Shown here one piece after another: positions 1-40,519 of a stretch of 40,519 bases of DNA (positions are counted from its first letter, which is position 1; each line of letters starts with the position of its first letter). Under the pieces are notes generated by a model. That model saw only the letters and a program-made list of their open reading frames with translations. It searched no databases and was not told the origin of the DNA. A program made the translations under genes and the position numbers. The DNA comes from a virus. Location of the stretch: IMG/VR virus record IMGVR_UViG_3300048672_001321, positions 1 to 40,519 of that record. One strand, given 5' to 3'.

Positions 1-20
1 CCCCTGGACGCCCCTTGACA

Positions 21-51
21 AACAGTTCTCGAACTGTTCTAAACAGTTCTC
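21..51. repeat. AACAGTTCTC direct and inverted repeat cluster
   Basis: AACAGTTC at 21-28 is followed after two bases by its reverse complement GAACTGTT at 31-38, and AACAGTTCTC recurs in direct orientation at 42-51. Three copies of one 8-base unit in 31 bases look like a protein-binding operator or an RNA hairpin. The cluster lies downstream of the minus-strand gene ending at 100, just beyond its terminator-like hairpin. The function is inferred; only the repeats are seen. Confidence 0.6.
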
Positions 52-80
52 CCCTCTCCTCTGTACTAGCAGGAGAGGGG
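51..80 (-). terminator. Perfect 10-bp hairpin 3' of the 148-aa gene
   Basis: On the minus strand, CCCCTCTCCT pairs perfectly with AGGAGAGGGG around a 10-base loop GCTAGTACAG. It lies 20 bases after the stop codon of the gene ending at 100. No U-tract follows, so it may be a 3'-end stabiliser or processing structure rather than a classical intrinsic terminator. The loop sequence recurs exactly in the hairpin at 1252-1273. Confidence 0.65.
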
Positions 81-99
81 AGAGGGATCTGCTTGCTTG

Positions 100-546
100 T
101 TACTTGACCAGGTGGCGCAGGCTCTCGGGCAGCTTGGAGACGTCCACCGTGACGGCCGGCTTCAGCTCCGCGATGCGCTTGTCGATCTCCTGCTGGATGG
201 CCAGCTTGGCGTCGGGGTCGGTGGTGAGGCCGAGCAGGGTCTTCATGGCCTTGATGCTCTCGTCACCGCTCCCGCTGCGGCTGCCGGGGTTCTTCGGGAT
301 GTACTGCGTGCCACCGTTCAGCCGCAGGTCCTTACGCAACCAGTTGTTGCACAACCCCGGGATGTACTTCTTGAGCTGCTCGTCCGTGGGGTTCTTGCTG
401 TGGACCGTGAGGCCCGTCTTGAACATCGTGAAGATGCTCTCGTGGATGGCCGAGAGCTGCTCCTTGGTCGGCTCGTACTTGCCGTCCTGCTCCCCGCAGA
501 TGCCAACCACAGCCTGGTACACAGCCTCACCTTGCGTCATGCTCAT
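100..546 (-). CDS. Uncharacterised protein, paralogue of the gene at 1533-2012
   Basis: 148 aa, soluble, with no signal peptide or membrane segment. It aligns along its whole length with the 159-aa product at 1533-2012. Shared blocks are MTQGEAV near the N-terminus, YIPGLxNNWxRKDxRLNGG at about residues 61-79, YIPKNPGSR at 82-90, DESIxAMKTLL at about 95-105 and LPESLRHLV at the end. The family is not one I can name. The conserved central block suggests a compact helical domain, and the acidic and lysine-rich C-terminal half looks helical. The start at 546 is supported by AAAGGAGC eight bases upstream; a second ATG two codons on is possible. A TATAAATA box lies at 588-595 on this strand. GC content is much higher than in the rest of the window. 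Confidence 0.85.
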   Translation of the reverse strand: MSMTQGEAVYQAVVGICGEQDGKYEPTKEQLSAIHESIFTMFKTGLTVHSKNPTDEQLKKYIPGLCNNWLRKDLRLNGGTQYIPKNPGSRSGSGDESIKAMKTLLGLTTDPDAKLAIQQEIDKRIAELKPAVTVDVSKLPESLRHLVK

Positions 547-587
547 GTGCGTTGCTCCTTTGTGTCTCGCTTAATTGCGAGGACGAA

Positions 588-595
588 TATTTATA
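588..595 (-). promoter_or_regulatory. TATAAATA promoter-like box for the 148-aa gene
   Basis: The minus strand reads CCGAACTTATAAATATTCG here. TATAAATA is the consensus of T4-type late promoters. A similar CCGAAC-plus-TATA sequence occurs at about 1191-1206 upstream of the 124-aa gene. The expected start point, about 7 bases downstream, would give a leader of about 35 bases. Promoter use is inferred. Confidence 0.45.
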
Positions 596-612
596 AGTTC
601 GGAAAAGTCGGC

Positions 613-635
613 GGCGTAGCAGTGTCAGCAGGCTG
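613..635. repeat. Intergenic repeat, copy 1
   Basis: GGCGTAGCAGTGTCAGC followed by AGGCTG. The same 17 bases, then one extra C and AGGCTG, occur at 1237-1260. It lies between the 148-aa gene and the folded element at 665-725. The copy overlaps two small palindromes, GGCTGCAGCC (631-640) and GCAGCCGGCTGC (635-646). Confidence 0.7.
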
Positions 636-664
636 CAGCCGGCTGCACCACACTCTGTGAACTG

Positions 665-725
665 CTCGGGACTCACCGCGCTTGCCCTACCCTGTACAAG
701 GTATTGCGCGTTCTATTGTCCCGAG
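665..725 (-). other. Nested inverted-repeat element (possible structured RNA)
   Basis: Three nested stems can be drawn on either strand: CTCGGGAC with GTCCCGAG (8 bp, 665-672 and 718-725), CGCGC with GCGCG (5 bp) inside it, and TACC with GGTA (4 bp) inside that. On the minus strand the apical loop is TTGTACAG. It lies in the 3' region of the 124-aa gene and upstream of the 148-aa gene, so it would be transcribed between them. It is not a tRNA: no T-arm or anticodon arm is visible. It could be an attenuator, a processing site or a small RNA. Confidence 0.5.
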
Positions 726-740
726 CCCTGCTTCACAGGG
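726..740 (-). terminator. Small hairpin abutting the stop codon of the 124-aa gene
   Basis: CCCTG and CAGGG form a 5-bp stem around a 5-base loop, starting directly after the stop codon (741-743 on this strand). It has no U-tract. Together with the nested element at 665-725 it forms the 3' region of the 124-aa gene. Confidence 0.4.
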
Positions 741-1115
741 TCACTTCGTCTCGAGGAGCGCCATGAACTGCTTGGCGCCTTCCTCCTTCGAGATGATGCC
801 GGCCTCGACCGCAGCCTTGATGAGGTCGAACTTCGAGTTGCCGAGCGTGACCTGCGGCTTGGCCTGCTTGGGCTGCACCCACGCCTCGATGAGGCAGGTC
901 GGCTGCTTGCCCACAATGTAGTTGAGCGGGTTCTGCGAGGCGCGAGTGCCGGGGCGGATGCTCCAGCGCTCCTCCTTCAGCCAGCCCATCATCAGCGTGC
1001 CGACCTGCTGGCGCTGCTCGTCGCTGATGACGAGCGAGCCCTTGCTGGGCACCGTGCCGAGGACCTGGGCGAGAGCGGTGCGGAGCGCGTCCTGCTGCGA
1101 GTTGAACTTCTCCAT
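741..1115 (-). CDS. Uncharacterised protein, 124 aa
   Basis: I do not recognise this protein. It begins MEKFNSQQDALRTAL, has a tryptophan-containing middle (MGWLKEERWSIRPG, then YIVGKQPTCLIEAWVQP) and ends in a helical segment (FDLIKAAVEAGIISKEEGAKQF) that resembles a short zinc-free helical hairpin. It is soluble with no membrane segment. The start at 1115 is preferred over an in-frame start six codons upstream because GGAAAGGA lies at normal distance before it. It is in the same orientation and has the same high-GC composition as its neighbours, so it probably belongs to the same transcription unit as the genes at 100-546, 1281-1454 and 1533-2012. Confidence 0.8.
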   Translation of the reverse strand: MEKFNSQQDALRTALAQVLGTVPSKGSLVISDEQRQQVGTLMMGWLKEERWSIRPGTRASQNPLNYIVGKQPTCLIEAWVQPKQAKPQVTLGNSKFDLIKAAVEAGIISKEEGAKQFMALLETK

Positions 1116-1236
1116 GTGGCTAGTCCTTTCCACTGCAACTACGTTAGTGTGAACTTTGGAGAGCAGCCAATCTGCATCTCTTATTCACAGGGTGATATAT
1201 GTTCGGTTGAGCGACAGCGTGTTCAGTCTCGGGCTA

Positions 1237-1260
1237 GGCGTAGCAGTGTCAGCCAGGCTG
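1237..1260. repeat. Intergenic repeat, copy 2
   Basis: GGCGTAGCAGTGTCAGC is identical to 613-629; here a C is inserted before AGGCTG. It overlaps the 5' arm of the hairpin at 1252-1273. The two copies sit in equivalent places, each in the intergenic region between two minus-strand genes, suggesting that the intergenic unit was duplicated with the genes. Confidence 0.7.
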
Positions 1261-1273
1261 TACTAGCCCTGGC
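1252..1273 (-). terminator. Hairpin with GCTAGTACAG loop 3' of the 57-aa gene
   Basis: On the minus strand a 6-bp stem GCCAGG/CCTGGC encloses a loop GCTAGTACAG identical to that of the hairpin at 51-80, although the stem sequences are unrelated. Conservation of the loop with a changed stem argues for a recognised RNA structure. It starts 7 bases after the stop codon of the gene ending at 1281. Confidence 0.6.
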
Positions 1274-1280
1274 CAACCTG

Positions 1281-1454
1281 CTAGATGCAGTCGTCCTTGT
1301 GGCAGAGGCAGGAGAAGGGGACGACCGAGCCAGAGACCTGCGACAGCATCTCCATGATCGGCTTCGCATCAGAGTGCCAGAGCTGATGGTTGTTGAAGCA
1401 GGAGAAGTTGCTGAAGAAGAACCCCAGCGAACCGCGGTAGTAGATCTCGTTCAT
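1281..1454 (-). CDS. Uncharacterised small protein, 57 aa
   Basis: I do not recognise this protein. It is aromatic-rich at the N-terminus (NEIYYRGSLGFFFSNFSCF) and has three cysteines near the C-terminus (PFSCLCHKDDC plus an earlier C). The GFFFSNFSCF stretch is hydrophobic but too short and polar for a confident membrane helix. The start at 1454 is chosen because GAGAAAGGAA precedes it; a longer in-frame start at 1523 has no such site and would overlap the hairpin at 1491-1511. It is flanked by hairpins on both sides. Confidence 0.6.
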   Translation of the reverse strand: MNEIYYRGSLGFFFSNFSCFNNHQLWHSDAKPIMEMLSQVSGSVVPFSCLCHKDDCI

Positions 1455-1490
1455 AAACACATTCCTTTCTCTCTTCGGGTCAATCCCTCC

Positions 1491-1511
1491 CCCGACCGTC
1501 ATCCAGTCGGG
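1491..1511 (-). terminator. Hairpin 3' of the 159-aa gene
   Basis: CCCGAC and GTCGGG form a 6-bp stem around a 9-base loop, 21 bases after the stop codon of the gene ending at 1533 and upstream of the 57-aa gene. The flanks (CTC and GAG) can extend the stem with a bulge. No U-tract and no GTACAG loop are present. Partial read-through would be needed to express the 57-aa gene, since no promoter is seen between them. Confidence 0.5.
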
Positions 1512-1532
1512 AGAGGTGTTCACCCTTCGAGC

Positions 1533-2012
1533 TCAGCTCTGCGGGACCAGGTGGCGGAGCGACTCGGGCAGAGCGTCCACCTTGATCTCGACCTTCGGCT
1601 TCAGCGCGGCCACCCGCTTGTCGATCTCGGCCTGGATGGCGAGCTTCGCCTCGGGGTCGGTCGTCAGGGAGAGGAGGGTCTTCATCGCCCGGATGCTCTC
1701 GTCCTGCGTCCCAGTCCGACTCCCGGGGTTCTTCGGGATGTACTTCACCCCGCCGTTCAGACGGCTGTCCTTGCGGACCCAGTTGTTCACCAACCCCGGG
1801 ACGTACTTCAGGAGGGAGGCGTCGTCGTTGCCGCCGCTGTTCTTGGCGACCGCGCCGCTCTTGAAGGCCGCGAAGACGATCGCGTGGACCTTCTGCTTCG
1901 TCTCCTCGGACCACGTCTTCGTCTCCGGCACCGCGCCGTCGAGCTTGCCCTCGTTGCCGAACACCGCGAGAACCGCCTGGAACACCGCTTCACCCTGCGT
2001 CATGGTCGACAC
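1533..2012 (-). CDS. Uncharacterised protein, paralogue of the gene at 100-546
   Basis: 159 aa with a GTG start. It shares MTQGEAV, YVPGLVNNWVRKDSRLNGG, YIPKNPGSR, DESIRAMKTLL, LTTDPxAKLAIQxEIDKR and LPESLRHLV with the 148-aa protein and differs mainly in a variable segment at about residues 20-55. The start at 2012 is supported by AAAGGAGCAACACA just upstream, nearly identical to the leader of the paralogue (AAAGGAGCAACGCAC), so gene and translation signal were duplicated together. A minus-strand TATAAT box lies at 2089-2094. Function is unknown; the even conservation suggests both copies are functional. Confidence 0.85.
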   Translation of the reverse strand: MSTMTQGEAVFQAVLAVFGNEGKLDGAVPETKTWSEETKQKVHAIVFAAFKSGAVAKNSGGNDDASLLKYVPGLVNNWVRKDSRLNGGVKYIPKNPGSRTGTQDESIRAMKTLLSLTTDPEAKLAIQAEIDKRVAALKPKVEIKVDALPESLRHLVPQS

Positions 2013-2088
2013 TGTGTTGCTCCTTTTGTTGTACTGCGTTGAACTACAGAGAGATAATCTCGGTTTTGGCCACCCGCTGGCCTCGAGG

Positions 2089-2157
2089 ATTATAGGGAAC
2101 CCTAGATTCGGACTGGTACTCGCCGCCCAAACTCTCTGATAGGAGGGGTTCCCTATA
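2089..2157. promoter_or_regulatory. Divergent twin promoter region with 12-base inverted repeat
   Basis: TATAGGGAACCC at 2091-2102 and GGGTTCCCTATA at 2146-2157 are exact reverse complements. Read outward, the minus strand gives GGGTTCCCTATAAT (box at 2089-2094) and the plus strand gives GGGTTCCCTATAGT. The inverted repeat is therefore best read as two divergent copies of one promoter or operator, one driving the minus-strand genes and one the microprotein array. A further palindrome, GAGATAATCTC, lies at 2051-2061 in the leader of the 159-aa gene. Confidence 0.55.
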
Positions 2158-2191
2158 GTTGCACTTTATTCCTATATATCCAGACTCTTCG

Positions 2192-2197
2192 TATAAT
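2192..2197 (+). promoter_or_regulatory. TATAAT box upstream of the microprotein array
   Basis: CGTATAATG lies 12 bases before the first array gene, which has its own Shine-Dalgarno sequence (AGGGAG). No good -35 hexamer is seen. It may act with, or instead of, the box at 2152-2157. Confidence 0.4.
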
Positions 2198-2209
2198 GAA
2201 AGGGAGAAA

Positions 2210-2380
2210 ATGAACACACAAACCCACTGGCCTACCTTGGACCAATACAACCACCTGGAGGGCCTACTCAACCTCTATGTCCTTCTGGGCCTCATCTCTC
2301 GTAACACTCGCTCGCGAGTGCTCTCCAACTTCATCAACAGGATCATGTCTACGAGCTCGGCCAAGGCGTACGCTTCCTAG
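2210..2380 (+). CDS. Array microprotein 1 (56 aa)
   Basis: First member of the tandem paralogue array. A polar N-terminus of about 18 residues leads into the family core LLNLYVLLGLISRNT, followed by a second predicted helix (RVLSNFINRIM) and a serine/alanine-rich tail. The core places L-G-L-I-S at residues 27-31 and an N-T in place of the usual K-T. AGGGAGAAA directly precedes the ATG. It is separated from member 2 by 9 bases. Confidence 0.85.
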   Translation: MNTQTHWPTLDQYNHLEGLLNLYVLLGLISRNTRSRVLSNFINRIMSTSSAKAYAS

Positions 2381-2389
2381 GGTGCTAAT

Positions 2390-2521
2390 ATGGATCTCAC
2401 CTACCTCTTCGTCATCCTGCTCTACAACTTAGGTCTTATCTCTCCTAGTGCCTATTACCAAGTCACCGCAACGCTGTTCAACAAGATATTCACAAGGGCC
2501 GCCTCCACACTTCCCTATTAG
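2390..2521 (+). CDS. Array microprotein 2 (43 aa)
   Basis: Short member with almost no N-terminal extension: MDLTYLFVILLYNLGLIS forms the first helix and turn, followed by PSAYYQVTATLFNKIFTRA as the second helix. The K-T of the turn is replaced by P-S-A. The first helix is strongly hydrophobic and could associate with a membrane. AGGGTG lies just upstream of the start. A perfect 16-base palindrome (2528-2543) follows the stop codon. Confidence 0.8.
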   Translation: MDLTYLFVILLYNLGLISPSAYYQVTATLFNKIFTRAASTLPY

Positions 2522-2527
2522 GTTCGC

Positions 2528-2543
2528 GAGGTACCGGTACCTC
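2528..2543. promoter_or_regulatory. Perfect 16-base palindrome between array members 2 and 3
   Basis: GAGGTACCGGTACCTC is fully self-complementary. It is followed at 2552-2560 by CTAGTACAG, nine bases identical to the conserved loop of the hairpins at 51-80 and 1252-1273 (complementary strand sense). As RNA it would fold tightly with no loop; as DNA it is a typical dimeric-protein site. It sits in the 46-base gap before member 3. Confidence 0.5.
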
Positions 2544-2567
2544 TACCGGGTACTAGTACAGATAATT

Positions 2568-2684
2568 ATGACTACCTCCCACTATTACCTCCTGCGCCTC
2601 ATGGAAGTGTGCTTCTACCTGGACCTCATCTCTCACAAGACCATCTGCAGCATGACATACCGGCTCTCGTCTTACTCCTCCTAG
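2568..2684 (+). CDS. Array microprotein 3 (38 aa)
   Basis: Shortest member. LLRLMEVCFYLDLISHKT carries the complete family core with a canonical S-H-K-T turn, followed by a short second helix (ICSMTYRLSSYSS). No Shine-Dalgarno sequence is evident before this ATG, and upstream in-frame starts exist, so the start is less certain than the frame. The next gene begins 5 bases after the stop. Confidence 0.75.
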   Translation: MTTSHYYLLRLMEVCFYLDLISHKTICSMTYRLSSYSS

Positions 2685-2688
2685 ACAC

Positions 2689-2841
2689 ATGGACCCCTTC
2701 TACTACTACTACCAAGACCAGCTGATTGTCTTCATAAGGGTGATTTACACACTCAACCTATGCACGCGCACTAGATGGGAATCGGCATACAGGATGTCTT
2801 TCTCGAAAGCGTGGGGTTCATGGCCAGAAGCAAAGTTATGA
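2689..2841 (+). CDS. Array microprotein 4 (50 aa)
   Basis: An N-terminal tyrosine run (FYYYY) precedes the core VFIRVIYTLNLCT. The second half (AYRMSFSKAWGSWPEAKL) matches member 6 (AYVCCISKGWPDW), so 4, 5 and 6 form a subfamily marked by FxRV, LNLCT or LGLVS, AY, and K-x-W. The Shine-Dalgarno site is weak. The stop overlaps the start of member 5 as ATGA. Confidence 0.75.
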   Translation: MDPFYYYYQDQLIVFIRVIYTLNLCTRTRWESAYRMSFSKAWGSWPEAKL

Positions 2842-2990
2842 AGCTTAAGACGCCCTACTACACCCATAGCAATCAGGGTATAGTGTTTCTACGCGTACTG
2901 CACGTGCTGGGCCTGGTATCGCGCAAAGCACACCTCGACGCGTACGTGACATTTGTTGCTAAGGCATGGAAGGAGGCAGATGGATACTAA
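2838..2990 (+). CDS. Array microprotein 5 (50 aa)
   Basis: One of the clearest members: VFLRVLHVLGLVSRKA is the first helix and turn, and LDAYVTFVAKAWKEA the second helix. The start at 2838 overlaps the previous stop (ATGA), suggesting translational coupling; an earlier in-frame start at 2775 would lie inside member 4. It belongs with members 4 and 6 by the FLRV, AY and K-x-W marks. Confidence 0.85.
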   Translation: MKLKTPYYTHSNQGIVFLRVLHVLGLVSRKAHLDAYVTFVAKAWKEADGY

Positions 2991-3120
2991 TCGACTGCTG
3001 GACTTCTTGAGAGTGGTTCATAGGCTCAACCTGTGTACGCTGGAGGGGTTCACCTATGCCTATGTGTGCTGCATATCGAAGGGATGGCCGGATTGGGTGA
3101 GCAAACTTGAGCATGCTTAA
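2980..3120 (+). CDS. Array microprotein 6 (46 aa)
   Basis: LLDFLRVVHRLNLCTLEG forms the core and YAYVCCISKGWPDWVSKLE the second helix, closely matching member 4. A very strong Shine-Dalgarno site, AAGGAGG, sits inside the end of member 5, four bases before the ATG, so expression is coupled by an 11-base overlap. Three cysteines (two adjacent) are unusual for the family. Confidence 0.85.
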   Translation: MDTNRLLDFLRVVHRLNLCTLEGFTYAYVCCISKGWPDWVSKLEHA

Positions 3121-3244
3121 ACCACGGGGTAGCAGTTTTCTGTTCATTAAGTTCTTGGCCATCTGCTATGTTCTCGACCTTATGAGCATCAAGACATACG
3201 ACAAGGCATGCAGGGCCGCCTTTCGACTCTATTTCACTCAATGA
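3113..3244 (+). CDS. Array microprotein 7 (43 aa)
   Basis: FLFIKFLAICYVLDLMSIKT is the core with a canonical S-I-K-T turn, followed by YDKACRAAFRLYF. The A-C pair five residues after K-T recurs in members 8 and 16. It overlaps member 6 by 8 bases and is followed by an ATGA junction with member 8. Confidence 0.8.
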   Translation: MLKPRGSSFLFIKFLAICYVLDLMSIKTYDKACRAAFRLYFTQ

Positions 3245-3372
3245 GCAACGACGGGTGCTTCTACATACTTCGGCTGTTGGCGATATATTATAGGCTGGGG
3301 CTTGTTCACCACGCTATGTACCATCTGGCCTGTACGCACGCAGTGAATCACTATTATACGACTTACTCATGA
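3241..3372 (+). CDS. Array microprotein 8 (43 aa)
   Basis: YILRLLAIYYRLGLVHH is the core; the turn has lost S-x-K-T and reads VHHAM. The second helix YHLACTHAVNHYYTTYS keeps the A-C mark of member 7 and is rich in histidine and tyrosine. ATGA junctions on both sides imply coupled translation. It has the same length as member 7 and is probably its duplicate. Confidence 0.8.
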   Translation: MSNDGCFYILRLLAIYYRLGLVHHAMYHLACTHAVNHYYTTYS

Positions 3373-3488
3373 CTCAAAACATGAAAGAAAATGGTTTGCT
3401 GCGCCTGTTAATGTGTGTAGCATTTGCCAATATACTTTATAAGTTGGGTCTTACGGGTAAGAAGAGGCCTCGGCCATATGACTTTTAG
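3369..3488 (+). CDS. Array microprotein 9 (39 aa)
   Basis: LLMCVAFANILYKLGLTGKKRP contains the core with a T-G-K-K turn, as in members 21 and 24. The protein stops soon after the turn (RPYDF), so the second helix is missing. It may be a truncated member, since member 10 starts within its last codons. It starts at an ATGA overlap with member 8. Confidence 0.7.
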   Translation: MTQNMKENGLLRLLMCVAFANILYKLGLTGKKRPRPYDF

Positions 3489-3684
3489 GTTCACAGAAGA
3501 AGATGCACATGCCTACTGGGGTGCTGACACAAGGGAGTTTGTTGACTTGTGGTATTGGACGATCATCAGGATGATGACCGATTTGAAGCTAATTAAGGAG
3601 GCTTCTACTGATATGACTGACATCGAGATATTCACGCGACTCATGAAGTACCGGCCGCCGAGGAAGCAACATGAGCAGCATTGA
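3478..3684 (+). CDS. Array microprotein 10 (68 aa)
   Basis: A divergent, longer member. An acidic N-terminal extension of about 20 residues precedes the core VDLWYWTIIRMMTDLKLIKE. The second helix (MTDIEIFTRLMKY) ends in a basic tail with PPRKQ. It overlaps member 9 by 11 bases. An in-frame upstream start at 3424 is unlikely because it lies wholly within member 9. Confidence 0.75.
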   Translation: MTFRFTEEDAHAYWGADTREFVDLWYWTIIRMMTDLKLIKEASTDMTDIEIFTRLMKYRPPRKQHEQH

Positions 3685-3814
3685 GAACGAGATGTTTATA
3701 AGTTTCTGGAATCTCATGACAGTGATGAGAAACTTGAAGCTTTGCACACTAAACTATTATGTGCCTGATAAGGAACTTAAGAAGCACTTCAGCCCGTGGA
3801 AATATGGAACCTAG
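3671..3814 (+). CDS. Array microprotein 11 (47 aa)
   Basis: ENEMFISFWNLMTVMRNLKLCT is the N-terminal mark plus core, here shown from residue 5; the C-terminal part is YYVPDKELKKHFSPWK. It pairs with member 12, sharing ENE, SF, LxTV, N/A-L-x-L and LKKH/LLKH, and so is a recent duplicate. GAGGAAG precedes the start at good spacing. It overlaps member 10 by 14 bases. Confidence 0.8.
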   Translation: MSSIENEMFISFWNLMTVMRNLKLCTLNYYVPDKELKKHFSPWKYGT

Positions 3815-3950
3815 TGAAAACGAACTGTATGGTAGTTTCGGGAGCCTACTGACGGTATTAAAGGCTTTGAGACTTATTACACTGCGCTATTTTGTCTTTG
3901 ACGCAGATCTCTTGAAGCACGCGCCAGCGAGGAAGCACAGTGGATTATAA
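3804..3950 (+). CDS. Array microprotein 12 (48 aa)
   Basis: SFGSLLTVLKALRLITLRY is the core and turn; DADLLKHAPARKH follows, paralleling DKELKKHFSPWK of member 11. S-x-K-T is replaced by T-L-R. It overlaps member 11 by 11 bases. An in-frame start at 3759 is rejected because it would lie inside member 11. Confidence 0.8.
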   Translation: MEPSENELYGSFGSLLTVLKALRLITLRYFVFDADLLKHAPARKHSGL

Positions 3951-4185
3951 GGCAAGCTTACATGTTCGGGACGGCATAATGGACGTCCACGCTCTGAACT
4001 TGTTTCTGAGCTTTGAAGAGATTTGCAGTCGCCTTGGCCTGTGGGCTGAGAGCGTGGGATGGCAGAAGGGCGAGAAGTCTTTCTACAGAATAACGGGTCA
4101 AACATTTAACAAGGATATGCAGCGACGATATGATGGTCAAGCACTTATACAAGAACGACTTCGAGACGATACCGATGAGCAGTAA
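3940..4185 (+). CDS. Array microprotein 13 (81 aa)
   Basis: Longest member. The core LNLFLSFEEICSRLGLWAES is present but the remainder (GWQKGEKSFYRITGQ, then a charged helical C-terminus) is unlike its neighbours. The GTG start at 3940 is preferred over the ATG at 3979 because CGAGGAAGCACA before it repeats the context of member 11 (CGAGGAAGCAAC) and restores the usual 11-base overlap with member 12. Confidence 0.7.
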   Translation: MDYKASLHVRDGIMDVHALNLFLSFEEICSRLGLWAESVGWQKGEKSFYRITGQTFNKDMQRRYDGQALIQERLRDDTDEQ

Positions 4186-4387
4186 GTTCTTCCCACTGGA
4201 CAGGCGGGACCTGCAGGAGCACATGGTCCATAAGGCAGTGGGTCACCTCTTTGAGGTGTATACTCTGCTGCGGCTCTTTCCGCAGCCGGATAGACACCTG
4301 ATGGTGGATTTCGCGAAGGCGCTGTTCAAGCTTGTGGCCCGGAGACAGACGCACTTGTGGAACAAGACTACTTATACAGTGAAATAG
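4175..4387 (+). CDS. Array microprotein 14 (70 aa)
   Basis: The core AVGHLFEVYTLLRLFPQPD is weak, with F-P replacing the S-x-K-T turn; the second helix is HLMVDFAKALFKLVARRQ. The start at 4175 gives an 11-base overlap with member 13, matching neighbouring junctions; an in-frame ATG at 4130 is possible. It is the last gene before the only substantial gap in the array. Confidence 0.7.
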   Translation: MSSKFFPLDRRDLQEHMVHKAVGHLFEVYTLLRLFPQPDRHLMVDFAKALFKLVARRQTHLWNKTTYTVK

Positions 4388-4503
4388 TCGTGCTTAGTCG
4401 GTCGACATATGGGGCCGCGGGCCGGCTTAGGAACGCTCGGCAATATTGGGCTTAGTGAATCGATTCTGTAAACAAATCTTTGGTTTTTTAACAAGTGGCG
4501 AGT
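4388..4503 (+). other. Gap in the array with a possible gene remnant
   Basis: This 116-base stretch has no full gene. A 20-codon frame at 4410-4472 encodes LGTLGNIGLSESIL, which resembles the family turn region (LGL-S-E-x-T), and could be the decayed end of a lost member. The section around 4405-4432 is GC-rich with several short palindromes (GTCGAC, CATATG, CCGCGG). A T-rich run (GGTTTTTTAAC) precedes member 15. Confidence 0.35.
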
Positions 4504-4680
4504 ATGAATCAACTTAACGCGGATGCGAATGTCGTCTACTTCTTGAGGTTTCTCAAGAAACTCGGACTCTTGTCGAGCAAGACTTACATCCGCATCGGCC
4601 AGCACCTTCTAATTCACGGGAATAGTAAAAAGGATGCATGGAGGAAGGCAAATTGGAAGGAATTTCTCAAGGATGGCTAA
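4504..4680 (+). CDS. Array microprotein 15 (58 aa)
   Basis: The closest to a consensus: VVYFLRFLKKLGLLSSKTY contains FLR, LGL and S-S-K-T. The second helix (IRIGQHLLIHG) is followed by a lysine/tryptophan-rich basic tail (KKDAWRKANWKEFLKD). The ATG is preferred over a GTG three codons upstream, though neither has a strong Shine-Dalgarno sequence. The stop overlaps member 16 as TAATG. Confidence 0.85.
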   Translation: MNQLNADANVVYFLRFLKKLGLLSSKTYIRIGQHLLIHGNSKKDAWRKANWKEFLKDG

Positions 4681-4841
4681 TGGAGTACAAGCGTTGCTAT
4701 GTGGGCTTGATTGGCGCTCTCCAGTATCTCGGACTTTGCTCCAAACAGACTTTTTTAGATGCCTGTAATGAGATCTTTTACAGGGCGGACAGAATCAGCA
4801 TGCAGCATACATCTGTAGGTAAGGGATATGGGACCTATTAA
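4680..4841 (+). CDS. Array microprotein 16 (53 aa)
   Basis: YVGLIGALQYLGLCSKQTF is the core with a one-residue shift of K relative to S-x-K-T; LDACNEIFYRAD is the second helix with the A-C mark of members 7 and 8. AAGGATGG before the overlapping TAATG provides the ribosome site. The C-terminal tail is glycine/tyrosine-rich. Confidence 0.85.
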   Translation: MEYKRCYVGLIGALQYLGLCSKQTFLDACNEIFYRADRISMQHTSVGKGYGTY

Positions 4842-5025
4842 AAAATTCTTCTGGGAGCGTAAATACAAGGGGAGAGTCGACTCTATTTCCTCTGTACAGT
4901 TCCTGCAAACGCTAGCTAAGCTCAACCTCTGGGCTCCTTCAGACAGGATGCGGAACATCTTAGCTTCAAGAATGGACTTACATCGGACTATGAACGAAAT
5001 GTTACGGGAGCTCGACAAGTTATAA
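4828..5025 (+). CDS. Array microprotein 17 (65 aa)
   Basis: A basic N-terminal extension (KKFFWERKYKGR) precedes the core VQFLQTLAKLNLWAPSD, followed by a long charged helix (MDLHRTMNEMLRELDKL) that could form a coiled coil. It overlaps member 16 by 14 bases. The promoter-like AAGTTATAAT at 5017-5026 spans its last codons. Confidence 0.8.
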   Translation: MGPIKKFFWERKYKGRVDSISSVQFLQTLAKLNLWAPSDRMRNILASRMDLHRTMNEMLRELDKL

Positions 5026-5026
5026 T
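5017..5026 (+). promoter_or_regulatory. AAGTTATAAT promoter-like 10-mer
   Basis: Identical to the 10-mers at 7430-7439 and 22303-22312, each just upstream of a gene start. Here it would start transcription at about 5033, ahead of members 18-22. Confidence 0.45.
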
Positions 5027-5049
5027 AGTTACATAGTCCGGGGCGTACA

Positions 5050-5262
5050 ATGGTGCCTAATGGTCACGAATCAACTTATGTCTTCTTTAGGTGCATCATT
5101 CAACTTGGACTTTTTCAACCAAAAATTGGACTCATAAGAAAGATCGACCTCTTCTTGTACTACTGGAACCGCAATGCAAAGAAAGATAAGAACAGTAGAT
5201 GGAAGAAGCGCGATATTACCTTTCCTCAGAACAATACTCAACCTGGAACTCGTAAGCATTGA
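5050..5262 (+). CDS. Array microprotein 18 (70 aa)
   Basis: The core STYVFFRCIIQLGLFQPK starts at about residue 8; the remaining two thirds is basic (RNAKKDKNSRWKKRD). The last 30 codons overlap member 19 in another frame, so the basic tail may partly be a by-product of that overlap. CGGGGCG precedes the ATG. It is preceded by the promoter-like 10-mer at 5017. Confidence 0.7.
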   Translation: MVPNGHESTYVFFRCIIQLGLFQPKIGLIRKIDLFLYYWNRNAKKDKNSRWKKRDITFPQNNTQPGTRKH

Positions 5263-5323
5263 TACGATATGTGATGCGGTCTTTTACCGCTTAAAGTATC
5301 CGCTATTTCAGGAGACACTATGA
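5174..5323 (+). CDS. Array microprotein 19 (49 aa), hidden in overlapping frame
   Basis: This gene overlaps 89 bases of member 18 in a different frame, then continues to an ATGA junction with member 20. The product has the family architecture: MQRKIRTVDGRSAIL, then the core PFLRTILNLELVSIDT and second helix CDAVFYRLKY. FLR falls at residues 17-19, as in member 5. The start is modest (TGGAACC upstream). The match to the motif, not length, is the evidence. Confidence 0.8.
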   Translation: MQRKIRTVDGRSAILPFLRTILNLELVSIDTICDAVFYRLKYPLFQETL

Positions 5324-5487
5324 GTGAATATCTACCTAAGCCGATGTCAGTTCGTCAGACTGAGCACATGCTCAGGTTCCTGATGATGCTCTTCTCTATG
5401 CAGCTCATCTCAGAAAACACTTTTGCTGAGACCACTATTTACTTTGACGACTGGACGGAATTCGACGCCTATGATTTCGAGGTATGA
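5320..5487 (+). CDS. Array microprotein 20 (55 aa)
   Basis: EHMLRFLMMLFSMQLISENT carries the core, methionine-rich in helix 1, with S-E-N-T at the turn. The C-terminal half is strongly acidic (DDWTEFDAYDFEV), in contrast to basic members 15 and 18. CAGGAGACACT gives a strong ribosome site. It overlaps member 19 by 4 bases and member 21 by 17. Confidence 0.85.
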   Translation: MSEYLPKPMSVRQTEHMLRFLMMLFSMQLISENTFAETTIYFDDWTEFDAYDFEV

Positions 5488-5611
5488 AGGACAGAAGGCG
5501 ACATTTCGCTTTTTTAGACTCATTGTTAAGTTAAAGCTCGTATCTGGTAAGAAGGTCGACGTGGCGTGGTGGCGACTAATTCGCAACATGCTATTTGGTA
5601 AGCCCCAATGA
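5471..5611 (+). CDS. Array microprotein 21 (46 aa)
   Basis: ATFRFFRLIVKLKLVSGKKVD is the core with the S-G-K-K turn shared with member 24; the second helix AWWRLIRNMLFGK is basic and amphipathic. The start inside the end of member 20 (17-base overlap) is the only ATG before the core other than one at 5423. An ATGA junction leads to member 22. Confidence 0.8.
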   Translation: MISRYEGQKATFRFFRLIVKLKLVSGKKVDVAWWRLIRNMLFGKPQ

Positions 5612-5799
5612 TGACTTCACAGCCAAGCATGTGGACGTTGAAGAACACCACACTCAACTTCTTCCAGTTCCTCATTCAGCTAAAGCTCACTGGGCACCAG
5701 ATTCCTCAGGCCCAGATTGAAAAGTTGATTCGCCGGCATCGATCTCGATACAATATGTCAAGTGATATGACGCCATCATTTTATAACGGAGGGTTTTGA
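5608..5799 (+). CDS. Array microprotein 22 (63 aa)
   Basis: LNFFQFLIQLKLTGHQIPQ is the core with a T-G-H-Q turn. A basic segment (KLIRRHRSRYN) and a polar tail follow. It overlaps member 21 as ATGA with no clear Shine-Dalgarno, so it probably depends on coupling. Its stop codon touches the TATAAT box at 5800-5805. Confidence 0.8.
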   Translation: MMTSQPSMWTLKNTTLNFFQFLIQLKLTGHQIPQAQIEKLIRRHRSRYNMSSDMTPSFYNGGF

Positions 5800-5805
5800 T
5801 ATAAT
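5800..5805 (+). promoter_or_regulatory. TATAAT box between array members 22 and 23
   Basis: TTTTGATATAATAG immediately follows the stop of member 22. It precedes a 124-base stretch with no clear family gene (only a 19-codon frame at 5834-5893) and then member 23, and would provide a separate transcript for the last two members. Confidence 0.4.
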
Positions 5806-5929
5806 AGTAGAGTAGTTCTTAAGTCGGACTTGAAATGAAAAGCCTACCGTTAGAACGACATAATCCAACAGCCATAGGAGGACTTGCACTGTAATAGTGG
5901 TCGTATTTCTCTACGTAAAGGAGTCTACC

Positions 5930-6094
5930 TTGGAACTAAAATACAACGGCGAGCAGGACAGCACGACAGCAAAGATTAGATCGATACTTTATCTCCTACA
6001 GTTCATTGAGAACAATATTACTAAGCAAATCCACTATCAAGACTTTGAAGGCGACAACGGTTTTTACAAATATATGGCGGTCCACTTAAAGTAG
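5930..6094 (+). CDS. Array microprotein 23 (54 aa)
   Basis: A divergent member: KIRSILYLLQFIENNITKQ aligns with the core, but L-x-L-h-S is replaced by E-N-N-I-T. The TTG start at 5930 is chosen because AAAGGAG lies six bases upstream; a GTG at 5897 lacks a ribosome site at usable distance. It ends at the GTAGTACAAT promoter-like sequence. Confidence 0.65.
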   Translation: MELKYNGEQDSTTAKIRSILYLLQFIENNITKQIHYQDFEGDNGFYKYMAVHLK

Positions 6095-6100
6095 TACAAT
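6095..6100 (+). promoter_or_regulatory. TACAAT box for leaderless member 24
   Basis: GTAGTACAAT (6091-6100) is identical to 35214-35223. The box ends exactly 6 bases before the GTG of member 24, the spacing of the other leaderless starts. Confidence 0.5.
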
Positions 6101-6106
6101 AGATGG

Positions 6107-6295
6107 GTGGATTACAACAAGCACGAAACAGAAGCGGAGAATTCCTTCCTGCGACTGTTGATACTTCTTCAGGAATTAAAGTTATCTGGTAAGAAGATAA
6201 CCTCTATGATGGTGTTGTCTGATACGACGCTGGTCGGCTTCATACTGAGAAACAGGCGACATCTGCGCAAGCCAGACGGAATCTTAATCCTCTGA
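6107..6295 (+). CDS. Array microprotein 24 (62 aa), last of the array
   Basis: NSFLRLLILLQELKLSGKK carries the core with the S-G-K-K turn, then TSMMVLSDTTLVGFILRNRR. GTG start with no ribosome site; the TACAAT box placed 6 bases before it predicts a leaderless message. The last 12 bases overlap the convergent gene at 6284-6538. Confidence 0.75.
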   Translation: MDYNKHETEAENSFLRLLILLQELKLSGKKITSMMVLSDTTLVGFILRNRRHLRKPDGILIL

Positions 6296-6538
6296 TAAGA
6301 CTTCTTCCATCTCTATCTGAAAGAGCTCATCGGCAGCCGCGTTCTCATACTTCTCGAGGACTTCGTCCTCTGACATGTCGGGGTTTATCTTCAGGTAGTC
6401 CATGCAGTTAACTCTACGTCCGTTGACTCGTTTGTTGCCGAGTGGACATCGGCTGCAGATGGCCGGTCTAGCAAACCCCTCGCAGTCGCCATGCCTATCG
6501 ATGATTTCTTGCAGGATAGCGACTTTGTCTTCGACCAT
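6284..6538 (-). CDS. Small four-cysteine protein (84 aa)
   Basis: Cysteines at 19, 28, 31 and 45 (C-x8-C-x2-C-P-L-x11-C) look like a metal-binding or iron-sulfur knot within a short basic segment. The flanks are acidic and helical, ending in a strongly acidic tail (EMEEVLSED). I know the CxxCPL pattern from small phage proteins but cannot assign a function. It is the only minus-strand gene between the array and the structural operon. The ATG at 6538 has no Shine-Dalgarno and sits 6 bases after a TATAAT box, predicting a leaderless mRNA. Confidence 0.8.
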   Translation of the reverse strand: MVEDKVAILQEIIDRHGDCEGFARPAICSRCPLGNKRVNGRRVNCMDYLKINPDMSEDEVLEKYENAAADELFQIEMEEVLSED

Positions 6539-6544
6539 ATAATC

Positions 6545-6550
6545 ATTATA
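6545..6550 (-). promoter_or_regulatory. TATAAT box, leaderless start of the 84-aa gene
   Basis: On the minus strand TATAAT, GATTAT, then ATG. The 6-base spacing puts the expected transcription start at the A of the start codon. It is divergent from the box at 6582-6587. Confidence 0.6.
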
Positions 6551-6581
6551 CAGTTAACCAAAGTTCTAGGTCAGCCTGTTG

Positions 6582-6587
6582 TATAAT
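6582..6587 (+). promoter_or_regulatory. TATAAT box, leaderless start of the 268-aa structural gene
   Basis: TTGTATAAT, TTAAGTT, then ATG at 6595: seven-base spacing and no GGAG-like sequence. No -35 hexamer of the TTGACA type is present at normal distance. Confidence 0.6.
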
Positions 6588-6594
6588 TTAAGTT

Positions 6595-7401
6595 ATGGCT
6601 CAAGACGAACCCTCAAAGATTTATCCAACTAAAACTCCTACTAGTACCCCTTCCCAGATGCCTCCGCTCATCCCGGACCCCAGCATTTTTGGAGTAAGCT
6701 TTGATCAGCTGCTCAATAATCGGGGTGTCCGGATGCTTCATAGCAAGGCGGCTCCCTGCCCAAACATGCAGACGGTGGACGATAACGCCCATGAGCCCAA
6801 CTGTCCCTACTGTGACAATAACGGGTTCATCCACTATGATGAAAGAGAGATCTGGGCCACTTTCGGTGGTAACTCTATTCAGAAGACCTTTGAGGCCCAC
6901 GGTGTCTGGGAGATCGGAATGGCAACCGTAACTGCCCCTACCGAATATCCAGATGGAACCGAAGCCGACTTTAACACCTACGATCGCCTCCGAATCCCCG
7001 ACTTTACGGTACGAATGTGGGAACTGAAAGAGTATGAGCCCCGACCGGGCAATATTCAGGCCCTACGGTATCCGGTTCAGAAAGTCGACTACGCTACGGC
7101 CATCGTAAATGGTATGCAGGTCTTCTACACAGTGGGCGTCGACTTCAATCTTAATGACAAGGGCGAGATTGTGTGGGTCGAAGGAAAGCAGCCAGCTTAT
7201 AATGCAGCCACCGGTCACGGTCAACCCATCACTTGGGTCTTTTATGCCGAACCCGTGTACTATGTAGTTCAAACACTTAGAGAATTAAGAATCACGCAAG
7301 AGTTGGTGCAGGGAGAGAAGGTTGCACGACGCCTACCTCAAAGCATTCTCGTCAAGCGAGACTTCCTACCGGGTAAAACAGAAACGATCGTGAATCCTTA
7401 A
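6595..7401 (+). CDS. Virion structural protein, probable neck/head-completion protein
   Basis: 268 aa. The N-terminus is proline/threonine-rich and disordered (to about residue 30). It is followed by a probable zinc-binding segment with C55, H66, C70 and C73 (NCPYCDNNGF), then a mixed alpha/beta body (PDFTVRMWELKEYEPRPGN; GMQVFYTVGVDFNLND) resembling phage structural proteins. It opens the operon that leads to the sheath gene, a position usual for neck or head-closure proteins. Family assignment is inference from context and composition; it could be a different minor virion protein. Confidence 0.6.
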   Translation: MAQDEPSKIYPTKTPTSTPSQMPPLIPDPSIFGVSFDQLLNNRGVRMLHSKAAPCPNMQTVDDNAHEPNCPYCDNNGFIHYDEREIWATFGGNSIQKTFEAHGVWEIGMATVTAPTEYPDGTEADFNTYDRLRIPDFTVRMWELKEYEPRPGNIQALRYPVQKVDYATAIVNGMQVFYTVGVDFNLNDKGEIVWVEGKQPAYNAATGHGQPITWVFYAEPVYYVVQTLRELRITQELVQGEKVARRLPQSILVKRDFLPGKTETIVNP

Positions 7402-7429
7402 GGGGATAGAAGTTATTAGCTTACATTTT

Positions 7430-7439
7430 AAGTTATAAT
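7430..7439 (+). promoter_or_regulatory. AAGTTATAAT promoter-like 10-mer
   Basis: Same 10-mer as 5017 and 22303. The TATAAT (7434-7439) is 32 bases before the ATG at 7472, which has its own AGGAA ribosome site, so this one gives a leadered transcript. Confidence 0.5.
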
Positions 7440-7471
7440 GGATTCGCTGACACTCTTCACAGGAACTAACT

Positions 7472-8965
7472 ATGCCAGTTGCTGCATCTAGAAAACAATA
7501 TCGGATGATGATGGCGATTCTTCATGGCAAGGGTGGAGGCGATCATCCCCGTGGTCGACCGCCCGCAAGTATTGCTGCAAAGTACACAGATCCTGGCAAA
7601 GACGCACCTGAGTCGAAGAACAACGACCGGGGCGGCAGTTGGACCGAGCACCACCACAAGCGTCACGCTGAAAAAGAGAAGAAGAGCAAGAAGCACCTAA
7701 AGAAGTCTTTTGAAGAATTCTATAAAAATCGGAACCATTTTGCAGCCACTCTTATTATGGACAACATGGGCAAAATTCTTCTTGGCACGCATAATAAGGG
7801 TGGGCTTGCTTTTCCTGGTGGCCATGTCGAGCCTAATGAATCCATGGAGGCCGCAGCACTCCGCGAGATGCACGAAGAGTGCGGAGCGACCGGGCGCTTA
7901 GCTGATAAGATTTGGTCCGGCACTGCAGAGGGCAATCAAGGAACTGTCTTCTTGGCAGAGATTGCCGCTGGTACACCCAAGAACACCGACGAGATCAAGA
8001 CCTGGAAGTGGTACGAGATGGACCAGATCCCCTGGGAAAAACTGCGCGAGTGCTGCGTTCCTCCGCTAAAGGATTTCATTCAGAAGCGTTTCGGAAAATC
8101 AATCAGAGGCATGGTTGCAATGGAGACGCTCGAGAAGAACATCATTCGGCAGCGCGGAACTGCAGTTCTTGAAGTTACGCATGGTGACGCTCTTAGACTA
8201 GTTGGCACAGGCCTGTTCCGTCACCTAAAGAACATTGTTGCTGAAATGACCGATGAGTCGTTTAAGGAAATTGACTTCGATACCAACAAGATCAGCATCC
8301 GCAAGCACATGAACGATGTCTATTCTGGTCGCGTCTCTGACGGACACAAGACCATCTATCAATGGACAAACAAGTCGCTTCCTGAAGTAACAGCGGCGCT
8401 GATGTCTGTCTTTGAATGGTATCTTCCTGAGGACGCAAACGTTCTCGACCTAGTGTCTGATCAAGAGATACCTGATGAAGCGATCCACGGCGGACTACAC
8501 AATCTAGTAGACAACTACAAGCGCCACAACCTTGGCGAGATCTATCAGGAGATGGAGACTATTCGCGAGCAGATTCGGAATGGTGTTGCGGTCGATCTAC
8601 AACAGGTGGAAGCAAAGATTCTAAAGCTGTTCGATCGTCTCGAAGAGGCCACGCATGAGCTAGCAGGTGCCCACAACAAGCTCGTGCAAGAGGTTGGTAA
8701 GGACATGGACGAGCTTGAAGCCAAACTACGTGAGCTGCAAGCGAAACTTGATGAACCTCGCAAGCCGAAGACCGTTGAGGCATTCTCTACTAATCCCGCG
8801 GACAGCAATAAGGTCCACGACAAGTTGTATTCGTACCTTACAAAGCCACGAGTTGAGATTTCACCAAACGGGAAAATCACTATCTCTTTTGGCAACGATT
8901 GGGAAGACCTGGAGCGATCAAACTTTCTTGAAGACATGCGGGCTCGTGTGATTGCGAGGAAGTAG
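7472..8965 (+). CDS. Structural-operon protein with embedded Nudix hydrolase domain
   Basis: 497 aa. Residues 1-80 are basic and low-complexity (RGRPPASIAAKY; HHHKRHAEKEKKSKKH), as in scaffold or prohead-core proteins. Residues about 88-205 form a Nudix fold with a complete Nudix box: G117, E123, R131, E132, E135, E136 and G138 fit G-x5-E-x7-R-E-U-x-E-E-x-G-U, so hydrolysis of a nucleoside-diphosphate-linked substrate with a metal ion is expected. Residues about 355-430 are a long coiled coil. The C-terminal part ends KITISFGNDWEDLERSNF. Between the Nudix domain and the coiled coil is an unassigned alpha/beta region. The placement among neck/tail genes suggests a virion or assembly role rather than free metabolism. 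The substrate is not readable. Confidence 0.85.
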   Translation: MPVAASRKQYRMMMAILHGKGGGDHPRGRPPASIAAKYTDPGKDAPESKNNDRGGSWTEHHHKRHAEKEKKSKKHLKKSFEEFYKNRNHFAATLIMDNMGKILLGTHNKGGLAFPGGHVEPNESMEAAALREMHEECGATGRLADKIWSGTAEGNQGTVFLAEIAAGTPKNTDEIKTWKWYEMDQIPWEKLRECCVPPLKDFIQKRFGKSIRGMVAMETLEKNIIRQRGTAVLEVTHGDALRLVGTGLFRHLKNIVAEMTDESFKEIDFDTNKISIRKHMNDVYSGRVSDGHKTIYQWTNKSLPEVTAALMSVFEWYLPEDANVLDLVSDQEIPDEAIHGGLHNLVDNYKRHNLGEIYQEMETIREQIRNGVAVDLQQVEAKILKLFDRLEEATHELAGAHNKLVQEVGKDMDELEAKLRELQAKLDEPRKPKTVEAFSTNPADSNKVHDKLYSYLTKPRVEISPNGKITISFGNDWEDLERSNFLEDMRARVIARK

Positions 8966-9597
8966 TGATCAATGTCTTTTTTGAACTGGATCGTTTGCGT
9001 TCGCATCTCATTACTAAAGGTGTAGATGAGATTACTGTTGAGCAAATAGTCTCTCGAGCCAGCGCAGAGATTAATTCTCTTGCTATGGCCAGAGGCCAAG
9101 AGGCAATTGATGAGGCTGTGCAGATTGGGGCTCAACAAGAGTCTGCCGACTTTATTAACCAACTGCGCTTAGATACTTTAAATTTTGAAGTGACCACAGA
9201 GAGCGGCCAACTTCGTTTTACTGAACCCCCAAAACCCATGTTGCCCTTCCTCTTGAAAAACGCTAAGCCTATGAAGGATGGCAGCGGTGTTTATAAGGTG
9301 ATTCCAGTGGGGAAGCCTGGCAACAAACCATCGTTTGCCAAGAACATTATAGACGAGCAACGTAGAATCTCTGCGGAGCGCATCGAGGCAGCAAAGACTC
9401 GAGCGAAAGCTATCGCTCCTGCTGGGTCTCAGATCTTCAGGACAGCCACTAGCAAGCAAGATCCGACCACTAAGTGGGTACAATCAGCTAAAGAGAAGAA
9501 CTTCACCGACGACGTTGCCTCGATTAATCAAAACTTAAAGAATTCTCTAGATGACTCTATTAAGGATATAATAAGCAAGTACGAGGACTTATTCTAA
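8965..9597 (+). CDS. Probable virion assembly protein (210 aa)
   Basis: It starts with GTG overlapping the previous TAG (TAGTG), with GAGGAAG just upstream. The N-terminal half is helical (LDRLRSHLITKGVDEITVEQI; QEAIDEAVQIGAQQES). The middle is proline-rich (FTEPPKPMLPFLLKN), followed by a basic helix (IDEQRRISAERIEAAKTRAKAI). No catalytic motif is seen. The tight coupling to the Nudix gene and the following neck-type gene argues for a morphogenesis role; I cannot name the family. Confidence 0.6.
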   Translation: MINVFFELDRLRSHLITKGVDEITVEQIVSRASAEINSLAMARGQEAIDEAVQIGAQQESADFINQLRLDTLNFEVTTESGQLRFTEPPKPMLPFLLKNAKPMKDGSGVYKVIPVGKPGNKPSFAKNIIDEQRRISAERIEAAKTRAKAIAPAGSQIFRTATSKQDPTTKWVQSAKEKNFTDDVASINQNLKNSLDDSIKDIISKYEDLF

Positions 9598-10254
9598 ATG
9601 AGCTGGACCCTTCCTGAAGTTGCCATTCGACGAGTTATAGACGATAGCTTTAAGAAGCTGCGCGCTAATAAGCCTGCCTTTTTAGACATCTTTTCAGATT
9701 TTGCTAAGGACGAGCTCGCGACTGAGTATGGGGACGACTACATTGAGCAGATCTGGGTGTGGTTCACTACCACCAAGATCCCTGTGATTCAGAGCTGGTC
9801 TTTTAATGCCCAGAAGATTCCCTGCATCTCAGTACATCTAGCTAACGAGCAAGAAGATGAGTCAAAGGTTGCCTTTGACGACTTTGGCGGCGTTTTTGAC
9901 GACAAGGCAGAGACGGGGACGGCCGCCTTCTCAGTGATGTTGGACATTGGCGTGCACGCTAATAGAGGCGGAGACCACGTACTGTGGCTCTACTATCTTT
10001 TGGCCTATGTACTATTTAAGTATAAGCCTTCCTTAGTCCGATTCGGCCTAGAGATGGGTACCTTTAGCGCATCTGACTATAGTAAGGATGCTGAGAAGAT
10101 GGGCAACAACATCTGGACCCGGTGGGTCCGCTATCGCTGCGTGACTCAGAACGACTGGGCAGCAGATGACCTACAAGAGCCTCAGGATGTTAAAGTTAAC
10201 ATAAAGGCCAGTAGAATAGGTGATGTTGAAGGCGTCGACGACGTGGAGATTTAA
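9598..10254 (+). CDS. Probable neck / tail-completion protein (218 aa)
   Basis: The ATG follows the previous stop directly. Composition and layout resemble tail-terminator or tail-completion proteins: an N-terminal helix (VAIRRVIDDSFKKLRAN), a beta-rich centre (TTKIPVIQSWSFNAQKIPC; AAFSVMLDIGVHANRGG), a hydrophobic helix (LWLYYLLAYVLFKYK) that is short for a membrane span and more likely a buried core helix, and a beta C-terminus. It lies two genes upstream of the sheath, the usual place. Assignment is by context, with moderate confidence. Confidence 0.6.
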   Translation: MSWTLPEVAIRRVIDDSFKKLRANKPAFLDIFSDFAKDELATEYGDDYIEQIWVWFTTTKIPVIQSWSFNAQKIPCISVHLANEQEDESKVAFDDFGGVFDDKAETGTAAFSVMLDIGVHANRGGDHVLWLYYLLAYVLFKYKPSLVRFGLEMGTFSASDYSKDAEKMGNNIWTRWVRYRCVTQNDWAADDLQEPQDVKVNIKASRIGDVEGVDDVEI

Positions 10255-10263
10255 GGAGATCTT

Positions 10264-10428
10264 ATGACTGTAGATTTTAATGTTTGGTTTGCAATGCGCG
10301 AAAAGAAGATCCCTGCTCAGCACCTACGCGAGATCCTGTGGGCTGACTTTCGGGGTCAAGGTCTCTCTAATAAAGAGACAGTGGCTACTTACGATGCAGC
10401 CTTAGCAAAATACGGCGTCAAGCTGTAA
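10264..10428 (+). CDS. Small conserved-looking protein (54 aa) before the sheath
   Basis: It begins MTVDFNVWFAMREKKIPAQH and ends LAKYGVKL; wholly helical, with a short helix-turn-helix-like layout (HLREILWADFRGQGLSNKET). TAAGGAGATCTT gives a strong ribosome site. Nine bases separate it from the previous gene, so it belongs to that operon. The function is unknown; a tail-assembly accessory or regulatory role is possible. Confidence 0.8.
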   Translation: MTVDFNVWFAMREKKIPAQHLREILWADFRGQGLSNKETVATYDAALAKYGVKL

Positions 10429-10606
10429 GATTCGTCTACTACCAGATTTTTAGTTAGAAGCCCCTGCCAATGTTGAAATAAGGTGGCACTTTAAGCCTAG
10501 CACTATTGTAAAATGGGATTTGTTCTGTAAAGAGCATCTAACTTTACACAAAAAGTTACTACCAAGGTCGATCTTGAAGCCTTGAACATTTTATAAGGAG
10601 TCTAAA

Positions 10607-12832
10607 ATGGCTATCTCAGTTTCATTTAATGGCAGCACAATCTATAAGCCGGGCTCATACTCGAAGCGCCAAATCGATCTCGGTGGAGGCTTTCCTCTTA
10701 GCCCTACAGGGTTAATTGCTCTTTTTGGTGAGTCATCTGCGGGCGTTCCCGGCGCTGACGTACCCAGCATCGCAAACAACGTATTTACGCCTGATCAGAT
10801 GCCTCTGATTAAGCAGCTTTACCGCAGCGGCCCTATCGTGGACGCATGCAACTTCCTGTTTGCTCCTGGTGCCGACGGTGCAATTCCTAGTGGCGCTCAG
10901 GCGGTATACATCTACAAGACCAACGCGTCAACCCAGGCTTCTCTTGCTCTGGCGAATACTTGGGGCACTGTTAAGGCTCGTGAGTTTGGTACTGGCGGAA
11001 ACCGGGACACTCTCGCGGTTACCCTCGTTCCTGCTACGCCCGCTACGGTAGCATCAAGCGCTTCTTTCGATCTAACTGGCGGCGGTCTTGATACTAAGAC
11101 TTTGACCATTCGAATTCAGGGTGCGGATCCACTGAACACGTTCACGGTGCCTGCAAGCACCACGACACGCGCACTTCTTCAGACTGCGCTAACCACTGGC
11201 GGCAACTGGACCGGCGGCGTTCCTTCCGGTCTAACGTTCACGGTTGGTGGCGCTTCAGATGCTGCAGCGACTCTGTCGATCGTTCGTTCAGTTACCAGCA
11301 ACCCTCACCGTGAGGGCGTGGGTCGTAACTTCCAGCTCGTCTCTGGCAACCTACTTGGTTCTGGTGCCGGCACGGTAAATATCGCGGCTGCTCTAGTTGT
11401 TGCAAGCACTGAGGATATGGCCATCCTTACCGTACAGAACACGCGCGACCTTATCACTGAGACCTCAACTGTCGGTGGCAATGTTGTTCTAAAGGTTGGT
11501 CGTCTAAGCGGCACGTCACCTCAGGTGATCATCAACGCGACGCAGATCAAGCTGATGGACAACAGCGTTGCTGAGTTTACTCTCAATAAGGCGGACTTTG
11601 ATACAGTTCAGCAGGTAGCAGACTTCATCACTGCAAGCACTGGCGGTCTCTGGATGGCCAGCGTAGCAAGCGTGCTGTTTGGTCAGCTGAATCCTAGCGT
11701 GCTTGACCAGGTGACGGTTGGTGCTGAGACTTCAGTTCTCGATGCAAGCCACCTTCCTGCACAGATCAAGAAGGATGCCTCTGAGGTTAAGGACTTCTTT
11801 GCAGCATCTTCAAACGTCAGCCTAACTGCTGGCGCAAGCGCTGTTTGTGGTCTACCTGATTCACTCGTGACAACGTATCTCGCGGGTGGCGCGGCTGGCG
11901 CAACCAACACTGCTTCGATTGTGAACGCTCTCACGGCATTCCAGAAGGTTCGCGTAAACTCCGTTGTTCCTCTGTTCTCACGCGACGCTACTGTGGACGC
12001 AGCGGACTCACAGACCGACTCTCTGTCGAACTATACTCTAGCTGGTATTCATCAGGCCGTCAAGACTCACTGCAGCCTAATGCGCACCACGAAGGCGCGC
12101 AGCGAGCGTCAAGGTTACTTGTCGATCAAGGACACCTACGCTAACTGCAAGGCTGCATCGCAGACTCTTGCGGACGCAAGTCAGCAGCTGTTGATTCAGG
12201 ATGTCAAGCAGAACGACAGCGATGGCAACATCAAGTGGTTCCAGCCTTGGGCACTAGCGTGTCTACTTGCTGGCGCACGCGGTGGTTCACCTGTCGGTCT
12301 ACCGATGACGAACAAGTACCTCAACTGCTCTGGTATCCGCCAGACGGGTCAGGCTCTAAGCACTGCTGATGCAGATATCGTCGAGGATTTCAATCCTGAT
12401 ACGCAGTACGAAGATGCAATTCGGAACGGTCTCACCTTCCTAGAGCATCCTCAGAACGGCGGCTTCCGCGTCGTGGTTGACAATACCACGTACGGTCGCG
12501 ATGGTAACTGGGTCTACAACCGCGCTCACGTGCTCTACGCAGCGGACGTTCTCGAGTATGACTTCCGTACTCAGCTACAGAACATCTACGTCGGCGTGAA
12601 GAACACCGTGTCGGCGGCCGAGATTGCGGCAACCTGCGAGTCTATCCTCGGAACCTATCTCGCGCAGGGTCTGACGGTCTCTACCGCAGACGCTAAGCAG
12701 GGGTTCAAGCAGCTGGTCGTTCAGGTAAGCGGCAACACCGTGAATGTGAACGTCACTGCGAAGCTAGTTGAGGGTATCGACTTCGTGTTGAGCACCATCA
12801 ACCTACAGCGGGCATCTGGCACAGCAGGGTAA
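10607..12832 (+). CDS. Tail sheath protein
   Basis: 741 aa. It forms the contractile outer cylinder around the tail tube. The N-terminus (FNGSTIYKPGSYSKRQ) is typical of sheath proteins. The C-terminal sheath core includes KWFQPWALACLLAGARGGS (about 541-560), GLPMTNKYLNCSGI, then the strand-forming GFKQLVVQVSGNTVNVNV and KLVEGIDFVLSTINL used for inter-subunit strand exchange. Residues about 100-380 are a threonine/alanine-rich inserted region, probably surface domains. ATAAGGAGTC gives a strong ribosome site. GC-richer codon use than the flanking genes fits high expression. A strong terminator follows. The 178 bases upstream hold no clear gene. Confidence 0.93.
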   Translation: MAISVSFNGSTIYKPGSYSKRQIDLGGGFPLSPTGLIALFGESSAGVPGADVPSIANNVFTPDQMPLIKQLYRSGPIVDACNFLFAPGADGAIPSGAQAVYIYKTNASTQASLALANTWGTVKAREFGTGGNRDTLAVTLVPATPATVASSASFDLTGGGLDTKTLTIRIQGADPLNTFTVPASTTTRALLQTALTTGGNWTGGVPSGLTFTVGGASDAAATLSIVRSVTSNPHREGVGRNFQLVSGNLLGSGAGTVNIAAALVVASTEDMAILTVQNTRDLITETSTVGGNVVLKVGRLSGTSPQVIINATQIKLMDNSVAEFTLNKADFDTVQQVADFITASTGGLWMASVASVLFGQLNPSVLDQVTVGAETSVLDASHLPAQIKKDASEVKDFFAASSNVSLTAGASAVCGLPDSLVTTYLAGGAAGATNTASIVNALTAFQKVRVNSVVPLFSRDATVDAADSQTDSLSNYTLAGIHQAVKTHCSLMRTTKARSERQGYLSIKDTYANCKAASQTLADASQQLLIQDVKQNDSDGNIKWFQPWALACLLAGARGGSPVGLPMTNKYLNCSGIRQTGQALSTADADIVEDFNPDTQYEDAIRNGLTFLEHPQNGGFRVVVDNTTYGRDGNWVYNRAHVLYAADVLEYDFRTQLQNIYVGVKNTVSAAEIAATCESILGTYLAQGLTVSTADAKQGFKQLVVQVSGNTVNVNVTAKLVEGIDFVLSTINLQRASGTAG

Positions 12833-12862
12833 TAATCAAATCTAAAACGTGAGATGTAAAGA

Positions 12863-12896
12863 CCCCTTACTGGAAACAGTAAGGGGTTTTGTTTTT
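12863..12896 (+). terminator. Rho-independent terminator after the sheath gene
   Basis: CCCCTTACTG and CAGTAAGGGG form a perfect 10-bp stem with a GAAA tetraloop, followed by TTTTGTTTTT. This is a textbook intrinsic terminator. Confidence 0.95.
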
Positions 12897-12897
12897 G

Positions 12898-12903
12898 TAT
12901 AAT
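12898..12903 (+). promoter_or_regulatory. TATAAT box, leaderless start of the 101-aa gene
   Basis: TTGTATAAT, TTGGTT, then ATG at 12910. The box begins directly after the terminator U-tract. The spacing is 6 bases and no Shine-Dalgarno is present. Confidence 0.6.
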
Positions 12904-12909
12904 TTGGTT

Positions 12910-13215
12910 ATGGTGAAAGATCGTCCGATTCGCGTTCAAGTGATGCCGCTGCCAGTGACCGCGCTCTATTATTCTTTTTCAGTAACAGTAACTTCACCAG
13001 TAGAGATGCCTACTCGTCTTTACAGTCTTAGCCTGCAAGAGGTGTTGGTCAAAGCAACAAACGAAGGGCAATTCATGTACGTTCTCTATGAGCTTCTCGA
13101 GAAGAAGATACTAGAAGACTACAATCGACTTATCGAAGACTGTCCGATTTTAGATATGTTTGATGATCCTAATAGATTTCAAACTGGATCGAGAATAGAG
13201 TTCGACTTTATCTAA
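12910..13215 (+). CDS. Uncharacterised protein (101 aa)
   Basis: I do not recognise it. The N-terminal half is beta-rich (DRPIRVQVMPLPVTALYYSF), the C-terminal half helical and acidic (YVLYELLEKKILEDYNRLIED). The start at 12910 is chosen over an in-frame start at 12889, because the latter lies within the terminator U-tract and ahead of the promoter box. It forms its own transcript between the sheath terminator and the convergent tRNA genes, 3 bases from the first tRNA. Confidence 0.75.
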   Translation: MVKDRPIRVQVMPLPVTALYYSFSVTVTSPVEMPTRLYSLSLQEVLVKATNEGQFMYVLYELLEKKILEDYNRLIEDCPILDMFDDPNRFQTGSRIEFDFI

Positions 13216-13218
13216 GTG

Positions 13219-13291
13219 TGGAAGCGACAGGACTTGAACCTGTAACACCTGGCGTTTCAAACCAGTGCTCTACCAATTGAGCTACGCTTCC
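13219..13291 (-). tRNA. tRNA-Phe (GAA)
   Basis: A 73-base cloverleaf: acceptor GGAAGCG/CGCTTCC, 4-bp D stem GCTC/GAGC, anticodon loop TTGAAAC giving GAA, T-stem ACAGG/CCTGT with TTCAAGT loop. CCA is not encoded. It is the last of three tRNAs transcribed leftward. Confidence 0.95.
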
Positions 13292-13294
13292 AAA

Positions 13295-13376
13295 TAGCCT
13301 AGGTGGGACTCGAACCCACACGCCTTTCGACGACGGTTTCTAAAACCGTTGCGGCTGCCAATTACGCCACCAGGCC
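13295..13376 (-). tRNA. tRNA-Leu (TAG)
   Basis: A class II tRNA of 82 bases with a variable arm CGTC-GAAA-GGCG, anticodon loop TTTAGAA giving TAG (reads CTA), and T-stem GTGGG/CCCAC. Acceptor GGCCTGG/CTAGGCT contains two G-T pairs. CTA is a common leucine codon in the sheath gene. CCA is not encoded. Confidence 0.93.
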
Positions 13377-13381
13377 ATAAG

Positions 13382-13455
13382 TCAGGAAGGTGGGCTTCGA
13401 TCCCACGATCTCGTGCTTCCAAGGCACGCGCGATACCAGGCTTCGCTACTTCCTG
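13382..13455 (-). tRNA. tRNA-Pro (TGG)
   Basis: A 74-base cloverleaf: acceptor CAGGAAG/CTTCCTG, D stem GCGA/TCGC, anticodon stem CGTGC/GCACG with loop CTTGGAA giving TGG, T-stem GTGGG/CCCAC with loop ATCGAAG. It begins with C, as is usual for proline tRNAs. It is first in the leftward tRNA transcript. Confidence 0.94.
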
Positions 13456-13477
13456 AAATAGTTAATGATTTGTGTTG

Positions 13478-13519
13478 GCCCGCTCTGCGGGCAATAGTGT
13501 ATTATTCCCCGAAGGGGAA
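13478..13519 (-). other. Two adjacent hairpins in the tRNA leader
   Basis: GCCCGC-TCT-GCGGGC (13478-13492) and TTCCCC-GAA-GGGGAA (13505-13519) are perfect short stem-loops between the tRNA-Pro gene and its probable promoter at 13578. They may guide processing of the tRNA precursor. No poly-U run follows either in the leftward direction. Confidence 0.5.
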
Positions 13520-13577
13520 GAGGTTAAAGCCTAGCTGTGGAAGAGTGATTTCCATGAGTCTTTTCCTTACGGTCTTC

Positions 13578-13583
13578 ATTATA
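13578..13583 (-). promoter_or_regulatory. TATAAT box for the tRNA operon
   Basis: The minus strand reads GGTGTATAATGAAG. It is about 120 bases upstream of tRNA-Pro, and no gene lies between. The 13456-13687 stretch otherwise holds the two hairpins and the leader of the tube gene. Confidence 0.4.
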
Positions 13584-13687
13584 CACCGTTATTTCGGATT
13601 AAGCGAAATTAATGGTATGATTTAGTCAATCCACTTAGGTGGAGTTAAATTCATGGTAGCCAGAACCGAACTGGCAGGAGAAACACA

Positions 13688-14242
13688 ATGGCAAGTAAAG
13701 TTCCATCATTCGTAACAGGCGCAACAGCAAAGATTAAAGCTGGTGGCCTAACCTTCGCATATGCGCAGGACGTATCATATCGAGTAAGCGTAGATACTAT
13801 TCCTATCGAGACGATGGGGCGGTACGAGGCCGTAAGTAACGAGCCTGTCAACTACAGCGTGGCTGGTGAGCTTTCGATTGTTCGCTATACTGCAATCGCA
13901 AAGAATAACAACATGCCTGGCGCAAACAACGGCGGCAACGGTCTAGGTAAGGCTAACTGGGCAACGGGCGGCAAGGGCTCAGACCAGTTTGATCCTGGCA
14001 ACCTTATCGTGTCACAGACGTGGGATCTCTCCGTGTTCCAGAAGACTGCTCCTGGCGTCGACGGTGTTGTAGATGCGAGCATCGGTCAGGTTATCAATAT
14101 CACCGACTGCCGTTTTAACAACAAGACAGCCGGACTCAATAAGCGCGGCATTCTAGTCGACCGCATGTCCTTCGTGGGCATTCTCGCAAGCGACGATAGC
14201 TTCACAGCTAGCAACTCTGGCGACACAGACCTACAAGCGTAA
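13688..14242 (+). CDS. Tail tube protein, copy 1
   Basis: 184 aa. It starts SKVPSFVTGATAKIKAGGLT then AYAQDVSYRVSVDT, a beta-strand pattern of myovirus tube proteins, with IETMGRYEAVSNEPVNYSVAGELSIVRY in the middle, split by a glycine/asparagine-rich loop (GANNGGNGLG). GGCAGGAGAAACACA gives a strong ribosome site. It has its own terminator at 14267. Based on position after the sheath and independent high-level signals, this is the best candidate for the major tube subunit that forms the inner cylinder. Confidence 0.75.
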   Translation: MASKVPSFVTGATAKIKAGGLTFAYAQDVSYRVSVDTIPIETMGRYEAVSNEPVNYSVAGELSIVRYTAIAKNNNMPGANNGGNGLGKANWATGGKGSDQFDPGNLIVSQTWDLSVFQKTAPGVDGVVDASIGQVINITDCRFNNKTAGLNKRGILVDRMSFVGILASDDSFTASNSGDTDLQA

Positions 14243-14266
14243 TAACTTTGTTGTTCGAGATGGACT

Positions 14267-14293
14267 AAGGGGCTAGGCAACTGGCCCCTTTTT
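14267..14293 (+). terminator. Rho-independent terminator after tube copy 1
   Basis: AAGGGGC and GCCCCTT form a 7-bp stem around a 10-base loop, followed by TTTC. It limits the tube copy 1 transcript from the downstream tail operon. Confidence 0.85.
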
Positions 14294-14311
14294 CTTTAAG
14301 TAGTTATAGTC

Positions 14312-14317
14312 TATAAT
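14312..14317 (+). promoter_or_regulatory. TATAAT box, leaderless start of tube copy 2
   Basis: GTCTATAAT, GGCTTT, then ATG at 14324. The spacing is 6 bases with no Shine-Dalgarno. It probably drives the long tail operon that follows. Confidence 0.6.
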
Positions 14318-14323
14318 GGCTTT

Positions 14324-15013
14324 ATGGCAAGTACTAAACCAACCTTCATTACTGGCGCTAATGCTAAAATTCGACTAAACGGCAAGACTCTGGCTTTCTG
14401 TCAAGACTTTACCTGTTCGGTTCAGATACTGACAAAGACCCCGAAAGTGTTAGGAAAGTATGAGGGAGATTCGGTAGAGCCACTTGGATATGTGGTTTCT
14501 GGTAGTTTTACTGTGATCAGATACGCGAAGGGAATTAGAGGCGCCTTGGGTGACGGCCACTTCCCCCACGGGCTCGCAGAGAACGATGCCGGCAACGGCG
14601 TGGGCAACTGGGGAACAGCCTGGGGCGGCAAACTTGGAGACAAGCTATCTCGCAATGGGATTGGCAACGACGGCAGAGCTCATGAAGCCTTAGATCCCAG
14701 CAAGTTTAGTAATGGAACCACATTCGATATTCAGGTCTTTCAGAAAATCCCTGTTGGCGGGGGAACTTCATCTGACAGTGTGTTTCAAACAGTGACCAAT
14801 GTGTTGAATGGTGGTCCTATTCCAGGCCTTAACTCCTCGGGCCCAGGCGACACACAAACTGTGGATTATTTAGGTGTATTGAACATTCGTAGCGCACGAA
14901 TTACTCAGGCAGATTTCAGCATTAACAAGAGATCGCCAGGTATTGAGCGGTTTAATTTCGTAGCACTATATGTCGACGGCGATGGGTTTGTCGCTAATGC
15001 GAGCAACTTCTAA
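14324..15013 (+). CDS. Tail tube-like protein, copy 2
   Basis: 229 aa. Its opening (KPTFITGANAKIRLNGKTL then AFCQDFTCSV) aligns with copy 1, as do LGKYEGDSVEPLGYVVSGSF and VIRY; the copy is longer by a glycine-rich loop at about 80-120 and a segment near 150-185. It is probably a minor tube-family protein at a tube end or a tube variant. Leaderless start; the stop overlaps the next gene as TAATG. Confidence 0.7.
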   Translation: MASTKPTFITGANAKIRLNGKTLAFCQDFTCSVQILTKTPKVLGKYEGDSVEPLGYVVSGSFTVIRYAKGIRGALGDGHFPHGLAENDAGNGVGNWGTAWGGKLGDKLSRNGIGNDGRAHEALDPSKFSNGTTFDIQVFQKIPVGGGTSSDSVFQTVTNVLNGGPIPGLNSSGPGDTQTVDYLGVLNIRSARITQADFSINKRSPGIERFNFVALYVDGDGFVANASNF

Positions 15014-15633
15014 TGGCGGCCGGATTCAACAACGTTCCTGACATTAGTCAGCAACTACAAGATAATGCAGTAGAGGGGAACTTTGGAGGAATTTTTTCCA
15101 CCCGTCCCAGTGCCAAATATGTCAGTGGCGCACGATGCATCTTGAGAATCAACAGCCGGCCTGTTGGTTTTGCTTTTGGTATTCAGTGGCGCATCGATAC
15201 TCTTTTTGCAGAACTAAACGTAATTGATAATCCGCTCCCCGAGGAATTAGTTCCTAAGGCTATTAGGGTATCTGGCAGTATTGCTGCCCTTCATGTTCCG
15301 GGTCAGAGTGCTGGCGCTCAGTTGTGGCAGCCAGACGTATTAAGTTTCTTGTTTCACCAATACATAACCATTGAGGTAAGAGACTCAGCGACTAATCAAC
15401 TTTTGTTTTTTGCCCCCAAGGCTGTTATCACTAGTCGTCAAGAAGACATTAGAGTTGATGAACTTGCACAAGTTTCTTTGAATTTTCAAGCTATTGGCTT
15501 TAGAGATGAAAAGACACCTGATTTCCCCAATGGTTACGACACCAAAGCGAATAACACTAACAATGGTGACAATCACATAGAGCCACAAAACTATATTGAC
15601 GATACCACTAGTTTATCTAAAGGTCTCGCGTAA
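15013..15633 (+). CDS. Tail tube-like protein, copy 3 (divergent)
   Basis: 206 aa. VSGARCILRINSRPVGFAFG then IQWRIDT corresponds to the first strands of the two preceding copies (TGA-x-A-x-I, G-x-x-x-A-F). The remainder (SGSIAALHVPGQSAGAQLW; FLFHQYITIEVRD; AQVSLNFQAIGFRDEK) is a tube-like beta barrel. A tube initiator or terminator role at the baseplate or neck is an inference. A poly-asparagine/aspartate tail follows. Confidence 0.6.
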   Translation: MAAGFNNVPDISQQLQDNAVEGNFGGIFSTRPSAKYVSGARCILRINSRPVGFAFGIQWRIDTLFAELNVIDNPLPEELVPKAIRVSGSIAALHVPGQSAGAQLWQPDVLSFLFHQYITIEVRDSATNQLLFFAPKAVITSRQEDIRVDELAQVSLNFQAIGFRDEKTPDFPNGYDTKANNTNNGDNHIEPQNYIDDTTSLSKGLA

Positions 15634-15646
15634 GTAAGTATAACAA

Positions 15647-15662
15647 CCAAGTATATACTTGG
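15647..15662. promoter_or_regulatory. Perfect 16-base palindrome overlapping a ribosome site
   Basis: CCAAGTATATACTTGG is fully self-complementary; its last GG begins GGAG, the Shine-Dalgarno of the gene starting at 15670. Folding in RNA, or a bound dimeric repressor on DNA, would block expression of the chaperone gene. Confidence 0.55.
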
Positions 15663-15669
15663 AGAAAAC

Positions 15670-16068
15670 ATGGACCTACCATCTACACAAACTGTATTTG
15701 ATTTTGATTTTACTAGCGATCTAGGAAAGAAGTACGATGGCCAGTTCACTGTCAGCTGTTTATTGAATATGCGCCAGAAGCATCTTCTAGAGCTTGAAAA
15801 GACACGCCTTCTCGGCAACTACCCTAACCCTACAGATGAACTGGCGGGTATTGCGGTGATTCTTGCCAATCTTCGGGGCCGCATTGTCAATGGTCCGACT
15901 TGGTGGGAGCAGAGCGATGGTGGATACAATCTAACCGACATTGACGTGCTGACCGCTCTGTACAATAAGGTTATTGCGGCGGAGGCTGAATGGCGGACCA
16001 AGCTAAAAGAGAAGACCAAGAAGCTTCAAGAGTCGGCTCCGACGAACCCTCAGTCGTCGACTGCATAA
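15670..16068 (+). CDS. Tail assembly chaperone-like protein 1
   Basis: 132 aa. It is placed between tube-like and tape-measure genes, which is the invariant position of the tail assembly chaperone pair. Acidic N-terminus (DLPSTQTVFDFDFTSDLG), then helical (CLLNMRQKHLLELEKTRLL) and an Ala/Lys C-terminal helix. TTGGAGAAAAC provides the ribosome site, partly within a palindrome. It overlaps the next gene by 79 bases. Confidence 0.7.
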   Translation: MDLPSTQTVFDFDFTSDLGKKYDGQFTVSCLLNMRQKHLLELEKTRLLGNYPNPTDELAGIAVILANLRGRIVNGPTWWEQSDGGYNLTDIDVLTALYNKVIAAEAEWRTKLKEKTKKLQESAPTNPQSSTA

Positions 16069-16496
16069 GATCAATAGCTGCTTATAACGCTCGAGCAGAC
16101 ATCTCAAATGAACGCCAGATGACTCTTTTTTTAAAGAGTTGGTGGTCCCATCTATACAATCGGCCTTTAAAAGACCCTCTTCTCGAGAGCTATACCCTCG
16201 AAGAGCTGCTATATGAGTTCTATGACAGAATGGAACGTCAAAAGGCAGCCGAAGAGCGAGTTATCAAAGAAACTGATAAAATAGAAGAAGCTAAAGAAAA
16301 AGAAGTACTTGACTGGGCCGAACAAGAAGAGAAGAAAGAGATGGAAGAGATGCGTCGTGCAGCTCAGAAGGCGACCATTGATCCAACTCAGGATCCTGAG
16401 AACGTTAAGTGGATGAATGAGCAGATCGAAAAATACAAGCAGGTGTATGGCGAGACGTTCGGTGAGGACATCGATGAGTCATTTGAAGAGGAATAA
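15990..16496 (+). CDS. Tail assembly chaperone-like protein 2
   Basis: 168 aa, in the -1 frame relative to the previous gene, as in frameshifted chaperone pairs. GCGGAGGCTGA just before the ATG supports independent initiation. The folded part (QMTLFLKSWWSHLYNRPL; YTLEELLYEFYDRMERQ) is followed by a long charged coiled coil (about 85-125) and an acidic C-terminus. It should assist tape-measure folding during tail assembly. No obvious slippery heptamer is seen in the overlap. Confidence 0.65.
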   Translation: MADQAKREDQEASRVGSDEPSVVDCIRSIAAYNARADISNERQMTLFLKSWWSHLYNRPLKDPLLESYTLEELLYEFYDRMERQKAAEERVIKETDKIEEAKEKEVLDWAEQEEKKEMEEMRRAAQKATIDPTQDPENVKWMNEQIEKYKQVYGETFGEDIDESFEEE

Positions 16497-16498
16497 GT

Positions 16499-19400
16499 AT
16501 GGCTGTTAATAAAAAGGGCGGCGGAGTTAACACTCTAGCATCAGATGATGAGTTCGGTTTAGCTGATCTTGGTCGACTTGAGGAGCAGTATGCTCATGAG
16601 CCAGCAGCCTTCCGCGAAATGCGCTTTCGAGCTCAAAGAGCTCGAACGGCTATCAATGCCATTGAACAACTAGAGGCTAGTAGCCCAGGTACAAGTCAAC
16701 TTCCTGTCTTCCAGCGTCAGTTAAGAAACGCCCAATACGCCAAAGCAAACTTAGAGCCGCGTATGGCTCTATACAAGCAGTCGACTCGAGAGCGCATAAA
16801 CGAACAAGCCGTTAACGTGATTGGTCGGGAATATTCGGAAAGAGCAGTCAATTCCTATGTCGCAAGCAATTCAAACAACCTAGAGGCACAGGTTGCCGGT
16901 GCTCAAATGGCCCAGCAGGGATATGTTCCTCTGGCACAGCAGCGATCCAACATTATGAATCAGATGCAGGGTCTGCGGCAAGAGTCCATGAACGCAGCAA
17001 GCGATTACATAGTTGGCCGCGGCGTTAATCCTGCTTCTGCGGCCGTTCTTCAGGGCAATGCTGCCCAAATGAAGGATTTGGCTCAGCAGCTGATTCCTAT
17101 CACCCTCGCTATGCAACAGCTTAAGCAGCAGGGTCTTGACCCTCAAGGTCGTCAGCGAGCATTAGTTAATGTAGGCGATAAGGCTGCTGGAGTTCTTGCT
17201 TACAATCAACTTGAACATGAAATGCAGTCCGGTAAGGGACTAGGTGCCTTATCTGCGAGTGACTTAAAGAAAAAAGAAGCCGAAGCAGCCGAAAAACTTA
17301 TCAAGGCATTGAATGAGCTTAGCAATTCTGCGGGGAAGTCTGGCAAGGAGCTTGAGGCATTAAATAAGACGGCCGAAGAGGCCGCAAAAGAGTTTGAAGA
17401 TATTTCCGATGCTAAAAAGATGGGTGGTAACAGCAACAACGGATACAGGGCTGGAATGGCTTGGGCTAGTGTAGTTGGTCAAGCCGCTAGTTTGGTCGGC
17501 AATACAATTCAAACGATGGGAATTGATCAGCCGATGGCCAAAATGGCCAACATAGCTGGGCATGCTAACATAGAGAATCAGAAATACGACATGTGGAGAG
17601 CCGGCAATGAAGGCGACATGACCGCCCGCCTGAACATGGCTGGTTGGAAAAATGCTGCAGCATTTGGACAACAGCTATCGGACAACGCAAAATGGGTCGT
17701 TGGCTCACGTATCACGGGTGGTGTCGCAACTGCCATCGGCGGTGGACTACAAGTCGCTGACGCAATCTCTTCTCTTCCTGGCAATATTGCGGCAAGTAAG
17801 GTTATAAAGGACCCCAACGCAGTACAGAATATTGCCGGTGGCTTCCTAGCGGCTGGTGAAGGTGTCGCGATGGGTCTTATTTACGGTAGAGATGCTGCTG
17901 ATAATCTCTCAGCAAGTCAAGCCGCAATTGCCGCCCAAGCGCAAGCCATGCAAGCCACTAAGGCGCTCACCCACATTCCGGGATATCAACTACAGCAATA
18001 TCGTAACCACCAAATGGGCTTACTTAAGGCTGCACAGGGTTTGGGTATTAATGCAAATCCATTCATAGACCAAGCTGGCAGCGAAGGTTTCCTTAATCGC
18101 ATGTCTGGCGTTCTTTTGGGCGGAGCGGAGATGGGACAACTGTCTGCGTTTGGTGCAGCCAACATGGGATCAACATTCTCTGCTGATCAAGCAATTATGG
18201 CTAAGCATTACGAAAACCTAGCCCTTGGCTCATCGCAGGAAAACATGCAGCGTATGGCGGGTTTTGCTGCAGCGGGTGCTCAGAATCCGCTACAGTCTAC
18301 TGCAGCCATGCTTGAGCGAGCTGTAGGATCGGGAATCAATAGCTCGAAGGCACTAAACATTATCGCGGAGAACACGGGTGAACTCGTTGAGCAGACAAAT
18401 CTTCGAGGGTCTGCTTTTGATACTACTGACACCGCTAGTAGCCTTATTTTAGCAGCACTAGATAAAACAACTTTAAATAGAGAGTTTGCGTCGAAACAGG
18501 CCGCCAACACGTTTAAGACAGAAGAGCAGTGGAAGACTAACACTAGTACTAGTTTTGCTGGCATGGTTGGTCTTGCCCGTATGCAAAAAGATCTTGGTCT
18601 AGATTATGCTAGTGCGCTTGGGATGCAAAATGCACCTACAGCTATGTGGCAGGAATGGGCCAAACAAGCCAGAATGGGCAACATAGATCAAGTACGGCAA
18701 GATATGTTCACGCAAGGCATCGACGTAACAAACAATGCTCTCTTCAAGGAAGACCCCAATAAGTTCTTTAGCGTAACGGGCGAAAATAAAGTATTGAACC
18801 AACTTGAGCGCGGCGGGGCCGGTTGGGCATTTGGTGCGACTCAAACATTTGCAGACTTAAAGCAGTGGATCGGCGCGGATCCGAAGCGACAAGCCATGTT
18901 TACGGGTAATGTTGGTTTGTTTGATGAATCGACTCCTGAATGGGTGCGTCAGGCGATTAAGACGATCAACCAATCAATTGCTACTCAAAATGGGAACCCT
19001 ATGGCCGTTCGTCGCGATATGGGGGTCGGTTTAGGTTGGTTAGCTGCCGGTGATGCAACGCTTCCAGGAGAAGGGGAACTGCCACCTGGTCCATACTCAC
19101 TCCAGCAACGAGAGAACATGCGTGGGGAGGTACAACGCAATAAGGCGGCCATAGTTGGATTACAGTGGATGGCTGGTGCTGGAGCTAGCGGTACAACAGG
19201 AGCATTAGGCACATGGGCCTCAGGTGAAGCTAATCAGGCTCTTCCTGGCGAAAACGCAGAGCAAAAGTGGGCTACTGCTGCCGCAGAATCAGCAGCAAGT
19301 TTTGGTCAATCCGCAATCAAGTTAGACGGCGCTTCAGGTAAACTATTAGAGGCGGCCGAAAAATTAATGGCCTATGCGGGAACTGGTCAGATGGGCGTCT

Positions 19401-19504
19401 TAGATGGTCTCAAAAGAGAAGTCAAAAAGATGGAAAAGAAACTAGACAGTCTTGTGAATGATCCCACATTGCAGAAAGTCAGTAAGAAAGGACAAGATTC
19501 CTAA
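16499..19504 (+). CDS. Tail tape measure protein
   Basis: 1001 aa, second longest non-fibre gene in the operon, located after the chaperones and before the hub. It has alanine/glutamine-rich helical content, charged coiled coils at about 245-305 (KKKEAEAAEKLIKALNELS), a central hydrophobic glycine/alanine section (GGVATAIGGGLQVADAISS; GGFLAAGEGVAMGLIYG) such as is found in tape measures that cross the membrane, and a C-terminal coiled coil (LDGLKREVKKMEKKLDSL). At roughly 1.5 angstrom per residue it predicts a tail of about 150 nm. GAGGAATAAGT supplies the ribosome site. Confidence 0.85.
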   Translation: MAVNKKGGGVNTLASDDEFGLADLGRLEEQYAHEPAAFREMRFRAQRARTAINAIEQLEASSPGTSQLPVFQRQLRNAQYAKANLEPRMALYKQSTRERINEQAVNVIGREYSERAVNSYVASNSNNLEAQVAGAQMAQQGYVPLAQQRSNIMNQMQGLRQESMNAASDYIVGRGVNPASAAVLQGNAAQMKDLAQQLIPITLAMQQLKQQGLDPQGRQRALVNVGDKAAGVLAYNQLEHEMQSGKGLGALSASDLKKKEAEAAEKLIKALNELSNSAGKSGKELEALNKTAEEAAKEFEDISDAKKMGGNSNNGYRAGMAWASVVGQAASLVGNTIQTMGIDQPMAKMANIAGHANIENQKYDMWRAGNEGDMTARLNMAGWKNAAAFGQQLSDNAKWVVGSRITGGVATAIGGGLQVADAISSLPGNIAASKVIKDPNAVQNIAGGFLAAGEGVAMGLIYGRDAADNLSASQAAIAAQAQAMQATKALTHIPGYQLQQYRNHQMGLLKAAQGLGINANPFIDQAGSEGFLNRMSGVLLGGAEMGQLSAFGAANMGSTFSADQAIMAKHYENLALGSSQENMQRMAGFAAAGAQNPLQSTAAMLERAVGSGINSSKALNIIAENTGELVEQTNLRGSAFDTTDTASSLILAALDKTTLNREFASKQAANTFKTEEQWKTNTSTSFAGMVGLARMQKDLGLDYASALGMQNAPTAMWQEWAKQARMGNIDQVRQDMFTQGIDVTNNALFKEDPNKFFSVTGENKVLNQLERGGAGWAFGATQTFADLKQWIGADPKRQAMFTGNVGLFDESTPEWVRQAIKTINQSIATQNGNPMAVRRDMGVGLGWLAAGDATLPGEGELPPGPYSLQQRENMRGEVQRNKAAIVGLQWMAGAGASGTTGALGTWASGEANQALPGENAEQKWATAAAESAASFGQSAIKLDGASGKLLEAAEKLMAYAGTGQMGVLDGLKREVKKMEKKLDSLVNDPTLQKVSKKGQDS

Positions 19505-21204
19505 TGGCCTTTACAATTAACACTCCTCATGCTGCAGTGAAGATTTGGAACTATGTTGATCGCATAACCGAATTGGGAGCGATTGCGTCTCAGGCTAATG
19601 AAGTGAAAGAAGAAATCATCAGCACCTTGTCCCTGATGAGTATTCAGACTAGTAAGCGTAAAGGAGATCCAGTCGGCAGCTTTAATTTTACGCTAGCACC
19701 TAATAGAAACTGGGTCTCTGTCATTACGCCTGGTAGTTGGTGCGTAATTCTTATGTCTAACGAGCCTATCACCAAGAAGGCCTTTGAAAAGGCCGATCCA
19801 GCTTACGTAAAGATGTTTGGGCGCATTGATACTGTTCGCGTGGAAGTATCGGTGGACGAAGATGGAACGCGATCTACTCGCTATCTGGTCTCAGGTGAAG
19901 ATTGGGGCAGCATGTTTAACAATGTATTATATGTTGATCCGCTTATCGCTGACCCGGGAAACTCACGAAGTCAAATGGGTGCTCCTCTTTACGTGGACAT
20001 TGTGAGACATTTGCTTGGTAGAGACAACACGCCGGCACTTTTTTCTATTAAAGAAAATCTACAAGCACTCTTGTCTGTGTTCGGTAAATCGCTAGCAACA
20101 CCAACAACCACGCGAATCGACAAGCCAACTCACACCATTATTATTCCAGAAAAAGCGGTCCAATACTTTAATTTTATCGATGGGCTGGGTCAAAAATCTC
20201 TACACACCGACTTGTCTAAAATAGTTGCTCTTCAAACGGGTTCTTTAAACTCAAGAGAAGGAGAGTATGATACGACTATTAAGGACGGGAACAGCTGGCT
20301 AGATCCCTTTTCTCTAGTAGGTCAGCACTCACTTTGGTCCATTCTAATGGACAATTGCAATCATGCGCTAAATGAGCTTTATCCTGAATTTCGCTGGCTT
20401 AATAACCAACCTCAACTCACTCTTTATAGTCGAATTAAGCCATTTTCTTTTCAGAAGACCCCTATCGAGGGAATCGACACGCAGCTAAGAGCTTTATTTA
20501 AGAACGTTGTTACACATCAATTAAATAGCACAACGATAAGTTCCGTAAATGCTGGGACCAACTGGAAAGACAAATTTAACTTTATTGAAATTAAACCGGA
20601 CTTAACCGGGTTTGAGTTGCACGCTAAAGCTGTCAAGTTGAAGTCACAAGCTTATCAGAAAGGGTCTAATGGTGCTGCTGCTACCGATGTCTTTGATCGA
20701 GAGGGATTCAAGCCACTTATCCTCTCTATTAAACAGATTCCCATTCAGGTGGGGGCACAAACAGCAGATAAGTACGATGTTGAGTTACTCAATAAATGGG
20801 TAAATATGCTGCAAGAGTGGTTCTTTGACACACATCTACTCTTAAATGGAACAATTACTATGACTGGTACATCACAGTATATTCCCGTAGGCGACAACAT
20901 CATGTTTGATGCTGGGTTAATTGGAGTTTCTGCGAACTATAATTCTGCTGCACTTGAGGCACCGAAATGCTTTGTGCTCGGGCACGTAGAAAACATTGAG
21001 CATTCATTTACAGTAGATGCTGATGGTGCTCGGCAGTTTCGAACCACCATTCAGTTCGTTAGAGGTGTTATTGTAGATGAGAACAAGACTCTAATTGGTG
21101 GCGGCACTCTTGACACACTGAGCACCGACCTACAGCATTCAGATTCACTGAATAGAGTAACAATTGTTACTGCGCCAACAGTTGATAACCCAGGTTCGGA
21201 ATAA
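19504..21204 (+). CDS. Baseplate hub protein (gp27/gpD-like)
   Basis: 566 aa, starting in a TAATG overlap with the tape measure. The pattern FNFTLAPNRNWVSVITPG then SWCVILMSN and, later, GRIDTVRVEVSVDEDG with YLVSGEDWGSMF is characteristic of hub proteins of the late control D / gp27 group, which form a trimeric ring beneath the tube. C-terminal section (LLNGTITMTGTSQYIPVGDN) has the beta arrangement of the second tube-like domain. The spike gene follows two bases later. Confidence 0.8.
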   Translation: MAFTINTPHAAVKIWNYVDRITELGAIASQANEVKEEIISTLSLMSIQTSKRKGDPVGSFNFTLAPNRNWVSVITPGSWCVILMSNEPITKKAFEKADPAYVKMFGRIDTVRVEVSVDEDGTRSTRYLVSGEDWGSMFNNVLYVDPLIADPGNSRSQMGAPLYVDIVRHLLGRDNTPALFSIKENLQALLSVFGKSLATPTTTRIDKPTHTIIIPEKAVQYFNFIDGLGQKSLHTDLSKIVALQTGSLNSREGEYDTTIKDGNSWLDPFSLVGQHSLWSILMDNCNHALNELYPEFRWLNNQPQLTLYSRIKPFSFQKTPIEGIDTQLRALFKNVVTHQLNSTTISSVNAGTNWKDKFNFIEIKPDLTGFELHAKAVKLKSQAYQKGSNGAAATDVFDREGFKPLILSIKQIPIQVGAQTADKYDVELLNKWVNMLQEWFFDTHLLLNGTITMTGTSQYIPVGDNIMFDAGLIGVSANYNSAALEAPKCFVLGHVENIEHSFTVDADGARQFRTTIQFVRGVIVDENKTLIGGGTLDTLSTDLQHSDSLNRVTIVTAPTVDNPGSE

Positions 21205-21206
21205 AC

Positions 21207-22298
21207 ATGAATCCTTTTGCGTCAGTAAAAGACAGTTCTATTTGGCTAAAACCATCCTCGCTTGAGGTCATCAACACTCTTGACAATCGCCTCTATATCG
21301 GAATAGTGCGAGAAGTGTTCAATGATGTCAACACGAACGAACTGCGATATTTAGTTGAAATTCGCCACAGAAACGACGTTGTCTTCAGTAATTGTCGCAT
21401 GCTGCGGCGGTGGGGTGGTGCATTTAACTACGAAGATTCTGTTATGCGCGGTTACACCCACAACAACACGAGCAATGAAGAGAATGGTCCTGAAGCAATA
21501 CCAGGAGACGCTGTTCTTGTTGGCCAATTTGCTGGTCAGGGGCGCGAAGGCATCATTCTTGGTGGATTAACTCACGTGGCCAGAAAGAACTTTCTTGATG
21601 TTAAGAAGGGACCACAGTATAGATCAGAATTTAACGGCATTGAGACTTCTATTAACGAAGACGGAGAGTGGACTCTTACGTTTAGAGGTCAACCAACTAA
21701 CTTAAGTAAGTTAAACGCAACACCATCAGAGCCTATTCCGACTCCAGAATACAACACAGATGTCGGTACTTCTTATATGAAGTGGGACAAAACCGGCAGT
21801 TTTACTTTAAGTGACGAAGCCACGGATGGCGACAAACGTCAGCGTTTATTCATCGACAAGAAGAATGGAACTATCGATGTTGATTCTGGTAAGGTCAATT
21901 TACATATTACTAAAAAGGATCAGTCTGTTAAATGGACAACAGAGCTATACGTTGTTAAAAGTCCTAAGGTTCGGTTAGGTGAAGAAGGGGCCAGCGAATG
22001 GCTTATCATTGGCACGACGTTCCGCAGTAAGCAGAAGGCCATGAACAACACAGTAAGTCAGCAACTAGCCATTGCTCAGGCGCAACTAGCAATAGCAAAA
22101 GCAGCACTTGCTTCAGCGGGTGCTTCTATGGCCGTACCTATCAGTGGGGCTATTGCTGCTGGACCACAAATCACTTTAGCTGGAACAGCGATAGACCTAG
22201 CAGGACAGGCCATTGGACAGGCTGGTATGGCAGTTACTAACTTTGAAGCTGCTGGGGCAGTGCACGATTATCAATCTAACGTCTCAAAAACCAAGTAA
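21207..22298 (+). CDS. Baseplate central spike (gpV/gp5-type)
   Basis: 363 aa. The N-terminal OB-fold lies at about residues 28-120 (RLYIGIVREVFNDVN; RYLVEIRH; PGDAVLVGQFAGQGREGIILGG, here the strands of an OB barrel). A threonine/aspartate-rich beta region (about 160-255: SFTLSDEATDGDKRQ, GTIDVDSGKVNL) fits a beta-helical spike. The C-terminal 85 residues are an alanine/glutamine-rich helix, unusual for a spike tip. It should pierce the outer membrane on contraction. No lysozyme domain is present. Confidence 0.75.
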   Translation: MNPFASVKDSSIWLKPSSLEVINTLDNRLYIGIVREVFNDVNTNELRYLVEIRHRNDVVFSNCRMLRRWGGAFNYEDSVMRGYTHNNTSNEENGPEAIPGDAVLVGQFAGQGREGIILGGLTHVARKNFLDVKKGPQYRSEFNGIETSINEDGEWTLTFRGQPTNLSKLNATPSEPIPTPEYNTDVGTSYMKWDKTGSFTLSDEATDGDKRQRLFIDKKNGTIDVDSGKVNLHITKKDQSVKWTTELYVVKSPKVRLGEEGASEWLIIGTTFRSKQKAMNNTVSQQLAIAQAQLAIAKAALASAGASMAVPISGAIAAGPQITLAGTAIDLAGQAIGQAGMAVTNFEAAGAVHDYQSNVSKTK

Positions 22299-22302
22299 AC
22301 TT

Positions 22303-22312
22303 AAGTTATAAT
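22303..22312 (+). promoter_or_regulatory. AAGTTATAAT 10-mer, leaderless start of the 313-aa gene
   Basis: CTTAAGTTATAAT, TGAGTC, then ATG at 22319. The spacing of 6 bases and absence of a Shine-Dalgarno sequence (only GAG) match the other leaderless starts. It is internal to the tail operon. Confidence 0.55.
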
Positions 22313-22318
22313 TGAGTC

Positions 22319-23260
22319 ATGGCTGATACCCCATTTCCACAAAAAAGCACCGGTCCCGTTCACAACACCGAGAATCGACTCTATGCCAATGCAGACTATA
22401 AGCCAATTCTGAGTAATTGGTTTACAGCCAAACCATATGGCTTTCGGTTTACTCCTAAGTCTGGTCCTAATGACGCTAAGGTGATGTATCTTCCTATTGG
22501 CCCTAGTAACTTAACCATTACGACACACTTTGCGACAAACATCGTGCCTACTATCTATGGAACCGTAGAGGAACACTCGCCTGTTCGTTATTTTGATATC
22601 GTTATTGAAGGAACGACAGGTATGACTCCTAAGTTTGTTGAGCCCAAAAAGCCCAACGAGACGCCGGATACCCTACCGGGAAGAAGTTCTTTCTCCATAC
22701 AACAGAGTTTGAGCACTCTGGCTGGAGGCTTTTTTGCTAAAACATTGGGTGCGGTAGACAAGGTTGTCAACGACGTGACGAATATAGTCGGGAAATCCTC
22801 CACGACTGGCATTCAACTGGATCAAACAGGTTACGTTGCGTTTCACAATCTGTATCGTTTCTTTTTGAAATACAAAAAGAACACCTCCGGTACTGACGTG
22901 GACTCTGACGGCGAGTTAGACACAACACCTAGACCAACTAATGCAGAACACCCGCTTGTATTCTTTAATTACAAAGACAATAACGAATACAATGTGGTGA
23001 TTCGATCGTTTACTCTCCGGCGCGATAAAGAGAACCCCATGTTGTACTTATATAGCATTGCCATGCGAGGATATGAACTCAAGGGGCTCACTGAGTCAAG
23101 CGGAGCAAAGCAAACCATAACCCAAAAGGAATCACTTGAGATGCTTGGACTTGATGGCGTTAATGGGTCTGCTTTTTTAACTAAAGCTAAAGAAATGGCC
23201 TCTAATGCGAGAAGTATTTTGAGTTCAGTGGCCAATGGCGCCAATCAACTAGGACGATAA
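22319..23260 (+). CDS. Baseplate/tube-initiator structural protein (313 aa)
   Basis: It lies between spike and LysM-gp25 genes. The first 120 residues form a beta domain (YGFRFTPKSGPNDAKVMYLP; NLTITTHFATNIVPTIYG; VEEHSPVRYFDIVIEG) of a type seen in hub-adjacent tail proteins that interact with LysM partners; the middle is helical (FFAKTLGAVDKVVNDV), and NEYNVVIRSFTLRRDKENPM then YLYSIAMRGYELKGL completes a tube-like fold. ATGA-type coupling to the next gene. I infer a hub-periphery or tube-initiation role. Confidence 0.6.
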   Translation: MADTPFPQKSTGPVHNTENRLYANADYKPILSNWFTAKPYGFRFTPKSGPNDAKVMYLPIGPSNLTITTHFATNIVPTIYGTVEEHSPVRYFDIVIEGTTGMTPKFVEPKKPNETPDTLPGRSSFSIQQSLSTLAGGFFAKTLGAVDKVVNDVTNIVGKSSTTGIQLDQTGYVAFHNLYRFFLKYKKNTSGTDVDSDGELDTTPRPTNAEHPLVFFNYKDNNEYNVVIRSFTLRRDKENPMLYLYSIAMRGYELKGLTESSGAKQTITQKESLEMLGLDGVNGSAFLTKAKEMASNARSILSSVANGANQLGR

Positions 23261-24849
23261 TGTCAACGGTAGATAAAAACACACTTCAGGCTTCAGCTAA
23301 TTTGACCCTTTGGTTCAAAACGTATACTAGTGATGCCCTTACGTTGGCCGACATGCCTGAAATTGTCCCTATGCGTTGGACCTATTTTAGAGATAACTGG
23401 TCTCGATTGCGCTCACGTCTACTTGGTTTGGCTTCCAGCACCAACGACCCTGACTATTTTCGACATACGTTAGATGACTTAACTGACTTTATCAGCAAAC
23501 AGCAACTAGACACCACAGACGTCAATCCGTTTGCTAATAACAATACCTATTTTCGTTTTTATCCAGTCTTCGATAAGATCAAACTGGAGAGCATCACGCT
23601 TACAAACGAAGAGCGCACACTCGTAACAAATAAGCAGCTTACCCTAAAGGCTTATTCAAAGATTGATTTCTTAAAAATCAAGAAAACACTTCGCGAGTAC
23701 CGCGACACTTTAGCAGATGCCGTTGGCCTTAGCGATCCTGATTATGACGCTATTTATGATAGAGCACCTATCAGGGGAGATAGCGCCCCATCTCTTACTG
23801 ACCTCAATCTAATGCGGATTATTGAGCAGCAATTAAGCACTGTTGACTTTATTTTAGCTAATCTATTTGCAGTAGATACCGCAATTGATCCCTTTGCTCT
23901 AGCAAGACTGAATGCGAACAATCCAGAAATAAACATTGGACAATATAAGTCAGGCAGACTTGTTAAGTTAAATGCAGGTGAGGACCTTCCTAGCCTATCA
24001 AAGCGCATATTTGGTAATTCAGACAAGTGGATTGACATTGCGATTGCTAATGGACTTAAAGACCCATATATCGATGAAGTTGGGACTCAATTATTCTTAA
24101 TTGCTAATGGCCGAGGCAATCAAATCAACTTAGCAGCAACTGATACCTTTGGGAATCAAAACATCAATAGGTTCTTCATTAATCAGCCTGTGCTTATTCG
24201 TTCAGACACAAACCCTTTTCCTACTCAGCGAACGATCACCGGCATTAAGCAGATCCCCTTATCTGGAGAGATAGTTCTTACGGTGAGCGGTGACCCCAAC
24301 ATGAACCTATATCTGCTTTCTGATAACGCAAATATTAGGGTCTTTAAGCCAAACACTATTAATAGTTCGCAATATATTCTGATCCCTTCTGAGCGGCCGC
24401 TTCAAAACCTTAGATCTGAGGAAATTCCGTGGTTCTTGACGGGCAGCGCTGCCGATGAAAAGAACACGAAGGTCGACATTGCTGTTGGTGAAAATGGTGC
24501 CCTCTTACACAACGCAGATGGGGACCTAACTTTAAGTTATGGACTTGATAACGCCGTTCAGGCTATTAAGGCTAAGTTACTTACTGAGTTGGGGTCTAAT
24601 CGACGGCACCCAGGATATGGGTTAATCAACTTAGTTGGCACCCCATCAAGTCAATCTGATGATGTAAAGAACACCCTTATCAAGGCCATCAATGAGCAAG
24701 TTGCTCAAGATGGGCGCTTTGATCGAGTACAGAGCTTGGATGTTACCAAAAATCCAAGCACCCAAGCAGTTGCCTACGATGTCACACTGGTGGTAAAACT
24801 CACGGGGTCCAACACCTTCCTGCCGATTACTTTTACAGTGAACAGCTAA
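23260..24849 (+). CDS. Baseplate wedge protein fusing a LysM domain and a gp25-like domain
   Basis: 529 aa. The N-terminal 220 residues are helical and specific to this phage. A LysM-like domain follows at about 230-285 (KLNAGEDLPSLSKRIFG, NSDKWIDIAIANGLKDPY), as in gp53-type wedge proteins. A beta segment (290-400) leads to a gp25-like domain at about 405-529, with GDLTLSYGLDNAVQAIKAK, then LGSNRRHPGYG and KNTLIKAINEQVAQDGRFDR. In T4 these functions are separate genes (53 and 25). The protein should bind the sheath base to the wedge. It overlaps the previous stop as TAATG. Confidence 0.8.
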   Translation: MSTVDKNTLQASANLTLWFKTYTSDALTLADMPEIVPMRWTYFRDNWSRLRSRLLGLASSTNDPDYFRHTLDDLTDFISKQQLDTTDVNPFANNNTYFRFYPVFDKIKLESITLTNEERTLVTNKQLTLKAYSKIDFLKIKKTLREYRDTLADAVGLSDPDYDAIYDRAPIRGDSAPSLTDLNLMRIIEQQLSTVDFILANLFAVDTAIDPFALARLNANNPEINIGQYKSGRLVKLNAGEDLPSLSKRIFGNSDKWIDIAIANGLKDPYIDEVGTQLFLIANGRGNQINLAATDTFGNQNINRFFINQPVLIRSDTNPFPTQRTITGIKQIPLSGEIVLTVSGDPNMNLYLLSDNANIRVFKPNTINSSQYILIPSERPLQNLRSEEIPWFLTGSAADEKNTKVDIAVGENGALLHNADGDLTLSYGLDNAVQAIKAKLLTELGSNRRHPGYGLINLVGTPSSQSDDVKNTLIKAINEQVAQDGRFDRVQSLDVTKNPSTQAVAYDVTLVVKLTGSNTFLPITFTVNS

Positions 24850-24907
24850 GGCGTTACCCTTACTATAGTAGAATAGAGTTGCCATTACTTGAAGACCGAG
24901 GACTACT

Positions 24908-27900
24908 GTGAGCATTGAGATCAAGAGTTTTAACCAAATTCTGGGCGGCATGGTTCGAAAGATCATTGCTGAGACCCCACTAAGCGACATTAACCCTGGG
25001 TCTGTCTTTCTATCGCTGTTAGAAGCGTGTGCTAGCCAAGACTTTGACAACAACGTCGCCATTCTTAACATTCTCGAACTGTTGAATGTCGACGCGATTC
25101 GTAACAACGACTTAGACAATAAGGCGGCAGATCTAGGACTAGAGCGATTTGTAGCTAAAGCAGCTACTGGTACAGTACAGATCCAGAATACTAACATTGT
25201 CAAGCAAAGTAGTGCGCTATATAGCCTAAAGCCGGCGCCGATTTCGGGCCAAACTGTTCTCTTTGTGACTAATACCTCTGGCTGGGCGGCTTCAGGATCT
25301 GTATACATTGGGCGTGGTACGAATTCTTTTGAGGGACCAATCCCTTATACCAGCATAACGGTATTCCCTACATATTCACAAATCAATCTAAGCACGGCAT
25401 TACAGAAAGACCATCTCTTGTCTGATACGGTCATTAATGCACAAGGACAGCCAGATCGCGTCATTGCGGCAGGCACTACCGTCAAGATCCCAGCCAACAA
25501 TCAGAATCCAGACATCCTCTATAACACTATTCGTGACGCAGTGATTCCTGCCGGCGAAGATCATGTTGACGATGTTCTAGTTGTTGCACAGGTCCCTGGC
25601 TCTCAGAGCAACGCGCTTATCAACACGATTCGTCAGTTCGATACAGCGCCTTTCGTTGGGGCCGCAGTCACCAACCTAGTTGCCTTCTCAACTGGCACTG
25701 ACATTGAAACAGATGTCCAACTACGAAACCGCGTTAAGGCATATGCTGCTTCGCTGGCTCGTGGTACCTCGCCTGCAATTCTAAGCGCAGTGATCGGTCT
25801 CTCTGATCCCGATGAAAACAAACGAGTGGCATCAGCAATTCTGGCGCAGCCTGTCTCTACGGGTGAGCCCTCACTTCTCTACATCGATGATGGCAGCGGA
25901 TTTCAGCCATCACAAGCAGGACAGACTGTCGACGTCCTACTGTCAAAAGCAAATGGCACTGAAGAGTTTTTACAACTGGCCAACTATCCACTTCCTCGGG
26001 CTCAGGTAATCAATGGTGCCTCTGGTCCATTTGCATTCCTAGATCAGATGTTCTTGCGGGTAGCAGTGGATGGAGTCGAAGAGACGGTGGTGTTCTCTAC
26101 ATCAGACTTCGCCAATATCTCCGTTGCTACGCTATCGGAGATCGTGTCTGCTATTAACGGCAAGGCGACTTTGTTTAAGGCACGACTCACTGACAGCTCT
26201 AAGCATATTCTTATTTACACCGTAGATCCTAGCGCAGAGATTATTCAGGTTGCTCCCATTCGGAGCACAGATACTGAGTCGTTATATGCTAATAACTTAC
26301 TCAACTTCCCCGTAAAGGAAAATAGCTATATTGCTTTGTTCCAGAATAGCACTCGACTACACCAGCGGGAGCGCATGGCCACCGTAGAGACCATTCCATT
26401 TGCACTTTGGAATCTCTTCGCTCCTGGTAATCTGCTTATCTCGGTCGATGGAACACCACCACAAGACCAGACTTTCTCTCTAGCAGACTTTCCCGATGTT
26501 TCTTCACTCACGTCACTTTCCTTAGAGAGTTGGGTTACTGCATTTAACCAGAAATTCGCTGGCATCACTGCGGTTTCCACCCCTAATCAAACCATGCAAA
26601 TCAGCAGCAATAAGCGTGGCGCTGGTGCCTCAATTGAGGTCTTAGGCGGTACCTATCAAGAGCAAATGTTTGGAGCAAACGCTACTCTTGCTACAGGTCA
26701 AGACTCACAATTCGAAATCAATCGTTCTAACGGTAACATTCGCATCTTAACCACTATTGCTGCCGGTGACATTATTTCGGCAGGTATTGCAGACGCAAAG
26801 GGATTCGTAGTTTCTACTCCGACAACCTCTGGTCTTTACAATTTTGATGTTGATGCTGAGGGTCGTCAAGCTCAGATGGTTGTTTGTGTTGATTCAACCT
26901 TCTGTGACAAAATTGGCACCAATCTTGCTGTAGATCAGAATTTAATTTTCAGCAACTCGGGCACAAGCACCATGCGCATCATGGCGCCCAACAAAGAAGT
27001 ATTCCGTAATGTCCAACCTGGACACTTTATTTTTGTTGCTTACCGCAGCGGAAGCACGACATGGGTAAGTCAAAACAATAGCGGCCTATTTAAAGTTATG
27101 AAGCGCGGCACTCATCTCACTGCTGGCGTCGACACTTATATCGAAGTCTGGAACAACACAGTTATTGGCGAGACTGTCACTGTCGCCGATGCAACTGACA
27201 TAACAGCCTTTCATACCGATGCCTATCCTCAACTATGGACATCTTCGTATTTGACGACACCTACAGCCGCGTCATTAGATGATTTAGCCCAATCAATCAA
27301 CACAGCACTGATTGGAGTAAAGGCGTCTATCTTCCAGACCAATTCAGTTAAGATTACGTCTGCCACCGAAGATGGCGGCAGCATCGCCACACCGGTTTCA
27401 ATTGGAAGTGCTGCGGTTGTTTATCCGGCAACAAGCAGGGCTCAATTAAATAACACCCCTCTAATTGCAAACAAAGTCTCTTCAAAAGACATGCTTGGTT
27501 TTATCAAAGTATGGCCCATTGCTTCCCAGAACACTTACCTGGGGCGCGCCATATATCCAGCAGTTTTTGCTTCTTTGAGCTCAAGTGCAAATCCTGACCC
27601 CTATCCGTACAGCGGCGCTTATGCTGAACAGATTTCTAGTAACCAATTAACTAATACAAACGTCGGACTATCTGACGTGTTGATGTTTGCTAAAGGTAAT
27701 AACGAAGGGCTATTGCGATCCATTAAGGCTAAACCCTCTGGTACTACAGTCGGTACACAGCAAGGTCTGCCGCGCACGCAGTTTGACCACACAACGAATG
27801 ACAACGTGCAAGTCTTTAACTCGTTACAGATGTCTCAAGACGACAACATCTCGATCATCATGGATCAAGATGCAACCGTTAAAACGATTAGCATTCCTGC

Positions 27901-30900
27901 TTCACGCACGGGGCAGATTAACTCTGGTAGTAACAGTTTAAGCTTTATTCCTACTAGTTCAGAGTTTTCGGCCAATGACATAGATAATGAACCAGGAATT
28001 GACTTCAGTACGGCCAATGTTTGGGGCACGAACATCAACGGGACGGACTTCAGCGACTATAAGGTACTCATGCGGGCGCGAAACTGGTATGCAAGTGGCG
28101 GTACCGGCGCTCCACTTGGCAAGTTCATCATTCGGTCTACTGAATATGGGGCCAACGGTAATAAGGGTCGATTCTCTATTGAATATCCTATTAGCCCAAA
28201 CGCAACCAACACGACGACTTTAGTCAATACACCTTCTTGGAACAAACTATCTTACGTGTTTGGTTCTGGCGCCGCACGAGCAACTGGCATCCCCGCAAGT
28301 ACTTCAGTTGTCGTCACGGGTCCTTATGCTGACACAACTACCAACTTCCCCGGCGGGGCATCAGGAAGTGGTAGCTATTATGACTTTAACTTCGGCGCAG
28401 GAAGCTTTGCGTCAGTTCAGGTTGGTGACGTTATTAGCTGCATCAGCGGCGTTGGCTTCCCAATTGCATTCTTGGGCCAATACGGCATCAAGAACAAGAG
28501 CGGGAACACTATTCGCCTTTACACACAGACTGCCTATGCTACAACGCTGACGATTACCAATCCTGGCCTACTAAGCATCTTCCCTCTTACTCAAACAACT
28601 GTAGCAGACATTGTCGCGATGGTTAATCAGTCAAACGTCATGGTGGCTGCAGCGGTTAGCCTTACAAGCGCCAGTATCACCACGTCGACGTTTGAAGATC
28701 AGTATGCGTACGTCAGTAATGCGACGGCCCTAGGAAATGGCCACAATCCGGGCACTCCATCACTGCAGGGTTTTATCAACCTCTACGACGGAGTCGCAAA
28801 TGTTCAAGTCTTCTCGAACAACAACCCCAACTTCACACTGAAGAGTGCCCTTGTGTTGCCTGCTTCTGGCGTCTCTGCTTCTGTTTACAGAATGGACACG
28901 GCACCCAACGAAGACGCAACGCTCGGCGAATACTTCAAACTCGTTCCGACTACCATCAAGAACGTTCAACACCACCTTACCCAGAAGGCGCTGTCACAAC
29001 TGCCTATTGTCGCTGACGTGTCTATTGCAGACAACGGTAAGCGCGTACAGATCGTGTCTAAGGAACTAGGTGGCCGAGGGGCAATTGAGGTTCTAGGTGG
29101 ACAGGCAAACCTAGCACAGACCGGTATCATCGGTCAAAGCGTGGTCTCTTCTGACTCAACTGGCAGCTATTTGCTAGGTGCTGTTTCAGCATTCCCTAAC
29201 ACCTACGCTCTCGGCGATACAGTTAAGATTGTTAATGAGCGTGGAGTTCCGAGAGCTACACAGTTCCCTTCGTCTAGTACGGTAAGCGTGGCGGCACTAG
29301 TTAGCGATAGAGCCGAATACTACTGGAATGCAGTTACAACTAACTTTGACAGCGCGACCACTATCACCATCTCCGATGTATCTAGTTCCTACATGGACTA
29401 TGACGGTATTACGCCAATCGCAGCAGGCATGATCTGGAGATGGACGCACAGCATTGGTGGATCTGGAGAAACACTTGCATCTGTGAAGGTTGGCCATCAG
29501 GTTATTGCGTTTGATTGCCCAGGCTGGAAGAGTACTAACCAAGCCAAACTACCCGGCGATGGTTCTACTGTAGGCTTCCCGATCATTGCTGTTAACGATG
29601 TCGCTCACACCTTTGATGTCGTTAATCCTTTTGGCCAAGCGATGTCAGCTACAGCAATCGGCGCAGGAACAGTGACTATTCATCCCGTTCCCAGAAATCG
29701 TTGGAACCTCGCCCATGTAGCTCCGACGCCTATTGTCTCAATCTCGCGCACAAGCAATGTGGTTACAGTTCAGACCTCAACTTCACACAACGTTAACACC
29801 AACGACAACGTTACGATTCGGGACAGCATTGGGGCAATCGCCGATGGAACCTATGGACCTATCACTGTAGTTGGTCCTCAAACATACACGTTTGCTAACA
29901 CTGGAGCCGATATTGTTGAGCCAAGCGTTGGAGCCACAACCATACTTGCTACAGCTAGCACCACCACATACAGACTACAGAAGCTTGGCGCAAATGGTCT
30001 AGTAAGAATCAACTGGACTGGTGGCGCTTCACCAAGATTCACTGACTGTGGTGTAGCAGTCGATGACTATCTCGTTATTCAAGGGACTACCTTTAACACC
30101 TCTAATAACGGCGTGCACCGCGTTGTGGCAGTTGACAACACATCTGTTGTCTTTGAGCACCTGGGCGCAGTTGACGATCGAAATCAGTTGAAGTCATTCA
30201 ACAACAACGCTCTTTCTGTGACTTGGACCGCAAACAGTAACATTGTGCAGGGTAGCGCTGGCGCATTTAAGAATCTAACCATAGGTACTTGGGTGAAAAA
30301 GACGGAAGACAACGATTCTTACTATCTACAAGTAACTGGCTCTGATACTAACGACTTTACTACAGCAACTAAGATCTTCTTAGGTCAGCCTTATAGTGGC
30401 ATTACTGGATTGGCCTTAGGCATCAGCTACAGAATGGACACTGGTTTCGACGCGGGCGTTTATCTCCACAACATTGACGATCTTGTCATCTACGAGGGCG
30501 ATTCTGCATTTAAGACAGACACCTTGAACGTACAAGCAGTAACTCTATCTGGATGGTTCCACCCGAACAACACTGGTCAGTTTGAGATCATTGAGATCGG
30601 GAACAATCCGTCAGATCGTCGGCCCTTCGTACGCGTCAACAACGCAATTGCTGTAACAGAGGCTAATAAGACCATCTCCGTTGCTCCTCAGGGGTTCTAC
30701 ATTACGGAAAACGACCTATACAAGTACTCTACGTACAGAACCGTTGCTAACTCGACAATTAGCGATACCAATCGCTTACAGCGAAACATCTATATGCTTC
30801 CGGACACTCGAGCATACAAGGTTTCTGCTGCGAACGGCTCTATTTTGCAGCATACTGGCAAGTTAGGATATAACCTGATCACTTCTGTTGGCACCGATGG

Positions 30901-31297
30901 GTATCTATTCTACACGGGACTACTACGGCGGACTCAGCGCACAATTGATGGGTTCGCTCCAGATCCTATTACGTTTGCAGAGCGTCGGGCAGTTGGTTCA
31001 CGCATTGAAATTCTGCCTCCTCTTATAAAGAACATCTCTCTCGTGATCACCATCACAACCAACCAGGGATCAACTATCCAGGACATCTCCGACAACATTA
31101 AGTCGTCGATTGTCGACTATGTTAATGGTCTAGGCGTGGGAGAAGACGTCATCATGTCAGCAATTATTGCTGCGATTATGAAGGTAAAGGGTGTGGCAGC
31201 AGCTACCTTTAATGTTCCCGCTGCTTCACAAGAGCGAATTACTATTGCGTCTAATGAAAAGGCGCTTATCTTTGCTGACGCTATTGGTATTATTTAA
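24908..31297 (+). CDS. Giant baseplate wedge protein, J/gp6-like, with inserted modules
   Basis: 2129 aa, about four to five times the length of a usual baseplate J protein. The J-like core is split: N-terminus (about 1-320: SDINPGSVFLSLLEACAS; RNNDLDNKAADLGLERF; GTDIETDVQLRNRVKAYAA) and C-terminus (about 2000-2129: EILPPLIKNISLVITI; SSIVDYVNGLGVGEDV; GVAAATFNV). The intervening 1,650 residues are beta-rich, threonine/serine/asparagine-rich modules, several of which recur in the two downstream baseplate/fibre proteins. GTG start with CCGAGGA upstream. The wedge ring would carry these modules outward, so they are likely host-contact or stabilising domains. Confidence 0.85.
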   Translation: MSIEIKSFNQILGGMVRKIIAETPLSDINPGSVFLSLLEACASQDFDNNVAILNILELLNVDAIRNNDLDNKAADLGLERFVAKAATGTVQIQNTNIVKQSSALYSLKPAPISGQTVLFVTNTSGWAASGSVYIGRGTNSFEGPIPYTSITVFPTYSQINLSTALQKDHLLSDTVINAQGQPDRVIAAGTTVKIPANNQNPDILYNTIRDAVIPAGEDHVDDVLVVAQVPGSQSNALINTIRQFDTAPFVGAAVTNLVAFSTGTDIETDVQLRNRVKAYAASLARGTSPAILSAVIGLSDPDENKRVASAILAQPVSTGEPSLLYIDDGSGFQPSQAGQTVDVLLSKANGTEEFLQLANYPLPRAQVINGASGPFAFLDQMFLRVAVDGVEETVVFSTSDFANISVATLSEIVSAINGKATLFKARLTDSSKHILIYTVDPSAEIIQVAPIRSTDTESLYANNLLNFPVKENSYIALFQNSTRLHQRERMATVETIPFALWNLFAPGNLLISVDGTPPQDQTFSLADFPDVSSLTSLSLESWVTAFNQKFAGITAVSTPNQTMQISSNKRGAGASIEVLGGTYQEQMFGANATLATGQDSQFEINRSNGNIRILTTIAAGDIISAGIADAKGFVVSTPTTSGLYNFDVDAEGRQAQMVVCVDSTFCDKIGTNLAVDQNLIFSNSGTSTMRIMAPNKEVFRNVQPGHFIFVAYRSGSTTWVSQNNSGLFKVMKRGTHLTAGVDTYIEVWNNTVIGETVTVADATDITAFHTDAYPQLWTSSYLTTPTAASLDDLAQSINTALIGVKASIFQTNSVKITSATEDGGSIATPVSIGSAAVVYPATSRAQLNNTPLIANKVSSKDMLGFIKVWPIASQNTYLGRAIYPAVFASLSSSANPDPYPYSGAYAEQISSNQLTNTNVGLSDVLMFAKGNNEGLLRSIKAKPSGTTVGTQQGLPRTQFDHTTNDNVQVFNSLQMSQDDNISIIMDQDATVKTISIPASRTGQINSGSNSLSFIPTSSEFSANDIDNEPGIDFSTANVWGTNINGTDFSDYKVLMRARNWYASGGTGAPLGKFIIRSTEYGANGNKGRFSIEYPISPNATNTTTLVNTPSWNKLSYVFGSGAARATGIPASTSVVVTGPYADTTTNFPGGASGSGSYYDFNFGAGSFASVQVGDVISCISGVGFPIAFLGQYGIKNKSGNTIRLYTQTAYATTLTITNPGLLSIFPLTQTTVADIVAMVNQSNVMVAAAVSLTSASITTSTFEDQYAYVSNATALGNGHNPGTPSLQGFINLYDGVANVQVFSNNNPNFTLKSALVLPASGVSASVYRMDTAPNEDATLGEYFKLVPTTIKNVQHHLTQKALSQLPIVADVSIADNGKRVQIVSKELGGRGAIEVLGGQANLAQTGIIGQSVVSSDSTGSYLLGAVSAFPNTYALGDTVKIVNERGVPRATQFPSSSTVSVAALVSDRAEYYWNAVTTNFDSATTITISDVSSSYMDYDGITPIAAGMIWRWTHSIGGSGETLASVKVGHQVIAFDCPGWKSTNQAKLPGDGSTVGFPIIAVNDVAHTFDVVNPFGQAMSATAIGAGTVTIHPVPRNRWNLAHVAPTPIVSISRTSNVVTVQTSTSHNVNTNDNVTIRDSIGAIADGTYGPITVVGPQTYTFANTGADIVEPSVGATTILATASTTTYRLQKLGANGLVRINWTGGASPRFTDCGVAVDDYLVIQGTTFNTSNNGVHRVVAVDNTSVVFEHLGAVDDRNQLKSFNNNALSVTWTANSNIVQGSAGAFKNLTIGTWVKKTEDNDSYYLQVTGSDTNDFTTATKIFLGQPYSGITGLALGISYRMDTGFDAGVYLHNIDDLVIYEGDSAFKTDTLNVQAVTLSGWFHPNNTGQFEIIEIGNNPSDRRPFVRVNNAIAVTEANKTISVAPQGFYITENDLYKYSTYRTVANSTISDTNRLQRNIYMLPDTRAYKVSAANGSILQHTGKLGYNLITSVGTDGYLFYTGLLRRTQRTIDGFAPDPITFAERRAVGSRIEILPPLIKNISLVITITTNQGSTIQDISDNIKSSIVDYVNGLGVGEDVIMSAIIAAIMKVKGVAAATFNVPAASQERITIASNEKALIFADAIGII

Positions 31298-31318
31298 CTT
31301 AAAGTCGGAGACTTACAA

Positions 31319-32857
31319 ATGAGCGATTTCGTTACAGACGGTTCAACACTTCCAACCAACAAAGTTGATGCGCGACCTCCTGTTGGGCCAGTTACTCAAC
31401 AGATGAAAGCAGCTGAATGGAATGCTGTCAATAAGGCTGCCATGGATCTACGTACCCACGTTGTTGCCATTGAGGCATCAATGGGACTTAATACCAGCGA
31501 TGTTACGCTAACTAGTGTTGGTGCGTCTCCGAGTGCCAGTGGGGCAACTTTATCTGGACAAGTACTAACACTTCAACCGGCCGACGCTACACATCCTGGT
31601 CTGGTTACCGCTAATGCCCAGACACTAGCAGGCACCAAAACATTTGCTAACACTATTTTAAGTTCGGTTGCTTCTGGTTCAGACGCCTTTCAAGCTCTCA
31701 CGGGTGCTCGCTTGCATCTAGGTAACGGCAGCAGCGACTACTTATACAGCAATGGCTTTTCGCTTGTTACTTGCGCCGGTGATCTTGCCGCAGTGTCGTC
31801 TCTTACGTCTAGTGCCTTATTTGCTTGGCAAAATACGACGCTAAATATAGCCGGTCAAAGTCCCGATTCTGGTGGAGCTGTTGGTATTATTTTATGCAAT
31901 CATACATTCTTAACCACTCCTGGGGCTCGATTAGTATCAATTCAAAATGGTGCTGGAGGTCTTGAAGTTGCAAATGTTGACCTAGTTGGTCGCTTTAATT
32001 CAGCTGCTACCGGTTCTGCTTTTCATGCCACTGTTGGTTATTTTACTAGTGATCAAGTAGTAGGGCAGACGGCTTTCTACACACCGTACGGCGGCAATTG
32101 GAACGGCGGGCCGTACCCATGTTCGCAAATTACTGATGTCGCCTCTACGGGAACCGCCATTGCATCATTAATCAACACGACCGCTAGCTTAGTAACACCC
32201 GGCGACAAGCTTTTAGTTATCAAAAACAACAATGTAGAGAAGTTTTCTGTTGATAAGGACGGCGCTGTTACAGCTGGAGACATCACTGCTTTTGCTAATT
32301 TGTGGCTAAACAATACGACATGTGGTCTCCACAATAACGCGGGTTTCTTGCAGGTTCGCTCTACTGCTGGATACATGTACGGCGACTTTGGTACAGGTCT
32401 CGTTCCTATGGCGTTTGGCGGATCGTTAGACTTTCAGTATACGCCAACTGGCAATGTTGGGACTGGAGAAGACACACTTCTAACTTTCACCTTGCCGGCT
32501 AACGCCCTTTCAACTCAAAGAGTTGTTTGTCACCACGCCAGCGGCATTACCGCTAACAACGCTAATGCCAAAACACTTAAGGTATACTTTGGTGCTCAAA
32601 CTATCTCCGCTACCCTAACTACTTCTATTGCGGCCGATTGGACGGTAGATGCTAAGATTTATTGCACCGGCGCCAACACACAACGATATGTAGTTAAAGT
32701 ACAGGAAGTTGACCAAGCAACCGGAACCACAAAGAGCTTTGTTGCGCAAGGAACTCTATCTGAGGTGACTAGCGGTACAATTGTTATTAAGTTAACGGGC
32801 ACAGCGACTTCTAATAACGACATTGTGCAAAACACCAGCCTAATTAGCGCCCTCTAA
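31319..32857 (+). CDS. Tail fibre-type protein (512 aa)
   Basis: The N-terminus (FVTDGSTLPTNKVDARPPVG; MKAAEWNAVNKAAMDLRTHV) is an attachment-like helical segment; the central part is a beta repeat region with GLVTANAQTLAGTKTFANTI, a phrase typical of phage fibre shafts, and KLLVIKNNNVEKFSVDKDG with AVTAGDI, a common fibre repeat. The C-terminal 150 residues (TLLTFTLPANALST; KTLKVYFGAQTISATLTT) look like a small beta-sandwich domain. CGGAGAC precedes the start. It probably projects from the baseplate; receptor not inferable. Confidence 0.75.
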   Translation: MSDFVTDGSTLPTNKVDARPPVGPVTQQMKAAEWNAVNKAAMDLRTHVVAIEASMGLNTSDVTLTSVGASPSASGATLSGQVLTLQPADATHPGLVTANAQTLAGTKTFANTILSSVASGSDAFQALTGARLHLGNGSSDYLYSNGFSLVTCAGDLAAVSSLTSSALFAWQNTTLNIAGQSPDSGGAVGIILCNHTFLTTPGARLVSIQNGAGGLEVANVDLVGRFNSAATGSAFHATVGYFTSDQVVGQTAFYTPYGGNWNGGPYPCSQITDVASTGTAIASLINTTASLVTPGDKLLVIKNNNVEKFSVDKDGAVTAGDITAFANLWLNNTTCGLHNNAGFLQVRSTAGYMYGDFGTGLVPMAFGGSLDFQYTPTGNVGTGEDTLLTFTLPANALSTQRVVCHHASGITANNANAKTLKVYFGAQTISATLTTSIAADWTVDAKIYCTGANTQRYVVKVQEVDQATGTTKSFVAQGTLSEVTSGTIVIKLTGTATSNNDIVQNTSLISAL

Positions 32858-32866
32858 AGGAACCCC

Positions 32867-35197
32867 GTGTCTTTTCCATATACACTACCCGCAGTCTTTG
32901 GATCAGCTGCATCAAATCAGCCTACGAAGGCTGACAGAATTTTTGATCTACTGCCCAAGTACTTCAATGCACGGGAAGACGCGAACTGGAGTAGCCTTAT
33001 TTCAGCGATCGGAGCCGAAGACGAACGATTGGCCCAACTAGCTGAAGAAGTAAGAAAGCAATTCTTTGTCAAAACAGCCAACAGGCCATACATTGATCGT
33101 CTAGCCGCGAACAATAATTTAACTAGACCGCGCTTCGTTGGCATGAGTGATACTGACTTTCGTCGGTTTATTCCTATTTTGACTTATCAACCCAAGCAAG
33201 TAAAGCGCATCATCGACGAGATGCTGGATCTTTTCTTCTTCAAAGAAGCCACTACTGCCTTTCTATCGACTAATCTTCCTGAACCGTTTGCCCTTAAGAA
33301 CAACTGGAACTTAGAAATTACTGTCGATAGTCTCCATCAAGAGCAGATTTTCTTCCGGACCAGCGACTTTACTAACATAGCTACGGCAACAGCAGACGAA
33401 GTTGCTGCAGCGTATAACCGTCAAGCGAAATATTCCTACGCTGTTAGCTACTACGACAGTGTAACGAAAAACACCTACTTGAGAATTTTTAGCAACACCA
33501 TCGGGGCACAGGGCTCGATGGATATCACGGGCGGATTAGCCAATATAGCCCTTGAGTTGAATGGTTTTTTATCTGATCTGGGGACTGGTTCCAATACCCA
33601 GTGGGTTGTTACAAAGGTAGGCAACACCGTCACCTTCACCTATAACGCAGGCGTTCAGCCTGGAGTGGAGTCGCTGCTACCAGGAGACATCTTTCTGTGT
33701 GATTTGGCTGGCAACGAAGGCGCCTTTGTTATCAAAAAGGTGGACATTCGCCTTAAGAGTTTTACTTTTGAAAACCTTCTAGCGACTGCTGGAACGTTTA
33801 CACAGGTCTCATCGAAACAAACAAAGTGGATGCGTCCAGTACATGTTACCTCATTTAGTGTAAGTCGACGTGCTTTGGTCTGGGAAACCACGGTTAATGC
33901 CGCAACAGTTGAAATGCCAGCAACCCCGCCGATCGTCAATCGTGAAGCTAAGGGCGGTTTTCATGTTAACGGCGAATTTGGTATCGTAACTGCTATTAAT
34001 TCACCAACCAGCCTCACAGTGAATGATGTGGGCAATATGCCTGCGTCCGGGCACTTCATTATTGAGCCAATTGAGGCTATTACGGCCAGACTTTCGGGCG
34101 GACCATCCGAACTAATTGCAACACATAACGCCAATGGACGGGTGATTTCGGATTTTGTCCGTTATCATTACAGCGGGATTTCGGGAAACACCCTCACGGG
34201 TATCACTCCTGACCTACCATCTACCACTGCACTCAACGAAGTCACGATCACGTCTATGGTTAGAAGTTCTAACGTAATGACTTGTACCGCGAACAACAAC
34301 TTTAGCGCGGGAGATACTATCTTCATTAAGGGCAGCAGTGGCATTCCGATTCTAACCACAACAGCAAACACCATCTCTGGTTCATCGACCCTTATCAACA
34401 TTGCTAGTTCGACTGGTGTCTCTCCTGGTCAGTTAATCTCTGGAACTGGCATTCCTGCTGGAACCAAAGTGCTCAACATTATTGGTCCTAACACCCTTGT
34501 TATGTCGCATGCGGCTACTGCAAGCAGTGCGATTAATGTGGTTTTTAGTGAAGACACCAATGGTCCATTTGAGTTGGTTGCGACTAGTGCTACCCAGTTC
34601 ACTGTTAATCATGTTGGTACAGATGGAACCGCATCGACCCCTGGCATTGCCTCGAAGGAACAGTTACTTCTTGCCCCTAATGGCTTTAAGATAATCATCA
34701 CGACATCGATTAGCTCTAGTGCTTCTAAAATCACAGGACCATATATTTGGCAACTTAATGCTCCTTTTACTCTAAGCGCTGACACAAGCATCACTACTAC
34801 CGATATCATAGCCGGCAAGTCATACAAACTTCTAACCCTCGGATCAACCAGTATCCCAGAAGGGCCAGGCTATATTGTCTTTGACTATGGCCAGAACAAC
34901 CAAGAAGGGCCAGTTAAATACCTATATAAAGCGGCCGACAATGTCATTGCGCTTGACGCCTCTTATACTTTTCAGCGCTTCCATTCAACTGGGGCCTCTG
35001 TTGTGGCGGTGAGCAAGATGGGCCCTCATATACCGACAGGCGCCGGTGATGAATATCCGCCCTATGTAACGAATCCGCCTGATGCTCGAAAGTTGCTTCA
35101 AGACTTAATTGTCTCAGTCGCAAGCGCAGGTATTTTCATTGACTTTATTATTCGCTATCCGAATCAGCTATACGGTACTCTCAATGTTTACGACTAA
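32867..35197 (+). CDS. Baseplate wedge protein, gpI-like, with beta-module extension
   Basis: 776 aa. Residues about 15-140 form the gpI-like part (KADRIFDLLPKYFNAREDAN; ERLAQLAEEVRKQFFVKTAN; DFRRFIPILTYQPKQVKRII). The rest is beta-rich. Residues about 148-210 carry a module (FRTSDFTNIATATADEV) shared with the giant wedge. An Ig-like module (463-585) is interrupted at 495-565 by a second module (GTGIPAGTKVLNIIG). GTG start with AAAGGAACCCC upstream. Confidence 0.8.
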   Translation: MSFPYTLPAVFGSAASNQPTKADRIFDLLPKYFNAREDANWSSLISAIGAEDERLAQLAEEVRKQFFVKTANRPYIDRLAANNNLTRPRFVGMSDTDFRRFIPILTYQPKQVKRIIDEMLDLFFFKEATTAFLSTNLPEPFALKNNWNLEITVDSLHQEQIFFRTSDFTNIATATADEVAAAYNRQAKYSYAVSYYDSVTKNTYLRIFSNTIGAQGSMDITGGLANIALELNGFLSDLGTGSNTQWVVTKVGNTVTFTYNAGVQPGVESLLPGDIFLCDLAGNEGAFVIKKVDIRLKSFTFENLLATAGTFTQVSSKQTKWMRPVHVTSFSVSRRALVWETTVNAATVEMPATPPIVNREAKGGFHVNGEFGIVTAINSPTSLTVNDVGNMPASGHFIIEPIEAITARLSGGPSELIATHNANGRVISDFVRYHYSGISGNTLTGITPDLPSTTALNEVTITSMVRSSNVMTCTANNNFSAGDTIFIKGSSGIPILTTTANTISGSSTLINIASSTGVSPGQLISGTGIPAGTKVLNIIGPNTLVMSHAATASSAINVVFSEDTNGPFELVATSATQFTVNHVGTDGTASTPGIASKEQLLLAPNGFKIIITTSISSSASKITGPYIWQLNAPFTLSADTSITTTDIIAGKSYKLLTLGSTSIPEGPGYIVFDYGQNNQEGPVKYLYKAADNVIALDASYTFQRFHSTGASVVAVSKMGPHIPTGAGDEYPPYVTNPPDARKLLQDLIVSVASAGIFIDFIIRYPNQLYGTLNVYD

Positions 35198-35213
35198 GTA
35201 GATAGGTAAATAT

Positions 35214-35223
35214 GTAGTACAAT
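35214..35223 (+). promoter_or_regulatory. GTAGTACAAT promoter-like 10-mer
   Basis: Identical to 6091-6100. It lies 52 bases before the TTG start at 35276 and is followed by a bulged hairpin (AGGGACA with TGCCCT, about 35228-35250) in the leader. Confidence 0.45.
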
Positions 35224-35275
35224 TAGCAGGGACATACCGCGACGTGCCCTAATAGAGTCGTGGGAGGATATTAAC

Positions 35276-38200
35276 TTGGCAGTCTTAGGACGAGTACTTT
35301 TAAATTCTGCAGAACGCATTGATCTTCCCGACTTGCTTTCAATCGACTCTTACGGAGCTGGCGACTGGAAGTATTTCATGCAGAGCTTGGTTGGTACGTC
35401 AAAGCCGTATGTTCTTTATGGCTTTGATGTAATTAACCCCAATGCGGTAATTGGTCTTCCCACGTGTTCTTTTAGAGTAGCTGACTCAATTGTTTATTAC
35501 CCCGGTTCAGCGGCTGGCCCTTTCTTCTATGGGTTGCCCGAAGGAAATGCTGCCTCTGCTCCTTTGGTTCCTCAACTTAGAACCAATGCCACTAACTATG
35601 TCTATCTAACACTGTCGACTTTTGAGACGGCATCTGACACTCGGGCTCTTTGGGATCCCGATCGCAACGGCGGTGCAGGTGGCGAATTTACTCAGGACAT
35701 CAATACTGAGTCGGCTATTCAGGCACAGCTCGGTATCTCGACCGGGTCATTCCCCGTCAATACTGTACCGCTAGCTATTGTCGTTGTTGGTGCAAGCGCA
35801 ATTACCTCTATTACTGATGCTCGTGATCTCATGTTCCGTCTCGGCACAGGTGGTATTGCCCCTGACCCGCAAGCAGCATATTCCTTCCCCGCACTACCAA
35901 GTGCTCCTTATGCTCGAAACGAGCCTGACGGGACAATGGTGTCTATCTCAGACCCCAATCCGTTTCAGGGTGGCGACAAGAACATCAAGACACTAAAGCA
36001 GTGGATGGACGCCGTTATGACCAAGCTCAAAGAGCTTGGTGGTACCACCTACTGGTATGAGGACACAACTACCTTTTCGCTTTTCAAGCTTTGGCACGAT
36101 GCCTTAGCGACTACCTGGAAAAGCAAGGGTTCATATACTCACTCTTCAGCAACGCCCGGCGAGCTCTCGTGGAGCGAAGATCTCTACATTAAGAGCATGG
36201 ATAACCCCGTAGATATTGTCGTTCGAGCATCTGGCGGCAGTCCAATTACTTTAGCTAACGAGCAAGTTGCATTTTTGACCTTGATCCGCGATGTGCCGAT
36301 TAACGCTCTTGACGAGCCGGTTTCTTTCGTAAACGGTCAAGCCTATGTGAACAGTGCGTCTGGTGCAACCGGCGTATTTGGGCTCTTAAAGCAAGGCGAC
36401 TGGATCAAGAAAGCAACTGACGACGAGACCTTGTACTTACAGGTTCGTGAGTTCTATAATGCAGCTCAGTCTCCAGGCCCTATTACTGGCTCAGTAACTA
36501 CACCTGGTGCTGCACGCTCTATTATCTTGAGTGCCGCGTACCAAGGAACTTCAAGCGACATCGCCGGCGACAGGGCTAGATACGAAAGAGGCGAATACAC
36601 TACCTCGAATATCCAGATCGTCGATCGAAACAACAATCTTTTAAGTGCGGCAGCCGGCAACATGATGTGGTTCGCTCAGCGCAGCGACACCGTTATGTCA
36701 GTTGCATCGATCTCTACTGTGTCGTTGACTGGCACAGTTACGGTGGCTGATGGTACGGGGGCAATTGTCTCGAGTACGAGCCACGGACTAGCAGACGGAG
36801 ATAGAGTCACGGTAACTGCTCCTGGGGCACAAGCAGGAACGTATACGATTGATGTTATTGACGCTAACACCTTCACATTTAAGACAGCCAACACGACTAC
36901 TGGGGCCTTTACAGGCTTCTATGGGTTATGTACTACACAGTCAAGCTCGACCTATGGCTTCTTGCTTGAGTCGGCCAATCATGGCTTTGACTCTGGCGAG
37001 TCAATCACTGTAGCTGGGACAACGAACTTCAACGGAGCTCACACGATCAATGTTAGGTCGTCGACGCAATTCCAATTCCCTATTGGGGCGGCTCATGCCA
37101 CAGAGACAGCTGGTACCGCGACATTAGCGCGCATGGACGTGCGTTCTGAAGAGGGCATCCAAAAGATCGTGCAGGGCGAGACCATCCAGGTCGGTTCAGG
37201 GACGATCGAAAACATGCAGGCCTTCATCGGTATGACCGCCCTGGATCAAACGTATCCCGTGTACAACCTGCCTGGTTCTTATGGCACTTTAAACAACGGT
37301 GCCAATTACAACAGCAGCCTCACGGATAATCTCACCGCCCGTGTTTCTAAAAACACAGCGATGTTGATGGATAAGGCACAAGACAAGACCATTAAGTGCC
37401 TAACCAACGCAGTTGAGGCATATGTAGCTACTGACAGCAACCCCTCACTACAAAACCTAAGTTTCACTCCTCCTGGCAGCACACTTACAGTTCTTCAGCC
37501 GGGTGGGGTAGGCAACGCCACAGTAACCTTACCGGACATTAATGCTCCGATCCAACTTGCGGTTAACCAGTCCATATATGTGACAATCGACCGCAACGCG
37601 TCATCAACACCCGGTCTCACCATTGTCAACACATCTGCAGTTCCCGTGTCTGAGAACGTGTTCGTGTTGGCATCACGCTTAGGCGGTAGCGAAGTCTACC
37701 TGTGGAATGGCGAGTGTATTCTAAACACTGTTCCTCTAGCCCCTTCTGATGTTCCCCTAGTGCAATGTGATTTCTTTGATCCGGTTTCTGTTGCATTGCC
37801 AACAGGCAACCCTGTCACAATCGACAATGTATCGATTCAAGCAAACCAGCTTGTTGTATTTGGTAATTTGACAGTGGACCCCAACCGTATGTATAGAGCG
37901 GTTGGTGTTGGCACTAATATCACTAGTTGGACTCCAGAATATAAGTTCAACGGTCGACTAGATCCAACAACTGGCAACACCATTTGTGTTCTGGGGGGTC
38001 AAGGCTTCGGTCGACAGATGGGTAAATTTGATGGCACGAACTGGGTCTTCAATGATTACGTTCGTTACTTCAACGGCGCAGACTACTTTGAACAGTCCAA
38101 CCTTGTTAGTGCAACAATCGCCGACAACGCAACAACAACTATCTTTACTGTGGCGTGGGCAGGCAGTGAACACACGATCGTGGACTTTTCAATTCTTCGA

Positions 38201-38890
38201 GGGTCCGCTAGAGAAACAGGAACCATGCGTATCGTAACCGACGGCGTTACTGCAGAGGTCTCAACCGATAGCGCATACATCAACGGCAACTCAGGAATTA
38301 CTTTTACGGCAACTGTAAGTGGTTCCTACTTATCCCTACTTGGAACAGCAACCAATACTGGTACAAGCGCACAGATCAAGTACTCTATTCGTCGCTGGAG
38401 CTCTTCATTCCCCGGCGGGCCTGCAGGAGTGCCACTGTATTCTGGCGCGGCACCAGTTCCAACGCCGGCCGCGGCGCCACTCAATTGCATCCAGTATAAC
38501 TCTGCAGGTGTCTTGGCGGCCAACTCTAACTTTGGAATAGACATTGTAGATGCTAGCATGACCTTTAATGGACTGCGCCAGGGTGTTTTGTCAAGTCCAG
38601 TTACCCTTCTTAATAATCAGCCCTCCAACACAAACCTAATCCTATTAAGTACAGCCTTCCCGTTCTATATATTAGAGTATTCAATTACAAAAGAAGGCTT
38701 TGCTCGGGTTGGTCATTTGCAAATTGCTTATGACGGAACAAACGTTGCCTGTAACGATGCTTATGTTGAGACGGGCTTTACCGGCATTACACTACAAGCG
38801 ATTGTTTCCGGCGGCATTCAAGTTCAATATACCAGCACCAACGGCGCTGGCAATGGTACCTTTAAGTATACTTGGCGCAAGTGGAGTTAA
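35276..38890 (+). CDS. Large tail fibre / baseplate protein (1204 aa)
   Basis: TTG start, supported by GGGAGGA upstream and the coding continuation. The N-terminal 250 residues resemble baseplate-attached fibre proteins (LLNSAERIDLPDLLSIDSYG; NIKTLKQWMDAVMTKLKELG at about 238-257). Residues about 376-441 share a module with the giant wedge; 485-540 and 560-600 are two Ig-like modules (SSTSHGLADGDRVTVTAPG, then ESANHGFDSGESITVAG). The C-terminus carries a tandem repeat of about 100 residues (940-1042 and 1100-1204), each ending in RRWSS or RKWS. Likely the receptor-contact fibre. Confidence 0.75.
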   Translation: MAVLGRVLLNSAERIDLPDLLSIDSYGAGDWKYFMQSLVGTSKPYVLYGFDVINPNAVIGLPTCSFRVADSIVYYPGSAAGPFFYGLPEGNAASAPLVPQLRTNATNYVYLTLSTFETASDTRALWDPDRNGGAGGEFTQDINTESAIQAQLGISTGSFPVNTVPLAIVVVGASAITSITDARDLMFRLGTGGIAPDPQAAYSFPALPSAPYARNEPDGTMVSISDPNPFQGGDKNIKTLKQWMDAVMTKLKELGGTTYWYEDTTTFSLFKLWHDALATTWKSKGSYTHSSATPGELSWSEDLYIKSMDNPVDIVVRASGGSPITLANEQVAFLTLIRDVPINALDEPVSFVNGQAYVNSASGATGVFGLLKQGDWIKKATDDETLYLQVREFYNAAQSPGPITGSVTTPGAARSIILSAAYQGTSSDIAGDRARYERGEYTTSNIQIVDRNNNLLSAAAGNMMWFAQRSDTVMSVASISTVSLTGTVTVADGTGAIVSSTSHGLADGDRVTVTAPGAQAGTYTIDVIDANTFTFKTANTTTGAFTGFYGLCTTQSSSTYGFLLESANHGFDSGESITVAGTTNFNGAHTINVRSSTQFQFPIGAAHATETAGTATLARMDVRSEEGIQKIVQGETIQVGSGTIENMQAFIGMTALDQTYPVYNLPGSYGTLNNGANYNSSLTDNLTARVSKNTAMLMDKAQDKTIKCLTNAVEAYVATDSNPSLQNLSFTPPGSTLTVLQPGGVGNATVTLPDINAPIQLAVNQSIYVTIDRNASSTPGLTIVNTSAVPVSENVFVLASRLGGSEVYLWNGECILNTVPLAPSDVPLVQCDFFDPVSVALPTGNPVTIDNVSIQANQLVVFGNLTVDPNRMYRAVGVGTNITSWTPEYKFNGRLDPTTGNTICVLGGQGFGRQMGKFDGTNWVFNDYVRYFNGADYFEQSNLVSATIADNATTTIFTVAWAGSEHTIVDFSILRGSARETGTMRIVTDGVTAEVSTDSAYINGNSGITFTATVSGSYLSLLGTATNTGTSAQIKYSIRRWSSSFPGGPAGVPLYSGAAPVPTPAAAPLNCIQYNSAGVLAANSNFGIDIVDASMTFNGLRQGVLSSPVTLLNNQPSNTNLILLSTAFPFYILEYSITKEGFARVGHLQIAYDGTNVACNDAYVETGFTGITLQAIVSGGIQVQYTSTNGAGNGTFKYTWRKWS

Positions 38891-38899
38891 CTCTAAAAC

Positions 38900-40519
38900 A
38901 TGAGCTCATCTCTAGTAAGCAACTTTCAAAACGTCAACAACGTTAAAAGCTTTGGCGCCAAGGGCGACGGGGTCACCGATGACCTTCCTGCGTTTCAAGC
39001 AGCTATTGACAAAATGTCAACGCTTCCAGATATTGCAGGAAAGGTGTTATTCATTCCAAAGGGTACTTATTATCTCAGCAATACGCTTCTGGTAAAGCGT
39101 AGTTGCGTTATTCAAGGCGAACATGGCGGTAACTTCCCTTCTACTGTCTTAAAGTTTGCTGGCGGCGTTGATGGAGTGGTCTTTGGATATGTTGGTGGAA
39201 GTACCGGCGGTGGTGGCGGCGCCGGATCAGACTGGTCCAGTATGAACGATATTTACGTTCAAGCGGTCGCTAAAACTACTGCAGCGAATGGTGTCACGCT
39301 ATACACGACTGCTCGATTGAACAATGTCTTTGTTGAGGGGTTTCAGCAGCACGGCATCTATGTTCGTGGGGCAATCCCTGATTCCAACAGCAGCCTGTTT
39401 CGATTAGACTCATGCCGTGTATCTCTTTGCGACGGCAACGGCTATTATGTAGTCGGTCCCGATGCAAATGCGGGGGTTTTCGTTAATTGTTCTGCGGCTG
39501 ATAATGCGGGTTGGGGATTCCGCGACTCAAGTTTTCTAGGAAATACTTATGTTGGTTGCCACACAGACAACAACACCTTAGGTCCGTATTTTTCAGACGG
39601 CACAAACGCAGCAAACATTTTTATTGGTTGCTACTCTGAGAGCAACCAAACACCTTCATCGATTGGCCATCCTGCACAAATTCTTGGCGGACTTCACGCA
39701 GCGGGTATTACTGGTAGTCCCAATGGGCAGGTTGCAAGTCATGCCTTTACATCTTTGGCAGAAACTGTAACAATGGGCTCCAATATACCCAATCATTTTT
39801 TGCGAATTGGGTCAAACACAGGTCATTGGTATTTTGGGTTTGGTAACGCCAACCTACCAAATGCGCCCCTTTATTTAGGCAATCGCGTTCCAGCTGATTG
39901 GCAAACATATGGAGCACCCAACATCAATGCCCAACAGTGGGCATCGTGGGGCGACCCTGAGAGCGACGGCAGTCATCAAGCCATTATAGCTATGCCGGGT
40001 CCAGCTGGTTATGCACTACTACCAGGCAATACGACCAATCATCCTCCTCGTAGCGCCCCAGCAGGGGAATTTGCCTTTAGAAATATATTACTTGGTGACT
40101 ATTTGGATGGCCACGGCGGTGGATGGGGACGAAAAATCACCACAGCGGAACATGATTGGGCCGCTAGCGTAAATTATTCCCACTTTGTTGGCGACGTAAT
40201 CCTCAACTCCAACCCCAGCATAGCTCACCCAGAGTCCGGTTGGATTTGTACTACTAAAGGGCGAGGCGGAACATACACAGAAGGACTAACGGGGGAACAA
40301 ACAGCCCCTGGAGTAATTCAACTATCTGGACCTACTTCAGTGTTGTTGCCAGGTGAGTGCTTTACGATTAACGGCATGACGTTGACCGTAATGAATTTAG
40401 ATACCGTCAACAACATTATTTATCCGTGGGAAGGTTTCAGCATGGCAGCTGGAACGTGGCCAATCTCGTATACCGCGCCCGTCTTTAAGCCCATAAGCTA
40501 TATACGCTTTAAGGTAGAT
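38900..40519 (+). CDS. Tailspike with pectate-lyase-type beta-helix, partial
   Basis: At least 540 codons, still open at the right end of the window. The N-terminus (NVKSFGAKGDGVTDD then LPAFQAAIDKM, about residues 14-38) is the signature of the pectate-lyase-superfamily right-handed beta-helix, followed by IPKGTYYLSNTLLV and coil repeats with stacked glycine/asparagine (GNGYYVVGPDANAG; GWGFRDSSFLGNTY; YSESNQTPSSIG). Probable polysaccharide-binding or -degrading receptor protein. The start is close after the previous stop with a weak ribosome site. The C-terminal part and catalytic residues cannot be assessed. Confidence 0.8.
   Translation, partial: MSSSLVSNFQNVNNVKSFGAKGDGVTDDLPAFQAAIDKMSTLPDIAGKVLFIPKGTYYLSNTLLVKRSCVIQGEHGGNFPSTVLKFAGGVDGVVFGYVGGSTGGGGGAGSDWSSMNDIYVQAVAKTTAANGVTLYTTARLNNVFVEGFQQHGIYVRGAIPDSNSSLFRLDSCRVSLCDGNGYYVVGPDANAGVFVNCSAADNAGWGFRDSSFLGNTYVGCHTDNNTLGPYFSDGTNAANIFIGCYSESNQTPSSIGHPAQILGGLHAAGITGSPNGQVASHAFTSLAETVTMGSNIPNHFLRIGSNTGHWYFGFGNANLPNAPLYLGNRVPADWQTYGAPNINAQQWASWGDPESDGSHQAIIAMPGPAGYALLPGNTTNHPPRSAPAGEFAFRNILLGDYLDGHGGGWGRKITTAEHDWAASVNYSHFVGDVILNSNPSIAHPESGWICTTKGRGGTYTEGLTGEQTAPGVIQLSGPTSVLLPGECFTINGMTLTVMNLDTVNNIIYPWEGFSMAAGTWPISYTAPVFKPISYIRFKVD

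Follow-up and report, generated by a model that had tools for sequence, protein, structure and literature searches.

What do 24 tiny genes, packed head to tail directly upstream of the head-neck and tail genes of a phage and on the same strand, have in common, and what might so many small proteins do? The window analyzed here, a stretch of viral DNA of 40,519 nucleotides, carries these genes at positions 2210 to 6295 on the + strand. We found the 24 consecutive small ORFs where the initial annotation had placed them, and most junctions are, as it had described, ATGA, TAATG or an overlap of 8 to 17 bases. Of the proposed length range of 38 to 81 aa, the lower bound stands and the upper does not, as the ORFs span 38 to 70 aa when nearer starts are used. 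In the corrected calls m01 starts at 2210 and m14 at 4175; for m05, 2838 (ATGA with m04) is a more likely start than 2820, and m19 has a sole start at 5174, which gives it an 89-base overlap with m18. The genes are co-oriented and probably co-translated, in agreement with the proposal of a co-translated array. The longest ORF chain was 20, as compared with a mean of 12.5 and a maximum of 19 in 60 shuffles, so that the tiling by itself is mildly unusual; the evidence lies in the motif and its conservation. The genes are listed below with their neighbors, where "both profiles" denotes leave-one-out profiles and the profile from the related contig G012, and L-numbers denote contigs with orthologues.

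100..546, - strand: second copy of the "NWLRKD" family, 148 aa
1533..2012, - strand: "NWLRKD/LNGG/KNPGSR" family protein, 159 aa; copies found near microprotein arrays
2210..2380, + strand: m01, 56 aa; core LEGLLNLYVLLGLISRNT; leave-one-out 0/500 shuffles; G012 minus-strand profile E 2e-4
2390..2521, + strand: m02, 43 aa; core YLFVILLYNLGLISPSAY; leave-one-out; G012 minus-strand profile E 1e-8
2568..2684, + strand: m03, 38 aa; core YLLRLMEVCFYLDLISHKT; leave-one-out; G012 minus-strand profile E 4e-6
2689..2841, + strand: m04, 50 aa; core LIVFIRVIYTLNLCTRT; leave-one-out; G012 minus-strand profile E 3e-6
2838..2990, + strand: m05, 50 aa from ATG 2838 (56 aa from 2820); core IVFLRVLHVLGLVSRKA; both profiles; ATGA overlap with m04
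2980..3120, + strand: m06, 46 aa; core LLDFLRVVHRLNLCTLE; upstream AGGAGG-like ribosome-binding site; both profiles
3113..3244, + strand: m07, 43 aa; core FIKFLAICYVLDLMSIKT; both profiles
3241..3372, + strand: m08, 43 aa; core YILRLLAIYYRLGLVHHA; ATGA overlap; both profiles
3369..3488, + strand: m09, 39 aa; core VAFANILYKLGLTGKK; ATGA overlap; both profiles
3478..3684, + strand: m10, 68 aa; core LWYWTIIRMMTDLKLIKEA; L010 orthologue; both profiles
3671..3814, + strand: m11, 47 aa; core FWNLMTVMRNLKLCTLN; both profiles
3804..3950, + strand: m12, 48 aa; core FGSLLTVLKALRLITLR; by eye the nearest window paralogue of m11; both profiles
3979..4185, + strand: m13, 68 aa; core NLFLSFEEICSRLGLW; orthologues L010, L003, L011; G012 profile E 0.16
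4175..4387, + strand: m14, 70 aa; weakest core (LLRLFPQP); L003 orthologue (pS 0.81, pN 0.33); leave-one-out not significant
4504..4680, + strand: m15, 58 aa; core VVYFLRFLKKLGLLSSKT; L010 orthologue, 71% identity; both profiles
4680..4841, + strand: m16, 53 aa; core LIGALQYLGLCSKQT; TAATG junction; both profiles; orthologue comparison
4828..5025, + strand: m17, 65 aa; core VQFLQTLAKLNLWAPS; L010 orthologue; both profiles
5050..5262, + strand: m18, 70 aa; core VFFRCIIQLGLFQPK; orthologues L003, L011; tail strongly basic; leave-one-out
5174..5323, + strand: m19, 49 aa; core FLRTILNLELVSIDT; overlap with m18; both profiles
5320..5487, + strand: m20, 55 aa; core MLRFLMMLFSMQLISENT; tail acidic; ATGA; orthologues L010, L005; both profiles
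5471..5611, + strand: m21, 46 aa; core FRFFRLIVKLKLVSGKK; orthologues L010, L005, L011; G012 profile
5608..5799, + strand: m22, 63 aa; core LNFFQFLIQLKLTGHQ; ATGA; orthologues in four relatives and L091; AlphaFold helices
5897..6094, + strand: m23, 65 aa, GTG start; degenerate core; gene real by orthology (71%, L010), membership of the motif family weak
6107..6295, + strand: m24, 62 aa, GTG start; core LRLLILLQELKLSGKK; conserved C-terminus GILIL; leave-one-out; orthologues
6284..6538, - strand: small cysteine-rich (C..C..CP) protein, 84 aa, between the array and the neck gene; conserved neighbor in 20 related contigs
6595..7401, + strand: head-neck type virion protein (phrog_1004), the anchor gene for finding relatives

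The proteins of the array share the core [F/L]-L-x-x-[L/M]-x-x-L-x-L-[I/V]-[S/T]-x-x-T. In leave-one-out profiles, 22 of the 24 members outscored all, or all but one or two, of 500 shuffles of their own sequence, the exceptions being m14 (20/500) and m23 (87/500). This supports the proposal of one common core in very diverged paralogues, and the profile check suggested with it recovered most of the other members. With the core columns anchored by hand, identity at second codon positions was 100% at columns -7, 0 and +2, and that at third positions averaged 28%, which equals chance. Since the third positions are at chance level, and no Rfam match or tRNA was found inside the array, a non-coding or DNA-repeat origin was rejected. 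Orthologous arrays occupy the equivalent place in L010/L002, L003, L004, L005 and L011, which rules out a local oddity of a single contig. The pooled orthologues gave a pS of 0.80 as compared with a pN of 0.32, the latter biased low because the pairs were found by protein similarity; the array orthologues evolve under protein-level constraint. The tails had been described as variable in charge, and they do range from -8 (m20) to +10 (m18), though the majority are basic. They do not vary freely, however, as conservation between orthologues is 0.51 in the tails and 0.54 in the core. Since the tails are conserved like the core, each member seems to serve a fixed function of its own.

The initial annotation regarded the locus as a single array, which did not hold, as small ORFs bearing the motif are found all along related contigs, on either strand. 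Because the motif alignment was too variable for scans of collections, relatives were found through the neck protein. In G012, a related 172-kb phage contig, the 24-member profile detected, at E<0.1, 21 further ORFs that lie outside the orthologous array, mostly in opposite-strand arrays, whereas shuffles gave none; this brings the total to about 45 motif members in one contig. Reciprocally, a profile of the opposite-strand members, whose seeds were picked using the window profile, recovered 20 of the 24 window members at E<0.1, as compared with an average of 0.44 in shuffles. The window array belongs to a microprotein family that spans the phage and comprises several such arrays. A sharper form of the motif, LLxLLxKLGIKSA, occurs in small ORFs of many more related contigs. 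In the whole set, a combined profile found 184 ORFs at E<1, where shuffles gave 7; among 607 large proteins with 222,513 residues in total, it matched 2 at E<0.5. The motif is restricted to small ORFs. A profile of the relatives alone recovered only 3 window members at E<0.1. The motif has clearly diverged between the two clades, and descent of both forms from one ancestor is the less secure step. A search of genome contigs gave no relative, and the phages carrying the family form a little-known group of large tailed phages.

Which part of the motif is conserved bears directly on its function. Among 104 members from the relatives, Leu occupies position -3 in 97% and position 0 in 99%, followed by Lys at -1 (63%), Gly at +1 (58%), Ser at +4 (48%) and Ala at +5 (43%), frequencies biased upward because the sequences were selected by profile. 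There is little signal from +6 onward, and 20 of the 104 terminate within 12 residues of the anchor Leu. As read from these alignments, the conserved part is a single amphipathic helix with an LGIKSA cap, and a second helix is not conserved among the relatives. Owing to the weak conservation from +6 and the early ends, a linear docking motif fits better than a folded hairpin.

We therefore favor, at a probability of roughly 40%, the reading that the leucine-rich helix serves for docking to one common partner, so that the members act as a set of adaptors, over that of a two-helix binder scaffold. Each microprotein would consist of one short leucine-rich amphipathic helix and a capping turn within an otherwise unrelated small body, the helix reading L-L-x-L-L-x-K-L-G-[IV]-K-S-A in the relatives and [FL]-L-x-x-[LM]-x-x-L-x-L-[IV]-[ST]-x-x-T in the window clade. 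The helix would dock to the partner, and the variable parts, some of which are pieces of structural proteins in sister phages, would bring it to different clients, in the service of host takeover or of control of the phage's own assembly. We prefer this reading because the motif is embedded in varied contexts, including fusions to structural proteins, and because the tails are conserved like the core. In the sister phages, some members join the motif to a stretch resembling the phage's own sheath N-terminus, tube, major capsid protein (two regions) or baseplate J-like N-terminus; such chimeras, one of them at L013:5957-6169, accounted for about nine queries among 470 tiled array ORFs, and none was found in the window or its clade. 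A copy of the motif from the major capsid protein was considered because Mx1 has LKLQKMLSVKSAKS, and was not adopted because the capsid proteins of G003 and G001 do not retain the motif. A bolder and rather doubtful extension is a peptide docking code, in which tens of small proteins on both strands would address a single hub through one helix, and new adaptors would be made by fusing the helix to parts of the capsid, sheath, tube or baseplate genes that the phage itself carries. The "NWLRKD" family protein is a possible partner or regulator of the microproteins.

It is possible, although we lean against it, that the motif provides no more than the core around which a small two-helix scaffold folds and that the members are independent host-takeover or anti-defense binders with no common partner, close to what was first proposed. 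Conservation in the window clade is mainly of hydrophobic positions with an S/T N-cap, a pattern also expected of a plain folded hairpin. There, the T found at +7 in 42% of members suggests that a second helix may be conserved, and AlphaFold predicts a helix-loop-helix for m22 (residues 8-24 and 34-52) with low to moderate confidence. These observations count against docking, as does the ease with which leucine-rich amphipathic helices are reached by convergence. A precedent exists in the host-takeover module of SPO1, with 26 genes for mostly small proteins (PMC6873191). The two-helix scaffold may hold at best for the window clade; in the relatives little is conserved after +5, 20 of the 104 members end early as described above, conservation extends to polar residues (K, G, K, S and A), and the motif is joined to structural-protein pieces.

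An unlikely alternative is that the motif is a virion-targeting tag resembling the T4 capsid targeting sequence, by which the small proteins would be packed into the particle and ejected along with the DNA into the host. T4-like phages load diverse small internal proteins through one short common sequence (PMC9026906), and the position of the array upstream of virion genes and the capsid and tail pieces in some members are consistent with this. However, the T4 sequence lies at the extreme N-terminus and is removed proteolytically, whereas our motif starts at a median residue of 18-23 (an upper bound, the positions being taken from longest-start ORFs) and within 5 residues of the start in only 1/85 and 1/104; many members also lie in opposite-strand small-gene regions. 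Still less probable are decoys or dominant-negative fragments directed against the assembly of competing phages or host capsid/tail sensors, as the structural chimeras would suggest, since these chimeras are few, none was found in the window clade, and the shared helix is left without explanation. A cocktail of membrane-active toxins or lysis modulators at the cell envelope, for which the pronounced hydrophobic face, the shortness of the proteins and their tails, often basic ones, might speak, is very improbable given the near-invariant Leu at two positions where I, V, F or M would be accepted, the tails conserved per gene and the acidic members such as m20.

The claim that no described family has such a layout was borne out in the databases and papers searched. 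A scan of 34 members against Pfam, PHROG and PADLOC gave no significant match common to several members; the single-member matches were scattered, the best having E 0.017 in PHROG, 0.012 in Pfam and 0.00067 in PADLOC (one member, Cas2_II). Fold searches returned nothing significant, and no description of such a family was found among open-licence papers. Thus the motif family is described in none of the Pfam and PADLOC entries, solved structures and papers searched. Helix-hairpin-helix DNA-binding domains (RecG/RuvA-like) and MshEN-like domains, considered for a sequence resemblance, were set aside; the PDB sequence search gave only the N-domain of the type II secretion ATPase XpsE (PDB 2d27/2d28), with a short local similarity LLALLGRLGLVSERDH of 25 residues (E 0.044). 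This match is not significant, and we take it as a generic helix-LGLxS-helix resemblance and not as kinship.

The small genes of big phage genomes are a large unexplained share of them, and here about 45 such genes of one contig, with comparable sets in related contigs, are tied by one motif. Finding the partner of one member would make the remaining members interpretable; should a host hub prove to be the docking partner, the motif would already provide a probe for it. The structural-protein chimeras also show how new small genes may come about in phages.

The closest named phage is Myxococcus phage Mx1 (neck 26% and sheath 32% identity), in which we found no motif ORF in the 46 kb examined and whose annotation has no array before the neck gene. 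The Bacillus phage SPO1 is a myovirus whose major capsid protein is a distant relative (about 32% identity between its group and the relative G003), and its module of genes 37-60 is a similarly compact small-gene cluster that includes Gp53, an adaptor-like protein for host ClpCP (PMC6873191). Clusters of small genes are confirmed in our phages, and a promoter scan gave 8 against 6.4 expected, which does not exceed chance. Neither profile found a motif ORF in SPO1 1-20 kb. The SPO1 genes, however, are larger, early and located in the terminal repeat, whereas the window array adjoins virion genes. The closest parallel for the shared peptide is T4, where small, divergent and poorly conserved proteins have a short targeting peptide in common (PMC9026906). 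The T4 peptide is N-terminal, cleaved, about 10 residues long and present in few proteins, whereas the motif described here is internal, of a different form and present in about 45 copies in one contig.

The initial annotation had claimed that nearly all of the 24 small plus-strand ORFs at 2210-6295 (m01-m24) share one core, and this was borne out by leave-one-out profiles, in which 22 of the 24 scored above essentially all of their own shuffles; for m14 and m23, this test alone gives no support for membership. Between members, identity over the 18 codons of the core averaged 0.36 at codon position 1, 0.53 at position 2 and 0.28 at position 3, with position 2 invariant at core columns -7, 0 and +2 (counted from the anchor Leu). 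Conservation of position 2 and not of position 3 shows that the constraint acts on the protein and that DNA similarity has been erased. Orthologous genes occupy the same place in the related contigs L010 (the same as L002), L003, L005 and L011. Pooled orthologue pairs gave a pS of 0.80 and a pN of 0.32, the latter biased low by the choice of pairs by protein similarity, as compared with a pN of 0.08-0.09 for the neck gene. Synonymous sites are near saturation, with reading frames maintained. Orthologue identity was 0.54 within the core versus 0.51 outside, and the tails of the members are fixed per gene.

The window, an IMG/VR virus record of 40,519 bases, comes from an uncultured contractile-tail phage with sheath (phrog_279), baseplate and head-neck genes. 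Its nearest named phage is Myxococcus phage Mx1 (26% identity for neck, 32% for sheath), and SPO1-group major capsid proteins are ~32% identical to that of the relative G003. A cysteine-rich gene that separates the array from the neck gene is kept in 20 contigs, and a second one (CxxCPFRAICLPEFLNP) often adjoins it. Gene starts were picked by eye.

Window features
6284-6538, minus strand: small cysteine-rich protein (C..C..CP...C)
6595-7401: neck gene, array directly in front
13218-13455, minus strand: three tRNA genes (Phe, Leu, Pro), inside the plus-strand tail gene block

A neck-protein alignment search for relatives gave 28 loci. Most records examined, possibly fragments, carry motif-bearing small ORFs before the neck gene or elsewhere; L028 and L035 had none. 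Unless stated otherwise, profiles were refined on the sequence sets later counted. The contig G012 (172,623 bases), of the window's clade, holds the entire 97-kb record of L011 at 100% identity and has ~45 motif ORFs in total, some scattered and others grouped.

G012 motif ORFs
24-36 kb and 54.7-62 kb, minus strand: groups
64.9-67.5 kb, plus strand: array

In the key test, a profile built solely from the 24 window cores found 21 G012 ORFs at E<0.1 beyond the orthologous array, and none among shuffled ORFs. Reciprocally, a profile from 34 minus-strand G012 members, themselves chosen by the window profile, recovered 20 of the window's 24 members at the same threshold (shuffles, mean 0.44). The sister clade carries the form LLxLLxKLGIKSA (G001, G003, G005, G007, G010, G011, L012, L014, L023, L026 and others), with 20-30 copies on both strands in G001 (177 kb). 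Among large proteins, 2 of 607 matched the motif profile at E<0.5; these mutual homologues are a possible clue to the motif's origin or partner.

Large proteins with the motif
G001:43349-43933 and G003:66205-66792: 195-aa pair, motif mid-protein

In the window clade, the signal comprises F/L at -7, L at -6, L/M at -3, L at 0, L at +2, I/V at +3, S/T at +4 and T at +7, whereas the 104 sister-clade members hold information at -7, -4, -3, -1, 0, +1, +2, +4 and +5 and nearly none from +6; because the sequences were selected by profile, the underlying frequencies are inflated. Twenty of the 104 terminate within 12 residues past the anchor Leu. AlphaFold gave two helices for m22 (mean pLDDT 63.5) and three for a chimera (67.6), and fold searches with both models found no significant match. 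The two-helix motif initially described therefore suits the window clade, whereas conservation across clades covers one helix plus its cap. The link between the two forms rests on synteny, common positions and a combined profile. A sister-clade-only profile found three window members at E<0.1 and four at E<1 (shuffles 0.1 each at E<1), with no minus-strand matches in the window at E<1.

Of 470 tiled array ORFs searched against large phage proteins, 16 matched at E<=0.01, versus 1-3 shuffled and 2 reversed queries. About nine are array proteins with structural-protein stretches (chimeras); the remainder are paralogues, homing-endonuclease-like or chance matches.

Chimeras
L026:150-398: major-capsid stretch FGGPLQVESLSATLKGVTFNSNHLKLW
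L026:800-1021: tube
L026:1054-1320: baseplate J-like N-terminus
G005:43595-43726, L014:3428-3565 and G003:12924-13088: sheath N-terminus (sheaths read MAINVSFNGATIYKPGAY)
G011:5957-6169 and L014:3862-4125: second capsid stretch
G001:176173-176346: sheath stretch, by eye

The capsid-type group, which spans eight genomes, shows a fusion of this kind to be inherited and not a fresh accident. None of the window-clade members is convincingly chimeric. A further instance of capsid sequence reuse is a protein encoded upstream of the major capsid gene (G001:67399-69054; G003:92105-93775), which repeats a capsid N-terminal stretch (ALTAGYGGAGxPTS..GGGVxQxE). A motif-less array protein also recurs (G003:13520-13810, G007:6125-6418, G010:12474-12755, L014:2959-3243, G001:160804-161112); its N-terminus resembles larger phage proteins (MSEFLKFNKSGQWSLEK), and it has a GTLHDFGGG stretch.

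Near the arrays of most related contigs lies a multi-copy ~150-aa family (NWLRKD..LNGG.KY..KNPGSR). PHROGs and named phages gave no match to it, nor did Pfam above threshold.

NWLRKD family copies
Window 100-546 and 1533-2012, minus strand
G012:36203, 58840, 62463 and 64138
G001:156809, 169252 and 174185

Median distances to arrays were 476-2380 bases (p 0.0065-0.10 per genome versus uniform positions), p values that overstate the association because small genes are clumped. A role as partner or regulator is a lead, no more.

We tentatively prefer, at a probability of about 0.4, that the helix may be a docking motif, because of the specific Leu positions, the polar residues conserved in the sister clade, the many contexts, members too short for a second helix and the tails fixed per gene. 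That the members are independent two-helix binders comes close to the docking reading, particularly for the window clade, and is slightly the less likely of the two. The motif has an internal position in the microproteins, which sets it apart from the T4 capsid targeting sequence (PMC9026906) and makes virion targeting less likely. The SPO1 takeover module is a precedent for clustered small genes and also for a protease adaptor made by a phage (PMC6873191), but no ORF in the first 20 kb of SPO1 matches the motif.
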